Part shown: in pieces, positions 1-64,000 of the stretch
Layout: the number at the start of each line of letters is the position of its first letter
Numbering within the stretch: the first letter of the stretch is position 1
Source: Saprospiraceae bacterium
Lineage (GTDB): Bacteria > Bacteroidota > Bacteroidia > Chitinophagales > Saprospiraceae
Length of the DNA stretch: 64,000 bases
Assembly: GCA_027488935.1 (NCBI GenBank)
Contig: JAIYAP010000054.1
Coordinates: forward strand, 1-64,000
Direction of reading: 5' to 3'
Notes under the pieces: model-generated
What the model was told of the DNA's origin: nothing
What the model saw: only the letters and a program-made list of their open reading frames with translations
Databases searched by the model: none
Made by a program: the position numbers and the translations under genes

Positions 1-82
1 GATGAGTGATGAGTGATGAGTGATGAGTGATGAGTGATGAGTGATGAGTGATGAGTGATGAGTGATGAGTGATGAGTGATGA
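1..82. repeat. Heptamer tandem repeat (GATGAGT)n
   Basis: About 11.7 uninterrupted copies of the 7-bp unit GATGAGT run from the left edge, so the array probably continues outside the window. A degenerate array of the same heptamer in inverted orientation lies at 364-400 next to the EVE gene. From 83 to 363 there is no credible gene, only two copies of the dispersed palindrome (148-174 and 201-244). Seven-bp arrays of this kind are prone to slippage. Confidence 0.95.
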
Positions 83-147
83 ACTTATTGCATTTATTCA
101 TTACAAATCAATTATTTACGAAATATCAATTATCTCAAAATCATTCT

Positions 148-244
148 GACCTCGGAGAGGTCACGCATTTGTAGATAAAAAACGGACACCCATTCATAAC
201 GACTTCGGAGAAGTCGTGCATTTGTAGATGCCACGCATTTGTAG
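148..244 (+). repeat. Two copies of dispersed palindrome GACYTCGGAGARGTC + tail
   Basis: Copy 1 is GACCTCGGAGAGGTC at 148-162 with tail ACGCATTTGTAG (163-174). Copy 2 is GACTTCGGAGAAGTC at 201-215 with tail GTGCATTTGTAG (216-227), followed by an extra tail copy, CCACGCATTTGTAG (231-244). The stems are perfect 6-bp arms around GGA. The two copies differ by compensatory changes in the arms (C-G versus T-A), so hairpin formation, rather than primary sequence, appears conserved. The same element recurs at 3611, 6772, 13804, 13856, 27835-28226 and 29093-29163. Confidence 0.9.
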
Positions 245-363
245 CATTCGTAAACAAACAAAAACCGTCATAATAATCCCTAAATAATGGGAAAATGGTG
301 AAGATCAACGCCCATTTTGTCAACCATATTAGGACATATCCAACGCAAAAATGCTAACTTCAA

Positions 364-400
364 CTCCTCACTCATCACTCCTCACTTATCACTCCTCACT
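364..400. repeat. Degenerate inverted heptamer repeat upstream of the EVE gene
   Basis: Consecutive TCACTCC/TCACTCA/TCACTTA-type heptamers end directly at the ATG at 401. They are the reverse complement of the GATGAGT-type unit at 1-82, with more substitutions. The array fills the position of a 5' untranslated region, so copy-number changes could alter expression of the downstream gene; that is an inference. Confidence 0.75.
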
Positions 401-814
401 ATGAACTACTGGATTGTCAAATCAGAACCAGATGTATACAGTTTTGAGCAATTGTTGACGGACGGCATTATCCAATGGGACGGTGTTCGCAATTACCAGG
501 CGCGCAACAACTTACGGGCGATGGAGTTGGGGGATTTGTGTCTGTTTTACCATTCCAACATTGGTTTGGAACTGGTGGGTATTGCCAAAGTAGTCACCAC
601 CTTTTACCCCGATCCTACCGCCGAGAAAGGCGATTGGTCGGCGGTCGATCTTGCGCCGGTGAAGGCCTTTACGCGTCCGGTTCCATTGCCAGAAATCAAG
701 GCAACCGAGGCTTTACTACAAATTGCATTGGTTCGAAACGGCCGTTTGTCGGTAATGCCCCTGACTTCCGACGAATTTAATACCTTGCTTATCATGGGAG
801 ATACCCATCTTTGA
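401..814 (+). CDS. EVE domain-containing protein
   Basis: A 137-residue single-domain protein beginning MNYWIVKSEPDVYSFEQL, the characteristic N-terminus of the EVE family (PUA-like fold; thymocyte nuclear protein 1 relatives). The family has an aromatic cage that binds modified bases in DNA or RNA, and bacterial members often sit near restriction or RNA-modification genes. WDGVRNYQARNNLRAM and the LCLFYHS segment are further family signatures. The open frame extends upstream to 317, but that extension is translated heptamer repeat, so the ATG at 401, directly after the repeat, is chosen. No modification gene is adjacent; the following gene starts 14 nt downstream and may be co-transcribed. 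Confidence 0.9.
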   Translation: MNYWIVKSEPDVYSFEQLLTDGIIQWDGVRNYQARNNLRAMELGDLCLFYHSNIGLELVGIAKVVTTFYPDPTAEKGDWSAVDLAPVKAFTRPVPLPEIKATEALLQIALVRNGRLSVMPLTSDEFNTLLIMGDTHL

Positions 815-828
815 CCAAAAGTATTTCG

Positions 829-1356
829 ATGTACATGTATTCCAATTTTAACAACAGACAAGGCGGCATAGGATGTCTGATTTTTGGCATCCTGGGCGTG
901 GTAGCCCTTTATTACATGCTGCGGGGATTGTTTTACCTGCTGGCCTGGGCAGCGCCCGTGTTATTGGTGCTGGCGCTTGTCATCAACTGGCGTGCGGTGG
1001 CAGACACGGGCAAAGACTTTTTAGCACTGCTGGAACGCAACCCTTTGGCGGGATTACTGATGGGTTTTCTGGGCGTGGTGGGCTTTCCGGTTTTGGCCTT
1101 TTACTTATTTGTTAAAGCATTAGGATACAATAAATTAAAGGAAATGCAGCAGCAGTTCGGTAGTTCAACGGGCAATACGGCGATGGGGCAAGATGAATTC
1201 GTCGAATTTGAAGAATTAGAAAGCACCCCCAAGGGAAAATTAAACCAGGACGAGCCACTTGAACTGGAAATTTTTCCTGAGGAACCGGAACCAACAAAGG
1301 CCGCAAAAGCACCGAAAAAACCTGAAAATCCGTATGATACCTTGTTTGAGGGGTAA
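829..1356 (+). CDS. Hypothetical membrane protein
   Basis: I do not recognise the family. The 175-residue product has two hydrophobic blocks, at about residues 15-55 (long enough for two helices) and about 75-100 (one helix), followed by a soluble acidic C-terminal tail rich in Glu, Pro and Lys. A TTG in frame at 811 overlaps the EVE stop codon, but ATG codons at 829 and 835 are more likely starts. The short spacing suggests one transcript with the EVE gene. Probably an inner-membrane protein with a cytoplasmic disordered tail; function unknown. Confidence 0.7.
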   Translation: MYMYSNFNNRQGGIGCLIFGILGVVALYYMLRGLFYLLAWAAPVLLVLALVINWRAVADTGKDFLALLERNPLAGLLMGFLGVVGFPVLAFYLFVKALGYNKLKEMQQQFGSSTGNTAMGQDEFVEFEELESTPKGKLNQDEPLELEIFPEEPEPTKAAKAPKKPENPYDTLFEG

Positions 1357-1453
1357 AAAGACCCTACCAACCATGCCCTGCTTTTTATCGAACGCTGTGT
1401 TTAATAAAAAGCGAAAATTTGAATTTTATAGCAAAACAATTCTTTGATTTCCT

Positions 1454-1494
1454 TAAATTTGCAGCATCCATATACCCATAGGTGCTGCAAATTT
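1454..1494 (+). promoter_or_regulatory. 12-bp inverted repeat overlapping a -7 element before the AraC gene
   Basis: Arms AAATTTGCAGCA (1455-1466) and TGCTGCAAATTT (1483-1494) are perfectly complementary with a 16-nt loop. The left arm overlaps TAAATTTG (1454-1461), a match to the Bacteroidota -7 consensus TAnnTTTG; the right arm ends one base before the ATG at 1496. It could be a dimer operator for autoregulation, or an mRNA hairpin next to the start codon. Confidence 0.6.
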
Positions 1495-1495
1495 T

Positions 1496-2341
1496 ATGAA
1501 AGACACCATTTTAGGTTCCAAACCCCAATGCAACGTGTTGCGGTATTCCGCCTCCGAAAACAAAACGATTCTGCCCTACAGTCGGCGGGATTATTATAAA
1601 ATATGGATCGCAAATGGTGAAAGCGTACTTCATTACGCCAACAAAACCATCCATATCAACCAGCCTGCGCTCATTTTTTCCAATCCCCTGGTCCCTTACT
1701 CCTTTGAACGTTTGGGGGAAAACCTCGGAGGGTATATTTTTATCTTTACAGAAGAATTTTTAAGGGAAAACAACCGCCAGGAAAGCATGTTACAGTCGCC
1801 TTTGTTTCAGGTGGGTGCTAATTCGGTTTATTTTCTGGATGATATGCAATTGCAAACGATATCAGCTATTTATGAAAAAATGATTGAAGAGTTTGAATCG
1901 GATTATGTCCACAAATATGAAGTCATAAAAACCTATGGCAATCTCCTCCTGCATGAAGCGATGAAAATGCAGCCCGCCCAAAATACCTACCAGCACCATA
2001 ACGCCACTGCCCGCATTGCCAACCTTTTCCTGGAATTACTCGAACGCCAGTTTCCCATTGACGCGCCCGATCGGGTACTAAAACTCAAAAAACCCAGCGA
2101 TTTTGCCTACCATCTCTCCATCCATGTCAACCACCTCAACCACGCCGTGCGGGAAGTAACCGGAAAACCCACTTCCATCCATATCACTACCCGAGTCATC
2201 AATGAAGCCCGTGCCCTGCTAAAAAACACCGATTGGAGTGTTACAGACATTGCTTACAGCCTCGGATTTGAGTATCCCACCTACTTCAACAACTTTTTTA
2301 AAAAGAATACCGGCGCTACCCCACTTTCATTGCGGAAATAA
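1496..2341 (+). CDS. AraC-family transcriptional regulator
   Basis: A 281-residue protein with an N-terminal cupin-like effector region (about 1-165) and a C-terminal double helix-turn-helix DNA-binding domain (about 180-281). The second HTH carries the family signature WSVTDIAYSLGFEYPTYF followed by FFKKNTGATPLSLRK. It is followed by an aldo/keto reductase gene on the same strand after 87 nt, an arrangement often seen when such a regulator controls its neighbour; that link is inference. The inverted repeat abutting its start codon suggests autoregulation. The inducer cannot be deduced. Confidence 0.9.
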   Translation: MKDTILGSKPQCNVLRYSASENKTILPYSRRDYYKIWIANGESVLHYANKTIHINQPALIFSNPLVPYSFERLGENLGGYIFIFTEEFLRENNRQESMLQSPLFQVGANSVYFLDDMQLQTISAIYEKMIEEFESDYVHKYEVIKTYGNLLLHEAMKMQPAQNTYQHHNATARIANLFLELLERQFPIDAPDRVLKLKKPSDFAYHLSIHVNHLNHAVREVTGKPTSIHITTRVINEARALLKNTDWSVTDIAYSLGFEYPTYFNNFFKKNTGATPLSLRK

Positions 2342-2401
2342 TTCTTTGATTTTTATACTTTTTACTTTGAATATAGTTACACCTGCACCTGTGGCAACCT
2401 A

Positions 2402-2409
2402 TACCTTTG
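2402..2409 (+). promoter_or_regulatory. -7 promoter element of the aldo/keto reductase gene
   Basis: TACCTTTG matches TAnnTTTG, the Bacteroidota -7 box, 19 nt before the start codon at 2429. No TTG is seen at the expected -33 distance, so recognition may depend on an activator such as the upstream AraC protein. Confidence 0.45.
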
Positions 2410-2428
2410 TACTATAAAACTTAAACAC

Positions 2429-3445
2429 ATGAAATACAATTTATTAGGAAACACCGGACTGAAAGTGTCCGAATTATGCCTCGGCACCATGACTTTTGGT
2501 GGCAAAGGCTTCTGGACCGCCATTGGCACCCTCGATCAAAGCGCGGTGGATCAACTAGTTAAAAAATCAGTTGACGGCGGCATTAATTTCATCGATACGG
2601 CCAATGTGTATTCGGAAGGTTTATCGGAAGAAATGACCGGCAAAGCCATCCGCAACTTGGGCTTGAACCGCGATGATCTGGTCATTGCGACCAAAGTACG
2701 CGGCAAAATGGCAGAAGGTCCAAACGGAAGCGGCCTCACCCGCAAACACATCCTGCAAGAAATCGATGCCAGTTTGACACGCCTGAACCTGGATTACGTC
2801 GATTTGTATCAAATTCACGGTTTTGATGCACTCACGCCACTCGAAGAAACCCTTGATACCCTCGATGGACTGGTAAAAAGCGGCAAAGTGCGCTACATCG
2901 GTTGCAGCAACCTGGCAGCCTGGCAAATCATGAAATCGGTGGACTATTCCACTTACCATCGTTTGGCCAAATTCGTTTCCTTGCAGGCCTATTACACCCT
3001 GGCTGGTCGCGATTTAGAGCGTGAAGTTATCCCGGTTTTGAAAGACCAAAACCTGGGTTTGATGGTATGGAGTCCCCTTGCAGGCGGCTTATTAAGCGGA
3101 AAATACAAACGCAACGGCGAAAACGAAGGCGGCCGTCGCGTAAACTTCGATTTCCCACCCGTCAACAAAGACCGCGTGTTTGATGTAGTGGAAGCCCTGG
3201 AGCCGATGGCAAAAGAGAAAGGTGTATCCGTAGCACAACTTGCCTTGGCTTGGTTGTTGCATCAATCGGCCGTAACGACCGTTATCATCGGTGCCAACAC
3301 ACCCGAACAGTTGGAGGATAACCTGAACTCAACAAAAGTAAGCTTCACCCCGGCCGAACTCGAACAAATAGACGCCGTAAGCAAACTTCCCGCAGAATAT
3401 CCAGGCTGGATGATCGAGCGTCAGGGCGCAGATCGCGTACGGTAA
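2429..3445 (+). CDS. Aldo/keto reductase
   Basis: A 338-residue NADPH-dependent oxidoreductase of the AKR superfamily (TIM barrel, cytoplasmic). The catalytic tetrad is visible: Asp56 and Tyr61 in FIDTANVYSEG, Lys89 in IATKVRG and His130 in LYQIHGFD. The cofactor-binding C-terminal part contains VWSPLAGGLLSGKY and IIGANTPEQLEDNL, typical of the YajO/YdhF/Kv-beta-like branch. It reduces an aldehyde or ketone to an alcohol; the substrate is unknown. Preceded by its own -7 element and a probable AraC regulator; convergent with the nuclease gene downstream. Confidence 0.93.
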   Translation: MKYNLLGNTGLKVSELCLGTMTFGGKGFWTAIGTLDQSAVDQLVKKSVDGGINFIDTANVYSEGLSEEMTGKAIRNLGLNRDDLVIATKVRGKMAEGPNGSGLTRKHILQEIDASLTRLNLDYVDLYQIHGFDALTPLEETLDTLDGLVKSGKVRYIGCSNLAAWQIMKSVDYSTYHRLAKFVSLQAYYTLAGRDLEREVIPVLKDQNLGLMVWSPLAGGLLSGKYKRNGENEGGRRVNFDFPPVNKDRVFDVVEALEPMAKEKGVSVAQLALAWLLHQSAVTTVIIGANTPEQLEDNLNSTKVSFTPAELEQIDAVSKLPAEYPGWMIERQGADRVR

Positions 3446-3481
3446 AAGATACGGTACGGTTCTAAAACACTTCCACCAAAT

Positions 3482-3590
3482 TTCGATATTCGGTGTTCGA
3501 TATTCGGTGTTCATTTTTTAAACTTGTTGCGGTGGGATTCCAAAAATAGTAAGAAACACGCATTTTTTGCGACATGTATCCCACCGCAAC
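3482..3590. repeat. 14-bp direct repeat and 13-bp inverted repeat between convergent genes
   Basis: TTCGATATTCGGTG occurs twice in tandem (3482-3495, 3496-3509). It is followed by a perfect 13-bp inverted repeat, GTTGCGGTGGGAT (3526-3538) and ATCCCACCGCAAC (3578-3590), with a 39-nt loop. A hairpin here could act as a terminator for both convergent genes, but no long T-run follows; it could also be the relic of a small mobile element. Confidence 0.6.
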
Positions 3591-3610
3591 GCATTTTTAC
3601 CTACTCCCCC

Positions 3611-3637
3611 GACCTCGGAGAGGTCGCACATTTTTAG
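3611..3637 (+). repeat. Dispersed palindrome copy
   Basis: GACCTCGGAGAGGTC (3611-3625) with tail GCACATTTTTAG (3626-3637), 16 nt downstream of the nuclease stop codon in the convergent intergenic space. Confidence 0.85.
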
Positions 3638-3653
3638 CAACACCATCCCAAAA

Positions 3654-4724
3654 TTAGGTTAATTTTTTCAGTTCTTCTTCAATTTCCTCCACACTGGGCA
3701 AACTCGATTTAAGGTTTTCCGGCAACATTTCGGTCAATTGAAATTCGCTCACGCCCATCGGTTTATTAATATCGCGAAGTGCGAATTCGGTCTCAAAGTT
3801 GTTTTTATCCCGGCAAAGCAAGATTCCGATTGTTGCTTGATCTGCGTCTGATTTGACCAAACTGTCAACCGCAGAGAGATAAAAATTTAACTTACCTGCA
3901 TATTCAGGAATAAATTTGGTGTTTTTTAGTTCAATTACTACATAGCATTTCAATCTTACATGGTAAAATAATAAGTCAATATAGTAATCAGTATCCCCAA
4001 CACGTAAATGGAATTGTTGCCCCACAAAGGCAAAGCCTTTTCCTAATTCCAATAAAAATTTAGTAATATGTGCAACCAATTGCCTTTCAATATCTTTTTC
4101 TTGAAAAGGTTTTGTCATAGTCAGAAAATCGAAAATATAGGGATCCTTGAGTGTTTGTTGGGCCAAATCAGAAATTGGCTCAGGCAACGTCACTGTAAAA
4201 TTACTAATGGCCTTGCCCTGCCTTTCAAACAACTGTGATTTAATTTGAAGGGCCAATACATCGCGGCTCCAGCCATTTTCGATGGTTTGTTGAAGATAGA
4301 AATAGGCTTCAGCAATATTTTTTGATTTACTAAATATCAAAATATTATGCCCCCAAGGTATTTGGGCAACAGGTTGTTGCCCAAATTGCCCAATAACTTG
4401 TTGGCCATTTTCACTAGTATAAAATTGATAAAACTGGCGGCAATATTTAATATTTCTTTCCGACAATCCGCTAATATCTGTGAACTCAGCCTGCAAATCT
4501 TTTGATAGTTGCGAAATGAGTTTGTCCCCCCATTGTGTCTGCGTTTGTTTTTCAACAATCATGCGCCCCAAATCCCAATAAAACTCAATCAATAGCGCGT
4601 TTACCGTTGAAATAGCCTTCAGCCGCACCGATCGTAACTTGTTTTTTAATTCAACAATCCATTCTTTATATTCCTTGTCAAACAGGTTAGATTTATTCAT
4701 TTTATTTGCATGTTTTATTTTCAT
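3654..4724 (-). CDS. PDDEXK nuclease domain protein (DUF1016/YhcG family)
   Basis: A 356-residue protein with an N-terminal DUF1016 helical DNA-binding domain (about 20-180) and a C-terminal PDDEXK endonuclease-like domain (about 195-345). The active-site residues appear as Asp250 in DYYIDLLFYH and Glu265/Lys267 in VIELKNTKF. The family is widespread in mobile and defence-rich loci; some members behave as stand-alone nucleases or associate with restriction systems. No methyltransferase or other partner is adjacent, so it appears solitary. ATG codons at 4724 and 4700 are both possible starts. Its locus is slightly AT-richer than its neighbours, compatible with horizontal acquisition. Confidence 0.9.
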   Translation of the reverse strand: MKIKHANKMNKSNLFDKEYKEWIVELKNKLRSVRLKAISTVNALLIEFYWDLGRMIVEKQTQTQWGDKLISQLSKDLQAEFTDISGLSERNIKYCRQFYQFYTSENGQQVIGQFGQQPVAQIPWGHNILIFSKSKNIAEAYFYLQQTIENGWSRDVLALQIKSQLFERQGKAISNFTVTLPEPISDLAQQTLKDPYIFDFLTMTKPFQEKDIERQLVAHITKFLLELGKGFAFVGQQFHLRVGDTDYYIDLLFYHVRLKCYVVIELKNTKFIPEYAGKLNFYLSAVDSLVKSDADQATIGILLCRDKNNFETEFALRDINKPMGVSEFQLTEMLPENLKSSLPSVEEIEEELKKLT

Positions 4725-4837
4725 AATTTAATCAATGAAACTCAACATTTTGAAATTACTAAATTGCACTGAGAAACTTAGTAATAACAAATTTACAACA
4801 ATAAACTTAAACACCTACATTAAAACACAAAAAGTTT

Positions 4838-4845
4838 TACTTTTG
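4838..4845 (+). promoter_or_regulatory. -7 promoter element for the multicopper oxidase gene
   Basis: TACTTTTG matches TAnnTTTG, 77 nt before the ATG at 4923, in an AT-rich leader. A -33 TTG at normal spacing is not seen. The 198-bp gap to the divergent nuclease gene holds no other clear signal. Confidence 0.4.
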
Positions 4846-4922
4846 GGAGAATTAGAAATTTCTACAATTCATATGCAAGTTTTTAAAACAAACGGCATCT
4901 CAAAAGGCAAAAATCCATCTTT

Positions 4923-6608
4923 ATGAGAATCGCCATCCTCTTGTCCTGCCTGTTTTTGGCTCAATGCAGCGCCAACGCCCAATACAACGCCCTTTGGATA
5001 CCCGACACCTTGTCTGGAACCAATTTTAACCTCGTTTTGAAAGACACCTTTGCCCAATTGCGTTCGGGCAACCAAACCATTACGGCAGGGGTAAATGGCG
5101 CATTCTGGGGCCCAACCCTGTTTATCAACAAAGGGGATGAAGTACACATGAACGTGTACAACAAAACAAACGATTCGACCACCATACACTGGCACGGATT
5201 CCACTTGCCGGCAGTCATGGATGGCGGACCGCACCAGGTTATTCCGCCGGGCACCCTTTGGCAGCCATTTTGGAAAATAACCAACCAGGCTGCTACCTTC
5301 TGGTACCACCCGCACTTACACGAAATGACCCAGGAGCACATGACCAAAGGCCTGGGGGGATTCATCATCGTGCGCGATGCCGAAGAAGCGGCCTTGCCCT
5401 TGCCCCGTACGTATGGGATCGACGATATTCCATTGAGTTTAACCAGCCGACGTTACACAACCGGCAACCAGTTTGTGTACACCAATACAGCGTATGGTGA
5501 TTACATGCTCACCAATGGCACGCCAAGCGCACAAGTAAGTTTGCCCAAGCAAGTAGTACGCCTCCGGATCCTCAACGCCGAGACAGAACGTGCGTACAAC
5601 TTGGGTTTTAGCGACAACCGCACCTTTTATGTAATTGGCAATGATGGAGGTTTGCTCAATGCGCCCGTTGGTGTAACCCGCCTGAAATTGGGGGTAGGCG
5701 AGCGCGCAGAGATCCTCGTAGATTTGACCGGCGCCACCGTGGGTTCCAGTTTTGATTTAAAAGCCTACAATTCGGGCCAGGCATTTGGGTTTCCGGGTGG
5801 GGAGCCCGGCACATCCGGCCAATTCGGCAGCCTGCTCAACAACAAAGATTTCACCGTACTGCACATCAATGTAACAGCCACGACGACAAACCCAATCACC
5901 GCAGTACCAACAACGTTGGTCAACAACACCTACCTGACTGCAGCCGATGCCACCGTAAGCCGCACCCTCACCATCAATGGCGGCCAACCTGCTGGCAATC
6001 CATTTGTGTTCGACAATAAAATATTTGATTTTAATACGATTAATAAAACAGTGGATGTCAACACCACCGAAAAATGGACGATCACCAACACCAATATTTT
6101 CAGCCATTCTTTCCATATCCACGACGTACAATTTAAAATCATTTCCCGCAGTACCGGGGCAGTTGGGCAATACGAATCGGGCTGGAAAGATGTGTTTTAC
6201 ATCGCCATCAACGAATCCGTAACCTTTGTAGCGCGTTTTGCCGATTATGCCGATCCGATCCATCCGTTTATGTACCACTGTCACTTTGGCAACCACGAAG
6301 ACGAAGGCATGATGGGGCAGTTTGTGGTAAAAGGCACCAGCAGCACCCATGATGTGGCCAATCCGCTGACTTACAATGTATTCCCGAATCCGGCGGATGA
6401 TCGGTTGTATGTACAATTGGCCGATGAAAATGCGGAAGTGTATTACGTGACCATTTTCAATACCAATGGAAAGGCCGTGATGATGTTGCCGCAACCGCAA
6501 ATCCAGCAAGGCATTGACATTACCACCTTACCGCGCGGCGCCTATTCCATACAAGTCATGGAAAAAGAAACCAAAGCGATCAGCACGAAGAAGTTCGTCA
6601 AATTGTAA
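4923..6608 (+). CDS. Secreted multicopper oxidase with T9SS C-terminal sorting domain
   Basis: A 561-residue exported laccase/CueO-type enzyme that oxidises phenols or metal ions with O2 reduced to water. After a signal peptide (1-20, ending ANAQ) come the copper sites: HWHGFH (89-94), HPHLH (129-133), HSFHIH, and HCHFGNHEDEGMMG, which supplies the type 1 Cys, His and Met. The last ~78 residues (from about NPLTYNVFPNPADD to KKFVKL) form a type IX secretion sorting domain, so the enzyme should cross the outer membrane and be released or anchored at the surface. LAQC in the signal peptide resembles a lipobox, but T9SS cargo normally uses signal peptidase I. Monocistronic, closed by the terminator at 6637. 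Confidence 0.94.
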   Translation: MRIAILLSCLFLAQCSANAQYNALWIPDTLSGTNFNLVLKDTFAQLRSGNQTITAGVNGAFWGPTLFINKGDEVHMNVYNKTNDSTTIHWHGFHLPAVMDGGPHQVIPPGTLWQPFWKITNQAATFWYHPHLHEMTQEHMTKGLGGFIIVRDAEEAALPLPRTYGIDDIPLSLTSRRYTTGNQFVYTNTAYGDYMLTNGTPSAQVSLPKQVVRLRILNAETERAYNLGFSDNRTFYVIGNDGGLLNAPVGVTRLKLGVGERAEILVDLTGATVGSSFDLKAYNSGQAFGFPGGEPGTSGQFGSLLNNKDFTVLHINVTATTTNPITAVPTTLVNNTYLTAADATVSRTLTINGGQPAGNPFVFDNKIFDFNTINKTVDVNTTEKWTITNTNIFSHSFHIHDVQFKIISRSTGAVGQYESGWKDVFYIAINESVTFVARFADYADPIHPFMYHCHFGNHEDEGMMGQFVVKGTSSTHDVANPLTYNVFPNPADDRLYVQLADENAEVYYVTIFNTNGKAVMMLPQPQIQQGIDITTLPRGAYSIQVMEKETKAISTKKFVKL

Positions 6609-6636
6609 AAGATTGAGGGCTTAATTATACATTTTC

Positions 6637-6680
6637 AAGGCTGCTTCGTTTGGTGGGACAAATGGAGCGGCCTTTTTTTT
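6637..6680 (+). terminator. Intrinsic terminator after the multicopper oxidase
   Basis: AAGGCTGC (6637-6644) pairs with GCGGCCTT (6667-6674) with one G-U pair, followed by a run of eight T (6673-6680). Its position 28 nt after the stop codon fits. Confidence 0.75.
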
Positions 6681-6771
6681 GGGGCATAGGCCCCTGGTTT
6701 CCCACCACACTTCCTGCTCAATTTTCCTTCCTTATATTCAAATACCAAGCAAGGCGGGAACAAAATCTCTC

Positions 6772-6798
6772 GACTTCGGAGAAGTCGCGCATTTGTAG
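6772..6798 (+). repeat. Dispersed palindrome copy
   Basis: GACTTCGGAGAAGTC (6772-6786) with tail GCGCATTTGTAG (6787-6798). The remainder of the gene-free stretch 6681-6917 holds only a leader resembling those of the next lipoprotein genes. Confidence 0.88.
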
Positions 6799-6917
6799 GA
6801 CAATGGCAGCATTTGGGTACGCAAAAGCGTTTAAAATAGACCACGCACACAAATGTATTTTTAAAAACAGCGCAAATTGAGGCGTTAAGTTCGAACATTT
6901 ATCAAAACACCAACCTC

Positions 6918-7502
6918 ATGCCCGGGGCAAAAACAAGACTATTCGCAGTACCCATTGCCTTGTGGGTAATTTTCAGTCAAATTAATTGTAGTTCCGAATG
7001 TGATGGTGTAAACAGAACATGGTATCAGCAATTAAATTGGCAGTTAATTGCTGTGGACAACCGTGGAAAAGAACCGGTTCCTGCTACTGCCAATAAAGCC
7101 CCCATGCATGCATTTGGGTTAGGCATCCTGTATGCTTCAAGGATCACAGCATTTCGGGAAGGACTTGATTGTGGGCTTGCCCCCCAAATTTATCCATTTG
7201 AAGGCGTTACAGACGTGCGTATCACCTGCTTGCAGGATTTTGATGCTTCCCATCCAGCGGGCGTTTCTTTAAATGATTGTTTTAAGGAACTTACTTATAC
7301 TCCGACGACGCATATACCCTCTTACACTGCGGTTTCAGGGGCTAATCTGAATAATTATTCGAAAACTAACTACGAAGTTGATTTTATCATGGTTCAACCG
7401 CCAGCGCATCCGGGTGATTATCAATTTAACGTTCGCCTTTTTTTTAAATACGGCCCCAATAATGATTCAACGTATACAACACCAGTAATAACCCTGTATT
7501 AG
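6918..7502 (+). CDS. Lipoprotein paralog 1 of 3 (possibly DUF5034-like)
   Basis: A 194-residue protein with a lipoprotein-type signal peptide (lipobox FSQINC, Cys about residue 24). Conserved among the three local paralogs: NWQLIA, KEPVPxTANKAPMxAFGLGI, ITCLQDFxxSHPAGVSLN, VDFIMVxPP and YQFNVRLFF, ending TTPVITLY. The ITCLQDF...SHPAGVSLND pattern recalls Bacteroidota DUF5034-type lipoproteins, which is my weak assignment; function unknown. Probably an outer-membrane or periplasmic lipoprotein. The next paralog starts 77 nt downstream; this is the least similar of the three in its leader. Confidence 0.8.
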   Translation: MPGAKTRLFAVPIALWVIFSQINCSSECDGVNRTWYQQLNWQLIAVDNRGKEPVPATANKAPMHAFGLGILYASRITAFREGLDCGLAPQIYPFEGVTDVRITCLQDFDASHPAGVSLNDCFKELTYTPTTHIPSYTAVSGANLNNYSKTNYEVDFIMVQPPAHPGDYQFNVRLFFKYGPNNDSTYTTPVITLY

Positions 7503-7507
7503 CACCG

Positions 7508-7579
7508 CTGTATTTTGAGAAACAACGCAATTTGGCGCTCTTTTTGATTGATTCAAACCTGTATCAAAACTCCAACCTC
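7508..7579 (+). repeat. Duplicated leader shared with lipoprotein paralog 3
   Basis: The 72 nt before the start codon align without gaps to 13118-13189 with about 8 mismatches, both ending ...TATCAAAACTCCARCCTC directly before ATG. The upstream region was therefore duplicated together with the gene. Confidence 0.8.
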
Positions 7580-8152
7580 ATGCCTACCAAAAAAACAAGA
7601 TTATTCGCAGTACCCATTGCCTTATGGGTAATTTTCAGTCAAATACACTGTGGTGTTTCTGAGTGTGAAGGCATATTAAATCCAGAGTTTGAGCAATCAA
7701 ATTGGCAATTAATTGCAAAGGATAACAGTGGAAAAGAACCGGTTCCCGTAACGGCAAACAAAGCCCCTATGAATGCGTTCGGATTAGGAATCCTGTATAC
7801 TACAACAATTATAGAATATGAACATGGGCTTGAATGTGGATTTGAGCCCCAGCTTTCTCCATTTGGCAACCGTGTCACCGGCGTGCTTATAACATGCTTG
7901 CAAGATTTTGCCCCATCCCACCCTGCTGGCGTTTCTTTAAATAGTTATTTTAATTCAATTACCCATACTCCTTACAAGGAGAATTTAACGGTTAATTTTA
8001 ATAAATATTCAGAAACGACCCGCGAAGTTGATTTTATCATGGTTAAGCCGCCAGATCATCCGGGTAATTACCAGTTTAACGTTCGTCTTTTTTTCGACTA
8101 CTCCTCCAAAAGTGACTCCATCTACACAACGCCCGTAATAACCCTCTATTAG
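7580..8152 (+). CDS. Lipoprotein paralog 2 of 3
   Basis: A 190-residue paralog of the preceding gene, nearly identical to it in the signal peptide (RLFAVPIALWVIFSQ) with lipobox Cys in FSQIHC. An upstream in-frame ATG at 7532 exists, but the ATG at 7580 aligns with the starts of both paralogs. Compared with paralog 1 it lacks about five residues in the segment before FNKYSETT. Cysteines in SECEG, LECGF and ITCLQ are shared with the paralogs and could form disulfides. Function unknown. Confidence 0.8.
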   Translation: MPTKKTRLFAVPIALWVIFSQIHCGVSECEGILNPEFEQSNWQLIAKDNSGKEPVPVTANKAPMNAFGLGILYTTTIIEYEHGLECGFEPQLSPFGNRVTGVLITCLQDFAPSHPAGVSLNSYFNSITHTPYKENLTVNFNKYSETTREVDFIMVKPPDHPGNYQFNVRLFFDYSSKSDSIYTTPVITLY

Positions 8153-8212
8153 ATAGCAGCATAAAACACACACAACATTACCCCGATATTCCATAAGTCG
8201 CCTAACACAATT

Positions 8213-9202
8213 TCAGGGTAACCACGGCAAATTTGCATCGGCCGCCGCAACACGCTCAATCCCTGTCTTTTTTACCCATTCTGCCATAGCGGGCAGGCTA
8301 GAAAAAAAATCATACCGGGCTTGATAACCTAAGGTTTGGGATATCGCGGTGGTATCCAAAACACCATCCCGCGTCAGATAACGAATGGCTTGTTGCGTCA
8401 GTTTAGAGTGCATGCCGATCGTTTCAAAAACACGCGCCAATAGAAGCAACGGCGCTACGGGCAAGGCTTTTACCTGCCATTGGCCGCCGCGCAGCATGGT
8501 GTGTAATTGTATCAAAACGTTGCGAAGCGCATAAGAATCGGCATCCGCAACATTGAAAATACGACTGCCCGGTTCGGGTTTATCCAAACTGAGCGCAATC
8601 GCATGCACGAGATTCTGCACATGGGTCATGGAAATCTGAACGTTCAAATCGCCCGGAGCGACAATTTTTCCATTTTTCCCAAAATTTAACAGCCGTGGCA
8701 AAATGACACGGTCGCCGGTGCCGTAAATAGCGCGTGGACGTAAAATGGTGAGGTAGCGCTTTTCTAAAGCATTGATTTCCAGCAATTCCAACTCTGCCAA
8801 CCGTTTGGTTTTACCATAAAGGCTTAATTTATCGAGCGGAATCGCATCCTGTTCCCGGTGCATCGGCTTATGGTCATCATAGACCGAAGCGGAAGAGATT
8901 TGGATAAAATGCGGACAATCAGCCGCCTCAAACAAGTGCTTGGAACCCAGCACATTAGCCGCGTACAAATCCGCATAACTGGCTTTATCGGTTGCCAAAC
9001 CCGCCACATGGATGCAGGCATCACCCGACCAACGTGGCATGTTTTCGGCAATATCGGCGCGGATATAGCCGCTCAAAAACGGTTGCATGGCCTTTGGCGG
9101 TTCCGCTTGCCGTGCAACCACCGTAACTTGATGCGCTTGCGCAAAATGCCGCAAAACGTGTGCGCCGACAAAACCCGTTGCGCCGGTAAGCAGTATTTTC
9201 AT
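8213..9202 (-). CDS. NAD(P)-dependent epimerase/dehydratase, OleD-like
   Basis: A 329-residue extended short-chain dehydrogenase. The Rossmann glycine motif TGATGFVGAH (6-15) and catalytic Ser in ISSASVY with Tyr129-Lys133 (YGKTK) are intact. It has the 3-beta-HSD-like layout of OleD, which reduces a 2-alkyl-3-ketoacid to the beta-hydroxy acid in olefin/beta-lactone biosynthesis. It is the last gene of a four-gene minus-strand operon and its ATG overlaps the stop of the upstream ligase gene by 4 nt (ATGA), indicating translational coupling. Assignment to the Ole pathway rests on the neighbours; by sequence alone it could act on a sterol or sugar. Confidence 0.82.
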   Translation of the reverse strand: MKILLTGATGFVGAHVLRHFAQAHQVTVVARQAEPPKAMQPFLSGYIRADIAENMPRWSGDACIHVAGLATDKASYADLYAANVLGSKHLFEAADCPHFIQISSASVYDDHKPMHREQDAIPLDKLSLYGKTKRLAELELLEINALEKRYLTILRPRAIYGTGDRVILPRLLNFGKNGKIVAPGDLNVQISMTHVQNLVHAIALSLDKPEPGSRIFNVADADSYALRNVLIQLHTMLRGGQWQVKALPVAPLLLLARVFETIGMHSKLTQQAIRYLTRDGVLDTTAISQTLGYQARYDFFSSLPAMAEWVKKTGIERVAAADANLPWLP

Positions 9203-10767
9203 ATCAATTCGGTTCTTAAACGCACTTTGTCAATTTTGTTTTGCCGCCCTTTGCGCGGCAATTTTTTAAAAAGAATCACATCGGGTAAGGCTTCTTTGTC
9301 AATGGCCAAACGACCTTGGGTCATTTGTTTTTCTACATCAGCAATTTTGAGGGGATGGTTTTCTTCTTTTTCGATGATTAAAAACACCTTTTCATCCTGC
9401 GCTTTTTCGTTGAAAACACCCACCATGGCAGCATCCACAACGCCTTTTATTTTGTTGATCGTCGGTTCGTAAAGCGCAGGGTAAATATTAAAATGGCGGC
9501 GGATAATCATATCTTTTTTGCGCCCAATCAAGGTCAAACTCCCGTCGGCGTTCAATTTCCCGGAATCCCCTGTGGCGTGCCATGTTTCGCGCAAGGGCAT
9601 TTTGTAATAACCCAGGAATAACTGTGGACTGTTCAGCAAAACCTCGGCATCATCGGCTATTTGCAAGCGGACATTCGGCAAAGGGTAACCCAACCAATCG
9701 CCAGCGTCTTGGCGTTGCATTTTTTCCCGTCCGTCGGCCATCGTGACCAGCAAGTTTTCCGTCATGCCGTATAAAGCGGTGAGGCGACAGTCTGGGGGCA
9801 ATAACGGTTCAATTTTACCCAAAAAAGCAGCATGCACAGGGGCGGAACCAAACAAAACATGTCGCAAGTGTTCACCTATAAAAGTCGGTTTTTCGCTTGT
9901 TTCGGCCTTGTTTTTAGTAACTTCTTGCATCAAAGGCAAATAATCGCAGGGTGGATTGAAAAGCGTTGTGATGCTATTTTTTTGAATAAATGCCAATTTC
10001 CCCGACGGTGCCGCTTTATTGTCCCAAAGATAAATGGTGATTTCAGCATTGACCCCAATCAGCAAATAATGCGGCAAATGTGTGGCTAAACGTTGCGGTG
10101 CGTTCTCCTGCTCGGCCTTTGGTTCCGGGGATAATATATTCGTCAGGATCTTAATACTTTCAGACAAACTTGCCAACGAATGTACCACTCCTTTTGGCGC
10201 TGCTAAAGTACCGGAAGTATAGGTAATGAGAAAGGGCAAATCCAGATCAGTTGGTGTAAAAGGTGGTATATCAACCGGCGTTTCGCGCATTTTTTGGAGG
10301 TTCAGATGCCTCCGCACAATCGGCAACCATGTTCCGACACCGACCATACGCAGTCCTTTTCGCATGGGCAAATAAATGCCGTTGGGGTTTTTCAAAAAAT
10401 AAAGCCACCGCAAAACAGGATGTTCTTGCAACAACAATAATCGGTAATCTATAAACGCCCAATGTGGGTCAAATTGGTCGAGTTTTGCGTTGAAATGTTC
10501 GCGCCCCATGTCGGGGTCAATAATCGCAATTTCCCAATCCAGGAGCATGGCAGCGTAGATGATGCGGACAAAATCGGCGCTTGGTTCGGCCGCAATGACC
10601 GCACGTTGACGACGTTGCGCCCCGTTTTGTTGCAAGTGTGCAGCCAAACGCAGACTTTCCGTGTAAAGCTGTCCGCAAGTGACGGTTGCGCCGTTTTTTT
10701 CCACCAAAGCCACCGATTCTGGTGCGCGGTTGGCAAGTTTTTCTATAAAACCATTCGTGAAGAGCAT
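9199..10767 (-). CDS. AMP-dependent synthetase/ligase, OleC-like (beta-lactone synthetase or fatty acyl ligase)
   Basis: A 522-residue ANL-superfamily enzyme. Motifs: P-loop ITYTSGTLAAPKG, LYGMTENLLV, ATGDSGKLN and GRKKDMIIRRHFNIYP, and the C-terminal lysine in RKGRQNKIDK. In olefin clusters OleC adenylates the beta-hydroxy acid and closes a beta-lactone instead of making a CoA ester. Here the gene lies between OleA-like and OleD-like genes, which favours that role, although an ordinary fatty-acid-CoA ligase is possible. Its 5' leader contains a dispersed ~80-bp repeat (10771-10850), leaving a 102-nt gap from the preceding gene inside the operon. Confidence 0.83.
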   Translation of the reverse strand: MLFTNGFIEKLANRAPESVALVEKNGATVTCGQLYTESLRLAAHLQQNGAQRRQRAVIAAEPSADFVRIIYAAMLLDWEIAIIDPDMGREHFNAKLDQFDPHWAFIDYRLLLLQEHPVLRWLYFLKNPNGIYLPMRKGLRMVGVGTWLPIVRRHLNLQKMRETPVDIPPFTPTDLDLPFLITYTSGTLAAPKGVVHSLASLSESIKILTNILSPEPKAEQENAPQRLATHLPHYLLIGVNAEITIYLWDNKAAPSGKLAFIQKNSITTLFNPPCDYLPLMQEVTKNKAETSEKPTFIGEHLRHVLFGSAPVHAAFLGKIEPLLPPDCRLTALYGMTENLLVTMADGREKMQRQDAGDWLGYPLPNVRLQIADDAEVLLNSPQLFLGYYKMPLRETWHATGDSGKLNADGSLTLIGRKKDMIIRRHFNIYPALYEPTINKIKGVVDAAMVGVFNEKAQDEKVFLIIEKEENHPLKIADVEKQMTQGRLAIDKEALPDVILFKKLPRKGRQNKIDKVRLRTELI

Positions 10768-10770
10768 CGT

Positions 10771-10850
10771 AACCCAGATTTAAACGGATTTGAAGGATCG
10801 ATGGATAAAAAATTGATTTTCAATGGATTAGAATCCAGCCGTTTTCATAA
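10771..10850 (-). repeat. Dispersed ~80-bp repeat, copy 1 (upstream of OleC-like gene)
   Basis: About 80 nt aligning to 38864-38942 at roughly 85% identity with two small gaps; shared blocks include GGATTTGAAGGAT, ATGGATAAA and ATTGATTTTCAA. Both copies lie directly upstream of a minus-strand start codon, in the same orientation. Confidence 0.75.
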
Positions 10851-10869
10851 CCAATTTGTGTGGATTATT

Positions 10870-11883
10870 TCACCATATCAGGCTTTGAGCGGATATGCTC
10901 ACACCTGCTGCCAAACCCAAAATCAAAACCTTATCACCGCGGTTCAAAGTATTGTTCTTCAAGGATTTGTGTATAGAAAGCGGGATAGAAGCGGCGGCTG
11001 TATTGCCATACTCACGAAAAGTACGGCTGATCCGATCTAAAGGCAAAGCCATTTCCTGACTAATCAGGTCTAAGGCACTTTCGGCGACTTGATGCGTAAA
11101 AATATGGTCGTAATAATGGGGAGCCGTATTGTGTTCTGCAAAAAAAACCTGAACAAACCTTGCGGCTTCCCGATGAATCACCAAGCCAAGTTCTTTCGTT
11201 TGTCCTTCAAAAAAATTCTTTGATATGTCGTGCGAAAACATCGAGCCGCCGCCTTTCACGGTGCATAAATCCCAGTGTTCGCCCAAACTCATAAAACGTT
11301 GTTTTTTAATACCAGAACCAACATTTTTTTCTGAAATTTTAGGGTTTTTCACCACTAAAACCGCCGTCCCCGCATCGCCCAAACTAAACGCAGCCAACGA
11401 CCGCCGCAAATGGGCCGCATCTTGAATTTCAAAATTAATCACACTGCTCAGGCGCTCGCCCGTCACAATGAGAATTTGTTCATAAAATCCTGCTTGAATC
11501 ATCGCATCTGCCGTTTGCAAACCCGACACAAAACTGTTGCAAGCATTTTTTACGTCCATCACAGGACAGCGCAAACCCAATTTTTGTTGTACGATATTCG
11601 CCGTTGCGGGTTCGAGCAAATCACTGGAAGCCGACGCAAAAATCAAAAAATCGATGTTACTACTGCCGTATTTTTCCACGATTGGCATCGCCGCTTGGGC
11701 AGCGAGATCACTTGTTTGCTCCTGCGCTGCGGCATAATAGCGCGTTTCGCAACCAAAAAGGCGCATTAAAGCACCTTCCGGAAGCAGTTTTTTGCGATGA
11801 TTGACACGGTCCTCTATTTCCGCATTGTCGACTTTTCGCGCCGGTATATAAGCGCCCATATCGGCGAAAATTGTTGCGTGCAT
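10870..11883 (-). CDS. 3-oxoacyl-ACP synthase III family protein, OleA-like
   Basis: A 337-residue thiolase-fold condensing enzyme. The triad is present: Cys115 in VKNACNSFVS, His in IFTHQVAES and Asn in EYGNTAAAS. OleA performs head-to-head Claisen condensation of two fatty acyl-CoAs; FabH-like priming is the alternative. The frame is open far upstream (to 12186), but that part is the shadow of the sterol desaturase gene. The ATG at 11883, 7 nt after that gene's stop, gives the proper N-terminus (MHATIFADMGAYIPARK). Second gene of the minus-strand operon. Confidence 0.85.
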   Translation of the reverse strand: MHATIFADMGAYIPARKVDNAEIEDRVNHRKKLLPEGALMRLFGCETRYYAAAQEQTSDLAAQAAMPIVEKYGSSNIDFLIFASASSDLLEPATANIVQQKLGLRCPVMDVKNACNSFVSGLQTADAMIQAGFYEQILIVTGERLSSVINFEIQDAAHLRRSLAAFSLGDAGTAVLVVKNPKISEKNVGSGIKKQRFMSLGEHWDLCTVKGGGSMFSHDISKNFFEGQTKELGLVIHREAARFVQVFFAEHNTAPHYYDHIFTHQVAESALDLISQEMALPLDRISRTFREYGNTAAASIPLSIHKSLKNNTLNRGDKVLILGLAAGVSISAQSLIW

Positions 11884-11890
11884 GTTTTGT

Positions 11891-13006
11891 TTAATTTGAA
11901 AAAACGGATGAAAACTGGTACCCGGCCACCCAAACGGCATGTACAAAGAACAGTCCGGTAAGCAGTATAAACGCCCATTGGAAAACCAAAAAATACGCCA
12001 AAAAACCAACCATCGCGACCGATAAAAGCAACCACAACCAGGTGCCCCAACGGTAATTTTCATACAGACCTGCGATGGCAAAAGTGCCCCCCAACAGCAA
12101 AGTAAAGAGCGAAAACTCAGCGATGCCAGACCATTTGTCTTCCTGATAAATGTAAAAAACCAATAAGCAAAACTGCAAAAAGCCACCCAATGCGATCAAA
12201 AAATCGCTGATTTGCTTCGGGTTTTTTGCATAAATCCGGGCAAAAAAAGCAGGTGGCGCAATTTTGAAAACATATTTTAAAACAGGCAGGTTATTGGCCC
12301 AAAAAGGATGGTCGGTCGGCGTTTTTTGATGGACACCATATTTTATAACAATGTCAGGGCGTTCTTCCTGAAACGTACCAAATAATTTATCCCAAATTGC
12401 AAAGGTGCCGCCGCAATTCTTGTCCCGATACTCCGGATTACAGCCATGATGCACCCGGTGATGCGACGGCGTAACCAGGATGTATTCCAGCCAACCCGAC
12501 TTTTGCACCACCCGATTGTGATTATAAAACTGAATAAAATAATGCAACGCGCCCAATAAAAAAAACTGCTCAGTCGGCACCCCCAAAACCGCTAAAGGCA
12601 GGAAAAAAGGCAAAGCCGTAAGCGAAGAATACCAGGAATTGCGGATACCAAGCGAAAGGCTAAAATGCTCGCCTTCGTGGTGTACAACATGCACCGCCCA
12701 GAGAAAAGCATATTTGTGATGCCAACGGTGCATCCAATAAAAGCATAAATCCCAGGCAAATAAAGTGAAAACCCATTGTGCAACAACCGGCAGTTGCGTG
12801 ACCAGGCCTAAGCTGGCATGGCGCAACACAAAATTGAAGCCCATGACTTCAATACCGCGCCCAACCCACATCATGACATGGCTCGAATTGAGGTTGAAAA
12901 TAATTTCACGCCAGGGGATAGGCTCTTTTTCAACGTATTTTAGGTAAAAAATCTCCGCCAATACCAAAAGCAACAGTAGCAAAATCGCTAAAAACAAATT
13001 GACCAT
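11891..13006 (-). CDS. Sterol desaturase / fatty acid hydroxylase family protein
   Basis: A 371-residue integral membrane di-iron oxygenase. The histidine clusters HRWHH, HVVHHEGEHF and HHRVHH are in canonical order between hydrophobic helices; additional membrane segments occur at the N-terminus (about 1-20) and in the last 100 residues. The family hydroxylates or desaturates lipid chains or sterols using O2. As the first gene of the four-gene lipid operon it probably modifies the fatty acyl precursor or the condensed product; that is inference from context. The start at 13006 is 27 nt from the false extended frame of the divergent lipoprotein gene. Confidence 0.9.
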   Translation of the reverse strand: MVNLFLAILLLLLLVLAEIFYLKYVEKEPIPWREIIFNLNSSHVMMWVGRGIEVMGFNFVLRHASLGLVTQLPVVAQWVFTLFAWDLCFYWMHRWHHKYAFLWAVHVVHHEGEHFSLSLGIRNSWYSSLTALPFFLPLAVLGVPTEQFFLLGALHYFIQFYNHNRVVQKSGWLEYILVTPSHHRVHHGCNPEYRDKNCGGTFAIWDKLFGTFQEERPDIVIKYGVHQKTPTDHPFWANNLPVLKYVFKIAPPAFFARIYAKNPKQISDFLIALGGFLQFCLLVFYIYQEDKWSGIAEFSLFTLLLGGTFAIAGLYENYRWGTWLWLLLSVAMVGFLAYFLVFQWAFILLTGLFFVHAVWVAGYQFSSVFSN

Positions 13007-13117
13007 GTTTACAATATTGACCGACTATTTCGTTTGGTTACTTTGTTTCTGAATATAGCCACCGCTGTTGCGATTTGTTGGCACAAGTATAGGGTAATAT
13101 TTGTTTTGCGCCAAACA

Positions 13118-13189
13118 CTGTATTTTGAAAAACAACGCAAATTGGCGCTCCTTTTGCTTGGTTCATACATGTATCAAAACTCCAGCCTC
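13118..13189 (+). repeat. Duplicated leader shared with lipoprotein paralog 2
   Basis: See the copy at 7508-7579: 72 nt, about 8 mismatches, ending at the start codon. It marks how far upstream the gene duplication extends. Confidence 0.8.
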
Positions 13190-13780
13190 ATGCCTGCTAA
13201 AAAATCAGTATTGATCATATTGCCCATTTTTTTATTGGTAATAATTAGTTTAACACATTGTGTCTCACCCTGTGCGGATGTGGGAAATCCAGTGTTTGAG
13301 CAATCAAATTGGCAATTAATTGCATTAGATAACAATGCAAAAAAACCGGTTCCTCTTACGACAAATAAAGCCCCTATGAATGCGTTCGGATTAGGAATCA
13401 CGTATACTACAAAAATTATAGTATGGGAGAAAGGGCTTGAGTGTGGATTTGAGCCCGAACTTTATTATACATATGGCGATGGTATAACCAAGATACTTAT
13501 AACTTGTTTGCAGGATTTTGACCCGTCCCATCCTGCAGGCGTTTCCTTAAATGATTATTTCAGGGCGCTTACCTACTCACATTCCACCAATCTGCCATCG
13601 TATACCGAAGTTTTAACATCTAATTTTAATAAATATTCAAAAACGAACAACGAAGTAGATTTTATTATGGTTCAGCCGCCAGATCATCCGGGTAATTACC
13701 AGTTTAACGTTCGTCTTTTTTTCGACGACTCATCCAAAAGTGACTCATCCTTCACAACACCCGTTATAACCCTATACTAA
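13190..13780 (+). CDS. Lipoprotein paralog 3 of 3
   Basis: A 196-residue paralog of the genes at 6918 and 7580, with the same downstream motifs (NKAPMNAFGLGI, LITCLQDFDPSHPAGVSLN, VDFIMVQPPDHPG, TTPVITLY) but a different signal peptide (lipobox ISLTHC). An in-frame upstream start at 13034 would translate the duplicated leader; the ATG at 13190 matches the paralogs. It is separated from the pair by the 4.8-kb minus-strand lipid operon, so either the operon inserted between tandem copies or this copy was transposed. Confidence 0.8.
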   Translation: MPAKKSVLIILPIFLLVIISLTHCVSPCADVGNPVFEQSNWQLIALDNNAKKPVPLTTNKAPMNAFGLGITYTTKIIVWEKGLECGFEPELYYTYGDGITKILITCLQDFDPSHPAGVSLNDYFRALTYSHSTNLPSYTEVLTSNFNKYSKTNNEVDFIMVQPPDHPGNYQFNVRLFFDDSSKSDSSFTTPVITLY

Positions 13781-13803
13781 TCAAAATATACCCAAATCAT
13801 CTT

Positions 13804-13914
13804 GACTTCGGAGAAGTCATGCATTTGTAGCAATAAACGACAAACCATTCATCCTGACTTCGGAGAAGTCATGCATTTGTAGGCACGCATTTGTAGGCAC
13901 GCATTTGTAGGCAC
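13804..13914 (+). repeat. Two dispersed palindromes and a 14-bp tandem tail repeat
   Basis: GACTTCGGAGAAGTC occurs at 13804-13818 and 13856-13870 (52 bp apart), each with tail ATGCATTTGTAG. After the second, the 14-bp unit GCATTTGTAGGCAC is repeated three times in tandem (13873-13914). Amplification of the tail alone shows that tail and palindrome can change copy number separately. Confidence 0.9.
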
Positions 13915-13983
13915 GAATTTATTGACCCGGATTCTAAAAAAATATTCCCCCACCCAAAACACCCAAAATCCAAATCCCCAACC

Positions 13984-13991
13984 TATCTTTG
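13984..13991 (+). promoter_or_regulatory. -7 promoter element of the trp genes
   Basis: TATCTTTG fits TAnnTTTG, 40 nt before the trpGD start. No leader peptide with tandem Trp codons and no attenuator hairpin are seen between it and the ATG. Confidence 0.5.
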
Positions 13992-14031
13992 CATCATCGT
14001 ACCGATACATTAATACACAACATCGCTACCC

Positions 14032-15690
14032 ATGCTGCAAAAAGTGCTCCTGATCGATAATTTCGATTCTTTTACCTATAATTTGGTCGATTTCTTCCGC
14101 CAACTCGGCTGTTCCGTGCAGGTGTACCGCAATACCGTGGACCCCGCTGCACTTGATGCGGTGAATTTTGATCTGCTGGTTTTGTCGCCCGGACCATCGG
14201 TTCCGCGCAACGCAGGCAATTTAATGGCCATTATTGCCCGTTTTTACCAAACCAAACCCATCCTGGGTGTTTGCCTCGGCCACCAGGCGCTGATTGAGTT
14301 TTTTGGCGGCACGCTGGCCAATATTGCCCCGGTACACGGCAAATCGGTTCCCATCGACCACGACGGACGCGGCATTTTCACTGGCATCGAAGCGCAATGC
14401 AAGGTGGCACGGTATCATTCCTGGGCAGCCGATGTGGTTTCGCCCGACCTTGAAGTGAGCGCCCGTTCAGCAGATGGCACGGTAATGGGCATTCGGCACA
14501 AGCGTTTTCCCATTGAAGGCATTCAGTTTCACCCCGAATCGGTGCTGAGTATGCAACACAGCGTGGGCATGCGGATGCTGCGCAATGTGATCGAAGGACG
14601 ATTGTCGGCCGGAAACTGTATTTACCACGCGCTTTCCAAAAAATTGCAGCAGGGCAGTCCGATTGCAACCGCGCAACTCCGACATTTCTTTGAAGTCCTG
14701 GAGGAAGGTCAATTATCCGACGATCAAAAACAAATTTTGCTCGTGTCGCTGAGTTACCAATTGCGCAATGCGGATACCCTGGCCCAATTTATCGAGGCGC
14801 TTTTTCAACCGGAAACGGATTTAGCCACCCCTACCGCGCATTTTTTAGCCAAACGACTTCCACTACAAGCCCCGCAAGGCGCCGTGGATATTTGTGGCAC
14901 GGGCGGCTCCGGCTTGCCCCGCATCAACACCTCTACCCTCACCAGTTTGTTGCTCGCGCATTGTGGTTTGCCCATTGCCAAACACGGAAACCGGGCCGCG
15001 GCAGGACGTTTTGGCAGTTTTAACTTGCTGGAAGCGCTACAAGTGCCGATTCATTTTGATGCGCAAAAAGCCCAGGAAACGCTGGACGAAACCAAACTCG
15101 CCTTTTTATTTGCCCCCGAAGTACATCCTGTTTTCCGACATTTTGCTCTAGTGCGCAGTAAAATCGGGGTTCCCACGGTGTTCAACGTGCTGGGTCCGCT
15201 TGTAAACCCAGTTTTACCCAAACGACAGTTTATCGGCACGGCGTTCGCTGAACTCATGGATATTATCTTCGAAACAGGTATTAAAATGGGTAAAACCCAC
15301 CTGATTGTGGTGCGCGGCTGGGACGGATTGGATGAAATATCGGTAAGCGCACCCACCCGCGTGCTGGAGTACCGCGCGGGAAGAAAAATGGAATACGAAA
15401 TTACCCCGGCCGATTTTGGCATTGATCCGATTCCTTTTGATAAGGTGCGCGCCGATCATCCAAAAGACAGCCTGAATATCGCCGAAAAAATCCTGCAAGG
15501 CCTCCCAGAAACCGAACATTATCAATTGGTTGCGGTAAATGCAGCATTCATTTACACCAAATTTGTGGAAGAAATTCCCCTCCCGGAAGCGTATCAAAAA
15601 ATGAAACAACTGATTTTTCAAGGCGCTGCCGGACAAGTACTCGACATGTACAAGCAAGTCATGGGCGCCCCGGCCTTGCAAACCGTTTAA
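14032..15690 (+). CDS. trpGD: Fused anthranilate synthase component II / anthranilate phosphoribosyltransferase
   Basis: A 552-residue bifunctional tryptophan enzyme. Residues 1-190 are a class I glutamine amidotransferase with LLIDNFDSFTYN, nucleophile Cys81 in GVCLGHQAL, and His167/Glu169 in IQFHPES. Residues ~200-552 are anthranilate phosphoribosyltransferase with GTGGSG (289-294) and KHGNR (317-321). The motif after KHGNR reads AAAGRFGSFNLLEAL rather than the usual SSxxGSADVLEALG, a noticeable divergence. The amidotransferase supplies ammonia to TrpE, which is not in this window. Followed after 10 nt by trpCF. Confidence 0.93.
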   Translation: MLQKVLLIDNFDSFTYNLVDFFRQLGCSVQVYRNTVDPAALDAVNFDLLVLSPGPSVPRNAGNLMAIIARFYQTKPILGVCLGHQALIEFFGGTLANIAPVHGKSVPIDHDGRGIFTGIEAQCKVARYHSWAADVVSPDLEVSARSADGTVMGIRHKRFPIEGIQFHPESVLSMQHSVGMRMLRNVIEGRLSAGNCIYHALSKKLQQGSPIATAQLRHFFEVLEEGQLSDDQKQILLVSLSYQLRNADTLAQFIEALFQPETDLATPTAHFLAKRLPLQAPQGAVDICGTGGSGLPRINTSTLTSLLLAHCGLPIAKHGNRAAAGRFGSFNLLEALQVPIHFDAQKAQETLDETKLAFLFAPEVHPVFRHFALVRSKIGVPTVFNVLGPLVNPVLPKRQFIGTAFAELMDIIFETGIKMGKTHLIVVRGWDGLDEISVSAPTRVLEYRAGRKMEYEITPADFGIDPIPFDKVRADHPKDSLNIAEKILQGLPETEHYQLVAVNAAFIYTKFVEEIPLPEAYQKMKQLIFQGAAGQVLDMYKQVMGAPALQTV

Positions 15691-15700
15691 TCCCACCACC

Positions 15701-17119
15701 ATGGACAATATTCTTGACACCATTGTTGCGCATAAACGCAACGAAATCAATACTTTATACGAGCAATACGAACTGGAAACCTTGCGCGGTCAGGCGCTGC
15801 GTGCGCGTACGTACAAAACACCGCTGCTTTTTTATCGGGCGCTTACGGAGGCGCGTGCGCAAAAACAACCCTTTTTTATCACAGAATTTAAGCGAAAAAG
15901 CCCCTCGGAAGGCTGGATCAACGAGCAGGCGGATTTATCGGCCCAAATACATTATTACGTGTCGGCAGGCGCATCGGCTATTTCGGTGCTGACGGATACC
16001 GAATTTTTTGGGGGCACTTATGGCGATTTATTGCAGGCCCGCATGGTGCGCGACCGAATGGAAGAAACCGGCTACCCGGAGGTTTTGCTGCTGCAAAAAG
16101 ATTTTATCCTCGACCCCATTCAAATATACTTGGCTGCGTTGCACGGTGCGGATTTGATTTTACTAATCGCCGCCATTTTATCGCCGGAGCAACTCGATAA
16201 TCTTCGAAAAACCGCAGAAGACTTGGGATTAGGCGTCCTGGTGGAAGTACACAATGCCGAAGAACTGGAACCCATTGCCCACTTAGATTTCCCGGTTTTG
16301 GGGGTAAACAACCGCGATTTAAAAACCTTTCGTACAGCGCTGAATCGGGTAAATGCGCTGGCAAAACAAGCAAGTAATCGTTTTTTGATCGCAGAATCGG
16401 GCATACACAGCGATAAAGAATTTCAAATGGTGCGTGGGGCCGACGGTTTTTTAATCGGCACCGGACTCATGCGCACAACCGGCCCTGATCTTGCCACCCG
16501 ATTTTGTACAGCAGGTCGTTTGTTGTTCAAGGCTTGCGGCCTTCGAACACCCGTGCAGTTAACATTTGCCAAGGCGGATTATGTAGGTATCAACTTTTCG
16601 CCCCTGAGCAAGCGTTCCTTCCCCGATTTGACACCGGACATCTTGAAAAATGTCACTTTCGCGGAACCCGTGGCGGTATTTTACCGAAATTCTGTCGCTG
16701 AAATCCAAACAGTACTCAAACGGTTTCCTTTTAAAATCGTACAATTGTATGCCGAGGACGTTTCGCCTGAATTCATCCGTTCGCTCAAACAAAAGGTGTT
16801 TTTAGCCGCCTCCATCCGTAGTGCCACAGACCTTGAACGCCTGGAAGCCTTCGCCGGGGATGTTGATTTGTTTATACTGGATGGTCCGCAACCCGGCAGT
16901 GGACAAAACCTCGATTTTGGACTATTGCAACATTTCCCGTACCCTTTTTTACTGGCGGGTGGCATCCATTTCGACAATTTAGCCCTGGCAAAACAGTATA
17001 AAAACTGTATTGGAGTAGACATAGCGTCAGGTATTGAGACCAATACACAACCGGATGCCAACAAAATTAGTGCAATTTCAGCCCGTTTGATGGACCTTTC
17101 GAGGATGGAGGTAGAATAA
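15701..17119 (+). CDS. trpCF: Fused indole-3-glycerol phosphate synthase / phosphoribosylanthranilate isomerase
   Basis: A 472-residue bifunctional enzyme. Residues 1-255 are IGPS, with Glu62/Lys64 in ITEFKRKSPSEGW, LLLQKDFI, and LGVNNRDLKTF ... IAESGI. Residues ~265-472 are PRAI, with catalytic Cys in FKACGLRTP, FILDGPQPGSG and LAGGIHFDNL. It performs the two steps after TrpD. The order TrpC-TrpF resembles the enterobacterial fusion. No trpE, trpA or trpB is nearby, so the pathway is split in this genome. Confidence 0.93.
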   Translation: MDNILDTIVAHKRNEINTLYEQYELETLRGQALRARTYKTPLLFYRALTEARAQKQPFFITEFKRKSPSEGWINEQADLSAQIHYYVSAGASAISVLTDTEFFGGTYGDLLQARMVRDRMEETGYPEVLLLQKDFILDPIQIYLAALHGADLILLIAAILSPEQLDNLRKTAEDLGLGVLVEVHNAEELEPIAHLDFPVLGVNNRDLKTFRTALNRVNALAKQASNRFLIAESGIHSDKEFQMVRGADGFLIGTGLMRTTGPDLATRFCTAGRLLFKACGLRTPVQLTFAKADYVGINFSPLSKRSFPDLTPDILKNVTFAEPVAVFYRNSVAEIQTVLKRFPFKIVQLYAEDVSPEFIRSLKQKVFLAASIRSATDLERLEAFAGDVDLFILDGPQPGSGQNLDFGLLQHFPYPFLLAGGIHFDNLALAKQYKNCIGVDIASGIETNTQPDANKISAISARLMDLSRMEVE

Positions 17120-17252
17120 AGACAAAATTAACACGCTGCTTAATCCTATGATTTACAATTTTTTAGCATTCCTTAAATCACTTTTTTCGCGTAAAAACGC
17201 CACAAATTCAGGCTCCTAGTTGTGATTCATACACGAACTCCAAAAATGGCTG

Positions 17253-17260
17253 TATTTTTG
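17253..17260 (+). promoter_or_regulatory. -7 promoter element of the glucan phosphorylase gene
   Basis: TATTTTTG fits TAnnTTTG about 100 nt before the start at 17360, leaving a 5' leader of roughly 95 nt. A TTG at 17220-17222 is too far for a standard -33 box. The rest of 17120-17359 shows no gene. Confidence 0.4.
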
Positions 17261-17359
17261 CAGTTCATTCGGGTATGTAGGTTTTGATTTTTTATTTGCA
17301 ATCAACAAACGCTAAAAAAAACGCTTCCAACACATCCCTTCATTAAATACAGCAAATTT

Positions 17360-19918
17360 ATGGTCGGCAATCTTACCGAAAACGGCGCTAAACTCAAGCG
17401 CATTTTTATTGAACCAAAACTTCCGCAAGGTCTTGATCCGCTTACCGAACTTGCGCACAACCTGTGGTGGTCCTGGAATCATGATGCAATCGACCTGTTC
17501 AAAAGCATCGATCAAGCTCAATTTGAAGCGCTGAACTTCAATCCGATTGCGCTGCTCGACGAATTAAGCATTGAGAAAGCGCAAGAATTACTGAATAACA
17601 AGGATTTCACGTCCCGACTCAAGCATGTGCACAAGGCTTTTCGGGATTATATGGAGGAAAAACCCGACCTGGACGATCCTAAAATCGCTTATTTCTGTAT
17701 GGAATATGGCTTACACCAGAGTTTGCGCCTGTATTCGGGCGGCTTGGGTGTTTTGGCAGGCGACTATCTGAAGGAAATGAGCGACCGCAATGTTAACTTT
17801 ATTGCAGTCGGCCTATTATACCGCTATGGTTATTTTCAGCAAGGTATTACGCTCAATGGCGAACAAATTCACCAAGCAGACCCTGCTAAATTTACCCAAT
17901 TGCCCCTCAAACCCGTACGCGATGTACGCGGCGAGTGGATTAAAGTGGAAGTAAATATGAGTGGCCGCACTGTGTGGGCCAAAGTTTGGGAACTGCCGGT
18001 TGGCCGCATTCCGCTTTACCTGCTGGATACCGATATTGAAGACAACCGCTGGGAGGATCGCTCGATTACGCACCAATTATATGGAGGCGACAACGAGCAC
18101 CGCCTGCGCCAGGAATTGATGTTGGGCCTCGGTGGCTGCCGCGCGGTGAAAGCCATCGGACACAATCCTGATATTTACCACCTCAATGAGGGCCATGCAG
18201 CGTTCCTCGGCTTGGAACGCATTCGCAATTATATGACGGAGAAAGGATTGGGATTTGCACAAGCCGTTGAAATTGTGCGGGCTACCCAACTTTTCACCAC
18301 ACACACACCTGTACCGGCTGGACACGATACCTTCTCGGAAGGTTTGTTGCGCGAATACATCAGCGAGTTCAACCTCGCATTTGATATCAGCTGGGAGGCA
18401 CTCATGTCTATCGGACGCGTACACAACGACTCGAAAGAGTTGTTCAATGTAAGTAACCTGGCCATCCGTACTTCACAGGAAGTGAATGGCGTGAGTAAAT
18501 TACACGGGGAGGTGAGCCAAAAAATGTTCAACGACCTGTATCCAGATTATAACTACGCCGAAAGCCATATCGGTTACGTAACCAACTGTGTGCATTTTAA
18601 CACCTGGGTGGCACGCGAATGGCTTGAACTGTACGAAAACATTTTTGGAAAAGGTTTCTGGGCGGATCAAACCAATCGCAAATTTTGGTCGAAAATCCAT
18701 ACCGTTCCAGGCACTAAAATCATGGAAATCCGCCGGCAGTTGAAAAAACGCCTGTTGGATTGGGTAAAAAACAACCTCCGTGAAGACCTTACCCGCCGTG
18801 GCGAAAACCCGCGTGCTATTTTTGAAATTATCAACGCCTTGCGCGAAGACGCCCTGGTGATTGGTTTTGCTCGCCGGTTTGCGACCTACAAACGCGCTAC
18901 CCTCCTGTTTAGCAACGAAGCACGGCTTGCCGAAATCGTCAATGACCCGGAACGTCCGGTGATTTTCTTGTTTGCCGGTAAAGCCCATCCAGCCGACAAA
19001 GGCGGACAGGAATTTATCCGCATGATTTACAACACCACCAAAAACCCAAATTTTACAGGTAAAGTCATTTTCCTCGAGAATTACAGCATGGAAATGGCCA
19101 AATTGCTCGTACAAGGCGTGGATATTTGGCTGAACAACCCGACCCGCCCAAAAGAAGCGAGTGGTACTTCGGGTATGAAAGCGGTAATGAATGGCGTCAT
19201 GAACTTCTCGGTATTGGACGGCTGGTGGTGCGAAGGCTACAAACCCGGTGCTGGCTGGGCCTTACCTGAACACGATACCTACAGCGATCCGGGTTTGCAA
19301 AACGAACTGGATGCCGAAACTATTTACAATATCCTGGAAAACGATATTGTTCCTTCTTTTTACGATCAGGACAAAAATGGCGTTTCAGAACGCTGGGTAA
19401 GCCATATCAAAAACACCATTGCGGATATTGCCCCTGATTTTGTCATGAAACGGATGTTGGATGATTATCAGGATCGTTTTTATTACAAATTGTGGAAACG
19501 CAGCCAGGTATTGAAGCAGGATCAATTCCGTCCGCTGAATGACCTGGTAGAATGGAAAGCACGGGTACGCCGCAGCTGGGATGGCATCGAATTGCTACAC
19601 CTGGAAGCGCCAGATACCTACAACCGTTCTTTGCCCCTGGGCGAACAGTTTGCCGCGGCGATCACCCTCAACCTGAATGAACTTTCTGCAGCGGACATCG
19701 GTTTGGAAGTTGTGTTTTACAAACGCATTTCAGAAAAATCGCTCGAATTGATCGCATCCTATAAAATGGAAATTGCCGACCAATCGGGCGCGCAAGCAAC
19801 CTATTCCTGCAATTTCCAACCGCCAACCGCGGGTGTGTTTGAATATGGATTCCGGATGTTCCCATCCAATCCACTTCTTTCACACCGCATGGATTTCCCA
19901 TTGGTGCGCTGGTTTTAA
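17360..19918 (+). CDS. glgP: Alpha-glucan phosphorylase (GT35)
   Basis: An 852-residue PLP-dependent enzyme releasing glucose-1-phosphate from glycogen or maltodextrin. It belongs to the shorter bacterial/archaeal alpha-glucan phosphorylase class, which has an N-terminal DUF3417-like segment (HNLWWSWNHDAIDLF, about 25-45). Other signatures: CMEYGLHQSLRLYSGGLG, HTPVPAGHDTF, FAGKAHPADKGGQEF, and the PLP-lysine motif EASGTSGMKAVMNG. Cytoplasmic. Co-directional with the Nudix gene 14 nt downstream, so probably one transcript. Confidence 0.94.
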   Translation: MVGNLTENGAKLKRIFIEPKLPQGLDPLTELAHNLWWSWNHDAIDLFKSIDQAQFEALNFNPIALLDELSIEKAQELLNNKDFTSRLKHVHKAFRDYMEEKPDLDDPKIAYFCMEYGLHQSLRLYSGGLGVLAGDYLKEMSDRNVNFIAVGLLYRYGYFQQGITLNGEQIHQADPAKFTQLPLKPVRDVRGEWIKVEVNMSGRTVWAKVWELPVGRIPLYLLDTDIEDNRWEDRSITHQLYGGDNEHRLRQELMLGLGGCRAVKAIGHNPDIYHLNEGHAAFLGLERIRNYMTEKGLGFAQAVEIVRATQLFTTHTPVPAGHDTFSEGLLREYISEFNLAFDISWEALMSIGRVHNDSKELFNVSNLAIRTSQEVNGVSKLHGEVSQKMFNDLYPDYNYAESHIGYVTNCVHFNTWVAREWLELYENIFGKGFWADQTNRKFWSKIHTVPGTKIMEIRRQLKKRLLDWVKNNLREDLTRRGENPRAIFEIINALREDALVIGFARRFATYKRATLLFSNEARLAEIVNDPERPVIFLFAGKAHPADKGGQEFIRMIYNTTKNPNFTGKVIFLENYSMEMAKLLVQGVDIWLNNPTRPKEASGTSGMKAVMNGVMNFSVLDGWWCEGYKPGAGWALPEHDTYSDPGLQNELDAETIYNILENDIVPSFYDQDKNGVSERWVSHIKNTIADIAPDFVMKRMLDDYQDRFYYKLWKRSQVLKQDQFRPLNDLVEWKARVRRSWDGIELLHLEAPDTYNRSLPLGEQFAAAITLNLNELSAADIGLEVVFYKRISEKSLELIASYKMEIADQSGAQATYSCNFQPPTAGVFEYGFRMFPSNPLLSHRMDFPLVRWF

Positions 19919-19932
19919 TCATTATTCAAACA

Positions 19933-20379
19933 ATGTCTCAAATTCGACCTGTTGCTTTATGTCTGCTCGTACATGAAGACCGCATTTTGTTGCAGGAAGT
20001 GTACCATTCAGGCGTCCGCTACCTGCGTCCGCCGGGCGGTGGTATTGACTTTGGTGAACCCGCCGTCACAGCAGTTCGCCGGGAAGTTCGAGAAGAAGTT
20101 GGTAGCGAAATAACCGAGCCACATTTGGTCGCAATTTGGGAAAACCGTGAAAAATTCATCCTGCACAACGACCAACGTCATGAAATTGTGTTCTTGTTTC
20201 GCGCGCATTTAACGGTAGAAGCAATGCACGAACTAGACGTTGTTCCGATTGATGATAATGGCATACAAGGGGTGGCACATTGGTACACCATCCATGAATT
20301 GGTGACGCATCCGACGGGTGTGTTGGAGCCAGCCATGCTCAGCGATTTACTACGTCAAGGCAACTGGCAACAATCTTAG
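19933..20379 (+). CDS. Nudix hydrolase
   Basis: A 148-residue pyrophosphohydrolase with a complete Nudix box, GGIDFGE-x7-REVREEVG (GX5EX7REUXEEXGU), at about 37-58. The family hydrolyses nucleoside diphosphates linked to another group; the substrate is not predictable. Placement 14 nt after glgP suggests a sugar-nucleotide or housecleaning role, which is weak inference. The stop codon lies in the loop of a 10-bp hairpin. Confidence 0.92.
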   Translation: MSQIRPVALCLLVHEDRILLQEVYHSGVRYLRPPGGGIDFGEPAVTAVRREVREEVGSEITEPHLVAIWENREKFILHNDQRHEIVFLFRAHLTVEAMHELDVVPIDDNGIQGVAHWYTIHELVTHPTGVLEPAMLSDLLRQGNWQQS

Positions 20380-20391
20380 GGTTGTTGCCAG
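20364..20391 (+). terminator. Hairpin over the Nudix stop codon
   Basis: CTGGCAACAA (20364-20373) and TTGTTGCCAG (20382-20391) form a perfect 10-bp stem whose loop holds the stop codon. There is no T-run, so it may stabilise the mRNA end or pause transcription rather than terminate intrinsically. Confidence 0.45.
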
Positions 20392-20496
20392 CTTGCTTAA
20401 ACGCCGCCTGAAGGCAGCATTCAAAGTCATTTTGAACGCTGATTGTCAATAATTTAGGCCAAAAGCCATGCGCCAAACGATACAGCGCGCAATGTG

Positions 20497-22269
20497 CTAA
20501 CGTTTCAAGGTTTTATCTAACAATTGAACACAAGATTCGGCTTGTTGCCAAAGCGCGGCCATGGCAGTTGCGTCTGGTTGTCCCGAAAACAACGCTTGTT
20601 CACAAGCTTGCCAAACCTGAAGTACCTGTTGGACTTGGGCAAGTGGTATTTGGCGATCCATTAAGCTCGTTTGTACCGTTTTACGGGTCAATTGGGCGGT
20701 AGTCAGGTTCAATTTAGCACTTAAATAACCCGTCAACCCTTTAAATAAAGCATCATAAAAAGCCCTTGGATCGCCCTGCAACAAATGACTGGCTTCGGAA
20801 AGGTGTATTTTTGCCCCTTTCAATTGCGCCTGGCGGTCTACCATGGGCGCTTCTTCCACCACAGGCTTTGTTGTTATAACCTGTGTTTTACGCCGACGCC
20901 ACAGGATAAAAAAGAAAGTTCCAAGCAGCACAAGTACACCAAAACCTAAAAACCAAGGCCAGTACCCTGTTTTTTTCCAAAAACCAGGTTGTGCATCCAG
21001 GACCGGTGCCTGGCGCTCCAGGGAGTCGGATACCATTTGCTGGGCGGCGTAGTTTTTCCCCGGCAACACCACAATGTTTATAGGATTTTCGGCGGTATTG
21101 GTTTGGAACTGCTTGGTTTCCGGGTTAAAATACGCCAGTACAGGCGAAAATTGATATACCCCGGGCGTTTTGGGCATAATGACATATTCGAGATCTTTCC
21201 GATGTACGAACAAGGCACCGTTTTCGTACAAATCCTCGGTGATTATTTTAGGTTCAAAAGCCTCCAAACCGGGGGGCATCTCCAGTTTGGGTGCCGCAAA
21301 ACGCTGTGCATCGCCGTCCCCACGCACACTGGCGCGCAGGGTGAGTACTTCGTCGGTAGTCAGCGTATCCTTATCCACTTGTATTTCCCAGGCGTAATCA
21401 CCCACGCCACCGCAAAAGTTTGCCGGAATCGGCTCGGGTAACGCCACAACCTCTACTTCAAGGGTTTGGGTTTGCAACAGCACTGGTCGGGGGCCCATAA
21501 ACACCCCCAAAGCGCCCATTTGCTCCACCCCGGCTCGAATACGCGCAGGCCCAATCGACAAAGTGCCTTTTTTCTGTGGAAACAAGGCCGTTTCATACAG
21601 CGTTTTTACCGCATACTTTTTGCCACGCAAGGTTAGGTACTGGATTTCTGTATTGAAATGACGCTTTTCTTTTGTAAAAAAGCCTTCAAAATCGGGCAAA
21701 CCAATCAAATCAGCCCCTTCGATAGAGATCAGGGTGTATAATTTGATCTGGTAAGTCAATTGCTGGCCAGGATAAGCCGTCGTTTGATCGATATGGGCCG
21801 AGATGAACAAATCTTCCTTTGCACCCGGCGGAATGTTTACGTTTTGCTTTCCTCCATTAGCTCTGGGAGGGGATACGCGGATCGTGATCGGCTTCGTTTG
21901 CAATACCTTGCCGCCTACCTGTACACTGGCTGCTCCGAGGGTGAAGGAGCCCGTTTGGGTGGCCTCTAGCACGTAAGTCCAAAGCAATTGAGTAGATACT
22001 TTCCCATTGATAAAGGTCGTACCAGACAAGGCATTGGGCCCCGAAACCACGCGAAAAGGCGCAAAACCAGGGGGACGGAAACGGCTTCCATCGGCATCTT
22101 TGAGTTCAAAACTAAGTTCAAACTGTGCACCCTGCACCAATTCCGGGGTACTTAATTTTGCCTCAAAACGAATCGGTGCCTGTGCAAGCGCGGGTGTGCT
22201 CCACACACCAACAGCCCATGCGAGGGCAAGGGCAGAAAATTGAAGCGTCGAACGTAAGGAGTGTTTCAT
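20497..22269 (-). CDS. BatD-family protein
   Basis: A 590-residue envelope protein: signal peptide (1-29, ending PALAQ), several beta-sandwich BatD domains (about 30-430), one transmembrane helix (about WFLGFGVLVLLGTFFFILW) followed by RRR, and a C-terminal cytoplasmic helical part. BatD belongs to the aerotolerance (Bat) group acting with BatA/B/C/E and MoxR; those genes are not nearby. It shares its N-terminal domain with the short protein encoded just upstream, 42 nt away. Confidence 0.88.
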   Translation of the reverse strand: MKHSLRSTLQFSALALAWAVGVWSTPALAQAPIRFEAKLSTPELVQGAQFELSFELKDADGSRFRPPGFAPFRVVSGPNALSGTTFINGKVSTQLLWTYVLEATQTGSFTLGAASVQVGGKVLQTKPITIRVSPPRANGGKQNVNIPPGAKEDLFISAHIDQTTAYPGQQLTYQIKLYTLISIEGADLIGLPDFEGFFTKEKRHFNTEIQYLTLRGKKYAVKTLYETALFPQKKGTLSIGPARIRAGVEQMGALGVFMGPRPVLLQTQTLEVEVVALPEPIPANFCGGVGDYAWEIQVDKDTLTTDEVLTLRASVRGDGDAQRFAAPKLEMPPGLEAFEPKIITEDLYENGALFVHRKDLEYVIMPKTPGVYQFSPVLAYFNPETKQFQTNTAENPINIVVLPGKNYAAQQMVSDSLERQAPVLDAQPGFWKKTGYWPWFLGFGVLVLLGTFFFILWRRRKTQVITTKPVVEEAPMVDRQAQLKGAKIHLSEASHLLQGDPRAFYDALFKGLTGYLSAKLNLTTAQLTRKTVQTSLMDRQIPLAQVQQVLQVWQACEQALFSGQPDATAMAALWQQAESCVQLLDKTLKR

Positions 22270-22311
22270 GGCATGCGCATCAGATGCAGGGCAAAAATCA
22301 GAAACAAAACA

Positions 22312-22800
22312 TCAAATCCGTGTAGTTTTCAGCGTTTTTTTCAATTTTTCTTGTCGCTCCGACGGATCCTGTGTTTTGGGGGCCGTGTTTGGCCGTTCGG
22401 GCTCCAGCCTAGGATTGGGATTTTCGCCTACTTGAATCGTAATAGGCTCCGTGTGGTATTCCGTTTTACCCAGTTTCATGGTCGCCGGCGGAATGGTGTG
22501 CGTACCACTTTCCAGTGCAACCAGGGTGTATTGATACCGTACAACGGCGTTGGTTACCCCATTTTGAATGGTCATACTGGAAGATTGGCTGGTTCCTACC
22601 ACCGAAAACCCGGCGGCTTGCCAATCAGGCGCTATAAATTGCCCGCCCTGACCATTTTCATAGTGAATAGTAAGTTCAAACGGCGCACCTGCCAGGGTTT
22701 CCGGCACCGATGCTTTTGCATAAAAATTTGGGCTGTTTTGTGCTTTCATGGCACAAACACACAACATGAACATACAAAAAATGAACGAACGCATAAGCAT
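22312..22800 (-). CDS. Short secreted protein with a single BatD N-terminal domain
   Basis: A 162-residue protein: signal peptide (MRSFIFCMFMLCVCAMKAQ), then one domain matching the first BatD domain of the next gene (FxAKxSxPExLxGAxFELxxxxxxxxGxxFxxPxxxxFxVVxG; later RYQYTL, TxPITIxVG). The C-terminal ~30 residues are charged (RQEKLKKTLKTTR). It looks like a partial duplication of the neighbouring batD retained as a stand-alone secreted module. Position between GldB and BatD, all on one strand with short gaps, suggests one transcript. Confidence 0.75.
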   Translation of the reverse strand: MLMRSFIFCMFMLCVCAMKAQNSPNFYAKASVPETLAGAPFELTIHYENGQGGQFIAPDWQAAGFSVVGTSQSSSMTIQNGVTNAVVRYQYTLVALESGTHTIPPATMKLGKTEYHTEPITIQVGENPNPRLEPERPNTAPKTQDPSERQEKLKKTLKTTRI

Positions 22801-22833
22801 GAATGGTTACAATGTTATGGTGAACAACGATGT

Positions 22834-23847
22834 TTAGGTGCGTTTGGGTTTGTATTTCGACTGTTCTAAAAACTTCTGAGCGTCTTTAAAGTTCAAAATA
22901 TCTTGGATACTGGCATTGGAATTGCGTTTTTTATACGCTTTGATGATTTGCCAGCCTACCCAGTTGCCAATTTCACCGGGAGCCTCCTGAAAAACAGCGG
23001 GCGCATTGGGGCTAGGCTCGATGAGTTTTCGGATTTTGGTGTAATCGGCCGAATAAAGCAGGTTTTGATCGAGTATCCGGGCCCACACTTCTTTTTCATT
23101 GGCAAAACAACCTTCCATTTGCACTTGGGTGTACCCCATTTTCATACTATCGGGTGTTTCTGGCAATAAAAGATCAATAATGTACAATAATTTGCCATTA
23201 TGAAGCATCAAATCCAGCAAACGGCGTTCGGCTGGCGGCGGCGGCAATAAATTCTGTGCCAAAGCTTTTGCCAAACGCACCGGGATATATTCGGGCTTAA
23301 ACTGCCTGCGGATAAAAGCCGGAAAAATTTCAGGATTATAACCAGGGTAATATTCACCCAGAAACATATCAAGGCCAATACCGCACAGGCTATCGCCCGC
23401 CGTAAATACATCCGTGGCGTATTCCGAAATGAAGGTAACTACTTCAGGCGTTGGTTTTGCAGGGAAATTATGCTGATAATTGCTGAATAAATATCCTAAA
23501 TCCTTTTCAAGCCAGCCTAAATCAGGAAATGCCTTTTGTACCGAATCGTTGAGCGCCCTGATTTGCGGCGCACGCAGGAAACTATTTAAGGCCTGTAAAG
23601 GCATTTCGGCGGGGTTGGTTTGGTCGTGAATCAGGTTGTTTGTAAAAAGCGGAAGCATGATTGGGTATTGCTTGGCCAAAGAATCTGCGCCAATTTGGAC
23701 ATTATTGGTATCCAATGCAAATAGTGCGCGTTCAAACCGCTTGATTGGTATAATTTTGCCCTCGCTGAAATCGCATTCGGATAAAAACAGTACGGTCATT
23801 GTTAATATTATGACAATACGGAACGTGTTTATTAAGTTTTGTTGCAT
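22834..23847 (-). CDS. gldB: Gliding motility lipoprotein GldB
   Basis: A 337-residue lipoprotein (lipobox FLSEC, Cys about 26) with the GldB signatures: RFERALFALD, MLPLFTNNL, LGEYYPGYNPEIFP, RRLLDLMLHNGKLLYIIDLLLP and GEIGNWVGWQIIKAYKKRN. GldB is required for gliding and T9SS function in Flavobacterium and is found across T9SS-bearing Bacteroidota, so it fits the sorting domain seen on the multicopper oxidase. Divergent from the PorT-like barrel gene. Confidence 0.92.
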   Translation of the reverse strand: MQQNLINTFRIVIILTMTVLFLSECDFSEGKIIPIKRFERALFALDTNNVQIGADSLAKQYPIMLPLFTNNLIHDQTNPAEMPLQALNSFLRAPQIRALNDSVQKAFPDLGWLEKDLGYLFSNYQHNFPAKPTPEVVTFISEYATDVFTAGDSLCGIGLDMFLGEYYPGYNPEIFPAFIRRQFKPEYIPVRLAKALAQNLLPPPPAERRLLDLMLHNGKLLYIIDLLLPETPDSMKMGYTQVQMEGCFANEKEVWARILDQNLLYSADYTKIRKLIEPSPNAPAVFQEAPGEIGNWVGWQIIKAYKKRNSNASIQDILNFKDAQKFLEQSKYKPKRT

Positions 23848-23910
23848 AGTCCTGAAAAAAACCGCGATTTTTACCGCTCAAATTTAATTAAGCTGAAAAA
23901 ACTGCGCATT

Positions 23911-24663
23911 ATGAAAAAAATTGTCTTTGCATGTACCTTTTTCCTTTTCCTGGTTGCGGGGAAAGTAGCGGCTCAAAAGTCTTTTCGCTTCGGATTTCAA
24001 ACCAGCCCGACGTTTAGCTGGATGCGTACCGACGACAAAAAGATAGAAGGTGTAAGTGCCAACCTGGGTTTACGCCTGGGTGCTGTGGGTGAATATTACT
24101 TTGCTGAAAACTACGCCATCACCGTTGGATTAGGCTTTGGGTTCAATCAGGGTGGAACGATCCAAAACGGGTATCTAAGTGGAAAATTTTGGCCCAATTC
24201 GGAGTTAATTACCCCTTTACAAACCTTGCCAAACCAAGCGAAACTGCATTACCGCATCAATTATGTGGAGATTCCGATCGGACTCAAGATGCGTTCGGGT
24301 TCAGACGGCGACAAATTTCGGTATTATGCCGAAATTCCAACCATCAATTTGTCGTTTTTGTCGAAAGCATCGGGTGATATCAAAGGCGATAACGATCTGC
24401 CAGGTGCCAACCAGGACGATGCCAACGACATCAACATCAAGAAAGAGGTCAAAAAAATCTCCTTGGCTTGGGGATTGGGCGGTGGTGTAGAGTACAACCT
24501 TACGGGAGGCACCTCGCTGATTGTAGGACTGGCCTACCAACAGGTATTTACGGATGTCACAGACAATCGGGGCCAAGTGTACACCACCGAAACGGACATC
24601 AAGAAAGAAGACTCAAAAGGCACCATTCGGATGCTGGCGCTGCGTTTGGGTATTGCGTTTTAG
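23911..24663 (+). CDS. PorT-family outer-membrane beta-barrel protein
   Basis: A 250-residue protein with a signal peptide ending VAAQ, then alternating amphipathic strands (KSFRFGFQTSPTFSW ... LGLRLGAVGEYYF ... YAITVGLGFGFNQGG ... YVEIPIGLKMR) and a C-terminal strand ending MLALRLGIAF, typical of an 8-stranded outer membrane barrel (OMP_b-brl_2). The frame opens at 23839 inside gldB, but the ATG at 23911 gives the signal peptide. Divergent position from gldB makes a T9SS PorT role conceivable, but general porin-family membership is all the sequence supports. Confidence 0.82.
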   Translation: MKKIVFACTFFLFLVAGKVAAQKSFRFGFQTSPTFSWMRTDDKKIEGVSANLGLRLGAVGEYYFAENYAITVGLGFGFNQGGTIQNGYLSGKFWPNSELITPLQTLPNQAKLHYRINYVEIPIGLKMRSGSDGDKFRYYAEIPTINLSFLSKASGDIKGDNDLPGANQDDANDINIKKEVKKISLAWGLGGGVEYNLTGGTSLIVGLAYQQVFTDVTDNRGQVYTTETDIKKEDSKGTIRMLALRLGIAF

Positions 24664-24679
24664 CGTTTTGGAATGATTC

Positions 24680-24721
24680 GGCAGGTTGATGCAAAGACAA
24701 TATAAAACGCATCAACCTGCC
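24680..24721. terminator. Bidirectional hairpin between convergent genes
   Basis: Perfect 13-bp arms GGCAGGTTGATGC (24680-24692) and GCATCAACCTGCC (24709-24721) with a 16-nt loop lie between the barrel gene and the convergent ArsR gene. Lack of a T-run on either side leaves the mechanism open. Confidence 0.6.
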
Positions 24722-24746
24722 TAATAAAACCCTAATAACCAAGCAG

Positions 24747-25067
24747 TTATTGATCAACGAACTCAGCAATGATCACTGCTGTTTTGCCGGCAACTTCAAC
24801 TTTGGCATAGTTGACAGAATAAAACACGAATTTTTGCTCACGCCGGGTAAAAACAAGGCCCGTTTGACGCAAAATGCGCAGGTGTTGCGATGCAATAGAT
24901 TGCTCGATGCCCATCGCTTCAAAAATATCATTTACACAAGATGAACCTTTTTCATCCATGTATTGCAGCATTCTCAGACGAAGGGGATGTGCCAAAGCAC
25001 GCATAATGTCGGAAGCAGCCTGGAGCGCTTCTACGTTTTCAGTTGGGAGTGTGAGGTGTTTGCTCAT
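24747..25067 (-). CDS. ArsR-family winged-helix regulator
   Basis: A 106-residue regulator. Core: ALAHPLRLRMLQYM, SCVNDIFEAMGIEQSIASQHLRILRQTGLV (recognition helix SIASQHLRILR), and the beta-wing RREQKFVFYSV. A single Cys occupies the place of the alpha-3 metal site (SSCVNDI instead of ELCVCDL), so a canonical arsenic site is absent; other ligands are possible. Probably a repressor. A second ArsR-type gene lies directly upstream on the same strand, separated by its own terminator. Confidence 0.9.
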   Translation of the reverse strand: MSKHLTLPTENVEALQAASDIMRALAHPLRLRMLQYMDEKGSSCVNDIFEAMGIEQSIASQHLRILRQTGLVFTRREQKFVFYSVNYAKVEVAGKTAVIIAEFVDQ

Positions 25068-25151
25068 TTAGTTTTCTCTTAGATACAATTTAGGGATTGC
25101 TCATTTGTGAAGGCAAATATGCGATTTCTATTGACAACAAACAATATACAC

Positions 25152-25198
25152 AAAAAAAATGCTGCACACAATTGCAAAAGCAATTGAAATGCAGCATT
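25152..25198 (-). terminator. Intrinsic terminator of the upstream ArsR-type gene
   Basis: On the minus strand a nested stem (outer arms 25158-25166 / 25190-25198, inner AATTGC/GCAATT) is followed by a T-run from 25159 to 25152. It lies 26 nt after the stop at 25225. Confidence 0.75.
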
Positions 25199-25224
25199 CT
25201 TGGGAAGAAATAGCAGGTAAAATT

Positions 25225-25563
25225 TTACGCCGCGAGGTCTTCTACTAACTGGGAGATTTGGGTGAGCCGGGATTTATCCAACCCGTAAAAGATAAATTTG
25301 CCTTGGCGTTCGGTAATCACGACGCCCGCTTTGCGTAAAATCGCAAGATGCTGACTCGCGACACTCTGCTCTAGCCGCAATTTTACATAGATGTCTGTTA
25401 CGGTCATACGCTGATGCTCTTCCAGAAGGTCGATCATACGTTGACGCAGTTTGTGATTCACGGCACGCAATACTAGTACAGCCTTGCGCAATTCGTTGTA
25501 ATCCAGCAAAATGTCTTGTTGTCCCTTCTTCAAGACAATTGCGTCGCTTTTCGCTTTTCTCAT
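25225..25563 (-). CDS. ArsR-family winged-helix regulator (second)
   Basis: A 112-residue regulator with LRAVNHKLRQRMIDLL, MTVTDIYVKLRLEQSVASQHLAILRKAGVV (cut by a conserved HTH turn) and the wing TERQGKFIFYGL. It has no cysteine at the metal position, so it is probably not a thiol metal sensor. Similar in sequence to the next ArsR gene, suggesting an old tandem duplication. No transporter or resistance gene is adjacent, so the target is unknown. Confidence 0.88.
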   Translation of the reverse strand: MRKAKSDAIVLKKGQQDILLDYNELRKAVLVLRAVNHKLRQRMIDLLEEHQRMTVTDIYVKLRLEQSVASQHLAILRKAGVVITERQGKFIFYGLDKSRLTQISQLVEDLAA

Positions 25564-25749
25564 ATAAAATGTTTTGAAAGTAATTTGTAAGTTATTTCAA
25601 CTGATTTTATATTCCCAAAATTGTGCCAATTGCGTTGTTGACATGAGAAAAAAATGTGCATTGCACCAGGAAAAATACACAATCCGTTGATTTAGAAGGC
25701 GGTATAGTGCAAAAATAAATTAGATGGAATTTGATTATAATTTAAAAAA

Positions 25750-26463
25750 TTACAACACCTTATTTGGAATTGTAATGTTTGGAGGCTTCATATAAAACGG
25801 CTCATAATATGCCACATCCTGAAATTCACCTATTTTTAGATGTTCAAAAGCAAGATGTGACAAATACCCGACAGAACTTTTCTCAACCCCGCCATCTGCC
25901 GTTTCTTCTGCCAAAAAGTAACTTCCCGCCTTCAGGCTTCCGCTACCTGACAAAATTATGGAAAATCCGGCTTGTTCCCAAATTTTGGCAGGCAGAATTT
26001 TGTGAAATAAATCGTCTTCCAGTACAAATGGCTGTGCTGGCACCACTTCCCGCAACTGTGCATCGTACAAAGCCATCCAGATTTCTTGTCGGCGGGCATC
26101 TATCATGGGCGCAAAAAAGGTCGCTTGCGTTAAATGCGGCCAACTGGCGCGGCTTGCCCAGGCGAGTGCCTGTAACGTGTCCACCGCAATCAGCGGCTTA
26201 TCCAGCGCATAACAAATGCCTTTGGCGACCGAACTTCCAACCCGCAAGGCAGTATAAGACCCCGGCCCTCGGCTGACACAAACAGCATCCAAGGCCTGCA
26301 ACGGAATGCCCGATTGCTCTACACACTGCTGAATTTGAAGAGTCAGCAACGTTGCATGGCTTTGCGTATCCAGTTCCTCCTGGAGTGCAACAATATGGCC
26401 ATCCACTGCAATGGCCGCACCACACACCTCGGTGGCTGTTTCGATCAGTAAAATGTTGGCCAT
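25750..26463 (-). CDS. tsaB: tRNA threonylcarbamoyladenosine biosynthesis protein TsaB
   Basis: A 237-residue ASKHA-fold protein: ILLIETATEVCGAAIA, QSHATLL, and SRGPGSYTALRVGSSVAKGI. TsaB partners with TsaD and TsaE to make t6A37 in ANN-decoding tRNAs. The start lies 8 nt after the mnmA stop, forming an operon of two tRNA-modification genes. Confidence 0.93.
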   Translation of the reverse strand: MANILLIETATEVCGAAIAVDGHIVALQEELDTQSHATLLTLQIQQCVEQSGIPLQALDAVCVSRGPGSYTALRVGSSVAKGICYALDKPLIAVDTLQALAWASRASWPHLTQATFFAPMIDARRQEIWMALYDAQLREVVPAQPFVLEDDLFHKILPAKIWEQAGFSIILSGSGSLKAGSYFLAEETADGGVEKSSVGYLSHLAFEHLKIGEFQDVAYYEPFYMKPPNITIPNKVL

Positions 26464-26471
26464 GACACAGT

Positions 26472-27575
26472 TTATTCGAAATAACTACCTTGAATAATGC
26501 CACCGCCTACGACATCATCGCCTTCGTAAAAAACGGCGCTTTGTCCGGGTGCCACGCCTTTCACATTGGCATGAAATTGCACCTCTATATCTTTGCCCAC
26601 CGGACGCAGGGTACTCAAAGTACCGCCATCGCGGTAACGCACCTTCGTAACCGTTTCCAGTCCGCTTTCCGGGATGGCGTCGTATTTCATGAGGTTGAGT
26701 TTGCCCACCATCATGCCATTGCGAATCAGGGCGTCCTCCCGACCCAGCACGACCGTATTGGTGTCGGGCCGGATTTCGGTGACAAACATGGGTTCGCCCA
26801 AGGCAATGCCCAGGCCCTTGCGTTGGCCCACCGTATAAAAAGGATAACCCTCGTGGGTGCCCAGCACCTTGCCTTGCACATCCACAAATTGTCCACCGGC
26901 CACCTGTTCGTCCAGGCCATCAATGCGGCGGCGTAGGAACCCCCGGTAATCGTTATCGGGCACAAAACAGATTTCGTAGCTCTCCGCTTTCTTACTCAGT
27001 TCATCCCAGCCGCGTTCGGCCGCCATCTGGCGCACTTCCGGCTTGGTGAATACCCCCAGGGGCATGCGGGTGCGGTTGAGGCAGTCCTGGCTCAATCCCC
27101 AGAGCACATAAGATTGGTCTTTTTGCCGATCCACCGCGCGGGTGATGTATTTGCGGCCTTCCAGTTCATTGATGATGCCGTAATGGCCGGTTGCGATAAA
27201 TTCGCAATCGAGCATATCGGCCCTTCGCAGGAGGCTGTTCCATTTGATATGGGTATTGCAGAGCACGCAGGGGTTGGGGGTGCGGCCTGCCATGTATTCG
27301 TCCACAAAGTTATCAATGACGTAATCGCCAAATTCGTCGCGAATATCCACGATAAAATGATGAAAACCCAATTTTACGGCCACCTGGCGCGCGTCGTTGA
27401 TGCTATCGAGCGAGCAACAGCCCGTTTCTTTTTTGGAACCGCCGGACGTGGCATAGTCCCAGGTTTTCATGGTTACACCTACGACTTCCCAGCCTTCCTC
27501 GTGCAGCAACACGGCAGTGACCGTACTGTCGATTCCGCCCGACATGGCGACTAATGCTTTACCTAAACGCGACAT
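26472..27575 (-). CDS. mnmA: tRNA 2-thiouridine(34) synthase MnmA
   Basis: A 367-residue enzyme thiolating U34 of tRNA Lys/Glu/Gln. PP-loop motif AMSGGIDSTV near the N-terminus; catalytic cysteines in PNPCVLCN and YEICFVPD; FYTVGQRKGLGIA in the C-terminal domain. It activates uridine with ATP and takes sulfur from a relay. First gene of the mnmA-tsaB operon. Confidence 0.95.
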   Translation of the reverse strand: MSRLGKALVAMSGGIDSTVTAVLLHEEGWEVVGVTMKTWDYATSGGSKKETGCCSLDSINDARQVAVKLGFHHFIVDIRDEFGDYVIDNFVDEYMAGRTPNPCVLCNTHIKWNSLLRRADMLDCEFIATGHYGIINELEGRKYITRAVDRQKDQSYVLWGLSQDCLNRTRMPLGVFTKPEVRQMAAERGWDELSKKAESYEICFVPDNDYRGFLRRRIDGLDEQVAGGQFVDVQGKVLGTHEGYPFYTVGQRKGLGIALGEPMFVTEIRPDTNTVVLGREDALIRNGMMVGKLNLMKYDAIPESGLETVTKVRYRDGGTLSTLRPVGKDIEVQFHANVKGVAPGQSAVFYEGDDVVGGGIIQGSYFE

Positions 27576-27830
27576 ATTCGTTTTTTCCGGCCTGGAATCC
27601 GATCATTTGGATCGATTCGAGGCTTAGTTTGTTGAAAAAGAGTGCAAAATTACGGGAAAATATTGCTTTTAAACAATGGGGAAGGGGAAGAAGTTCTGGA
27701 ATTGTGGTGGTATATCGATTTTGGGCAGTATAAATGTTATTGATGTTGATCTAATTTCAGGTTAATACTGTATTTTATCGTGGATCAATCAAGGTAGGTC
27801 AAAGCAACATTTTTAACTTAAATAACCAAT

Positions 27831-28232
27831 ATGCGACCTCTAGCGAGGTCGGGTGCTGCGGCTTGGCATTGCGTTTCTACCAATATGCGACCTCTAGCGA
27901 GGTCGATTGATTCCGTTGGACAAATCAATATTTTCTACCAATGCTTGAGTTCTTCCAAGGTCAATAGATGCGGTTGGAGTAACGATGATTATACCACAAT
28001 AGAAGTTGAATATTGGTAGTCAACATTGCAACTCAAAGGCTCCCGACCTCGCTAGAGGTCGAACATTTGTAGAAAACACGTCAAACATCTTCACCCAACC
28101 GACCTCGCGAGAGGTCGCATATTTGTAGAAAACACGTTCAAGATCCACACCCAACCGACCTCGCGAGAGGTCGCATATTTGTAATCAACATTAACAATAC
28201 AACCCCTCCCTATGTCGTGAGCGGTCGTATCT
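27831..28232. repeat. Cluster of dispersed palindromes with ~56-bp periodicity
   Basis: The gene-free 767 nt between mnmA and the lipoprotein at 28343 hold at least five good copies and two decayed ones. Minus-oriented: 27835-27850 and 27889-27904 (54 bp apart), plus a degenerate one near 27934-27964. Plus-oriented: 28045-28060, 28101-28116 and 28157-28172 (exactly 56 bp apart), plus a degenerate copy at 28211-28226. Each has GACCTC-4 nt-GAGGTC and tail GCATATTTGTAG. Sequences between plus copies are related (AAAACACGT ... CACCCAACC), so this is tandem amplification of a 56-bp unit, not CRISPR. 27576-27830 shows nothing else. Confidence 0.9.
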
Positions 28233-28342
28233 TTGTAAATCTTTACCAGTTACATACAATTAGGTAAATGATCACCCCAAACACATACAAATCCATTAAT
28301 CAATACGACCAAAATCTTTAAAATTTAAAACGCCAAAAAGCC

Positions 28343-28936
28343 ATGCTTCGATTTATTCTAATATGCACAACCATACTGCTCTTGGGCAATGCTTGCCAAA
28401 AAGAGCAATCGCCCATTACACCTGTTATAAAAAACCCTGTAGACACAATACCCAGCCCAACAGATACCCTGAAAGATATCATTGAATTGGGAAAATGTAC
28501 CTGTTTAAAAAATGATAAATTTTGGTCCCCAGAAGCCAATACAGCATATCACCCGGATCAAAAAGATGTTTTTTTGATTTCTGCAGGATTAACCGATCCT
28601 AACCTTCGTACCATTCACTTTACCGTAAGTGATATCCCTTCAAAAAAAGGGAAATACAATATAGAATATTTCAAGAGTTGGGATGCGGTCAATTTTATCC
28701 CTCAGATGGTTGTATATGCAGCCCAGGATTATGATCAATTAATCGGAACGTATAGAATTGACACCACCCGAACTGATCATTTTATCGAAGTCGTTTCGTT
28801 TGATTCCATTGCGGGTACGGTACAAGGGCGCTTTCAATTTTTCACCAAAGAAAAAAATGTAACAGGTCCTAACTCTTGGAACTTGGACCCGAAGATTAAT
28901 TTAACAGAAGGGAAGTTTCACTTGAAATTGCAGTAG
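28343..28936 (+). CDS. Hypothetical lipoprotein (possibly DUF6252-like)
   Basis: A 197-residue protein with lipoprotein signal (LLLGNACQ, Cys about 18), a Pro/Thr-rich linker (22-45), then a beta-rich domain: WSPEANTAYHPD, FLISAGLTDPN, SFDSIAGTVQGRFQF and a terminal NLTEGKFHLKLQ. The 'G(T)VxGxFxF...EGxFxLxL' ending recalls DUF6252 lipoproteins; weak assignment. Function unknown. Flanked on both sides by palindromic repeats and followed by a strong terminator. Confidence 0.75.
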   Translation: MLRFILICTTILLLGNACQKEQSPITPVIKNPVDTIPSPTDTLKDIIELGKCTCLKNDKFWSPEANTAYHPDQKDVFLISAGLTDPNLRTIHFTVSDIPSKKGKYNIEYFKSWDAVNFIPQMVVYAAQDYDQLIGTYRIDTTRTDHFIEVVSFDSIAGTVQGRFQFFTKEKNVTGPNSWNLDPKINLTEGKFHLKLQ

Positions 28937-28970
28937 GGTTGTATTGCAATTGTGCGATATGTAATAAATT

Positions 28971-29009
28971 ATAGCCTTCTCAAAAAATTGCTTTTGGGAA
29001 GGCTATTTT
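28971..29009 (+). terminator. Intrinsic terminator after the lipoprotein
   Basis: ATAGCCTTCTCAAAA (28971-28985) pairs with TTTTGGGAAGGCTAT (28992-29006) with one G-U, a 15-bp stem, followed by TTTT. Confidence 0.8.
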
Positions 29010-29092
29010 GTATCCGTATAGTCGATTTTCATGTTTTAATAGAAATAACAAACCGTATTTTTAACGTAAAAGACAGATATGCGACCTCTCAC

Positions 29093-29163
29093 GAGGTTGA
29101 ATATTGTTATCCATCCTTGCACATCAATAGCTCCCGACCTCGCTAGAGGTCGTATCTTTGTAA
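29093..29163. repeat. Two dispersed palindromes, one forming the flippase 3' end
   Basis: A minus-oriented, slightly decayed copy lies at 29093-29108 and a plus-oriented copy at 29136-29151 with tail GTATCTTTGTAA (29152-29163). The second overlaps the flippase gene: its last residues (LQRYDL) and stop codon are read from the repeat. Confidence 0.88.
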
Positions 29164-30624
29164 CCAACCCCGCCGAGCCGCCCGCACATCAAACAACCCA
29201 AACAACAACAACCCAACCAATCCCCCCACTAAAGCCAAGCCAAATTGCAAGGGCCAGGCAAACGCCGTTTTTTCAAAAACCAACCAATCAAAGCCCAAAA
29301 CAAAGGCGGTAAAGCCTAAAACCTGCAACAAACCCCTGCGACTGGCTTTAAAACCAAAGGTCCGGCTCGCCAACCAGGCCACCGCACCCGCTACAAATAC
29401 ATGCGTACTAAGGGTAGCAATCGCCGATCCATACGCTTGATAGATAGGCACCAAAAGCGCATTTAAGGTCAAATCAATGCCAATACCGATGATAAAATAC
29501 CGGTTCATGGGCCCTAATTTTTCATGCGCCGTCAATAAAGTGCTGAAAATATACAACACACATACAGGCACAAACACCCAAATCAGGATACCCAAAATAT
29601 CCGAGCGGTAAATACTCGCGCGCGCGGGCATCATCAAATGCACCAAATCGGCCCGGGCAAAAAAGACGGCCGCACTCAGGGTGATGCTGCCCGCCCAGAT
29701 CAACTTAAAACTCAGGGAAACCAGGGAACGCACCTCAGTGATGCTGTTGTGCCGCAACAAGCGCGCAAACATGGGCAACAACAGGGTGGCAAACAAATAC
29801 CCAAACATATTGCTCGCATCCAACAAGCGGTACGCGCCCGCATACACATCTGCGTGAACCTTGCCATCGGGTAACATACGCTCCAAAATGACCGCATCCA
29901 AGCGGGAATAGGCAAACATGAGCAGGATCACCAGCGCGTAAGGCACACTTTTACGCAATAAAAACAATACTGCGGGTTTGCCGGCCTTCCAATTCCCCGC
30001 CCAACTCGGGCGCAGTGAAAAACGCACTTTGCGACGCAACAGGCCATACACAATGAACAAAGTAAGCGTGAGCGCGATCGTTTGCGCCAGGGCGAAATAT
30101 TCGATGGTGAAGGCGCTTTTAAACGGCTCTACCCATAATAAAATACTGCAAGTGCCCAGCATCAGCAATTTATCGAGGGCCGATAAGAAACTGTCGAGCT
30201 GGTAATACCCTAAGCCGGAAACATTGGAACGCAAAAAGAAAATGAGTTGCACCAGCACCTGGTTGACCAATAAAATCGTCAGCAAAGGCAACTCCGCCCT
30301 GCCGTAACCCAGGATGAAAAAAGCGGCTAAAAGCGTAAGAAAAACGTAGGCGGTGCTCAGTAATAATTTGAGTGCCAGGAAGTTGGGGAAATACTTCGGC
30401 AGCAAATGCGGGTGCTGACTGATGTTGCGGTTGTTGAAATTCTGGATGCCAAAGTCGTTCAGAATTTGAAAAACGTAGGCTAAGTTCAACAAGGCGAAAT
30501 ACAATCCATAATCGGACCCGACTTCGTTTTGCACGTGCAAGTCGATTCCGAATATAAAAACCGGCTTTATCAGCAGGTTGATAAAGAGCAGCAAGAAAAT
30601 ATTGAGCAAAAAGGCGCGATTCAC
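29143..30624 (-). CDS. Polysaccharide flippase (MATE/Wzx-like)
   Basis: A 493-residue protein with about 12-14 hydrophobic helices spread along the full length (start MNRAFLLNIFLLLFINLLIKP removed of any signal), of the oligosaccharide flippase/MviN-like superfamily that moves lipid-linked saccharides across the inner membrane. Charged helix ends such as RSNVSGLGYYQLDSFLS and EVRSLVSLSFKLIW fit Wzx-like transporters. No glycosyltransferases are nearby. The 3' end, including the stop codon, is supplied by a dispersed palindrome, so the original C-terminus was probably replaced. It starts 12 nt after the ABC ATPase gene. Confidence 0.82.
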   Translation of the reverse strand: MNRAFLLNIFLLLFINLLIKPVFIFGIDLHVQNEVGSDYGLYFALLNLAYVFQILNDFGIQNFNNRNISQHPHLLPKYFPNFLALKLLLSTAYVFLTLLAAFFILGYGRAELPLLTILLVNQVLVQLIFFLRSNVSGLGYYQLDSFLSALDKLLMLGTCSILLWVEPFKSAFTIEYFALAQTIALTLTLFIVYGLLRRKVRFSLRPSWAGNWKAGKPAVLFLLRKSVPYALVILLMFAYSRLDAVILERMLPDGKVHADVYAGAYRLLDASNMFGYLFATLLLPMFARLLRHNSITEVRSLVSLSFKLIWAGSITLSAAVFFARADLVHLMMPARASIYRSDILGILIWVFVPVCVLYIFSTLLTAHEKLGPMNRYFIIGIGIDLTLNALLVPIYQAYGSAIATLSTHVFVAGAVAWLASRTFGFKASRRGLLQVLGFTAFVLGFDWLVFEKTAFAWPLQFGLALVGGLVGLLLFGLFDVRAARRGWLQRYDL

Positions 30625-30636
30625 GGTGCGAAGGTA

Positions 30637-31314
30637 CTATGCGGCCGGGGTAAGTGACGCTATTTTGCCACCCTTGATTTTTAAAATACGCTGGGTGCGT
30701 CCGGCCAGCTCCATATCGTGCGTAACCAAAACCAGGGTTGTACCGGCGCTTCGGTTGAGTTCGAAGATCAAATCGACGATTCCTGCAGCGTTTTCGGCAT
30801 CTAAATTACCCGTGGGTTCATCGGCAAAGAGGATTTTTGGACTGTTCGAAAATGCCCGCGCGATGCACACCCGCTGTTGTTCGCCCCCCGATAATTGGGC
30901 CGGATAGTGGCTCAAACGATCCGAAAGACCCACTTTTTCCAGCCAGGCAAGGGCCACACTTTCTGCTTTGGCATCCCCGCGCAACTCCAGGGGTACCATC
31001 ACATTTTCCAAGGCCGTAAGGGTGGGGATCAATTGAAAATTTTGGAAAATAAATCCCACATATTGATTGCGAATGGCGGCACGTTGGTCTTCCGAAAGGG
31101 TATCCAGCACAATATCATTCAGCACCACACTGCCACTGCTGGCACGGTCCAATCCGGCACACAGGCCCAACAAGGTCGTTTTGCCACTGCCGGAAGGTCC
31201 AACAATGGCAAACGTATCGCCTGCCTCCAGGGAAAACGTAACATCGTCTAACACGGTGAGCATTTCGCCGTTGGCGGTGCGGTATTGTTTCGTGAGGTGC
31301 TGGATGCTGAGCAT
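30637..31314 (-). CDS. ABC transporter ATP-binding protein (LolD/MacB-like)
   Basis: A 225-residue ATPase with Walker A GPSGSGKTTL, Q-loop GFIFQNFQLIPTLTALENV, signature LSGGEQQRV and Walker B ILFADEPTGNLD, then VTHD. The PTLTALENV and EPTGNLD elements place it in the LolD/MacB/FtsE-like class, which drives lipoprotein release or efflux. Its permease is not adjacent; the downstream gene is a flippase instead. Confidence 0.9.
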   Translation of the reverse strand: MLSIQHLTKQYRTANGEMLTVLDDVTFSLEAGDTFAIVGPSGSGKTTLLGLCAGLDRASSGSVVLNDIVLDTLSEDQRAAIRNQYVGFIFQNFQLIPTLTALENVMVPLELRGDAKAESVALAWLEKVGLSDRLSHYPAQLSGGEQQRVCIARAFSNSPKILFADEPTGNLDAENAAGIVDLIFELNRSAGTTLVLVTHDMELAGRTQRILKIKGGKIASLTPAA

Positions 31315-31523
31315 GGTTCAGTTTTATGCTTTTGTACAATATGGATTGCGGATGAAACAGCAAAAGCCGCGTTTTGATGTAAAAAAATAAGAAAAACCAG
31401 ACGAATACCGGGTAATTATGGATGAGCGCGGCGTCTGTCGATTGAAATGTCAGCAGGTTTGGTAGATTTCATTTATTTATAGAGATTTGGCCTTCTTTTT
31501 AATTCAATCAGATTTACGCATTT

Positions 31524-32909
31524 ATGGCCAAATTCAACCGCCGCGCTTTTATCCAGTCGGCTGCCCTTACGACCGCCGCGCTGGCAACTCCATCCATTTT
31601 GCAGGCTGCCGCTGAATCCGAGTACATGCAGGCACCTGTTTTAAAAGATAAACTGCGCCTGGGATTTATCGGCGTGGGTTTGCGTGGACAAGACCATGTG
31701 ATGGAAGCGTTGTTGCGTCCGGACTGTGAGGTGGTGGCCATTGCCGATCCGAATGCACAAATGATCGGCGATTGCCTCAAAACCATCGAAAGTAAAGGCA
31801 AAAACAAGCCAAAAGTATATGGCAACGGCAATTTCGATTATTTAAAACTACTGGAAGACAAAAACATAGATGCCGTCGTGATTGCCTCGCCCTGGGAATG
31901 GCATACCCAACAAGCGGTGGCAGCCATGAAAGCCGGGAAATACGTGGCGCTGGAGGTTTCGGGCGGTTTTTCGCTCGATGAATGCTGGCAATTGGTCAAC
32001 GTACAGGAAGAAACCGGCACCCATCTGATGTTTTTGGAAAATGTGTGTTATCGCCGCGATGTGATGGCCATTTTACAGATCGTGCGCGAAGGTTTGATGG
32101 GTGAGTTGATCCATTTGGAAGGCGGTTATGAGCATGATTTGCGGGGGGTGAAATTCAACGATGGCGTTACGCCTTATGATTCGGGGGTAGAATTTGGCGA
32201 AAAAGGCTTTTCGGAGGCCAAATGGCGCACCAAACATTCGGTTGCGCGCAACGGCGAATTATATCCTACCCATGGCATTGGTCCGGTGGCCATGTATACC
32301 AACATCAACCGGGGCAATCGTTTTACGCATTTGACTTCTATGTCGTCCAAAAGCCGGGGTTTGCACGATTATATTATGGAGCACCCAAAAGGCGGACCCA
32401 ACCATCCGAATGCCAAGGTGCAGTTCAACCTGGGGGATGTGGTAACCACCCAAATCAAATGCGCCAATGGTGAAACGGTGCTGCTCACCCATGATACCAG
32501 TCTGCCCCGCCCCTACTCACTCGGGTTTCGGGTGCAGGGCTCCAAAGGCATCTGGATGGATGTGAACCGCAGCATTCATATTGAAGGAAAAACCAAGCGT
32601 CATGCCTGGGAACCGGCGCAGACCTGGCTCGATCAATACGACCACCCACTGTGGAAGCGGTATGGCAAGGAAGCCGAGGGCGCCGGACATGGCGGGATGG
32701 ATTATTTTGTTTTTCAGCATTTTGTGGAGAGTGCCAAACGCAACCAGGCGCCCGAAATTGATGTTTATGATGCGGCTACCTGGCTGGCGATTACCCCGCT
32801 GTCGGAAGCATCGATTGCCACGGGAAGCATGCCGCAAAGTTTTCCAGACTTCACGCGCGGGCGCTGGACAGAACGAAAGCCTAATTTTGCATTCAATAAC
32901 GAATTTTGA
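31524..32909 (+). CDS. Gfo/Idh/MocA oxidoreductase, GH109-type, Tat-exported
   Basis: A 461-residue protein. The N-terminus has a twin-arginine signal (NRRAFIQSAALTTAALATPS), then a Rossmann domain (LGFIGVGLRGQDHV about 45-60; AIADPN) and a C-terminal alpha/beta domain. HGIGPVAMYTNINRG and the WEWHTQQ and EVSGG segments match the NAD-dependent glycosidases of family GH109 (alpha-N-acetylgalactosaminidase), which act by transient oxidation using bound NAD. Periplasmic. Substrate specificity is inferred only from the family. The Fe-S protein gene follows after 2 nt. Confidence 0.87.
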   Translation: MAKFNRRAFIQSAALTTAALATPSILQAAAESEYMQAPVLKDKLRLGFIGVGLRGQDHVMEALLRPDCEVVAIADPNAQMIGDCLKTIESKGKNKPKVYGNGNFDYLKLLEDKNIDAVVIASPWEWHTQQAVAAMKAGKYVALEVSGGFSLDECWQLVNVQEETGTHLMFLENVCYRRDVMAILQIVREGLMGELIHLEGGYEHDLRGVKFNDGVTPYDSGVEFGEKGFSEAKWRTKHSVARNGELYPTHGIGPVAMYTNINRGNRFTHLTSMSSKSRGLHDYIMEHPKGGPNHPNAKVQFNLGDVVTTQIKCANGETVLLTHDTSLPRPYSLGFRVQGSKGIWMDVNRSIHIEGKTKRHAWEPAQTWLDQYDHPLWKRYGKEAEGAGHGGMDYFVFQHFVESAKRNQAPEIDVYDAATWLAITPLSEASIATGSMPQSFPDFTRGRWTERKPNFAFNNEF

Positions 32910-32911
32910 TC

Positions 32912-33331
32912 ATGGAAAAAAAGTATAGCAACAAAGACATCACGGTCGTTTGGAAGCCCAACGCCTGCATTCACTCGGCTCTTTGCTGGCATGGATTACT
33001 GGAAGTATTTGATCCGCGTAAAAAGCCCTGGATCAATTTGGAAGCCGCTGATACAGAACGTATTATCACCCAAATTGAAAAATGCCCATCGGGTGCTTTG
33101 TCCTGGGTAAAAAATGAAGCGGGTAAACCTGAAGTGGAGCAAGTTGACGTAGAAACCATTGTGGAAACCATTCCGAATGGTCCGCTGATGGTGTACGGCA
33201 ACATTGCGGTAAAAGACGCGGCGGGCAATGAAACGCACAAAAACAAGGTGACGGCATTTTGTCGTTGTGGCGCTTCAGGGAATAAGCCGTATTGTGATGG
33301 TACGCATCAGAAGATTGGGTTTGAGGGGTAG
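32912..33331 (+). CDS. CDGSH iron-sulfur domain protein with ferredoxin-like N-terminal domain
   Basis: A 139-residue protein. Residues ~1-65 are a Fer4_19-type domain (NACIHSALCWHGL ... KCPSGALSW); residues ~105-135 a CDGSH zinc-finger-like [2Fe-2S] site, CRCGASGNKPYCDGTH. Proteins with this architecture are probable redox or cluster-transfer proteins. It starts 2 nt after the GH109-type gene, so is likely co-transcribed, although a functional link is unclear. The ATG at 32912 is preferred over a TTG six nt upstream. Confidence 0.9.
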   Translation: MEKKYSNKDITVVWKPNACIHSALCWHGLLEVFDPRKKPWINLEAADTERIITQIEKCPSGALSWVKNEAGKPEVEQVDVETIVETIPNGPLMVYGNIAVKDAAGNETHKNKVTAFCRCGASGNKPYCDGTHQKIGFEG

Positions 33332-33377
33332 GATGCGCATCATAAAATGATCGGAGAAGTATCACTTACAACAATCT

Positions 33378-33629
33378 TCATTTAGAAAAAAAATTATCCA
33401 ACGCTTTCAGATCGTGTTGCAGATCATCTGTGGTAAATAAGATATCGACTCCTTGTTCTGATAGCACAGATTGGAACTCCAGGCGCGTGATGCCGGACCA
33501 TCTGGCAGCCTGCGCAAGGGACATTTTTTTCTTTTTATAAAGCAAAACAGCCAAATCAATCTTCAATTCTCCAATAGAATAACCCGATTGCTCTTGAAGC
33601 ACTGATTCTGGTATTTCAATAGTGATCAT
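33378..33629 (-). CDS. UPF0175 family protein
   Basis: An 83-residue protein with the UPF0175 layout: ITIEIPESVL at the N-terminus, then ELKIDLAVLLYKKKKMSLAQAARWSGI with a short HTH-like helix and RLEFQSVLSEQGVDI. Such proteins are often antitoxin-like partners of a DUF3368 PIN-type protein, but no partner is adjacent, so this looks orphaned. 33630-33935 beyond it holds no convincing gene, only the terminator of the STAND gene. Confidence 0.85.
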   Translation of the reverse strand: MITIEIPESVLQEQSGYSIGELKIDLAVLLYKKKKMSLAQAARWSGITRLEFQSVLSEQGVDILFTTDDLQHDLKALDNFFSK

Positions 33630-33839
33630 GGTAAGTTTTTTTTACAAAAATAGGGTGATTTGGGGTTAAAAGCAATATTCGCCCTTTTCCTGATATCTTG
33701 GATAAGGTTGGATCGAGTGCTTGATGATAGTAAAATGGCTTTTACTTGTGCCTATATTATAAAAATACTGATTTAAACATTGTCCGATCAAATAAATTTT
33801 GACCGCCAGAGGTAGTATAATAAAAACGCTCTTGGCGTC

Positions 33840-33874
33840 AAAAAATGCGTGGCGGGCTCGTCCCTCCCCCCGCC
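33840..33874 (-). terminator. Terminator of the EAD-STAND operon
   Basis: On the minus strand GGCGGG and CCCGCC (33869-33874 / 33851-33856) form a GC-only stem, followed after ACGCA by six T (33845-33840). It lies about 60 nt beyond the stop. In DGR loci a GC-rich structure also follows variable regions, so a second role is possible. Confidence 0.6.
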
Positions 33875-33935
33875 TCACATTTTCTCCGCCACTTGCTATT
33901 GCTCATAAGTAAAGTTGGAAGGAACTGCAGACTGA

Positions 33936-36593
33936 CTACGGGACGAAGACCAGGCGGAAGCCTATAAAGTTGTAGCGGTTGTCGGGATTGATGTTGAAGC
34001 GGTTCGCCGTCCGGCAGCGCCCCGCGTTGCTGCTCCAACTCCCGCCGCGCAGAACACGGCCGGAAGTGCTGCTTTTTGCTCCGGCGGGAGATGAAACCAC
34101 ACCTTGCTTTTGGCATTCATTATAGTACCCGGCATCGTACCAGTCCCAACACCATTCGAATACATTACCGCTCATGTCATAAATGCCGATGCCGTTATCC
34201 TTTTTCGCTTTAACCGGGTGCGTTCTGCCGTTATTGTCATAAATCCGGTTCAGGTCCCAATCGCCGGAGAGCGGTTTATCGCCAGAGTTTTCCCAAAACC
34301 AGCCTGCCGTATCTAAGGTATCGCTTCCAGCAAATAGGGTTCTCGGGGCACCTACCCCGGCCCGGGCTGCTAGTTCCCACTCCGCTTCAGTAGGCAACCT
34401 GAATCCTTTAGCAGCCGCATCCAATGATACTTTCCATTTTAGAAAGTCATTTTGGACTTGGCTATCAGGGTCGCTGTTTGTGACTTTCTGTATTTCATAA
34501 GCAGGTGTTGCGCCTTGCAGCCCGTTTAGCCAATTGGCGTATTCCAGGGTCTCGTACCAATTGACGTTCACTACGGGGTGGTCGCCAAAGCGCCCCCAAT
34601 AGGGCGTCCGGCTGGCCAAGCCTCTTTCCATAGCCTCACAAAACAAGGCAAACTGGTAAAAAGTGATGGGGGTGGCGGAAATCTTGTATTCAGAGAGTTG
34701 TATCTGGTGCAATTGCTCATTTGATTGATGTTTCCACTCCGCCGAATCGCTGCCCATCTCGAAAATACCATCTGTGCCCAAGGGGACAGAAATCAGTTCC
34801 GGGTAGTAGCGCTCCTGATTTTTTTGGAAAGATGGGAGTTTACGGAGCAAGGGCTCGAACTGACTTCGCGTGCTCCAACCTTCTTGTACGCATTGCCGTA
34901 AGGCCGGTTCCAGTCCGGCCTCAGGACTCAGTTGGAGCAATAACTGAGCCGCCATTCTAGCTAAGGCTGGTCTTCTTCCTCCTTCAGCAAAAAAGAATAA
35001 CAATTCTGAAATAGGTTCAATCAATTCTCGCTTTTTAACACCATGATCCACATCAATCTCTACTGCCACTTGCATTTTTTCGAGGGCTTTATCATGATCC
35101 AAATTATAAATCATCGAAATACCCAGTCCAGAAAATGACTCGAATATTGATTTATTTTTTTCGCGAAGTTCTTCGAGTGCTCTGGTTGCCTTGTCCGCCA
35201 ATGCTTTCTCTTTTTCCGCCTGTTGCATAGCCGCCTCTAATTGCTCATCCTTTTCCCGCTGAATACGCAACTCTTCCGCATGTAAATAAGTTTCGCTTTC
35301 CTTTATCCGCCGCTCCAACTCCGGCGGGTATGCCTTGTACTGCTGGTAGGGACGGATGTAGTCCAGGTCTTCCCTCGAAAAGAGCCCCTTCCGCTCCTCA
35401 TACACATTATATATATCTGCCGCTTTTGCCCGCAGCTGCATTTCTTTGGTCAGGTTTTGCCCCACTACCAAGGCCAGCACGTCGTGGCTGATTTCGTATT
35501 GCGTCTGCTCACCCGATTTAATGGTGCGCAGGATGCGGCGCTGCTCCAAATCGCGGAGCAGCTTGGAGAGCGGTTTTTTCAGAACGACATCCTTAGAATC
35601 TAGATCTTTTTGCAGCGCTTCTACGCTCATTTGAAGTTTGGTATGCCGATCCGAAATCATGGCGGCTAAAGCTTCTAAGGGTGCCTTTTCGCCATAGATT
35701 GGGTCTAGTTCGTCGAGCTGTTTGTTGAGGAAACTGTCTAACACCCCGGCGAGGTCGTCCTTGTCCTTGATTAGGCCCTCCCGGAGCATAGGAAGTGCAT
35801 CGTTCTTTTTTTCATCGGAGGCCCTGTCCCACAATTCGCTCAAAAACACCTGCACGTGGGCCAGTTCGATTTCACGGCTCAAATCAGGCAATTTGCTGAG
35901 GATACTTTCAGCCAGTTGCGCACTGTCTTCTACGCGGAAATACGAGCGGTAGTGCGCCGCGTCCAGCGTTTCGCGGATCACTTCCTTCACGTTTTCCTTC
36001 CGCATTTTTTCAAGGCGGAAGCGGTGCTGGAAAATACTGGGGCATAGGGGCTCAAATTCCGACAGGTGGCCAATGAATTCTTCCCGCATGATGAGCATCA
36101 CCCGACAGGGCACTTTGTAGCGGATGAGTTGGTTGAGTCGGGTAAAAAAGCCCCGTTTTTCGGCATCGCTGCCGGAAATGAGCAGTTCCTCAAACTGGTC
36201 GAACAAGAGGTACACTGGCTGGTACCGTTCCGAAAACAAACGCTCTATCGCTTGCCCGAAATCGGTTTCCGGGTCGAGCGGCAGTTTGGTTTCCGGGTCG
36301 AGGTCCATTTTTTCTCGTAAAGCCTTGTTAATTTCGCTGAATACGGAAACTGCGATGTCAGCGCCTCGTCGGATGGTCAGGGCAAACCAGTCCGCATCGG
36401 AGAACTGGTTGCGCAATCCGCACTCCACGAGGCTGGTTTTCCCGGCACCTGAGGGTCCGTACACCAACAGGTGCTTCACGCCGCTGAGGGCCTGGTACAA
36501 GTCGTTGGTTTCCTTTTCCCGGCCGAAGAAAATATCGTTGTCTTCCTGCTTATAAGAATCCAGGAACTTGAAGGGAGCAGTAAGCTGGCTCAT
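33936..36593 (-). CDS. STAND NTPase with C-terminal FGE-sulfatase domain
   Basis: An 885-residue protein. Residues 1-380 form a STAND/nSTAND ATPase: Walker A GPSGAGKT (46-53), Walker B LLFDQFEE (129-136), MREEF sensor region (169-173) and the family's EISHDVLAL (367-374). Residues ~436-482 are a coiled coil, then a helical stretch to ~600. Residues ~600-885 are an FGE-sulfatase (SUMF1/EgtB-like) domain: MGSDSAEWKH, NVNWYETLEYANWLN, RLPTEAEWELAARAG, YDMSGNVFEWCWDW. The last 41 residues resemble a DGR variable region (see findings). Its start overlaps the upstream EAD gene by 4 nt. Such STAND proteins sense a trigger and signal through oligomerisation; a defence role is inferred from architecture. 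Confidence 0.9.
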   Translation of the reverse strand: MSQLTAPFKFLDSYKQEDNDIFFGREKETNDLYQALSGVKHLLVYGPSGAGKTSLVECGLRNQFSDADWFALTIRRGADIAVSVFSEINKALREKMDLDPETKLPLDPETDFGQAIERLFSERYQPVYLLFDQFEELLISGSDAEKRGFFTRLNQLIRYKVPCRVMLIMREEFIGHLSEFEPLCPSIFQHRFRLEKMRKENVKEVIRETLDAAHYRSYFRVEDSAQLAESILSKLPDLSREIELAHVQVFLSELWDRASDEKKNDALPMLREGLIKDKDDLAGVLDSFLNKQLDELDPIYGEKAPLEALAAMISDRHTKLQMSVEALQKDLDSKDVVLKKPLSKLLRDLEQRRILRTIKSGEQTQYEISHDVLALVVGQNLTKEMQLRAKAADIYNVYEERKGLFSREDLDYIRPYQQYKAYPPELERRIKESETYLHAEELRIQREKDEQLEAAMQQAEKEKALADKATRALEELREKNKSIFESFSGLGISMIYNLDHDKALEKMQVAVEIDVDHGVKKRELIEPISELLFFFAEGGRRPALARMAAQLLLQLSPEAGLEPALRQCVQEGWSTRSQFEPLLRKLPSFQKNQERYYPELISVPLGTDGIFEMGSDSAEWKHQSNEQLHQIQLSEYKISATPITFYQFALFCEAMERGLASRTPYWGRFGDHPVVNVNWYETLEYANWLNGLQGATPAYEIQKVTNSDPDSQVQNDFLKWKVSLDAAAKGFRLPTEAEWELAARAGVGAPRTLFAGSDTLDTAGWFWENSGDKPLSGDWDLNRIYDNNGRTHPVKAKKDNGIGIYDMSGNVFEWCWDWYDAGYYNECQKQGVVSSPAGAKSSTSGRVLRGGSWSSNAGRCRTANRFNINPDNRYNFIGFRLVFVP

Positions 36594-38290
36594 CGGGACG
36601 CGGATTTAAAGGGTTTAAACACCTGTTCCAGTTGCTCGAATAATTCATCGAGCCGAGGCTGCTGAATATTCTGGTTTTTTACCGGGAGTCGCTTGTTGGA
36701 GGGGATGGGACGGCCTTCGTATTCCAGTTCATTTTTGTATTGTGCAAAAAGGTATTGCCGCCCGCCTCTTTCTTGTCCGATGTAATAAAAAATCTCCGGT
36801 GTTTGGGTCGATTTTTCTGCAAATACGCTTTGATCTACAATTAGGGGCGAAAGCGAAATATAAACGCCGGAGTCCTGGATGTTTTCGAGGCAGTCCGACA
36901 TGTTATTGCCCCGGAAAAGCAGCACACTTTGGTTGTAGGTGAACATGCCTTCGATAGAGTGGGCGCTGTAATCTTCGCCTTCGGTCAGGGCTTCTGCGTA
37001 CATACCGTGCAATTCGCCGTAGAGGTGTATAAAATTTTTGGCCGTACCAAGGCGGTAATTCAAACTGATGTCTTTGATAGAAACGAGGCGGTATTTGGCC
37101 AAAAAGGCCAGTTTGCGCAGCCAATACACCAGACCAGTCAGGTATTCGTCCAGCAGTTGTTCGAGGGCTTCTCCTTCTGGTTGTTTGTTTTCCAACAACA
37201 GATTACGGTGTTTTTCCAGGAAAAGGGCTGTACCGTACAAATCGCTGCCGGTATCGGTTAGTTCTGCCACAAAGTCATTGATTTCTGGCATAAAAGCGGA
37301 TGCTTTAGGTAGCAAGTCGGTCGAAAGCAGCAACAGGTTGAGGTAATCATAGCGGGGCTGGCTGGTAGCATCCATTTGAATAAATCCGGCAATGGCCTCA
37401 TTTTGCGCATATTCCTGGCGTTGAAACACCTGGGCCACCTGGATATAGCACAAATAACGCAGGGTACTTTGATAAGCCTCGGCCATAAAAGCCAGTCGAC
37501 GGAGGCTGCGTTCCTGCCCGGCCGGGGTCCCCATTTTTTGTAAAAACGCCTCAATGAGCCAGCCATAGTGTTGGAAAATGGCCCAGGGCTTGGCACCCAC
37601 CACTACGCCTTGTTTCAAGAGCTCCTGCCGCAGACTTTGCACCCAGCGGTTTTCGTCGGTGACCAGGTTTTGGGCCAAATCCTCCGGGAGCGCATTGCTA
37701 TGTTTCGATTGTCCGACAATAAACTCAAAATTGGCATTGGTGATAGCACCGATATTATAAATCTTTTCTGCAGTTTGGATGCTTTGGGTCTGTTGTTTTT
37801 CCAACAGGGCTTGCAAGGCTTCCAATTTGCGGAGGATTTCCTGTGTTTCGCCGTTGACGGTTACCGTTATGATACTGTCGCTGACATCTTGGATGACAAT
37901 TTTATCGCCAATATGCACATCGCCACCGGCTTTAATATCGCCGGTAACCACATTTTTACTATTTACGATGGAAATAGCCTGCTCCAATTCTGTCCGAAGG
38001 GCAGCAACTGCCGGGTTTGGGGAGGTTTCCGAGGTATTCTCCTCTATTTCCCGCAGCAGCTCCAGCAATCCATTTCGGATCTGATTCTGCTCCATATCCG
38101 CCTCGGTTTTGCTGACCGTTCCAAGTCGAATTTGCTTTCTAATATCGTGAAAACGACCAGATTGCAACAAAACTTCATCCAGTTTTGGGCTATTCTCAAG
38201 CAGTACCCGAAACTTTTCGAGTGCAGCAGGTAATTCGTTTTGGGCTATGAGATCGCGAATTAAAATAAAGAAGGGTTTATCTGATTCCAT
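36590..38290 (-). CDS. Effector-associated domain (EAD11-like) protein
   Basis: A 566-residue protein. Residues ~1-82 match the EAD11 pattern: helical, IRDLIAQNELPAALEKFRVL then RLGTVSKTEADMEQNQIRNG and LLELLREIEE. EADs are small death-domain-like adaptors of bacterial conflict systems. Residues 110-140 are Gly-rich and beta-forming (VVTGDIKAGGDVHIGDKI), a pattern common after EADs. Residues ~145-175 are a coiled coil; the rest (180-566) is a large mainly helical domain I do not recognise. First gene of the operon, overlapping the STAND gene by ATGA, so the two products are made together and probably act together. Confidence 0.8.
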   Translation of the reverse strand: MESDKPFFILIRDLIAQNELPAALEKFRVLLENSPKLDEVLLQSGRFHDIRKQIRLGTVSKTEADMEQNQIRNGLLELLREIEENTSETSPNPAVAALRTELEQAISIVNSKNVVTGDIKAGGDVHIGDKIVIQDVSDSIITVTVNGETQEILRKLEALQALLEKQQTQSIQTAEKIYNIGAITNANFEFIVGQSKHSNALPEDLAQNLVTDENRWVQSLRQELLKQGVVVGAKPWAIFQHYGWLIEAFLQKMGTPAGQERSLRRLAFMAEAYQSTLRYLCYIQVAQVFQRQEYAQNEAIAGFIQMDATSQPRYDYLNLLLLSTDLLPKASAFMPEINDFVAELTDTGSDLYGTALFLEKHRNLLLENKQPEGEALEQLLDEYLTGLVYWLRKLAFLAKYRLVSIKDISLNYRLGTAKNFIHLYGELHGMYAEALTEGEDYSAHSIEGMFTYNQSVLLFRGNNMSDCLENIQDSGVYISLSPLIVDQSVFAEKSTQTPEIFYYIGQERGGRQYLFAQYKNELEYEGRPIPSNKRLPVKNQNIQQPRLDELFEQLEQVFKPFKSASR

Positions 38291-38382
38291 ATTGTATTGT
38301 TTTTATACGGGATAAAAGTAGAAATATTAATAAAAACAGAGATAACAATATGTCTTCAGTACGCTACAAAACTACAAAACCA

Positions 38383-38850
38383 TCATTTCCCCAACTTCTT
38401 AAACTGCAACGCTGCACTGTTAATACAATACCGCTTGCCCGTAGGTTCCGGCCCGTCGTTAAAAACATGTCCTAAATGCGCGTCGCAACGGCTGCAGGTT
38501 ACTTCATCGCGGGTGGTGCCGTGGCTACTATCAGTACCTACCGTAATGTTACTGGCCTTGTAAGGTTTGTAAAAACTTGGCCAGCCAGTACCCGAGTCGA
38601 ATTTGGTGGCAGAAGAAAACAGTTCCAGTTTGCAGCAGATGCAACGGTATATGCCTTTGGCGTGGTTGTCCCAATATTCGTTTTCGAAGGGCGTTTCCGT
38701 ACCTTTTTCGCGGGTTACCTGGTATTGTTCGGGGGTAAGTTGTTTTTTCCAGGCAGCCTCGGTTTTTGCCACCTTGGTTATTTTGGCATTCGATTGTGCC
38801 GGTAGGGAAATGGCCATAAACAGGCAGCAAAGCAATAGTATGTTTTTCAT
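38383..38850 (-). CDS. msrB: Peptide-methionine (R)-S-oxide reductase, exported
   Basis: A 155-residue enzyme reducing Met-R-sulfoxide in proteins. Zinc-site cysteines in CICC and [15 protein letters not shown]; catalytic Cys in RYCINSAAL. An N-terminal signal peptide ([19 protein letters not shown]) points to the periplasm. The frame stays open to 38916, but those residues come from an ~80-bp dispersed repeat; the ATG at 38850 begins the signal peptide. Confidence 0.93.
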
Positions 38851-38863
38851 TTTCAGCAAGTTA

Positions 38864-38942
38864 AACCAGGATTTAAGTGGATTTGAAGGATGGATGGATA
38901 AAATATTGATTTTCAAAGATTAGAATCGAGTCACTTTCATAA
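38864..38942 (-). repeat. Dispersed ~80-bp repeat, copy 2 (upstream of msrB)
   Basis: Aligns to 10771-10850 at roughly 85% identity, same orientation relative to the downstream gene and about the same distance from its start codon (13 nt here, 3 nt there). Confidence 0.75.
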
Positions 38943-39045
38943 ACATTTAGCGTTGGCTATTTGCGGATTTAAAAAAGGAGGAGCATACAGCTCCTCCAGG
39001 TATTTAATTGGGCAGGTAAATCGGGGCAAGGAAACACGGTTTCTT

Positions 39046-39609
39046 TTACATTTTTGGCAATAAAACCGCATCAATCGAGTGAATTACACCATTTGACTGA
39101 TACACATCGTAAGTAGTGATGTTGGCCGTATTACCGTTTTCGTCTTTCACCACGATGTTGCGTGCGCCATTCATCATGAAGGTCAGGGTACCACCGCTTA
39201 CGGTTTTCAAGGTTTTAACACCTTTTTTCAACATCGCAGCAATCGCTTTGAAGTCGTATTTACCGGATACCACGTGGTAAGTCAATACTTTTGTAAGGGT
39301 TGCTTTGCTTTCTGGTTTCAGCAGGGTTTCAACAGTGCCCGCTGGAAGATTTTCAAAAGCATCATTTACCGGTGCAAAAACCGTAAACGGACCTTTTCCT
39401 TGCAGCGTTTCTACCAATCCAGCCGCTTTTACCGCAGCCACGAGGGTAGTATGTGCTTTAGAATTTACCGCATTTTCAATAATGTTTTTCTTTGGGAACA
39501 TTGCTTCGCCACCTACCATTACAGTACTGCCAGAAGTTTGAGATTGAGCAGTGATTGCAGTAAATACGATTGCCAGAACCAAACCAGCGTTTTTCAGGAA
39601 CATTTTCAT
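39046..39609 (-). CDS. Fasciclin domain secreted protein
   Basis: A 187-residue protein with a signal peptide (ending TAQSQ) and one FAS1 domain (about 45-187): KAHTTLVAAVKAAGLVETL, GPFTVFAPVNDAFENLP, LTYHVVSGKY and the H-box-like NGVIHSIDAVLLP. FAS1 domains mediate adhesion or matrix interactions outside the cell. ATG codons at 39609 and 39603 both fit. A -7 element lies upstream. Confidence 0.92.
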   Translation of the reverse strand: MKMFLKNAGLVLAIVFTAITAQSQTSGSTVMVGGEAMFPKKNIIENAVNSKAHTTLVAAVKAAGLVETLQGKGPFTVFAPVNDAFENLPAGTVETLLKPESKATLTKVLTYHVVSGKYDFKAIAAMLKKGVKTLKTVSGGTLTFMMNGARNIVVKDENGNTANITTYDVYQSNGVIHSIDAVLLPKM

Positions 39610-39650
39610 TGTGTGTAAATTGTTTGTGTTGAATAATAATCGTTAGAACA

Positions 39651-39658
39651 CAAACATA
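39651..39658 (-). promoter_or_regulatory. -7 promoter element of the fasciclin gene
   Basis: Read on the minus strand the sequence is TATGTTTG, a match to TAnnTTTG, 41 nt from the start codon. Confidence 0.4.
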
Positions 39659-39686
39659 TACGGGCAAAGCATCGGGTTTGGATTTT

Positions 39687-40856
39687 TTACAAAGCAAAGT
39701 TTTTCAATTCTTCTTTTAGGAAAGTGCTTAAGCCACTTACCCGAACACCCTGGCTACGGTCCCAGGCCTCGCCTTCGGGCAAAATAATATATTGAAAATC
39801 AGGCTTTAAATCTTCGACAGCGGAATAAAATCCTCTAGAGGGGACGGGGTTTACGCTGTATTTAATTTCAATCAAGGCCAATTTCCCTTGAGGGGTTTTG
39901 ATCACCAAATCTACTTCTGCGCCTGTTTGGGTGCGAAAAAAGGTGAATTCATACGATTTCCCCAAAGCCCGAATGATTTCCTCGATGACATAACCTTCCC
40001 AAGATGCTCCTAACCACGCACTTCCCTGCAATTGATCCAAAGTAGACACGCCTAATAAGCGGTGCAACAGGCCACTGTCACGCAAGTAAATTTTGGGTGA
40101 ACGAACGAGCCTTTTACTCAAATTGGCATGAAAAGGCTGCAAACGCCGCAATAAGAAACTGCCTTCCAAAATATCGAGGTACTTTTTTACGGTGTTGGTA
40201 CTGATGCCGAGCGATTTAGAGATTCCTTCTACATTCAAGAGGGTTCCATGCAGGGAAGCGAGCATTTTCAAGAGTCGATCCATGGCAGGGATGGTGATGT
40301 CGAACCCCATTCGACGCAGATCGCGCTGCAGAAATGTTTCGATAAAATTTCCCAACCATAATTCCGTCATGCGATCATTGGGCGCAAACAAGGCATCTGG
40401 AAACCCGCCCCTGAACCAATGTTCAGGTTGCGATTTTACGTTTATTATTTCTGACAAGGAAAAAGGGGTAAGCTCAAAATATGCAATTCTGCCCGCCAAT
40501 GTTTCGGTGCTGCCGCGTATGATATCTGGTGAAGCAGAGCCCGTTAATATAAACCGAGCCGGTTTTCGATCCTGATCTACCAACCATCGGAGCAAAGGCA
40601 AAAGTTTGGGCAGGTTTTGCACTTCATCAATGATTACGCATTTATCCAAGTGCTGCTGAAGATACAACTCGGGTTCCGACAGTTTTTGCAAATCCGTGTC
40701 CCTTTCCAAATCAAGAAACAGGGTTGGCTTCGCAATTTGCTGCTGAATAAGCTTGGCAAGGGTCGTTTTCCCCACCTGCCTTGGACCAATGATGCCAACG
40801 ACCGGGAAAAAAGTGAGCGCTTCTTCTATTTGATGGGTAATGCTCCGTGCTATCAT
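39687..40856 (-). CDS. AAA ATPase with DUF4143 domain
   Basis: A 389-residue protein: AAA_14 ATPase (about 15-140) with Walker A GPRQVGKTTL, Walker B CVIIDEVQNLP and sensor FILTGSAS; then a winged-helix part (ISKSLGISTNTVKKYLDIL) and a DUF4143 nuclease-like domain (about 290-360) with EVDLVI and ALIEIKYS. Common, highly mobile proteins of unknown role; transfer between lineages is frequent. Upstream on the minus strand TATTTTTG (40869-40862) lies only 5 nt from the ATG, so a nearly leaderless mRNA is possible. Confidence 0.9.
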   Translation of the reverse strand: MIARSITHQIEEALTFFPVVGIIGPRQVGKTTLAKLIQQQIAKPTLFLDLERDTDLQKLSEPELYLQQHLDKCVIIDEVQNLPKLLPLLRWLVDQDRKPARFILTGSASPDIIRGSTETLAGRIAYFELTPFSLSEIINVKSQPEHWFRGGFPDALFAPNDRMTELWLGNFIETFLQRDLRRMGFDITIPAMDRLLKMLASLHGTLLNVEGISKSLGISTNTVKKYLDILEGSFLLRRLQPFHANLSKRLVRSPKIYLRDSGLLHRLLGVSTLDQLQGSAWLGASWEGYVIEEIIRALGKSYEFTFFRTQTGAEVDLVIKTPQGKLALIEIKYSVNPVPSRGFYSAVEDLKPDFQYIILPEGEAWDRSQGVRVSGLSTFLKEELKNFAL

Positions 40857-40870
40857 AGCACAAAAATAGG

Positions 40871-40920
40871 ATTTAACCTTGAAAATCCATCAACGCGTTG
40901 ACGGATTTTCAAGGTTAAAT
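40871..40920 (-). terminator. 50-bp near-perfect palindrome after uvrA
   Basis: 18-bp arms (40871-40888 / 40903-40920) surround a further TCAACG/CGTTGA stem with one mismatch. On the minus strand it follows the uvrA stop by 5 nt and is followed by CCTATTTTTG. Probable uvrA terminator, placed directly before the next gene's promoter. Confidence 0.7.
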
Positions 40921-40925
40921 CAAAT

Positions 40926-43784
40926 CTAAGCCATTTTTTCTTTTAAATATTGCCCGGTAAAACTTTCCTGCACCAGTGTCAAACCCTCCGGCGTACCTTC
41001 ATATACTAGGTTTCCGCCGCGTTTTCCGGCTTCCGGTCCTAGGTCAATCACCCAGTCGGCCGATTTGATTACTTCCAGGTTGTGTTCTACAATAAGCACC
41101 GAATGGCCTTTTTCAACCAGGGCGTTGATGGCTTTGAGCAATTTGGCAATATCATGGAAATGCAAACCCGTGGTCGGCTCATCGAATATGAAGAAAATAT
41201 GGCCATGCGAATTTTCCCGAATCAGGAAAGAGGCCAATTTCACCCGTTGCGCCTCGCCGCCCGATAAAGTGCTGCTGGATTGACCCAATTGCACATAACC
41301 CAATCCTACTTCAAATAAGGGTTGAATCCGCTGAATGATTTCTTTATTGCCGGCAAAAAAAGTGAGCGCCTCTTCAATGCTGAGTTGCAGCACATCGAAA
41401 ATACTTTTGCCCTTGTATTCCACTTCCAGCACTTCACTTTTAAAACGGCGGCCCTTGCATTCCTCACATTCCAGGTGTACATCGGCCAAAAACTGCATTT
41501 CAATAATTTGCTCACCCTCGCCTTTGCAGGTTTCACAACGCCCGCCTTCTACGTTAAAACTGAAGTGTTTGGGCTGAAATCCGCGTATTTTGGACAATTG
41601 TTGGGAAGCAAACAGGTCGCGGATATAATCGTACGCCTTCACATACGTAACCGGATTGGAGCGACTACTCTTGCCGATGGGGCTTTGGTTGATAAATTCT
41701 ACCTGGGTAATTTGTTGCACCGGACCTTCAATACCATCAAATAAGCCTGTGACTTTATTGGTGTTATCCGGCAAATGCTGCATCAGGGCCGGATAAATGA
41801 TATCACGCACCAAAGTGGTTTTACCAGAACCCGACACCCCGCTCACCACACTCAGGCAATGCAGGGGAATGCGGACGTCAATATTTTTCAAATTATGCTG
41901 CCGCGCGCCTTTTACCGTCAAGAACACAGGCGTATTGCGGCGTTGGACGGGCGTTTCAATCGTCATTTTGCCTGTCATGTACTGCGCAGTCAAACTTTCG
42001 GGTGCGGCTTTGGCAATGTCTTTATAATCGCCCGCAAACACCACATATCCACCGTTGATACCTGCTTCCGGACCCATATCTACCAGATAATCAGCGTTTT
42101 CGATGACCGATTCTTCGTGTTCTACCACTACGACTGTATTTCCCAGGTCGCGCAAGGTTTTTAATACATCCACCAAACGACCGGTATCGCGTGGGTGCAG
42201 GCCCACGGAAGGTTCGTCGAGCAGGTACATAGAGGCCGTTAAATTGGAACCGAGGGTACGGGTCAGGTGGATGCGCTGGGTTTCGCCCCCGGAAAGCGTG
42301 TTGGAAATGCGATCGAGGCTGAGGTAGCCCAGGCCCAGATCGGTCATAAACCGCAAGCGATTGTTGATTTCTAATAAAAGGCGCTTTCCAACTTGTTGTT
42401 CGTGCTGGGTCAGTTCCAATTGCTGGAAATACGCCTGCACTTCATCAATGGGAATGCCCGTGAGTTCGGACATGTTTTTACCCCCGATTTTTACACAAAG
42501 GGCTTCCGGGCGCAAACGACCACCATCGCAAGTGGGGCAAACGGTGCGCCCCCGGTAACGTGCCAGCGTTACCCGATTTTGAATTTTATAGGTTTTGCTT
42601 TCTAATTCTTTAAAAAAGGCATCAATTCCGTAAAAATATTCATTGCCTTTCCACAAAAGTTGCTGTTCGGCTTTGCTCAGTGACTCGTACGGCGTGTGTA
42701 CCGGGAAATTGAATTTGTGGGCATTTTGCACCAGCGGTTCCAGCCATTCGCCCCATTTTTCGCCCTTCCACACTGCCACGGCGCCATCATACACGGATTT
42801 AGATTTATCCGGAATTACTTTGTCGCGGTCGATGCCCAAAATACGGCCGTACCCTTCGCATTGTGGACAAGCGCCATACGGATTATTGTAATTGAACAAT
42901 TGTGGCGTGGGTTCCGGGAATTCGATGCCATCCAATTCGAAGCGGTTGTTAAAATCGGTGCGACGCTCCCCGGGCAATTGCACTGAACATTCGCCTTCGC
43001 TTTCGGCCACGGCGGTATACACCGAATCCGCAAGCCGCATCCAGGCGCTGTCATCGTCGTCGTGCTTTACCACAAAGCGGTCGATGAGCACAAAAAGACC
43101 CTTTTCTCTAAAGGTGTAAGCAGGTTCTTTGATATCGAGCGCAGTACCTTCCAGCACATCCTCCATGCGCAGGGTTTCTTCGCCGAGTTGCAGGCGCGAA
43201 TAGCCTTTTTGCAACAAAAGGTTTATTTCTTGTTCGAGCGAGCGCTCCTTGTAGCGTTTGGGGAAAGGGGTAAGAATCAGACCGCGTTTGCCATCGGGCA
43301 AACCTTTGATATAATCGATCACATCCGTTACTTCGTGTTTTTTTACCACATTTCCGCTGATGGGCGAGTAGAATTTGCCGACGCGAGCAAACAACAGGCG
43401 CAGAAACTCATAAATTTCGGTCATACTCCCCACCGTAGAGCGGGTATTGCCGGTGGTAACGCGTTGTTCGATGGCAATGGCCGGACAAATACCCCGAATA
43501 TAGTCCACATCCGGTTTTTTCATACGGCCCAGGAATTGTCGGGCGTAACTGGAAAGGCTTTCTACATACCGGCGTTGCCCTTCTGCATAGAGGGTATCCA
43601 TCGTAATCGAAGACTTTCCGGAGCCGGAAACGCCGGTTACCACGATCAATTTGTTCTTGGGAATCGTTAAATCAACATTCCGCAAATTATTGGTGCGCGC
43701 ACCTTTGATCGTAATGGAATTGCGATCAAAGATTTCGTCTTGTTCGGCAGGAAGGGTCGGCGTATCGTTTTTTACTGGTGTCAT
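40926..43784 (-). CDS. uvrA: Excinuclease ABC subunit A
   Basis: A 952-residue damage-recognition ATPase of nucleotide excision repair. Two ABC modules with Walker A GVSGSGKSS and GVSGSGKTT, two signature motifs (LSGGETQRI, LSGGEAQRV), and zinc-binding cysteines in CPQCEGYG, CPTCDG and CETCKGEGE. Works with UvrB and UvrC. Full-length. A short membrane-protein ORF lies 74 nt upstream on the same strand. Confidence 0.97.
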   Translation of the reverse strand: MTPVKNDTPTLPAEQDEIFDRNSITIKGARTNNLRNVDLTIPKNKLIVVTGVSGSGKSSITMDTLYAEGQRRYVESLSSYARQFLGRMKKPDVDYIRGICPAIAIEQRVTTGNTRSTVGSMTEIYEFLRLLFARVGKFYSPISGNVVKKHEVTDVIDYIKGLPDGKRGLILTPFPKRYKERSLEQEINLLLQKGYSRLQLGEETLRMEDVLEGTALDIKEPAYTFREKGLFVLIDRFVVKHDDDDSAWMRLADSVYTAVAESEGECSVQLPGERRTDFNNRFELDGIEFPEPTPQLFNYNNPYGACPQCEGYGRILGIDRDKVIPDKSKSVYDGAVAVWKGEKWGEWLEPLVQNAHKFNFPVHTPYESLSKAEQQLLWKGNEYFYGIDAFFKELESKTYKIQNRVTLARYRGRTVCPTCDGGRLRPEALCVKIGGKNMSELTGIPIDEVQAYFQQLELTQHEQQVGKRLLLEINNRLRFMTDLGLGYLSLDRISNTLSGGETQRIHLTRTLGSNLTASMYLLDEPSVGLHPRDTGRLVDVLKTLRDLGNTVVVVEHEESVIENADYLVDMGPEAGINGGYVVFAGDYKDIAKAAPESLTAQYMTGKMTIETPVQRRNTPVFLTVKGARQHNLKNIDVRIPLHCLSVVSGVSGSGKTTLVRDIIYPALMQHLPDNTNKVTGLFDGIEGPVQQITQVEFINQSPIGKSSRSNPVTYVKAYDYIRDLFASQQLSKIRGFQPKHFSFNVEGGRCETCKGEGEQIIEMQFLADVHLECEECKGRRFKSEVLEVEYKGKSIFDVLQLSIEEALTFFAGNKEIIQRIQPLFEVGLGYVQLGQSSSTLSGGEAQRVKLASFLIRENSHGHIFFIFDEPTTGLHFHDIAKLLKAINALVEKGHSVLIVEHNLEVIKSADWVIDLGPEAGKRGGNLVYEGTPEGLTLVQESFTGQYLKEKMA

Positions 43785-43858
43785 GGACGAAAAAGGATGT
43801 GCCGCAAAATTGCGGAATTTTGGCGTTTAAAAAAAATTGTTTTAAAAAGAATGTAAAA

Positions 43859-43987
43859 TTAGCCGTTGCAGCCAACTTCCAACAATCCCCAGAAAACAGC
43901 AAGCCAAAGCAAACCTTTGATCAAAAAAAACATAAATCCGGCTACTCCAAAACGGCGAAACCAAGTTTTCCAATCTTTTTTTTCCAT
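43859..43987 (-). CDS. 42-residue single-span membrane protein
   Basis: A short ORF (ATG at 43987, TAA at 43859-43861) encoding MEKKDWKTWFRRFGVAGF followed by a hydrophobic stretch (MFFLIKGLLWLAVFWGLLEVG). Basic N-terminus, one transmembrane helix containing IKGLLW. I have a recollection of similar small proteins (RRFGVAGFxFFLIKGLLW) in Bacteroidota but cannot confirm it. Same strand as uvrA, 74 nt upstream; may share a transcript. Other frames through this stretch look random. 43988-44285 contains no other gene. Confidence 0.6.
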   Translation of the reverse strand: MEKKDWKTWFRRFGVAGFMFFLIKGLLWLAVFWGLLEVGCNG

Positions 43988-44047
43988 GTTCAGATGCGGT
44001 TTTGCCGGGTTCAGCGGTGTAACAGTACAATTTTATGTTTCAAAGGT

Positions 44048-44055
44048 TAATTTTG
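44048..44055 (+). promoter_or_regulatory. Possible -7 element for the cytochrome operon
   Basis: TAATTTTG fits TAnnTTTG but lies 230 nt before the first start codon; weak. Confidence 0.25.
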
Positions 44056-44285
44056 CAAATGGCAAACGCGGCGCATTTTTTTTGCATACAAATGCATCGC
44101 TGCGTGTACATTTATCTTCCGAGCTGGGAAGACGGGCAAATCCTGGTGCTTAAACAATTTATATTCCAATCGGTTGAATACAAAACGATATTTGTCTTGC
44201 AATCTGTTTTCCAAGAAAATCACCTGCCAGGCATCGTTCTGTTCATGTTACAACTTTTTACACCAACATTTTACGTTCATATCAC

Positions 44286-44657
44286 ATGAAAAAAATCGCA
44301 TTTGTACTGCTTGTTTTAGCAATTTTTGCCGCTGTTTTTACCTTTGATGCCTGCTACTACGACAATGAGGAAGTATTGTACGGGGCTACGGGCACCTGCG
44401 ACACGGTCGGAGTTAAATACAGCACCTACGTTTCCAAATTGGTATCGGATAATTGCCTGAGCTGCCACATTGCGGGCGGAACCCAGGAAACCAGCCCTTT
44501 TGATGGCTACACCAATTTAACGGTGTATGTATCAAGTGGTAAATTTTTGGAACGCATCAACGATATCGGCAGCCCAATGCCGCCTTCCGGACTGCTGCCG
44601 TCTTGCGACCGCCAAAAAATTGAGGCCTGGATCAAAGCGGGTGCTGCCAATAACTAA
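44286..44657 (+). CDS. c-type cytochrome-like lipoprotein
   Basis: A 123-residue protein with a lipoprotein-type signal (FTFDAC, Cys about 23), one heme-binding site CLSCH and a distal methionine candidate in GSPMPPSG, followed by EAWIKAGA, the typical end of class I cytochrome c domains. Expected in the periplasm, anchored by lipid. First of three co-directional genes (OB-fold protein, DUF5777 barrel). Confidence 0.87.
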   Translation: MKKIAFVLLVLAIFAAVFTFDACYYDNEEVLYGATGTCDTVGVKYSTYVSKLVSDNCLSCHIAGGTQETSPFDGYTNLTVYVSSGKFLERINDIGSPMPPSGLLPSCDRQKIEAWIKAGAANN

Positions 44658-44681
44658 TTCACTGATTCACAAGAAAACACC

Positions 44682-45089
44682 ATGAAAAAAATTCTGATCG
44701 CCCTAGCTGTCCTGCTCGTTGTTGGCGCTTCAACTGGCTATTACCTGTGGAACAAACCCCACGAAAACATGGAGCGCGCGAAAGCAGATGTGACCCTGCA
44801 GGCCGCCCAATTATTTGCCGAATACAATACCGATCAAGCCGCTGCAGATGCCAAATATTTGGATAAAACAGTGGCCGTACAAGGTGTTGTCAAAGAAGTT
44901 AACAAGGACGAGGGTAGTGTGAAAATCCTGCTCGAAACGGGCAGCGACTTCAATGTGCTGTGTACCCTCGATGAATTGAGCCAACATGCACGGACCGATT
45001 TCCCGATTGGCGAAAAAGTCACCTTTAAAGGCAAATGCACCGGCTTCAACCTGGATGTACAGCTGGAGCGCTGCGTTGAAGTAAAATAA
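44682..45089 (+). CDS. OB-fold (tRNA_anti-like) membrane-anchored protein
   Basis: A 135-residue protein with an N-terminal transmembrane/signal segment (MKKILIALAVLLVVGASTGYY) and an OB-fold domain (about 40-135): TLQAAQLFAEYN, KYLDKTVAVQGVVKEV, GEKVTFKGKCTGFNLDVQLERC. The tRNA_anti-like family occurs as periplasmic proteins in Bacteroidota and is not expected to bind tRNA here. 24 nt after the cytochrome gene. Confidence 0.82.
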   Translation: MKKILIALAVLLVVGASTGYYLWNKPHENMERAKADVTLQAAQLFAEYNTDQAAADAKYLDKTVAVQGVVKEVNKDEGSVKILLETGSDFNVLCTLDELSQHARTDFPIGEKVTFKGKCTGFNLDVQLERCVEVK

Positions 45090-45129
45090 ACAACAATAAC
45101 ACACGAATCACAGTGTAAATCAATTACCT

Positions 45130-46056
45130 ATGAAGTTTTTGTACCTTTTTCTTGCACTTTTGGCGTTGCCATACACGCAACTGTGCGCGCAAAATGAGCC
45201 CGATTTGCTTTCGCTGCTCGGCAAAGATGAAACCACTGACTATGCAACAGCCAGTTTCAAAACAACCCGCGTGATCAACGGGCATTCCATTGAAAACACG
45301 GCGGCCGGCGTATTGGATATCAAAATTTCGCACCGTTTTAGTCCGGTACGCAATGGTATTTATGATATGTTTGGTTTGGATGGGGCCACCATTCGCATCG
45401 GGGCCGACTATGGTATCACCAACCGCTTGATGATTGGTTTTGGCCGTAACAGCTTGGAAAAAATGCTGGATGGTTTTATCAAATACAAAATTTTGCGCCA
45501 GTGTACAGGCCAAAAAAATATTCCGGTTACGCTGATTTATGTAGTTGATGCACAAATGCGTACGCAGAAATTTGCGGATGATACCCGCCAAAACTATTTC
45601 AGTTCGCGCCTTTATTACTCTCACCAGATCCTGATTGGCCGCAAATTCAGCGAAGGCTTTTCGCTGCAATTAATGCCAACGCTTATCCACCGAAATATAG
45701 TTGAGACGAAAGCAGATAAAAATGATATATTTGCGATCGGTGCTGCGGGTCGACTAAAATTGACCAAACGCCTGGCTTTAACCGCCGAATATTACTACGT
45801 ACCTACCGGCCAAATCGTATCACAACCTTATGCCAATTCTTTGAGCCTGGGTTTTGATATCGAAACAGGAGGGCACGTTTTCCAGTTCCACTTTAGCAAT
45901 TCACGGGATATGACTTACAAGGGTTTTATCACCGAAACCAGCGAAGATTGGTTCTTTAAAAATTCAACGACCGGCAAATTGATGGGTGGTATGCGTTTCG
46001 GATTCAATATTTCCCGCGTATTTACCCTTCGAAAGCCGCGTATTCCTGCTGAATAA
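45130..46056 (+). CDS. DUF5777-type beta-barrel protein
   Basis: A 308-residue secreted protein (signal peptide ending QLCAQ) with repeated amphipathic strands: VLDIKISHRFSPV, ATIRIGADYGITNRLMIGFG, FSLQLMPTLIHR, RLALTAEYYYVPTGQ, HVFQFHFSNSRDMTYKGF. Matches the DUF5777 group, often encoded with a cytochrome c and an OB-fold protein as here. Probably an outer-membrane barrel. It ends 10 nt from the convergent aroB. Confidence 0.82.
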   Translation: MKFLYLFLALLALPYTQLCAQNEPDLLSLLGKDETTDYATASFKTTRVINGHSIENTAAGVLDIKISHRFSPVRNGIYDMFGLDGATIRIGADYGITNRLMIGFGRNSLEKMLDGFIKYKILRQCTGQKNIPVTLIYVVDAQMRTQKFADDTRQNYFSSRLYYSHQILIGRKFSEGFSLQLMPTLIHRNIVETKADKNDIFAIGAAGRLKLTKRLALTAEYYYVPTGQIVSQPYANSLSLGFDIETGGHVFQFHFSNSRDMTYKGFITETSEDWFFKNSTTGKLMGGMRFGFNISRVFTLRKPRIPAE

Positions 46057-46066
46057 TCCCGTATTT

Positions 46067-47137
46067 TTATAATCCCGCCTTTATGGTATCATTGTATACC
46101 GTCAAACTACGTTCCAACTCCACGAACGCTGGTTCCAGCCAATGGAGCCTACATGGTTCAGCATCCGGTAAAGCGATCCTTACTTTGCCGGATGTATTTT
46201 TTTTATCCTGTTGCATCAATTCCCATAATGCAGGAAATGCCTCAGCTGTAATGGCGCGATAGGGGAAAAAACGGCGCAATAATTTGGCCAATGCCGTACG
46301 CGGCAGGCGGGTAGAAGCCGGGGCTAATTCCGCTTCGCAAAACATCCCAATCGCAATGGCTTCCCCATGCGTCAATGGCGTATCCGTTGTTAAAAAATAA
46401 CTTTCGATGGCATGCCCAATGGTATGTCCAAAATTGAGCACCGCCCGCAGGTCCTTTTCAAACGGGTCTAATTCCACCACTTTTACTTTTACCGCAATCG
46501 ACGCTTTGAGCAAACCAGGCCAATGCACTGCGCGCAAATCGGTCAACGGCTGCAACTGATCCCATAATGCCGCATCCCCAATGATCGCATGTTTGATTAC
46601 CTCCGCAAAACCGCTGCGTAACTCGCGCTCCGACAAGGTGTTAAAAAATATCGGATCGGCGAAAACCGCAACCGGGTCGCCAAACAACCCGATTGCGTTT
46701 TTGATACCGTTAAAATCAATGCCCAACTTTCCACCGACCGATGCATCGGTCATAGACAATAAAGTGGTAGGTATTTGTACGAAATCGACCCCACGCTTGT
46801 ACGTGGCCGCGCAAAATCCGCCCATATCGCCCACTACCCCACCGCCCAGGTTGATTACCAACGCTTTCCGATCCAGGCCCGCCGCCAACATGTCCTGCCA
46901 AATATGCGCACAGGTATGCATGTTTTTAAAATGTTCGCCTGCCGGAATGGTTGAACCCGGTACATCTGGAGACAATCCGGTTTCTTGCAAAAAAACAGGC
47001 AAACAATGCTTGCGGGTCTCCGCGTCGGCAATCAAAAACACCTGGGTGTATCCTGTCGACTCAAACCAGGCTGGAAATGTTTGGGCAAGTGGCCCCACCC
47101 AGATGGGATAATTCGGTAGTTGAAAAGTTGGTTTCAT
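46067..47137 (-). CDS. aroB: 3-dehydroquinate synthase
   Basis: A 356-residue enzyme of the shikimate pathway. NAD-binding GGGVVGDMGGFCAA, IPTTLLSMTDASVGGK, and metal ligands in EVIKHAII, NFGHTIGHAIE and THGEAIAIGM. The frame is open upstream to 47167 inside the protease gene, but the ATG at 47137, 7 nt after the protease stop, begins the domain (MKPTFQLPNYPIWVGP). Confidence 0.95.
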   Translation of the reverse strand: MKPTFQLPNYPIWVGPLAQTFPAWFESTGYTQVFLIADAETRKHCLPVFLQETGLSPDVPGSTIPAGEHFKNMHTCAHIWQDMLAAGLDRKALVINLGGGVVGDMGGFCAATYKRGVDFVQIPTTLLSMTDASVGGKLGIDFNGIKNAIGLFGDPVAVFADPIFFNTLSERELRSGFAEVIKHAIIGDAALWDQLQPLTDLRAVHWPGLLKASIAVKVKVVELDPFEKDLRAVLNFGHTIGHAIESYFLTTDTPLTHGEAIAIGMFCEAELAPASTRLPRTALAKLLRRFFPYRAITAEAFPALWELMQQDKKNTSGKVRIALPDAEPCRLHWLEPAFVELERSLTVYNDTIKAGL

Positions 47138-47144
47138 ACTGCAA

Positions 47145-49904
47145 TTATGGTTTGCCTTTTTTGTCAAAATAACCTGCTTTCACGGCAATGATTTTGCTGT
47201 AATCGAGGTATTTTTTCATGGCAGCATTCACCTGGGTGGTGCTGAGGTTCTGTACGTTGTCTTCAATTTTCTTGTCGAAAGAGAAATCGCGGCCATAAAA
47301 CAGGTAACTGCTCAAGGTGCTGGCCAAGGTTGCATCGGAAGTGCGGTTCACTTTGCGTGATTTTAACCAGCCTGATTTTGCAGCCTCTAATTCTTCGGCG
47401 GTAAAGCCTTCTTTGCTTACCCGCTCAATTTCTTCTTTAAACGCGGTTTCCAATTTTGCCAGGTTATCGGGATTGTAGATCATATAGGCCGAAAAATCAG
47501 CGTCTTTGTCTAACGGACTGGCGCTAAAACTGCCCCGAACCGTGTAACTCAACCCTTCTTTCTGACGAATGCGCACGGCTAAACGGCTATTCAAAAAGCC
47601 GCCACCCAACATGTACCCACCAATAGTCACTGCCGGATATTCGGGATCGTCGTTGCGCATCGCAAAACCGTAACCCGCCACATACACGGCGTTGGATTTA
47701 TCGGGCGTGTTGATCATTTCCGTTTTAGGGGTTACGGGGGTATAATCTTCGATCAGGCGCTCATATTTTGCCGGACTTTTCCAGCCGCCAAACGCATCTG
47801 CGAGGGATTTTTCAATTACTTTTTGGTCAAAATCACCTACCACCGCGCCTGTAGAGGCCGCGTTACCGCCATAAAATTTCTTGTAAAAATCTTTCACGTC
47901 TTCCAAAGTCAGCGCTTTTACCATGGCAATTTGCTCTTCAATGGTTGGGATATAGCGGATGTCATCTTTAGTATAAGTAGGATTGCTCACGCGGTCATAC
48001 AGGTTGCGTGCCAGCGACTCTGGATCTGATTTTTGTTCATCCAAACTGGCAAGTTCCTCTGTTTTCAATTTCTCAAACTCTGCGGCTGGAAATGTTGGTT
48101 TGCGCAACATATCGCCCGCCAATTTGATCACTTCTGGCAAATGCTGGCGTTCTGTCTCCACCGTTACAAATAAATTCTGCTCCACACCATATATAAACAC
48201 GCGTGCTTTCAATTTGTCCAGCGCCTCTTTAATTTGCTGACGGTCTTTGCCTTCCATGCCTTTATCCATCATTTGGGCAACATAGGTAGAAGCCATGGAT
48301 TTTCCTTTCAGCGCATCGGGGGTGCCCATGCGGAAGGTAAAGGTTGCATTGACTGCATCGCCCCGGTTTTCTTTGGATAAGAGGGCATATTGCATGCCAT
48401 TGGCCAATTTGCCGCGTGTCGTCCGTTTTTCAATTACTTCTGGCGTTGGGTCAAAATCTTCCCCTTGTGCAATCGGCGCGCGGCCTTTGTAATCTTTCAA
48501 AATTTCGGATGCATTGGGTGCTGCTGGAATATCAGCACGATCTGCATTTTTATCCGGGATAAAATAGCCCAGGGTACGGTTGGATGGTTTGAAATACTTG
48601 TTGGCCACGGTCAATACGTCTTCCGGGGTCACTTTTTCAATGCGGTCGCGGTACAGGAATACCAAACGCCAATCACCTACTCCTATATAATTGCTCAAAG
48701 ACAAACCAACCCGGTCGCTCTGCTTGAAGAACATTTCCTGGTTTTTCAGGATCCGCGCTTTTGCCTTTTCCACTTCATCGGCGGTTGGGGGTGCCTTTTT
48801 AAGGCCGTCTAATATATCCAATAGGATCATGCGTGCACTATCGAGCGAGCCACCTTCATTAACTTGTGCCAGGAAATAGGTCCAACCTGCTTCTGCGTTG
48901 CCATTGGCAGCACCGCCTACTGAAACGGCTTTTTTAGTTTCTACCAGGGCTTTGTACAAACGGCCAGAAGGCTCGTCGGTCAGCATATTGGCCAACACCG
49001 ACAAAGCAGGGTAATCAGGATGTGCGCCCGGTGCCCCACGGAAAAAAGTAGCAAATACCTGCACATCACCGGCGCGGCGCAAGGTTACGGTACGCTCGCC
49101 ATCCTGAATCGGTTCTTCGGTGTAAGTTGGCACCAATTTGCGCTCCGGACGCGGAATTTTGCCAAAATATTCTTGCACCAGATCCAGCGTTTTTTGCGGA
49201 TCTAATTTTCCGGCAACCAACAGCACGGCATTATCGGGCTGATAATATTTATGGTAATAAGCCTGCAAACGCTCAATCGGCGCTTTTTCAATATCCGATT
49301 TTTCACCAATGGTTGTGTGGCCGTAATTATGAAAGTTGTACACCGAAGCCAAAATCCGCTTGAATAACACACCACCTGGATTGTTTTCGCCTGATTCGTA
49401 TTCGCTGCGCACCACCGAAAACTCACTTTCGAGGTCTTTCCGTGCAATGTAAGAATTAATCATCCGGTCACTTTCCAGATCTAAAGCCCACCGCAAGTTG
49501 TCTTCTGTTGCATCGAACGTTTCGAAGTAGTTGGTACGATCAAAAGAAGTAGTACCGTTCGGGCGCGCGCCATGCGAAGAAAGTTCGGATGGAATATTCG
49601 GGTGCTTGGGCGTGCCTTTAAAAACCAAGTGTTCCAGCAAGTGCGCCATGCCCGTTTCGCCGTAATCTTCGTGGCGAGAGCCTACTTTGTACGTGATATT
49701 TACGGTAATAATCGGTTTCGACTGGTCCGGAAACAGCAATAAGTGTAGGCCATTATCGAAACTGTATTCCGTGATGCCTTCCACTTCGGTGATTTTCTGA
49801 ACACCCGTGGGCAAACGCAGGGCCGCATTTTGCGCCGAAACCGGAGCTAGCCAGGCGAACTGGGCAAAAACCAATAAAAGCAACGTTAAGCGTGGATTTT
49901 TCAT
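47145..49904 (-). CDS. M16-family zinc peptidase, two-module, exported
   Basis: A 919-residue pitrilysin-type protease with a signal peptide (1-25, ending PVSAQ). The first module carries the inverted zinc motif HLLEH (in MAHLLEHLVFKGT) and the distal Glu region; the second module (about 480-919) lacks the motif and is the usual inactive half. Expected in the periplasm, degrading peptides. Upstream of and probably co-transcribed with aroB. Confidence 0.94.
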   Translation of the reverse strand: MKNPRLTLLLLVFAQFAWLAPVSAQNAALRLPTGVQKITEVEGITEYSFDNGLHLLLFPDQSKPIITVNITYKVGSRHEDYGETGMAHLLEHLVFKGTPKHPNIPSELSSHGARPNGTTSFDRTNYFETFDATEDNLRWALDLESDRMINSYIARKDLESEFSVVRSEYESGENNPGGVLFKRILASVYNFHNYGHTTIGEKSDIEKAPIERLQAYYHKYYQPDNAVLLVAGKLDPQKTLDLVQEYFGKIPRPERKLVPTYTEEPIQDGERTVTLRRAGDVQVFATFFRGAPGAHPDYPALSVLANMLTDEPSGRLYKALVETKKAVSVGGAANGNAEAGWTYFLAQVNEGGSLDSARMILLDILDGLKKAPPTADEVEKAKARILKNQEMFFKQSDRVGLSLSNYIGVGDWRLVFLYRDRIEKVTPEDVLTVANKYFKPSNRTLGYFIPDKNADRADIPAAPNASEILKDYKGRAPIAQGEDFDPTPEVIEKRTTRGKLANGMQYALLSKENRGDAVNATFTFRMGTPDALKGKSMASTYVAQMMDKGMEGKDRQQIKEALDKLKARVFIYGVEQNLFVTVETERQHLPEVIKLAGDMLRKPTFPAAEFEKLKTEELASLDEQKSDPESLARNLYDRVSNPTYTKDDIRYIPTIEEQIAMVKALTLEDVKDFYKKFYGGNAASTGAVVGDFDQKVIEKSLADAFGGWKSPAKYERLIEDYTPVTPKTEMINTPDKSNAVYVAGYGFAMRNDDPEYPAVTIGGYMLGGGFLNSRLAVRIRQKEGLSYTVRGSFSASPLDKDADFSAYMIYNPDNLAKLETAFKEEIERVSKEGFTAEELEAAKSGWLKSRKVNRTSDATLASTLSSYLFYGRDFSFDKKIEDNVQNLSTTQVNAAMKKYLDYSKIIAVKAGYFDKKGKP

Positions 49905-50034
49905 AATATTTAGTTTTGGTTTACAAATTCTTGTTCGTCCGGCGATGTTAGGGCTTTTCAGGAAAAATTTAACTTAAAATATACAATTCATCCTGTTTTG
50001 GACAAAAAGAGCAAAAAACTTGAGAGATTTAAAT

Positions 50035-50120
50035 GGTTCCGCGGAGAAGCTCAGAGGGACGGAGTTGCATAGAGTTTTTTCTCCGTGTAACTCCGTCCCT
50101 CTGAGCTTCTCCGCGGAACC
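50035..50120. repeat. 32-bp perfect inverted repeat
   Basis: Arms 50035-50066 and 50089-50120 are fully complementary over 32 bp with a 22-nt loop, followed on the plus strand by CC and seven T (50123-50129). It lies in the divergent gap between the M16 protease and the E1 dehydrogenase, within the leader of the latter. Possible roles: intrinsic terminator or attenuator, or a small non-autonomous mobile element. Confidence 0.85.
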
Positions 50121-50193
50121 CCTTTTTTTAAGAAATCTCAATTCTAAATCCGAACTTTGCCCCCAAATCAAATTCAACACACCACCACAGCGC

Positions 50194-52176
50194 ATGTCCC
50201 TGATCAAATACAATAAAAAAGGCTTCAAAAAAGAAACCCTCCTGCACCTGTATGAGCAATTGGTAAAACCCCGGCTCATTGAAGAAAAAATGCTCAACCT
50301 GCTGCGCCAGGGCAAAATATCCAAGTGGTTTAGCGGCATCGGCCAGGAAGCAATCGCCGTAGGTGCTGCAACGGCCTTGTTGCCAGATGAAGTCATTTTC
50401 ACCATGCACCGCAATTTGGGCGTATTCACCGCCCGCGATATGCCCCTCGACCGCCTGTTTTGCCAATGGCAAGGCAAACACCTCGGTTATACCAAAGCCC
50501 GCGACCGTTCTTTCCACTTTGGCGCAATGGAACACCATATTGTAGGCATGATTTCCCACCTAGGACCTCAACTTTCCCTGGCTGCCGGTGTAGCCATGGC
50601 GCACAAACTCAAACAAGAAGGCCGCGTTTCGCTCGCATTTACCGGCGAGGGCGCTACCAGTCAGGGCGAATTCCACGAAGCGCTCAATGTAGCTTCCGTG
50701 TGGAAACTACCCGTCATTTTTGTCATTGAAAATAACGGTTACGGCCTCTCAACGCTGCCCAGCGAACAATATGCCTGCAAAGATTTGGTCGATCGCGCAC
50801 TAGGTTATGGTATGCGCGGTGCCAAAATTGATGGCAACAACATCCTGGAAGTATATTCCACCCTGCAAAAAGTGGCCGCCGAACTCCGCGAAAACCCCGA
50901 ACCGTTCCTGCTAGAATGCGTCACCTTTCGCATGCGCGGGCACGAGGAAGCCAGTGGCACCAAGTATGTCCCCCAGGAAATGATGGATGAATGGGCGAAA
51001 AAGGACCCACTCGATAATTTTGAAAAATGGCTGCTTAAAGAAGGTATCCTGACTGAAGCATATGCCGAAAACCTGCGTAAAACATACAAACAAACGGTGC
51101 AGGATGCCGTGGATGTCATGTTTAATGAGCCCGAACCAATTCCCAATACCGAGGAAGAATTAGCCGACGTGTATGCGCCTTTTCACAATACTGCCATACA
51201 ACCCACGGGTGCGGATCGCGATTTGCGTTTTATCGATGGTATCTCCGAAGGTTTGCGCGAGGCCATGCAACGTCATCCATCACTGGTGCTCATGGGGCAG
51301 GATATTGCCGATTACGGTGGCGTTTTCAAAATTACCCAGGGGTTTGTGGATCTGTTTGGCAAGGACCGCGTGCGCAACACGCCCTTATGCGAAAGCGCGA
51401 TCGTGGGAATCAGCCTCGGATTGAGCCTGAAAGGCATGAAAAGTATGGTGGAAATGCAGTTTGCCGATTTTGTGACCTGCGGATTCAACCAAATTGTGAA
51501 TAATTTAGCCAAATTACACTGGCGTTGGGGGCAAGCGGCCGATGTGGTCGTACGCATGCCCACGGGCGGGGGCACGGGTGCGGGACCCTTTCACTCCCAA
51601 AGCAATGAAGCCTGGTTTACCCATGTTCCTGGACTGAAAGTGGTATATCCAAGCACGCCGTACGATGCTAAAGGTTTGTTGTTGGCGGCATTTGAAGATC
51701 CCAATCCGGTGATGTATTTTGAGCACAAAGGAATGTATCGTTCAGAAAGCGGCCCAATTCCCGATGGTTTTTATACGGTTGAAATCGGGAAAGCCCGCAA
51801 AGTGCGCGACGGCCAACAACTGAGCATCCTGACCTACGGACTGGGTTGTCGCTGGGCAGAAAAAGTAGCCGATGAAATGCAATTAGATGCCGATATTATT
51901 GACCTGCGTTCGTTGGTACCGCTTGATTATGAAGCCATTACCACCACGGTAAAAAAGACCAACCGTGTATTGATTTTACATGAAGACACCCTTTTTGGCG
52001 GTATTGGTGGCGAAATTGCAGCCTGGATTACCGAAAACTTGTTTGAACATTTGGATGCTCCGGTAATGCGGGCAGCCAGTTTGGACACGCCGGTTCCGTT
52101 TGCAGTTCCGTTGGAGCAGAATTTTTTCCCGGTGGAGCGGATGAAACAAACAATTGAAAAACTGTTGGCGTATTAG
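50194..52176 (+). CDS. 2-oxo acid dehydrogenase E1, fused alpha and beta subunits
   Basis: A 660-residue thiamine-diphosphate enzyme decarboxylating a 2-oxo acid and passing the acyl group to lipoyl-E2. Residues ~1-320 are E1-alpha, with the ThDP motif GEGATSQGEFHEALNVAS ... ENNGYGLS; residues ~340-660 are E1-beta, with GQDIADYGGVF, GMKSMVEMQFADF, RMPTGGGTGAGPFHSQSNE and the C-terminal transketolase domain. This fused form is common in Bacteroidota and resembles branched-chain or pyruvate dehydrogenase E1; substrate not decidable. The frame runs back to 50020 through the inverted repeat; the ATG at 50194 (MSLIKYNKKGF) is the true start. Confidence 0.92.
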   Translation: MSLIKYNKKGFKKETLLHLYEQLVKPRLIEEKMLNLLRQGKISKWFSGIGQEAIAVGAATALLPDEVIFTMHRNLGVFTARDMPLDRLFCQWQGKHLGYTKARDRSFHFGAMEHHIVGMISHLGPQLSLAAGVAMAHKLKQEGRVSLAFTGEGATSQGEFHEALNVASVWKLPVIFVIENNGYGLSTLPSEQYACKDLVDRALGYGMRGAKIDGNNILEVYSTLQKVAAELRENPEPFLLECVTFRMRGHEEASGTKYVPQEMMDEWAKKDPLDNFEKWLLKEGILTEAYAENLRKTYKQTVQDAVDVMFNEPEPIPNTEEELADVYAPFHNTAIQPTGADRDLRFIDGISEGLREAMQRHPSLVLMGQDIADYGGVFKITQGFVDLFGKDRVRNTPLCESAIVGISLGLSLKGMKSMVEMQFADFVTCGFNQIVNNLAKLHWRWGQAADVVVRMPTGGGTGAGPFHSQSNEAWFTHVPGLKVVYPSTPYDAKGLLLAAFEDPNPVMYFEHKGMYRSESGPIPDGFYTVEIGKARKVRDGQQLSILTYGLGCRWAEKVADEMQLDADIIDLRSLVPLDYEAITTTVKKTNRVLILHEDTLFGGIGGEIAAWITENLFEHLDAPVMRAASLDTPVPFAVPLEQNFFPVERMKQTIEKLLAY

Positions 52177-52285
52177 GTGACTAGCCCAACCATGGGATAC
52201 CCGCCTGAAAAGCCCTGTTAATTCAATCGATCATGAACGGTGAATAAAGGTTTGCCTTGTGGCATGAAAGTTACAAGCCCTGCCC

Positions 52286-52293
52286 TACCTTTG
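52286..52293 (+). promoter_or_regulatory. -7 promoter element of the envelope operon
   Basis: TACCTTTG fits TAnnTTTG, 17 nt before the start at 52311, giving a short leader for the five-gene operon. Confidence 0.45.
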
Positions 52294-52310
52294 CTCCAAA
52301 TCATCCAAAC

Positions 52311-52769
52311 ATGAAACCGTTTATATTCCTTTTATCTGTTGCTTTCCTGACATTGGCTGCCTGCTCCTCCCCAAAAACCATTACAGGCGAGGTCAATTTT
52401 GTAGCAAGTCCCGAAGTAGGTACCCTCCAACTCAGCGCTGCAGGCTATGGTCGCACCAAAAAAGAAGCGATCGAAAATGCCGAACGCAATGCTTTTTATA
52501 ACCTGCTCTTTAAAGGCATTCCCGGTTCGCAATACAACCTTCCCTTGGTGCCCGATGCTGCCACAGCGCAAAAAACCCATAAAAAGTATTTTACCCAACT
52601 ATTAGAAGACGGTCGTTACAAACAATTTATGATGGGCTCCGACCTTCAAACAGGCTTTGCGCCCATTCGAAGGGGCTCTGAAAACGCCAAAAACTTGGTC
52701 AAAATTGATGTGACAGGCTTGCGTCGCGACCTCGAATCCAACCAAATCATTCGCAAATTCGGCTACTAA
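52311..52769 (+). CDS. LPP20-like lipoprotein
   Basis: A 152-residue lipoprotein (LTLAACSS, Cys about 17). The segment LQLSAAGYGRTKKEAIENAERNAFY (two parts) resembles LPP20/FlgP-type domains, in which a GYG/GYA motif precedes an Ala-rich helix. The rest (LPLVPDAATAQKTHKKYFTQL, VKIDVTGLRRDLE) is conserved-looking but unrecognised. Start at 52311 chosen for the signal peptide. First gene of a tight operon (gaps 3, 8, overlap 1, 11 nt). Confidence 0.75.
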   Translation: MKPFIFLLSVAFLTLAACSSPKTITGEVNFVASPEVGTLQLSAAGYGRTKKEAIENAERNAFYNLLFKGIPGSQYNLPLVPDAATAQKTHKKYFTQLLEDGRYKQFMMGSDLQTGFAPIRRGSENAKNLVKIDVTGLRRDLESNQIIRKFGY

Positions 52770-52772
52770 ACC

Positions 52773-53657
52773 ATGCAGAAAACGCTATTGCTTATCCTTG
52801 CCATGCAGCTTGTGGGGGCTGCCACGCTATGGGCACAAACCACAACGCCCGCCGCAAAAAACATCCAACCTACCATCATGGTGATTCCTTTTGTGAAGGA
52901 AACCCAGGATATGCGCACGATTTTGGAAAATGACCTCCACCTGCGCGTTGCTGTTTCTAAAATAAAAGAAGGGTTCGATAACCGTGGATTTAATACCATT
53001 GACTTCCGAGCCAAAGTGAAGCAGTTAAACAACGACAAAGCCGTTGAACTGGAAAACAAGTCCTCCTTAAAACAGGAAATCATTGAACTTTCCGGTGCTG
53101 ATATCTACATCGAAACAGAAGCAACCGTGGCAAAGTCGGATGGTGGCAACAGCGTAACGGTCATTGTAACGGCTTACGATGCTTTCAGTGGATTTTCGTT
53201 GGCCAATAAACTGAAAACATCTCCCAAATTTTATACAGAAAACTACGAAAGACTCACGGAAAAAGCCTGCGAAGGACTGGTGGAGGACTTTTTGAACACC
53301 TTACAAGCCAAATTTGACGAGATTGTGGTAAACGGCCGTATCGCGACCCTAAGCATCACGTTTGGGCAAAGCGCAACCGTTGATTTGGATACCGAAATGG
53401 GTACTCCTCCCCAACTCTTGTCCGATCAAATCGAAAACTGGTTAGAAAAAAACGCATTCAAGGGCTATTTCCACACATCCGGCGTAACGGCTACAAAAAT
53501 GCTGGTAGATGAATTGCGGGTGCCTTTTAAAGATGCAAATGGCAACAATTACCGCATTTCTAAATTTGCCGCCGAGTTTCGCAATTTCCTGAAAGGCCTG
53601 GGCATCGAATCTACCCGCGATATTCAGGGCAACAAAATATTCATCACCATCAACTAA
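52773..53657 (+). CDS. Secreted protein, DUF6175-like
   Basis: A 294-residue protein with a signal peptide (ending TLWAQ). Core: PTIMVIPFVKETQDMRTILEND, FDNRGFNTIDFRAKV, SGADIYIETEATV, VTAYDAFSG; the 'I(M)VIPF' start and 'GADIYIE' strand recall CsgG-like and DUF6175 proteins. A second half (from about VVNGRIATLSITF) looks like a repeat of a small alpha/beta domain ending IFITIN. Envelope location expected; 3 nt after the lipoprotein. Confidence 0.72.
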   Translation: MQKTLLLILAMQLVGAATLWAQTTTPAAKNIQPTIMVIPFVKETQDMRTILENDLHLRVAVSKIKEGFDNRGFNTIDFRAKVKQLNNDKAVELENKSSLKQEIIELSGADIYIETEATVAKSDGGNSVTVIVTAYDAFSGFSLANKLKTSPKFYTENYERLTEKACEGLVEDFLNTLQAKFDEIVVNGRIATLSITFGQSATVDLDTEMGTPPQLLSDQIENWLEKNAFKGYFHTSGVTATKMLVDELRVPFKDANGNNYRISKFAAEFRNFLKGLGIESTRDIQGNKIFITIN

Positions 53658-53665
53658 AACCAGCC

Positions 53666-54595
53666 ATGAAACCTGTATTATCCCTAATTGCGCTGTTTTT
53701 TATCGCCCAAACCCTCCTTTTGGGCCAGGCAACGACCCCGCTGCAATTGAGTTACCTGCTCACCAAAGCCACTGCAGAAGCACCCCTCGAACGCAAACAT
53801 GCCGACGAAGCAACCAATATCCTCGCTACACAGCTGGCTCAAAATGCCGCCAGCACAGGATCAAAATACGCCACCTTCAGCCTGCAACCGGTTCTGAGTT
53901 TGTTGGAAGAAGGTAAAATTGAAGGCCTAAAAACCTTGATTACCGCCAAACTGAATGTGAATGTGCGGGTAGTAAACCTGATCTCCTCCGAAACCCTGGG
54001 CGCTTTTGACGTTGTCCTCGCAGGGAGCGGCGCCAATCGTTCGGAAGCAATGACCAAAGCCATCCAACAATTGCGCAATAAAAAAGCACTGATTAGCAAG
54101 GAACTGCTTGGTTTTGATCAAAATATCAGGGCCTATTATGATAAAAATTGCGACGCGATTGCCGCAAAAGCAAACGCGTTTGTCAGCAAAAACGAATTTG
54201 CCGCTGCACTTGCTTTGCTGCATGGAATTCCTTCGGATGTGGCATGTTTTCACACCCAAGCTGCTTTAACGAACCAGGTTTTCACGGCGATACAAACCCA
54301 ACAATGCAGTACCGTACTGCGCAAAGCGGATGCCTTTATAGCAGCCAACAATTTTGTAGCCGCCTTGAATGTGCTGAGCCAGGTGGATCCCGCCGCTCCT
54401 TGCGCCACAGAAGCAAGTGCCAAAATCACGGCCATTGAAGCAAAAGTTGACGCTGCGCAAAAGGAACAATGGGAATGGCTCTTCAAATTTTGGTCGGCAG
54501 GCGTGGACGCTGAAAAAGCCAAATGGAACGCCATCACGGCAATTAGCTTAGGTTGGCTGCGCACCAATTCACCCCTTGAATTAATTGAAAAGTAA
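53666..54595 (+). CDS. Secreted protein with tandem Cys-containing helical repeats
   Basis: A 309-residue protein of unrecognised family. Signal peptide (ending LLGQ). The N-terminal part carries VRVVNLISSETLGAFDVVLAG. Residues ~165-265 hold two ~50-residue repeats aligned as C-x8-A-x-AF-x3-N-x-F-x-AAL-x10-C (NCDAIAAKANAFVSKNEFAA and QCSTVLRKADAFIAANNFVA), each with two Cys, possibly disulfide-closed TPR-like hairpins. The C-terminus contains WEWLFKFWSAGVDAEK. Its stop overlaps the next start by one base (TAATG). Confidence 0.72.
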   Translation: MKPVLSLIALFFIAQTLLLGQATTPLQLSYLLTKATAEAPLERKHADEATNILATQLAQNAASTGSKYATFSLQPVLSLLEEGKIEGLKTLITAKLNVNVRVVNLISSETLGAFDVVLAGSGANRSEAMTKAIQQLRNKKALISKELLGFDQNIRAYYDKNCDAIAAKANAFVSKNEFAAALALLHGIPSDVACFHTQAALTNQVFTAIQTQQCSTVLRKADAFIAANNFVAALNVLSQVDPAAPCATEASAKITAIEAKVDAAQKEQWEWLFKFWSAGVDAEKAKWNAITAISLGWLRTNSPLELIEK

Positions 54596-55410
54596 TGTAT
54601 ATTCATACTTCACAACGCATGTTCAGCCCCATAACAACCCTCATGGTGGTGGTGATGGGATTATTTTTACCCTGCACCCTTGCTGCACAAATTGACAAAT
54701 ACTCCATTTCAGTGGCACCTTTTGTACACGATTCAAGTGGAAAAAAGTTTGATTCTTATGTGGTGGAATGCCGAAATGCCGCGTTGCGTTTTCTGCTTGC
54801 CAGCGGAAGGTTTACCGTGGTAGAACGCGATGCAACTAAAGAATTAGAGTCTGAACGCAAACTTCAAAAATCGGAGTCTTTTATCGATGGCAAAGTAGTA
54901 GAACAGGGTAAAGCCACGGGTGCAGAATATATCTTAACCGGCACCATGAATACAAGAACCGGCATTTTGTCGCTCGTGATCAGCCGGGTTGCCGATAACC
55001 TGAAAGTGGAAGGCGGCGATTGTATTCTAAAAGAAGGCTTCTTTGGAATAAACTTGGTGAAAAAAATCAACACTTCTATGCTCGAAATCACCAGTCGATG
55101 GCTGGCAAAAGACCGATATACGGTGGTAAAAGAGTTAGAAGGGGATGACGATAGCACCGACAAATTACTCATCGCAGCCGGCACCACCAAAGGCATCAAA
55201 AAAGGGTACACCCTCGATGTCTTTTACGTGACCATAGAAGAAATTGACGGCGTTCCGTACGAACGGGATCTGATCATCGGCGCCTTAAAAATCGATTTGG
55301 TGGAAAATGGTAACTTTTCGGTGGCCAAAGTAAAAGATGGCAAAAAAGACATAAAAAAAGCCCTTTTAGAAGGTAAAAAATTGATTTGCCGTATTAAAAC
55401 AAAAGATTAA
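54595..55410 (+). CDS. CsgG/LpoB-like secreted protein
   Basis: A 271-residue protein with a signal peptide (to LAAQ). The fold signature SISVAPF ... RFTVVERDATKELESERKLQKS ... GKATGAEYILTGTM ... LSLVISRVADN is that of CsgG-like proteins, which include the curli secretion pore and the LpoB activators. The C-terminal ~100 residues (TTKGIKKGYTLDVFYV, GALKIDLVENGNFSVAKV) form an extra beta domain like FlgT-C. No Cys lipobox. Either the ATG at 54595 or that at 54619 may be used; the former has a better charged n-region. Confidence 0.78.
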   Translation: MYIHTSQRMFSPITTLMVVVMGLFLPCTLAAQIDKYSISVAPFVHDSSGKKFDSYVVECRNAALRFLLASGRFTVVERDATKELESERKLQKSESFIDGKVVEQGKATGAEYILTGTMNTRTGILSLVISRVADNLKVEGGDCILKEGFFGINLVKKINTSMLEITSRWLAKDRYTVVKELEGDDDSTDKLLIAAGTTKGIKKGYTLDVFYVTIEEIDGVPYERDLIIGALKIDLVENGNFSVAKVKDGKKDIKKALLEGKKLICRIKTKD

Positions 55411-55421
55411 AGCGCACAATT

Positions 55422-57449
55422 ATGAAACTTCTTCTAACTATTTTAGCCTACCTAGTCTGCTTTTCTCCTTGCTTTTCGCAGCAAGAAACGACAAAGGCAC
55501 CTGCCAAGCCAGCGCCCAAAACGCCTAAGTATATTTTGGATGGACTCGATCCAATTGGCCGGTATTACTACCCAACGGTGGGCGTACTTCCAGCCATTTC
55601 ATCTACCAATGTACCCGAACATATTGTACGCAATATAAGTATCGCTTTTGCCAATGGCCTAAAACTCAATGCCCATCTACCCTTTGGCGCAGTTTCAAAA
55701 GAAAAATTTGATAGCGTAAAAGACATCGTTTCCGGACTTTCGAAAGAAGAATTGAAACAATACTACTACTTCGAATCGATTGGTGTAGAATACCTGATGC
55801 GCCTCGATGTCAATCGGTACAAAATGGTCATTGAAAAAGATACTTTTTGGGCCGAAGCCAACAATCCGAAGTCTGCTATCACCAAAATCAACCCGATTTA
55901 CCACGTTTTTGCCACTTTAAGCGCCACAATTATCGACGTTGGCACCTCAAACCTGGTCCTCGCACACAGCTTCAATGTAAAAGCCAATACGCGGGTACCC
56001 AATACCGCCACCAACAATGCTCCGCCAGCACCAATCGATTCGACCGTGGCTTTGTCCAAAATGTACGAACAGATCAAAAACGTTGGTCAAACGTACAGTA
56101 CAACACTTTCTGGTGTCGGCAGCATCGATTCCATTTTGCAAATCAAGAAGGATCGGGCCAAAGAAGTTCGCGTAAATGCCAATAAAATGATGAATTTTAG
56201 TCCAACTGGCACAACATTCAATGTGTACCAATTGGGCGAAGATTTTGTAGTAGATGGCCTACATTATCAGCACGCCGAAGAGATTGGGCAGTTGTATAAA
56301 AATGGCGACTATAAATATTGGGAAATGAATTTTGAAGTAACCCGGGGCGAGCGGGAAATCTTTGAAGCCTTCAACGCGGGTAAAAAATTGGTTTGCGCCA
56401 TCGGCCTTTTGCCCCTTTCCACAAAATCACCCGGCAGCAACTTGCCCGCTATCATGGTCGATACTTTTCAATCGAAAGGCAAAGGCGCCCCTGATTTGGT
56501 GCGTATGTTTCAGGACCGCACGGTCGATGTACTCTCCCGTAGAACCCAATTGTTTAACCTCGTAAATCGCAACAGTTTTAAAGATATTGAAATCGAACGC
56601 GCGATCCAGTCCAAAACTAAATCTGATGCAACACAAGCAGGCATAACCACAGGCGCAGAATACTTGCTTACTGCTGAAATGCTCAACTATTTCTTTGGAC
56701 AGGAACTCCAAACCAAAACCATTGAAGAACCAGTCCCACAAACTGCCGCAACAACCACCAAACCCGCTGCTGTCCCGGCAAAACCGACGGTAAAACCCGC
56801 CGAATCCACCCCAAATCCCGACAATAAAAAAGGAAAAACCAATGGCAGTACACCTGCCATAACGACCACACCAACCCCTGCCAAAACAACGCCCGCCGCA
56901 CCAAAACCCGCGGTAAAAACGAAAGTGGTGGCGGCTGGAACCAAAGCCTATGCAATTGCAAAAATTGAAGCGCGCATGATCAGTGTCAAAACGGGCGAAA
57001 TTCTGTGGTCAAAAGTATTAGAGGCATCTGCAACGACCAACTTCCCGCCCATTTTAAAAGGTACGGATAAAAACATACAACAAGAACAAGTGAACGTTAC
57101 CCTAGTCGATGATTTCGCTAGAGATAACGTAAATGCCCTTTTTCTCAACTTAATACGCCCACTTCCAATCTTAAAAGTACTCGAAACAAGCAAAAAGGAG
57201 ATTGATGTTGTACTCGTAGGCGGTGGCGCGCACGCCGGACTCAATAGCCGTATGGCCTTGGAAGTCATCGAAGCATCCACGGAAATGGTCGATAATCAAG
57301 CACTTAAGCGTGAAACGGTGGTAGCCGAACTGCGCTTGGATGATTTATACCCCGAAACAGCCTCCTGGAAAGTGCGCAAGGGCGGGGAAGAACTAAAAGC
57401 GCGTATGGACGCAAATGCAAAACTCTATTGTCGCGTTCGGGGACTATAA
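55422..57449 (+). CDS. Large secreted CsgG-like protein with Pro/Thr-rich insertion
   Basis: A 675-residue protein with a signal peptide (ending CFSQQ). Residues ~330-430 contain a CsgG-like core (AIMVDTFQSKG, RRTQLFNLVNRNSFKDIEIE, ITTGAEYLLTAEM). It is then interrupted by a low-complexity linker of Pro, Thr, Ala and Lys (about 435-505) and resumes with AYAIAKIEARMISVKTGEILW, the usual last CsgG strand. A C-terminal domain (VLVGGGAHAGLNSRMALEV ... LDDLYPETASWKVRKGGEEL) resembles that of the preceding protein. N-terminal ~300 residues unrecognised. Stop codon region overlaps the convergent gene by 6 nt. Confidence 0.74.
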   Translation: MKLLLTILAYLVCFSPCFSQQETTKAPAKPAPKTPKYILDGLDPIGRYYYPTVGVLPAISSTNVPEHIVRNISIAFANGLKLNAHLPFGAVSKEKFDSVKDIVSGLSKEELKQYYYFESIGVEYLMRLDVNRYKMVIEKDTFWAEANNPKSAITKINPIYHVFATLSATIIDVGTSNLVLAHSFNVKANTRVPNTATNNAPPAPIDSTVALSKMYEQIKNVGQTYSTTLSGVGSIDSILQIKKDRAKEVRVNANKMMNFSPTGTTFNVYQLGEDFVVDGLHYQHAEEIGQLYKNGDYKYWEMNFEVTRGEREIFEAFNAGKKLVCAIGLLPLSTKSPGSNLPAIMVDTFQSKGKGAPDLVRMFQDRTVDVLSRRTQLFNLVNRNSFKDIEIERAIQSKTKSDATQAGITTGAEYLLTAEMLNYFFGQELQTKTIEEPVPQTAATTTKPAAVPAKPTVKPAESTPNPDNKKGKTNGSTPAITTTPTPAKTTPAAPKPAVKTKVVAAGTKAYAIAKIEARMISVKTGEILWSKVLEASATTNFPPILKGTDKNIQQEQVNVTLVDDFARDNVNALFLNLIRPLPILKVLETSKKEIDVVLVGGGAHAGLNSRMALEVIEASTEMVDNQALKRETVVAELRLDDLYPETASWKVRKGGEELKARMDANAKLYCRVRGL

Positions 57450-59192
57450 TTTATAGTTGATCGCTTGGCTACCACATAAGTTGGCACCCGGGAAAAAATA
57501 CTCCACATAAAAAAGTGCGCCGCCTTGTTCAATTTGTGAAACAGAAAACTTGCGTTCCAAAATAGACTTGATGGTAGGTGGTAAGTTGTCCTGTTCTGCC
57601 TTTTCAAAATCAGCCAGGGTACGCTTGCATTCCGTCTTGTTTTGTTTGCAATGTCGCAGTTCCATATTGTAAAAAAACAACGCCCGGTCTTTTACCCGTT
57701 GCTGTAAAAGTTGACGTACCGCCTGGTATTGCTGCTCCATTTGTGCCAATTTGGGCGATTCAATTTCAATGGTTATCGGGCTAACTTTGGGCAACACGAC
57801 TGAACCTTTAAAATGCAATTGCGTAATACGCGGCGCAAGCGCACCTTTTACTTTGAAGGTTAACTTCGATTGACTAACCCCTGGAATAGAGTATCCGTTG
57901 GTTAAATTGGTCACGTTTTCTCGACTAATTGAAGCCAATGCCGTATTGCGACCTTCGTCCATTTTATATACAAATGGCTGATTATACAACCCCGCCTGTT
58001 CAAAAGGATGTGGATTCTGCACGTTTTCGATATCCACGGGTTTGCCGGTGCGGGGTACTACAAAATAATTGGCCACCACAGACTTAAATATGTTTTCGTA
58101 TGCATCCGACCTAAAATTATCCGTCACCGCCATGCGGGGCGGAACGACTGCATTTCCATAGAGTTCCAGCGAATCCATCGGTTCCTTTAACTCCATCGAA
58201 TAAGCGTAGGTTGCCGGATCAAATTTACCCGTGTGATGCTCGATCTTTTTAAAAGAACTTACATACGTACTGACCCGGAAATATATGCTAAAAGGCATCG
58301 GGGCCGAAACGCCCGCCCATTCGACCAATATTGCGGTTGGATCCAGGTTAAAAAAAGTACTTCCCCCATGACAACTTGCATCCCAATATGGTTTTAATCC
58401 CGACAAATCGTTGATCCACACCAACTCTAATTGATAAAGCAGCGCCGGTTTTAAAAAATTATTCGGGAAAAGGAAATTTACCCGGTTCGTGTAATAATCG
58501 TTTTCGGCAAAGGTGTACGTAACATCACCTTTGTTGCTGGTCCATTTGGCCGCTAAAACACTTTCAGATTTCGGCCGATCAGCGCCAACCGGTTTGTTCA
58601 AATAAATGTATCCCCAAACAGCGCCATTCCATTCATTGCGAAATACATTGTACGCTCCATTGGTTGGAAAACTTAGTATTATTTCCAAGGGTTTGCTTTC
58701 CAAAGACCTGCGCTTCGTTTCTATTACGGTAACCAAATCTCTCTTTAACGTGATATTCGATTCACCTGCCTGCTTTTTATTGGGAAACATCGGCGGCACG
58801 GTAACACCATCTATGATAAGTGGCCGCCATTTGCCACCCGAAATGGCATTATTTACCTGAAAATAGAGCCATTTTTTGCGAATTTCTGATTTAAACGTTG
58901 GCCGATATGCTGGTGGTAATTTTTGAAAGGCTTCATTAAATGTTCGGAATAATTGAACCAATCGCTCGCCTTCCATACTGATCGTTGCCAAACTATCCAT
59001 CATTTTGGCCCTTGCAATGAATACAGCATGCCCCGGATCGTTTTTATACGACATGAGGGAGTCCTTTGCATCATGAATGATTGCTTGCAATGCTGCCTTA
59101 ATTTCTGGCGGCTCAATATTTGCCTGCGCATCGGCCTGAGAACAGATGAAAGATAATAAAAACAGGAAGGCAGAAAAGATTCGAAATTTCAT
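57444..59192 (-). CDS. Large secreted protein of unknown family
   Basis: A 582-residue protein with a signal peptide (MKFRIFSAFLFLLSFICSQA). The N-terminal ~100 residues are helical; the middle is beta-rich with FPTNGAYNVFRNEWNGAVWGYI, VTYTFAENDYYTNRVNFLFP and YQLELVWIND; the C-terminal part has VVLPKVSPITIEIESPKLAQM, then a coiled-coil-like helix (EQQYQAVRQLLQQRVKDRAL) and ends in CGSQAINYKL. Not recognised. It converges on and overlaps the envelope operon by 6 nt. The frame opens further to 59315 but the ATG at 59192 gives the signal peptide. Confidence 0.75.
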   Translation of the reverse strand: MKFRIFSAFLFLLSFICSQADAQANIEPPEIKAALQAIIHDAKDSLMSYKNDPGHAVFIARAKMMDSLATISMEGERLVQLFRTFNEAFQKLPPAYRPTFKSEIRKKWLYFQVNNAISGGKWRPLIIDGVTVPPMFPNKKQAGESNITLKRDLVTVIETKRRSLESKPLEIILSFPTNGAYNVFRNEWNGAVWGYIYLNKPVGADRPKSESVLAAKWTSNKGDVTYTFAENDYYTNRVNFLFPNNFLKPALLYQLELVWINDLSGLKPYWDASCHGGSTFFNLDPTAILVEWAGVSAPMPFSIYFRVSTYVSSFKKIEHHTGKFDPATYAYSMELKEPMDSLELYGNAVVPPRMAVTDNFRSDAYENIFKSVVANYFVVPRTGKPVDIENVQNPHPFEQAGLYNQPFVYKMDEGRNTALASISRENVTNLTNGYSIPGVSQSKLTFKVKGALAPRITQLHFKGSVVLPKVSPITIEIESPKLAQMEQQYQAVRQLLQQRVKDRALFFYNMELRHCKQNKTECKRTLADFEKAEQDNLPPTIKSILERKFSVSQIEQGGALFYVEYFFPGANLCGSQAINYKL

Positions 59193-59221
59193 ACTTTTGC
59201 ACATATAATTAAGTGATTCCG

Positions 59222-59965
59222 ATGCAAATAAAATACTTTTTTCTGTCTTTCTGGATACTCCTGTTCCATACCGACTTAATTGGTCAAGGAAATTGGATTT
59301 TCCCATTAAATTCAAATTATACGGTCCAAGGGCAACAGGAATCCTTGTATTTTTCCAGCAATAACAATGGTCCAGCCTTATATTTTAATGATAAGGGAAA
59401 GCAGCTGGAATTGCCCACCCGCTTCAAACGCATACTCCCCAATAGCCTTGTTTTGTTCGAACAAGACAGCCTGATCGGACTGGCCGATATCGAACAAGGC
59501 ATCCTCATCCCGGCCGCCTATGATAGGATTGAGGCCTGGGGACCCAATTTTTTTGAAGTAACCATTTACGGTGTTTCTGCTATTGTCAACCGCAGCCATA
59601 AGGTTTTGTTATCTTATCAATCCAAACCGGCTATGCCCTTTTTGCGCGGCCCCGATACGTTATTGATCAAATATGGCATACATCCAGATGCAAAAGCGTT
59701 TGGGTACTTGAAAAATGGCAACCCCATTTCCGAAACGGTAGCAACGCCCCTCTACCCAAAAGATCAAGGCATACGCCGTGCATCCATGCAGCAAAAATAT
59801 CCAGGTACAAAATTCAACACCTACCGCGAAAACGGGAAAGTCGGTTTAAAATCCCTGGATAACCAAATTGCAGTGCCCGCCGAATATGACGAAATCAGGC
59901 AAGGATGCACACCTGCCTTATTCGCTGTACGAAAGGAAAAATCATGGGGCATACTACAATTATAG
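59222..59965 (+). CDS. WG repeat-containing protein
   Basis: A 247-residue protein with a signal peptide (ending LIGQG). Degenerate WG/KWGF-type repeats: LIGLADIEQGILIPAAYDRI, AFGYLKNGNPIS, GKVGLKSLDNQIAVPAEYDEI and SWGILQL, each with the 'GxxxxxxxxxIPaxYDxI' spacing. WG repeats are extracytoplasmic in Bacteroidota and of unknown partner. The GTG at 59213 is less likely than the ATG at 59222. Divergent from the previous gene by only 29 bp. Confidence 0.82.
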   Translation: MQIKYFFLSFWILLFHTDLIGQGNWIFPLNSNYTVQGQQESLYFSSNNNGPALYFNDKGKQLELPTRFKRILPNSLVLFEQDSLIGLADIEQGILIPAAYDRIEAWGPNFFEVTIYGVSAIVNRSHKVLLSYQSKPAMPFLRGPDTLLIKYGIHPDAKAFGYLKNGNPISETVATPLYPKDQGIRRASMQQKYPGTKFNTYRENGKVGLKSLDNQIAVPAEYDEIRQGCTPALFAVRKEKSWGILQL

Positions 59966-60068
59966 CCTGAAAATCAATAAATTTTCTATAACAACAAGTA
60001 TAATATAGACCTGTGATTTATGTAATGCTTTACGTTTAAAATGTAAACCCCAGCGCAAACATTGCTCC

Positions 60069-60076
60069 TATCTTTG
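60069..60076 (+). promoter_or_regulatory. -7 promoter element of the SOUL gene
   Basis: TATCTTTG fits TAnnTTTG, 28 nt before the ATG at 60105. Confidence 0.5.
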
Positions 60077-60104
60077 TGTTTTAAACGCACAACGATCACT
60101 AGCT

Positions 60105-60710
60105 ATGAAGCCGCTCCTCATGATAACGACACTGGTAATCCTTCTATTTTTGTTTTTCCAATCCTACACCGTTATCTCCTCTAAGAAAACGGAAACGCAG
60201 GCTTATAAAGTGATCCGTACGGAAAAGGATTTTGAAATCCGATATTACCCAGCCGTTACGATGGCAACCATCCTTTCTGGCGAAAAATCTTACAAATCAT
60301 TAGGAAACCAAGGGTTTAGAAAACTCGCCGCTTATATTTTTGGTGGAAATGAGGAGAAACAGAAAATAGCCATGACTACACCAGTGCACATGGCGGTAAA
60401 TGATTCCAGCGCTACCATGAGTTTTGTGATGCCTGCTACGTTAAACACCAGCAATTTACCCAAGCCACAAAACGATGAAATACTTCTTCAAACAAAACCG
60501 GAAGAATATGTGGCAGCAATTCGCTTCGGTGGATTTGCTTCTGAAAAAGACATTAAAAAATATTCGGAAAAACTGGAAAATGCGCTCAAATCTGCCGCCA
60601 TTCAATCGGTTGGCCATTTTCGTGTATTAGGATACAATCCGCCCTACCAACTATTTGGTCGACGCAATGAAATTATTGTTACGGTCGATTTGGACAACCC
60701 CAACTTATAA
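60105..60710 (+). CDS. SOUL family heme-binding protein
   Basis: A 201-residue protein with an N-terminal membrane anchor (LVILLFLFFQSYTVIS) and a SOUL domain: YKVIRTEKDFEIRYYP, FRKLAAYIFGGNEEKQKIAM, TTPVHM and the C-terminal GRRNEIIVTVDL. SOUL proteins bind heme or porphyrins; the bacterial role is unclear. The small acidic protein gene follows after 36 nt. Confidence 0.92.
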   Translation: MKPLLMITTLVILLFLFFQSYTVISSKKTETQAYKVIRTEKDFEIRYYPAVTMATILSGEKSYKSLGNQGFRKLAAYIFGGNEEKQKIAMTTPVHMAVNDSSATMSFVMPATLNTSNLPKPQNDEILLQTKPEEYVAAIRFGGFASEKDIKKYSEKLENALKSAAIQSVGHFRVLGYNPPYQLFGRRNEIIVTVDLDNPNL

Positions 60711-60746
60711 CAAACACTCGCTTTATTCGTACTAATACCCAAAAAA

Positions 60747-61106
60747 ATGAGCAAAAAAACGAATATCCCAACGCCTTCTGCCCCTGAAAAGCATTCCCAG
60801 CCCAAAGATGCACTTCCTGGATACCCCATTTACCCGCCCAGTGAAGACATTTACAATACGGATATGGAAGACAAAACCATCGATCCAGCGGATATTTCCA
60901 GGCATATTGATCCAACTGAATATGACCACGCTGGCATCCGAAATGAAAAAGACTTCAAGGAAGATCCTTACGGCGATGACCTCGATATCCCCGGCAGCGA
61001 GCTGGATGACGAAGCCGAAATTATCGGAAATGAAGACGAGGAAAACAACTACTACAGCCTCGGAGGTGATAACCACAATGATCTGGAGGAAGACCAGGGA
61101 GAATAG
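60747..61106 (+). CDS. Acidic, disordered hypothetical protein
   Basis: A 119-residue soluble protein with very high Asp/Glu content in the second half (DDEAEIIGNEDEENNYYSLG) and a Pro/Ser-rich start; no signal peptide or membrane span. It looks intrinsically disordered. The ENNYYSLGGDNHNDLEE ending seems familiar from Bacteroidota hypothetical proteins, but no function is known to me. Between the SOUL and flavin reductase genes on the same strand. Confidence 0.75.
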   Translation: MSKKTNIPTPSAPEKHSQPKDALPGYPIYPPSEDIYNTDMEDKTIDPADISRHIDPTEYDHAGIRNEKDFKEDPYGDDLDIPGSELDDEAEIIGNEDEENNYYSLGGDNHNDLEEDQGE

Positions 61107-61165
61107 GATTTTTGCGGCCGAACGTAAACCGATTATTTTATTTCACAAAATCAAATCTTAATTGA

Positions 61166-62254
61166 ATGCAGTCGTCCAATTTATTTAGTCAATACCGTTT
61201 GGGGCATTTAACCTTAAAAAATCGGGTGGTAATGTGCCCGTTAACCCGCAGCAGGGCAATTGGGAATATCCCCAATGACCTAATGGCTACCTACTACGAA
61301 CAACGCGCATCTGCCGGTTTAATCATTACAGAAGGTACAACGCCTTCTCCAAATGGATTGGGTTATGCCCGTATTCCTGGTATTTTCAGCCCTGAACAAA
61401 TAGAAGGCTGGAAAAAAACCACGACTGCCGTGCATAAAAAAGGCGGTAAAATTTTCTTACAATTGATGCATACCGGCCGGATAAGCCACGAACTTAATTT
61501 ACCCGCCGGCGCAAAAATCCTGGCACCCTCTGCCGTAAAACCTTCGGGACAAATGTGGACAGATGCGAAACAACTCCAGGATTATCCGGTCCCACTGGCC
61601 ATGACTGCCGAAGAAATCGCAAGTACCCGGGCAGAATATGTACAAGCGGCTAAAAATGCCATTGCCGCCGGTTTTGATGGCGTGGAACTCCATGGCGCAA
61701 ATGGATACCTGCTGGAGCAGTTTCTCTCTCCAATCAGCAACATAAGAACAGATAGATATGGCGGAAGTATCGAAAATCGGGCGCGTTTTGCGCTCGAAGT
61801 GGCTACCGAAATAGTATCGGCCATCGGAAAAGAAAAGACGGGCATTCGGGTTTCTCCCTATGGCGTGGCAAGTGACATGCCGCATTACCCCGAAATTGAT
61901 GCGACCTACGATTACTTATCTACCTCGCTGAACAAATTAGGCCTCGTCTATATGCATTTGGTGGATCATTCAGCCATGGGGGCTCCCACCGTACCCTTGG
62001 CCATCAAACAAACCATTCGCAATAATTTCAAAAATACCATCATCCTCGCGGGTGGTTTCAACCAAAAAAGCGCCGAAACAGCCATAGAAAGCGGATTGGC
62101 TGATTTAATTGCGTTTGGACGACCCTTTATCAACAATCCGGATCTGGTGGAAAGAATGCAAAACGGTTGGCCACTCAATCAAGACCTAAAAATGGACTTA
62201 TTTTATACCGCTGAAGCCGCTGGATACACGGATTATCCTGTTCATACTGGGTAA
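61166..62254 (+). CDS. Old yellow enzyme family NADH:flavin oxidoreductase
   Basis: A 362-residue FMN TIM-barrel enzyme reducing alpha,beta-unsaturated carbonyls or nitro compounds. Features: NRVVMCPLTRSRA, QLMHTGRIS, VELHGANGYLLEQFLSPISN with IRTDRYGGSIENRARF, and LIAFGRPFINNPDLVER near the C-terminus. Closest to the N-ethylmaleimide reductase (NemA) group. Closed by a bidirectional terminator. Confidence 0.94.
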   Translation: MQSSNLFSQYRLGHLTLKNRVVMCPLTRSRAIGNIPNDLMATYYEQRASAGLIITEGTTPSPNGLGYARIPGIFSPEQIEGWKKTTTAVHKKGGKIFLQLMHTGRISHELNLPAGAKILAPSAVKPSGQMWTDAKQLQDYPVPLAMTAEEIASTRAEYVQAAKNAIAAGFDGVELHGANGYLLEQFLSPISNIRTDRYGGSIENRARFALEVATEIVSAIGKEKTGIRVSPYGVASDMPHYPEIDATYDYLSTSLNKLGLVYMHLVDHSAMGAPTVPLAIKQTIRNNFKNTIILAGGFNQKSAETAIESGLADLIAFGRPFINNPDLVERMQNGWPLNQDLKMDLFYTAEAAGYTDYPVHTG

Positions 62255-62269
62255 ATATCTATTTGACTT

Positions 62270-62314
62270 TATACCAAAAACGGCCGATTCGATGAATTGG
62301 CCGTTTTTGGTATA
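62270..62314. terminator. Bidirectional intrinsic terminator
   Basis: Perfect 16-bp arms TATACCAAAAACGGCC (62270-62285) and GGCCGTTTTTGGTATA (62299-62314) lie between convergent genes; each strand has a T-rich stretch in its distal arm. Confidence 0.8.
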
Positions 62315-62325
62315 AATAATCTGAC

Positions 62326-63387
62326 TTATTTCCCGTCATACCATTTGCGCAAAGTAGCCGCCCCCAATTTCCCCTGCGGCGTATAATCCCGCTCGGGGTA
62401 ACCTTCATGCCCGCGCATATTCGGAAACCATTTCCACAAAAAGCCGCCTGCCCACCAGGGCTCGGGCTGAAAAGAGGCAAATAGTGCCTCAAAACAATTG
62501 GCTTGGGCCTGCTCATTAATCGCACGGTCGTTGATGCCGCGTTCCAGTTCCCAGTTCCGCCAGCCGCAACTATCCACACTCATGTATCCAAACTCCGTAA
62601 ATAAAACCGGCCGATGTTGATCTGCCGAAAACTGTGCAATACGCGCTTTGATCGGTTTCCAGGCAGTCTTTAATGCTTCTACCGTGGGCGTTTTCGCTTC
62701 TACCAATGGGAAATATCCACCCAGCCCAATATAATCCAAGTCGGCCCAAAAAGGCACCCGATCCCAATCGTCCCAATTGGCCGAGTAGGTAAGTTTGCCT
62801 TGGTACTTTTCTTTGATTTTTTGGATCAAATCATGCCAATATGCGGGCCGTTTGGAGATAGCACGGTTAAATTCGGTCCCGATACAAAACAAATCAGCCT
62901 GCTCCGCCTGGGCCAATTCAGCAAAATACAAGATGTAATAGCGATAGGTTGCTTCCCACGCTTCCCAATCGGCATCACTGCTAAAATCCAGCGCACCCGT
63001 CCAGCCCCCCGGCACATACACCTGTGGTTTGAGCATCACTTTAATACCTGCCTGATGGGCTTTCCGAATGGTTTCTCTTACGCCTTCTGGCCTTTCGCCC
63101 CACCAATGGGAACCCGACTCGTTAAAACGCACATTCGGTACCCCCATACGGGTAAACGCGTACGGCACAACTGCAATCCAGCTTGCTCCAACGTCTTTAA
63201 CCGCAGGCATAGGATCGCTTGGAAAAGGTTCGGGTGGCGCGACAAAGGTGAGTCCGTTCATTTTTTCCTCCTGAAAAACAGGAGGCGCAACGGCCGTGCC
63301 AATACGGGTGGTATGCCCGGAATGATCCTTGCAACCAATGCAAGAAGTAATACAAAAAAGACAAAACAGGGTCAGTAAACGCATCAT
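62326..63387 (-). CDS. GH113-like glycoside hydrolase lipoprotein
   Basis: A 353-residue TIM-barrel protein with lipoprotein signal (CITSCIGC). Motifs: MNGLTFVAPP, HQAGIKVMLKPQVYVPGGWTG in two halves, acid/base Glu in FCIGTEFN and nucleophile Glu in LFTEFGYMS, WWAGGFLWKWFP. The pattern matches GH113 beta-mannanase-like proteins. Probably anchored to the outer membrane. Its first codons adjoin the terminator of the HIT gene. Confidence 0.85.
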   Translation of the reverse strand: MMRLLTLFCLFCITSCIGCKDHSGHTTRIGTAVAPPVFQEEKMNGLTFVAPPEPFPSDPMPAVKDVGASWIAVVPYAFTRMGVPNVRFNESGSHWWGERPEGVRETIRKAHQAGIKVMLKPQVYVPGGWTGALDFSSDADWEAWEATYRYYILYFAELAQAEQADLFCIGTEFNRAISKRPAYWHDLIQKIKEKYQGKLTYSANWDDWDRVPFWADLDYIGLGGYFPLVEAKTPTVEALKTAWKPIKARIAQFSADQHRPVLFTEFGYMSVDSCGWRNWELERGINDRAINEQAQANCFEALFASFQPEPWWAGGFLWKWFPNMRGHEGYPERDYTPQGKLGAATLRKWYDGK

Positions 63388-63422
63388 AAAACCCCGTCCG
63401 GCTTAGATTCCGAACGGGGTTT
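63388..63422 (-). terminator. Terminator of the HIT gene
   Basis: AAACCCCGT (63389-63397) and ACGGGGTTT (63414-63422) pair, with an additional CGG/CCG after one mismatch; on the minus strand the stem is followed by TTTT (63391-63388), ending at the next start codon. Confidence 0.65.
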
Positions 63423-63454
63423 CAAAAATAAGGCAAATTTTACAGAAACAAAAA

Positions 63455-63853
63455 CTAGGTCAAATCTACCTGGGCCGCGATCCGTTTGGCCAAAGCCGCC
63501 AGATCAGCGGGCGCAACATCCAATTTGTGCTGAAAATCAATATCAGCCATCGAATTCATCGGAATTACATGCACATGTGCATGCGGAACCTCTAAGCCAA
63601 TAACGGCCACCCCGCAACGCAAACAAGGCACTTCTTTTTTAACTGCAACCGCAACACGCTTGGCAAACAACATCAAACCCGACAACAAAGCATCGTCCAA
63701 ATCAAAGAAATAATCTATTTCCTCCTTGGGAATACAAAGGGTATGCCCCATTGCAACGGGACGCACATCCAAAAACGCCAAATAATCGGCCGTTTCAGCG
63801 ATTTTATGGCAAGGAATCTCGCCGTTGACAATTCGGGTAAAAATGCTGGCCAT
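63455..63853 (-). CDS. HIT family hydrolase
   Basis: A 132-residue nucleotide-binding protein with the histidine triad HAHVHVIPM near residue 92 and IFTRIVNGEIPCHKIAET at the N-terminus. Members hydrolyse nucleoside phosphoramidates or dinucleotides. It lies 20 nt after greA on the same strand, an arrangement I associate with Bacteroidota. Confidence 0.93.
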   Translation of the reverse strand: MASIFTRIVNGEIPCHKIAETADYLAFLDVRPVAMGHTLCIPKEEIDYFFDLDDALLSGLMLFAKRVAVAVKKEVPCLRCGVAVIGLEVPHAHVHVIPMNSMADIDFQHKLDVAPADLAALAKRIAAQVDLT

Positions 63854-63873
63854 GGTTGTTTTTTGGTGTTTGT

Positions 63874-64000
63874 TTATCCGATCGTAATATTCACTACTTC
63901 AAATTCCATGTTACCGGCTGGCGTTTGAACTTTCGCTATATCCCCTAAAACTTTACCCAACAGCCCTTGGCCAATGGGAGAAGTAACCGATATTTTCATC
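63874..64000 (-). CDS. greA: Transcription elongation factor GreA, C-terminal fragment
   Basis: The minus-strand frame ending at TAA (63874-63876) encodes a typical GreA C-terminus: [18 protein letters not shown] then [15 protein letters not shown]. The gene continues beyond the window edge, so only about 41 residues are seen. GreA rescues backtracked RNA polymerase by stimulating transcript cleavage. Confidence 0.88.

Follow-up and report, generated by a model that had tools for sequence, protein, structure and literature searches.

A diversity-generating retroelement (DGR) very probably once scrambled the 3' end of an nSTAND1-FGE gene in the window, i.e. the whole stretch of 64,000 nucleotides of Saprospiraceae DNA that was analysed. 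We consider it likely that this gene, part of an EAD11/nSTAND1 conflict system, is a DGR target that was orphaned and is now probably frozen. This reading draws on an adenine bias of the differences to the templates (TRs) of relatives, on homologous complete loci, on a hairpin and 3' flank that DGR targets have as well, on searches of the own assembly that found no reverse transcriptase (RT) and no TR, on the grouping of the FGE body with DGR-adjacent targets, on relatives with decayed cassettes and on a second case on contig C44 of the same genome. The features of the locus are compiled in Table 1. Genomes, contigs and fetched loci carry G, C and L numbers; G000 is the genome of the window.

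Table 1. Features of the target locus (positions in the window).
Feature	Position	Strand	Evidence
Target gene, nSTAND1-FGE, 885 aa	33936..36593	-	ORF list
nSTAND1 NTPase domain of target, aa 7-373	35475-36575	-	Pfam, E 1.9e-36
FGE-sulfatase domain of target, aa 608-882	33948-34772	-	Pfam, E 5.6e-47
Putative variable region (VR) with constant 3' end, last 41 codons	33936..34058	-	adenine test; G062 template 80% over the whole stretch
Variable codons	33966-34034	-	codon comparison with relatives' TRs
GC-rich constant end of VR, initiation-of-homing-like by analogy	33936..33962	-	also present, as far as the stop codon, in VRs and TRs of relatives; DNA search
Hairpin 3' of VR, apical loop core GGAGGGACG	33834..33893	-	folding; motif comparison
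Putative leader remnant, precedes HRDC accessory gene in relatives	33788..33823	-	shuffle-tested homology; inferred deletion edge
Partner gene, 566 aa	36590..38290	-	ORF list
EAD11, N-terminus of partner gene	38042-38260	-	Pfam, E 1.1e-19

The partner gene and the start of the target gene overlap by four bases. nSTAND1 and EAD11 both scored above the Pfam cut-offs; thus, the locus holds a STAND NTPase with an effector-associated-domain partner. EAD11 was the only domain that Pfam recognised in the partner gene, and PADLOC gave no match for it. The target ORF has the C-terminal sequence RVLRGGSWSSNAGRCRTANRFNINPDNRYNFIGFRLVFVP. The Pfam FGE-sulfatase match reaches residue 882 of 885, which places the variable region at the C-terminal end of the domain. 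A PDB search with the target returned the Treponema denticola variable protein 2y3c as top match (E 9.8e-32). A short ORF 3' of the target (window ~33380-33629, minus strand) appears to resemble UPF0175-type small proteins.

The original prediction had described the last 41 residues as a possible DGR variable region on the basis of its codons. For comparison, loci L001-L110 supplied 16 distinct AAC-rich templates, all of relatives, along with 32 other FGE ends. The codons listed as variable were borne out, but the list had missed CGC at 34017-34019, a codon that reads AAC or AAT in 15 of the 16 TRs. Twelve columns are AAY in the majority of the 16 TRs, and each of them is NNY in the window. 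With these amino acids the pattern is unremarkable (P = 0.16 over 13 columns), and the NNY codons were dropped as a weak argument for a DGR. It had also been argued that the AAT and TTT codons need an extra C-to-T change. Mostly this is not so, as relatives' TRs carry AAT (6/16 at the AAT column and 6/16 at the TTT column). In the three TRs used for the adenine test the TTT column has a final C, which leaves room for one C-to-T change at 33966.

For this test the TRs of G017, G018 and G062 served as stand-ins. They were picked for likeness of locus and 3' flank to the window, a choice that counts against the orphan reading; to keep register, an AAC codon was omitted from the G062 template. Adenine columns had A in at least two of the three TRs (n = 29), backbone columns an identical non-A base in all three (n = 50). 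The window was changed at 12/29 adenine columns and at 2/50 backbone columns (Fisher p = 5.4e-5). This agreed with the original prediction, both in its view of the last 41 residues and in its expectation of differences at template adenines. The two backbone differences were third-position changes, 33966 and 33963. Backbone changes numbered 11-26/50 in 17 comparison FGE ends, which had been classed as non-DGR-like or unassigned after earlier comparisons had been seen. Among the 40 fetched regions four were without an FGE end, and a few ends of other length were left unscored. The 21 candidate orphans had 0-17/50 and eleven DGR-adjacent VRs 0-16/50 backbone changes, a spread due to the different backbones of other template families. 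The counts for G017 (1/50) and G018 (0/50) are circular because their own TRs define the columns.

Taken singly, the TRs gave p = 0.002 for G062 (adenine 14/31, other 11/71), p = 0.02 (0.017-0.02) for G017 (13/31 and 14/71) and p = 0.058 for G018 (9/22 and 17/80). A GldK-like FGE end of the own genome also reached p = 0.0036. Because some FGE ends without DGR signs pass p < 0.05, single-TR Fisher tests were judged weak and were replaced as the decisive test by the three-TR backbone test. Sequence comparison supports the reading of 33936-34058 as a putative DGR variable region in an FGE domain (C-type-lectin fold), namely by the differences lying mainly at adenines, the shared 3' end and hairpin, the homologous RT/TR loci and the 2y3c match.

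The hairpin 3' of the variable region had a predicted folding energy of -16.5 kcal/mol (DNA parameters). The 141-nt flank folded with a z of -1.9, which was equalled by 5/200 shuffles. The motif GAGGGACG occurred in 46 distinct contexts of the fetched sequences, 15 behind an FGE end and 31 elsewhere; FGE loci are over-represented in what was fetched, and the counts are therefore no unbiased sample. The distance to the FGE end was 80-92 nt in 14 of the 15 and 125 nt in one. Mean stem scores were 5.07 at the 15 FGE ends versus 3.03 at the other 31 contexts (Mann-Whitney p = 6e-4); at four of the 15 the stems were weak (scores 2-3; L194, L195, L216, L246). The Opitutae MAG locus L173 is among the 15. 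Most DGR loci of other template families were without the GAGGGACG motif. A MAFFT alignment of eight hairpins aligned little beyond the loop; therefore we claim no formal covariation count. An Rfam scan of 33300-34200 gave no match.

A DNA search with 33820-33975 found matches in 13 of 42 genus genomes (E<=0.01, own genome counted). The best outside matches of the 3' flank were in G022 C34 (80 and 76%), G061 (77 and 80%), G062 (78%) and G017 (78%). Altogether, the flank matched DGR targets of G022, G061, G062, G017, G018 and G019. Shuffling was used to delimit this homology. As far as 33788, leader homology was equalled by 1/2000 shuffles for G062 and by 10/2000 for G018; for the other four of six relatives, G017, G022 (two) and G061 C180, it was not significant, which counts against the orphan reading. 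Past 33788 no significant homology to relatives' flanks was found. Homology thus ends near 33788, short of the HRDC accessory start in the relatives; an early idea that it extended to the accessory start codon was trimmed accordingly.

The own assembly comprises 6.28 Mb in 88 contigs and is rated 99.96% complete. The original prediction had noted that the window contains no RT. This was confirmed, and searches of the assembly found none either: RVT_1 had zero matches, and a DGR-RT profile built from 16 relatives' RTs found none at E<=10. As a positive control, the profile detected 18 of the 42 genus genomes at E<1e-100. At 1e-20 there were 21, the extra three having best matches of 1e-29 to 1e-38, and these we took for carriers of RTs of another kind. 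With the VR as DNA query, every match in the own genome apart from the VR itself had E>=0.11, including two at own FGE genes on C22 and C44. A relative's TR as query retrieved only the window copy (E<=0.01). The idea that the gene is a remote target, served by an RT that this genome encodes elsewhere, is thus not supported. A failed search for RT and TR was to refute the DGR reading altogether; it does speak against present activity, but not against a DGR origin. With neither an RT nor a template found in the assembly, we regard the region as most likely frozen.

Relatives carry what the window has presumably lost. The G018 locus is complete, with HRDC accessory, RT and TR next to the target, as is that of G034 with three FGE ends, HRDC, RT and one AAC-rich TR within 8.5 kb. 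The G017 homolog has 62% identity to the target over residues 5-473 and 41% over 485-885 and is followed by RT and template; there, HRDC is cut to its start, which is in frame with the RT and on through the template (L069 4479-5729, minus strand). G061 C113 kept HRDC and template, and of the RT a match of 23 C-terminal residues (L249 2992-3897); by the profile, the G061 assembly has no DGR RT. In G062 C256, 29 HRDC codons are followed by the template with no RT between them (L241 4213-4738), and the genome has a DGR RT on another contig, C1027. No HRDC or RT match was found in the 3.9-4 kb behind the hairpin in the window, G022 C34 (two targets), G061 C180 and G019 C310, nor in the short flanks of G030 (two, about 1 kb) and L173 (1.3 kb). 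These last flanks, like those of G022 C130 (400 b) and G061 C223 (23 b), were too short or too ambiguous for a place in this series. In the record of the G016 homolog (L071, G016:C298, about 1139-1780) the variable region is a run of N, and the RT beside it is truncated by the contig end.

In a tree of 33 FGE bodies, VR excluded, the window body grouped with those of G021 (DGR-adjacent) and G019 at 98/95, inside a clade of 11 rows (100/99) of which six are DGR-adjacent. The body of the G018 target was outside this clade, a point against the orphan reading; thus, the bodies of these genes have been shuffled relative to their 3' ends.

The own genome has eight FGE domains, two of which, that of the window and that on C44, we claim to be orphan targets. 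The case of C44 is clearer still. Its FGE gene is 87-90% identical over about 1 kb to a G023 target located beside HRDC-RT-TR, and compared with the G023 TR its VR has changes at 20/31 adenines as against 5/68 of the remaining positions (p = 5e-9). Shortly 3' of this VR is a 47-nt inverted repeat, 87% complementary (L106, G000:C44, 8905-9081). A 45-nt inverted repeat also follows the FGE gene on C22 (L109, G000:C22, 9723-9851). C22 and C44 have similar sequences just 3' of the VR, and the MITE-like repeat in each occupies the place of the DGR cassette in relatives.

We propose the following sequence of events. The FGE domain of the nSTAND1 protein would once have been rewritten by a retroelement downstream, consisting of HRDC accessory, RT and AAC-rich template. 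During reverse transcription of the template, adenines would have been replaced at random, and the resulting copy would have been substituted for the variable region. Subsequently, the lineage would have lost everything beyond ~33788 and retained target gene, variable region, constant end and hairpin. The region would then be frozen and the protein may serve as a fixed sensor. We infer that the loss occurred at this locus within the lineage of the window, not prior to a transfer; the order and timing of the loss are deduced likewise. Presumably, DGR diversification is inactive at the window today.

How do other explanations compare? That the FGE domain diverged ordinarily and was never associated with a DGR appears highly improbable. 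The RGGSW...R...GFR frame is indeed general among FGE domains, and FGE ends without DGR signs vary at the same positions; yet the backbone of the window is changed far less than in the comparison ends, a set admittedly chosen afterwards, and ordinary divergence would not account for a non-coding 3' flank and hairpin common to DGR targets. A live target on which RT and template act in trans, from a stretch absent in the assembly (gap, plasmid or phage), is quite unlikely in our view. An assembly of 88 contigs could hide a DGR in a gap, and this counts against the orphan reading. In favour of a live target, both constant end and hairpin are intact, a TR stands without an RT in cis at the G062 locus while that genome has an RT on another contig, and diversification of degenerate loci in trans was proposed for Thiohalocapsa PB-PSB1 in the excerpted part of PMC10907252. 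However, the near-complete assembly yielded neither RT nor template, plasmid and phage collections searched with the window stretch gave no match at 1e-5, and the window VR as well as the own FGE genes at C44, C60, C70 and C22 are all located kilobases from the nearest contig end.

The target may instead have arrived by horizontal transfer or intragenomic duplication without machinery, in which case no deletion at the site need be assumed. This we regard as possible, if doubtful. The nearest relatives of the N-terminal half are proteins of G022 and G033 (69%), with the FGE domain outside their frame, and those of the FGE half are others. For G018, tree and 3' flank are in conflict, and shuffling of modules in DGR targets is described in section 7 of PMC10907252. 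Against it, the leader homology to 33788 in G062 and G018 fits the edge of a lost cassette, although it would fit a duplicated target end as well. Beyond the loss of one cassette, the orphan reading can be extended to the genus, which might repeatedly fix sensor specificities: RT, accessory and template would be discarded, sensor genes and homing sites selected, and a somatic repertoire would become heritable and could be reopened by an RT in trans. We hold this extension to be unlikely.

The neighbouring genes would fit a role in conflict. In G061, a SIR2_2 and EAD11 protein is encoded directly before the nSTAND1-FGE target (L242 127-1269) and is likely an effector for such systems. In other relatives a TIR domain (G037) or EAD11 (G022 and G033) is encoded before nSTAND1; in G017 the gene there has no Pfam match, which is counted against the orphan reading. 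nSTAND1-FGE-EAD targets were proposed as antigen sensors in section 12 of PMC10907252, and EADs are taken to recruit effectors in an excerpt of PMC7159879. The pair in the window may act as sensor and effector in this manner.

Orphan and degenerate DGR targets are already known from T. denticola and Thiohalocapsa, as excerpts of PMC4891356 and PMC10907252 document, and the window adds another. T. denticola isolates without RT and TR still carry TvpA-type target genes (PMC4891356); their variable protein is of the FGE type, too, with an HRDC accessory, which here is seen in the complete loci of relatives. Unlike in T. denticola, the target in the window is an nSTAND1 protein whose gene has an EAD11 gene next to it, and relatives show partly decayed cassettes. 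DGR 6 of Thiohalocapsa PB-PSB1 likewise has targets with nSTAND1, FGE and effector-associated domain, and in degenerate loci of this organism, described in section 7 of PMC10907252, the RT is missing and MITE-like repeats replace the machinery, comparable to the own C44 and C22. PB-PSB1, however, retains other RTs and its incomplete loci still diversify, whereas no RT was found in the genome of the window. In the literature covered, with subscription papers mostly outside its scope, we found no report on this locus or genus.

The data suggest that DGR targets in STAND-type immune genes can outlive the mutator, and that orphan targets are recognisable without it by the adenine pattern and the 3' hairpin. 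Surveys which start from the RT overlook them. With a series from complete cassette via RT stump and accessory stump to bare target at hand, selection on frozen variants becomes testable.

By analogy, constant end and GGAGGGACG hairpin are a candidate homing signal. In the excerpt of PMC3240598, the BPP-1-type hairpin/cruciform has the same layout: a GC-rich VR end and, behind it, a hairpin whose stem varies while its loop is conserved. The phage hairpins reported there have stems of 7-10 bp and 4-nt GRNA loops at 4-34 bp from the VR; by comparison, the stem in the window is longer and interrupted, the loop has about 11-12 nt with GGAGGGACG, and the distance is ~40 nt past the end of the stretch shared by TR and VR. 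In an Opitutae MAG (L173, about 3326) the GGAGGGACG motif is located 85 nt 3' of the FGE end, which hints that the element has spread beyond Bacteroidota, the phylum of the window.
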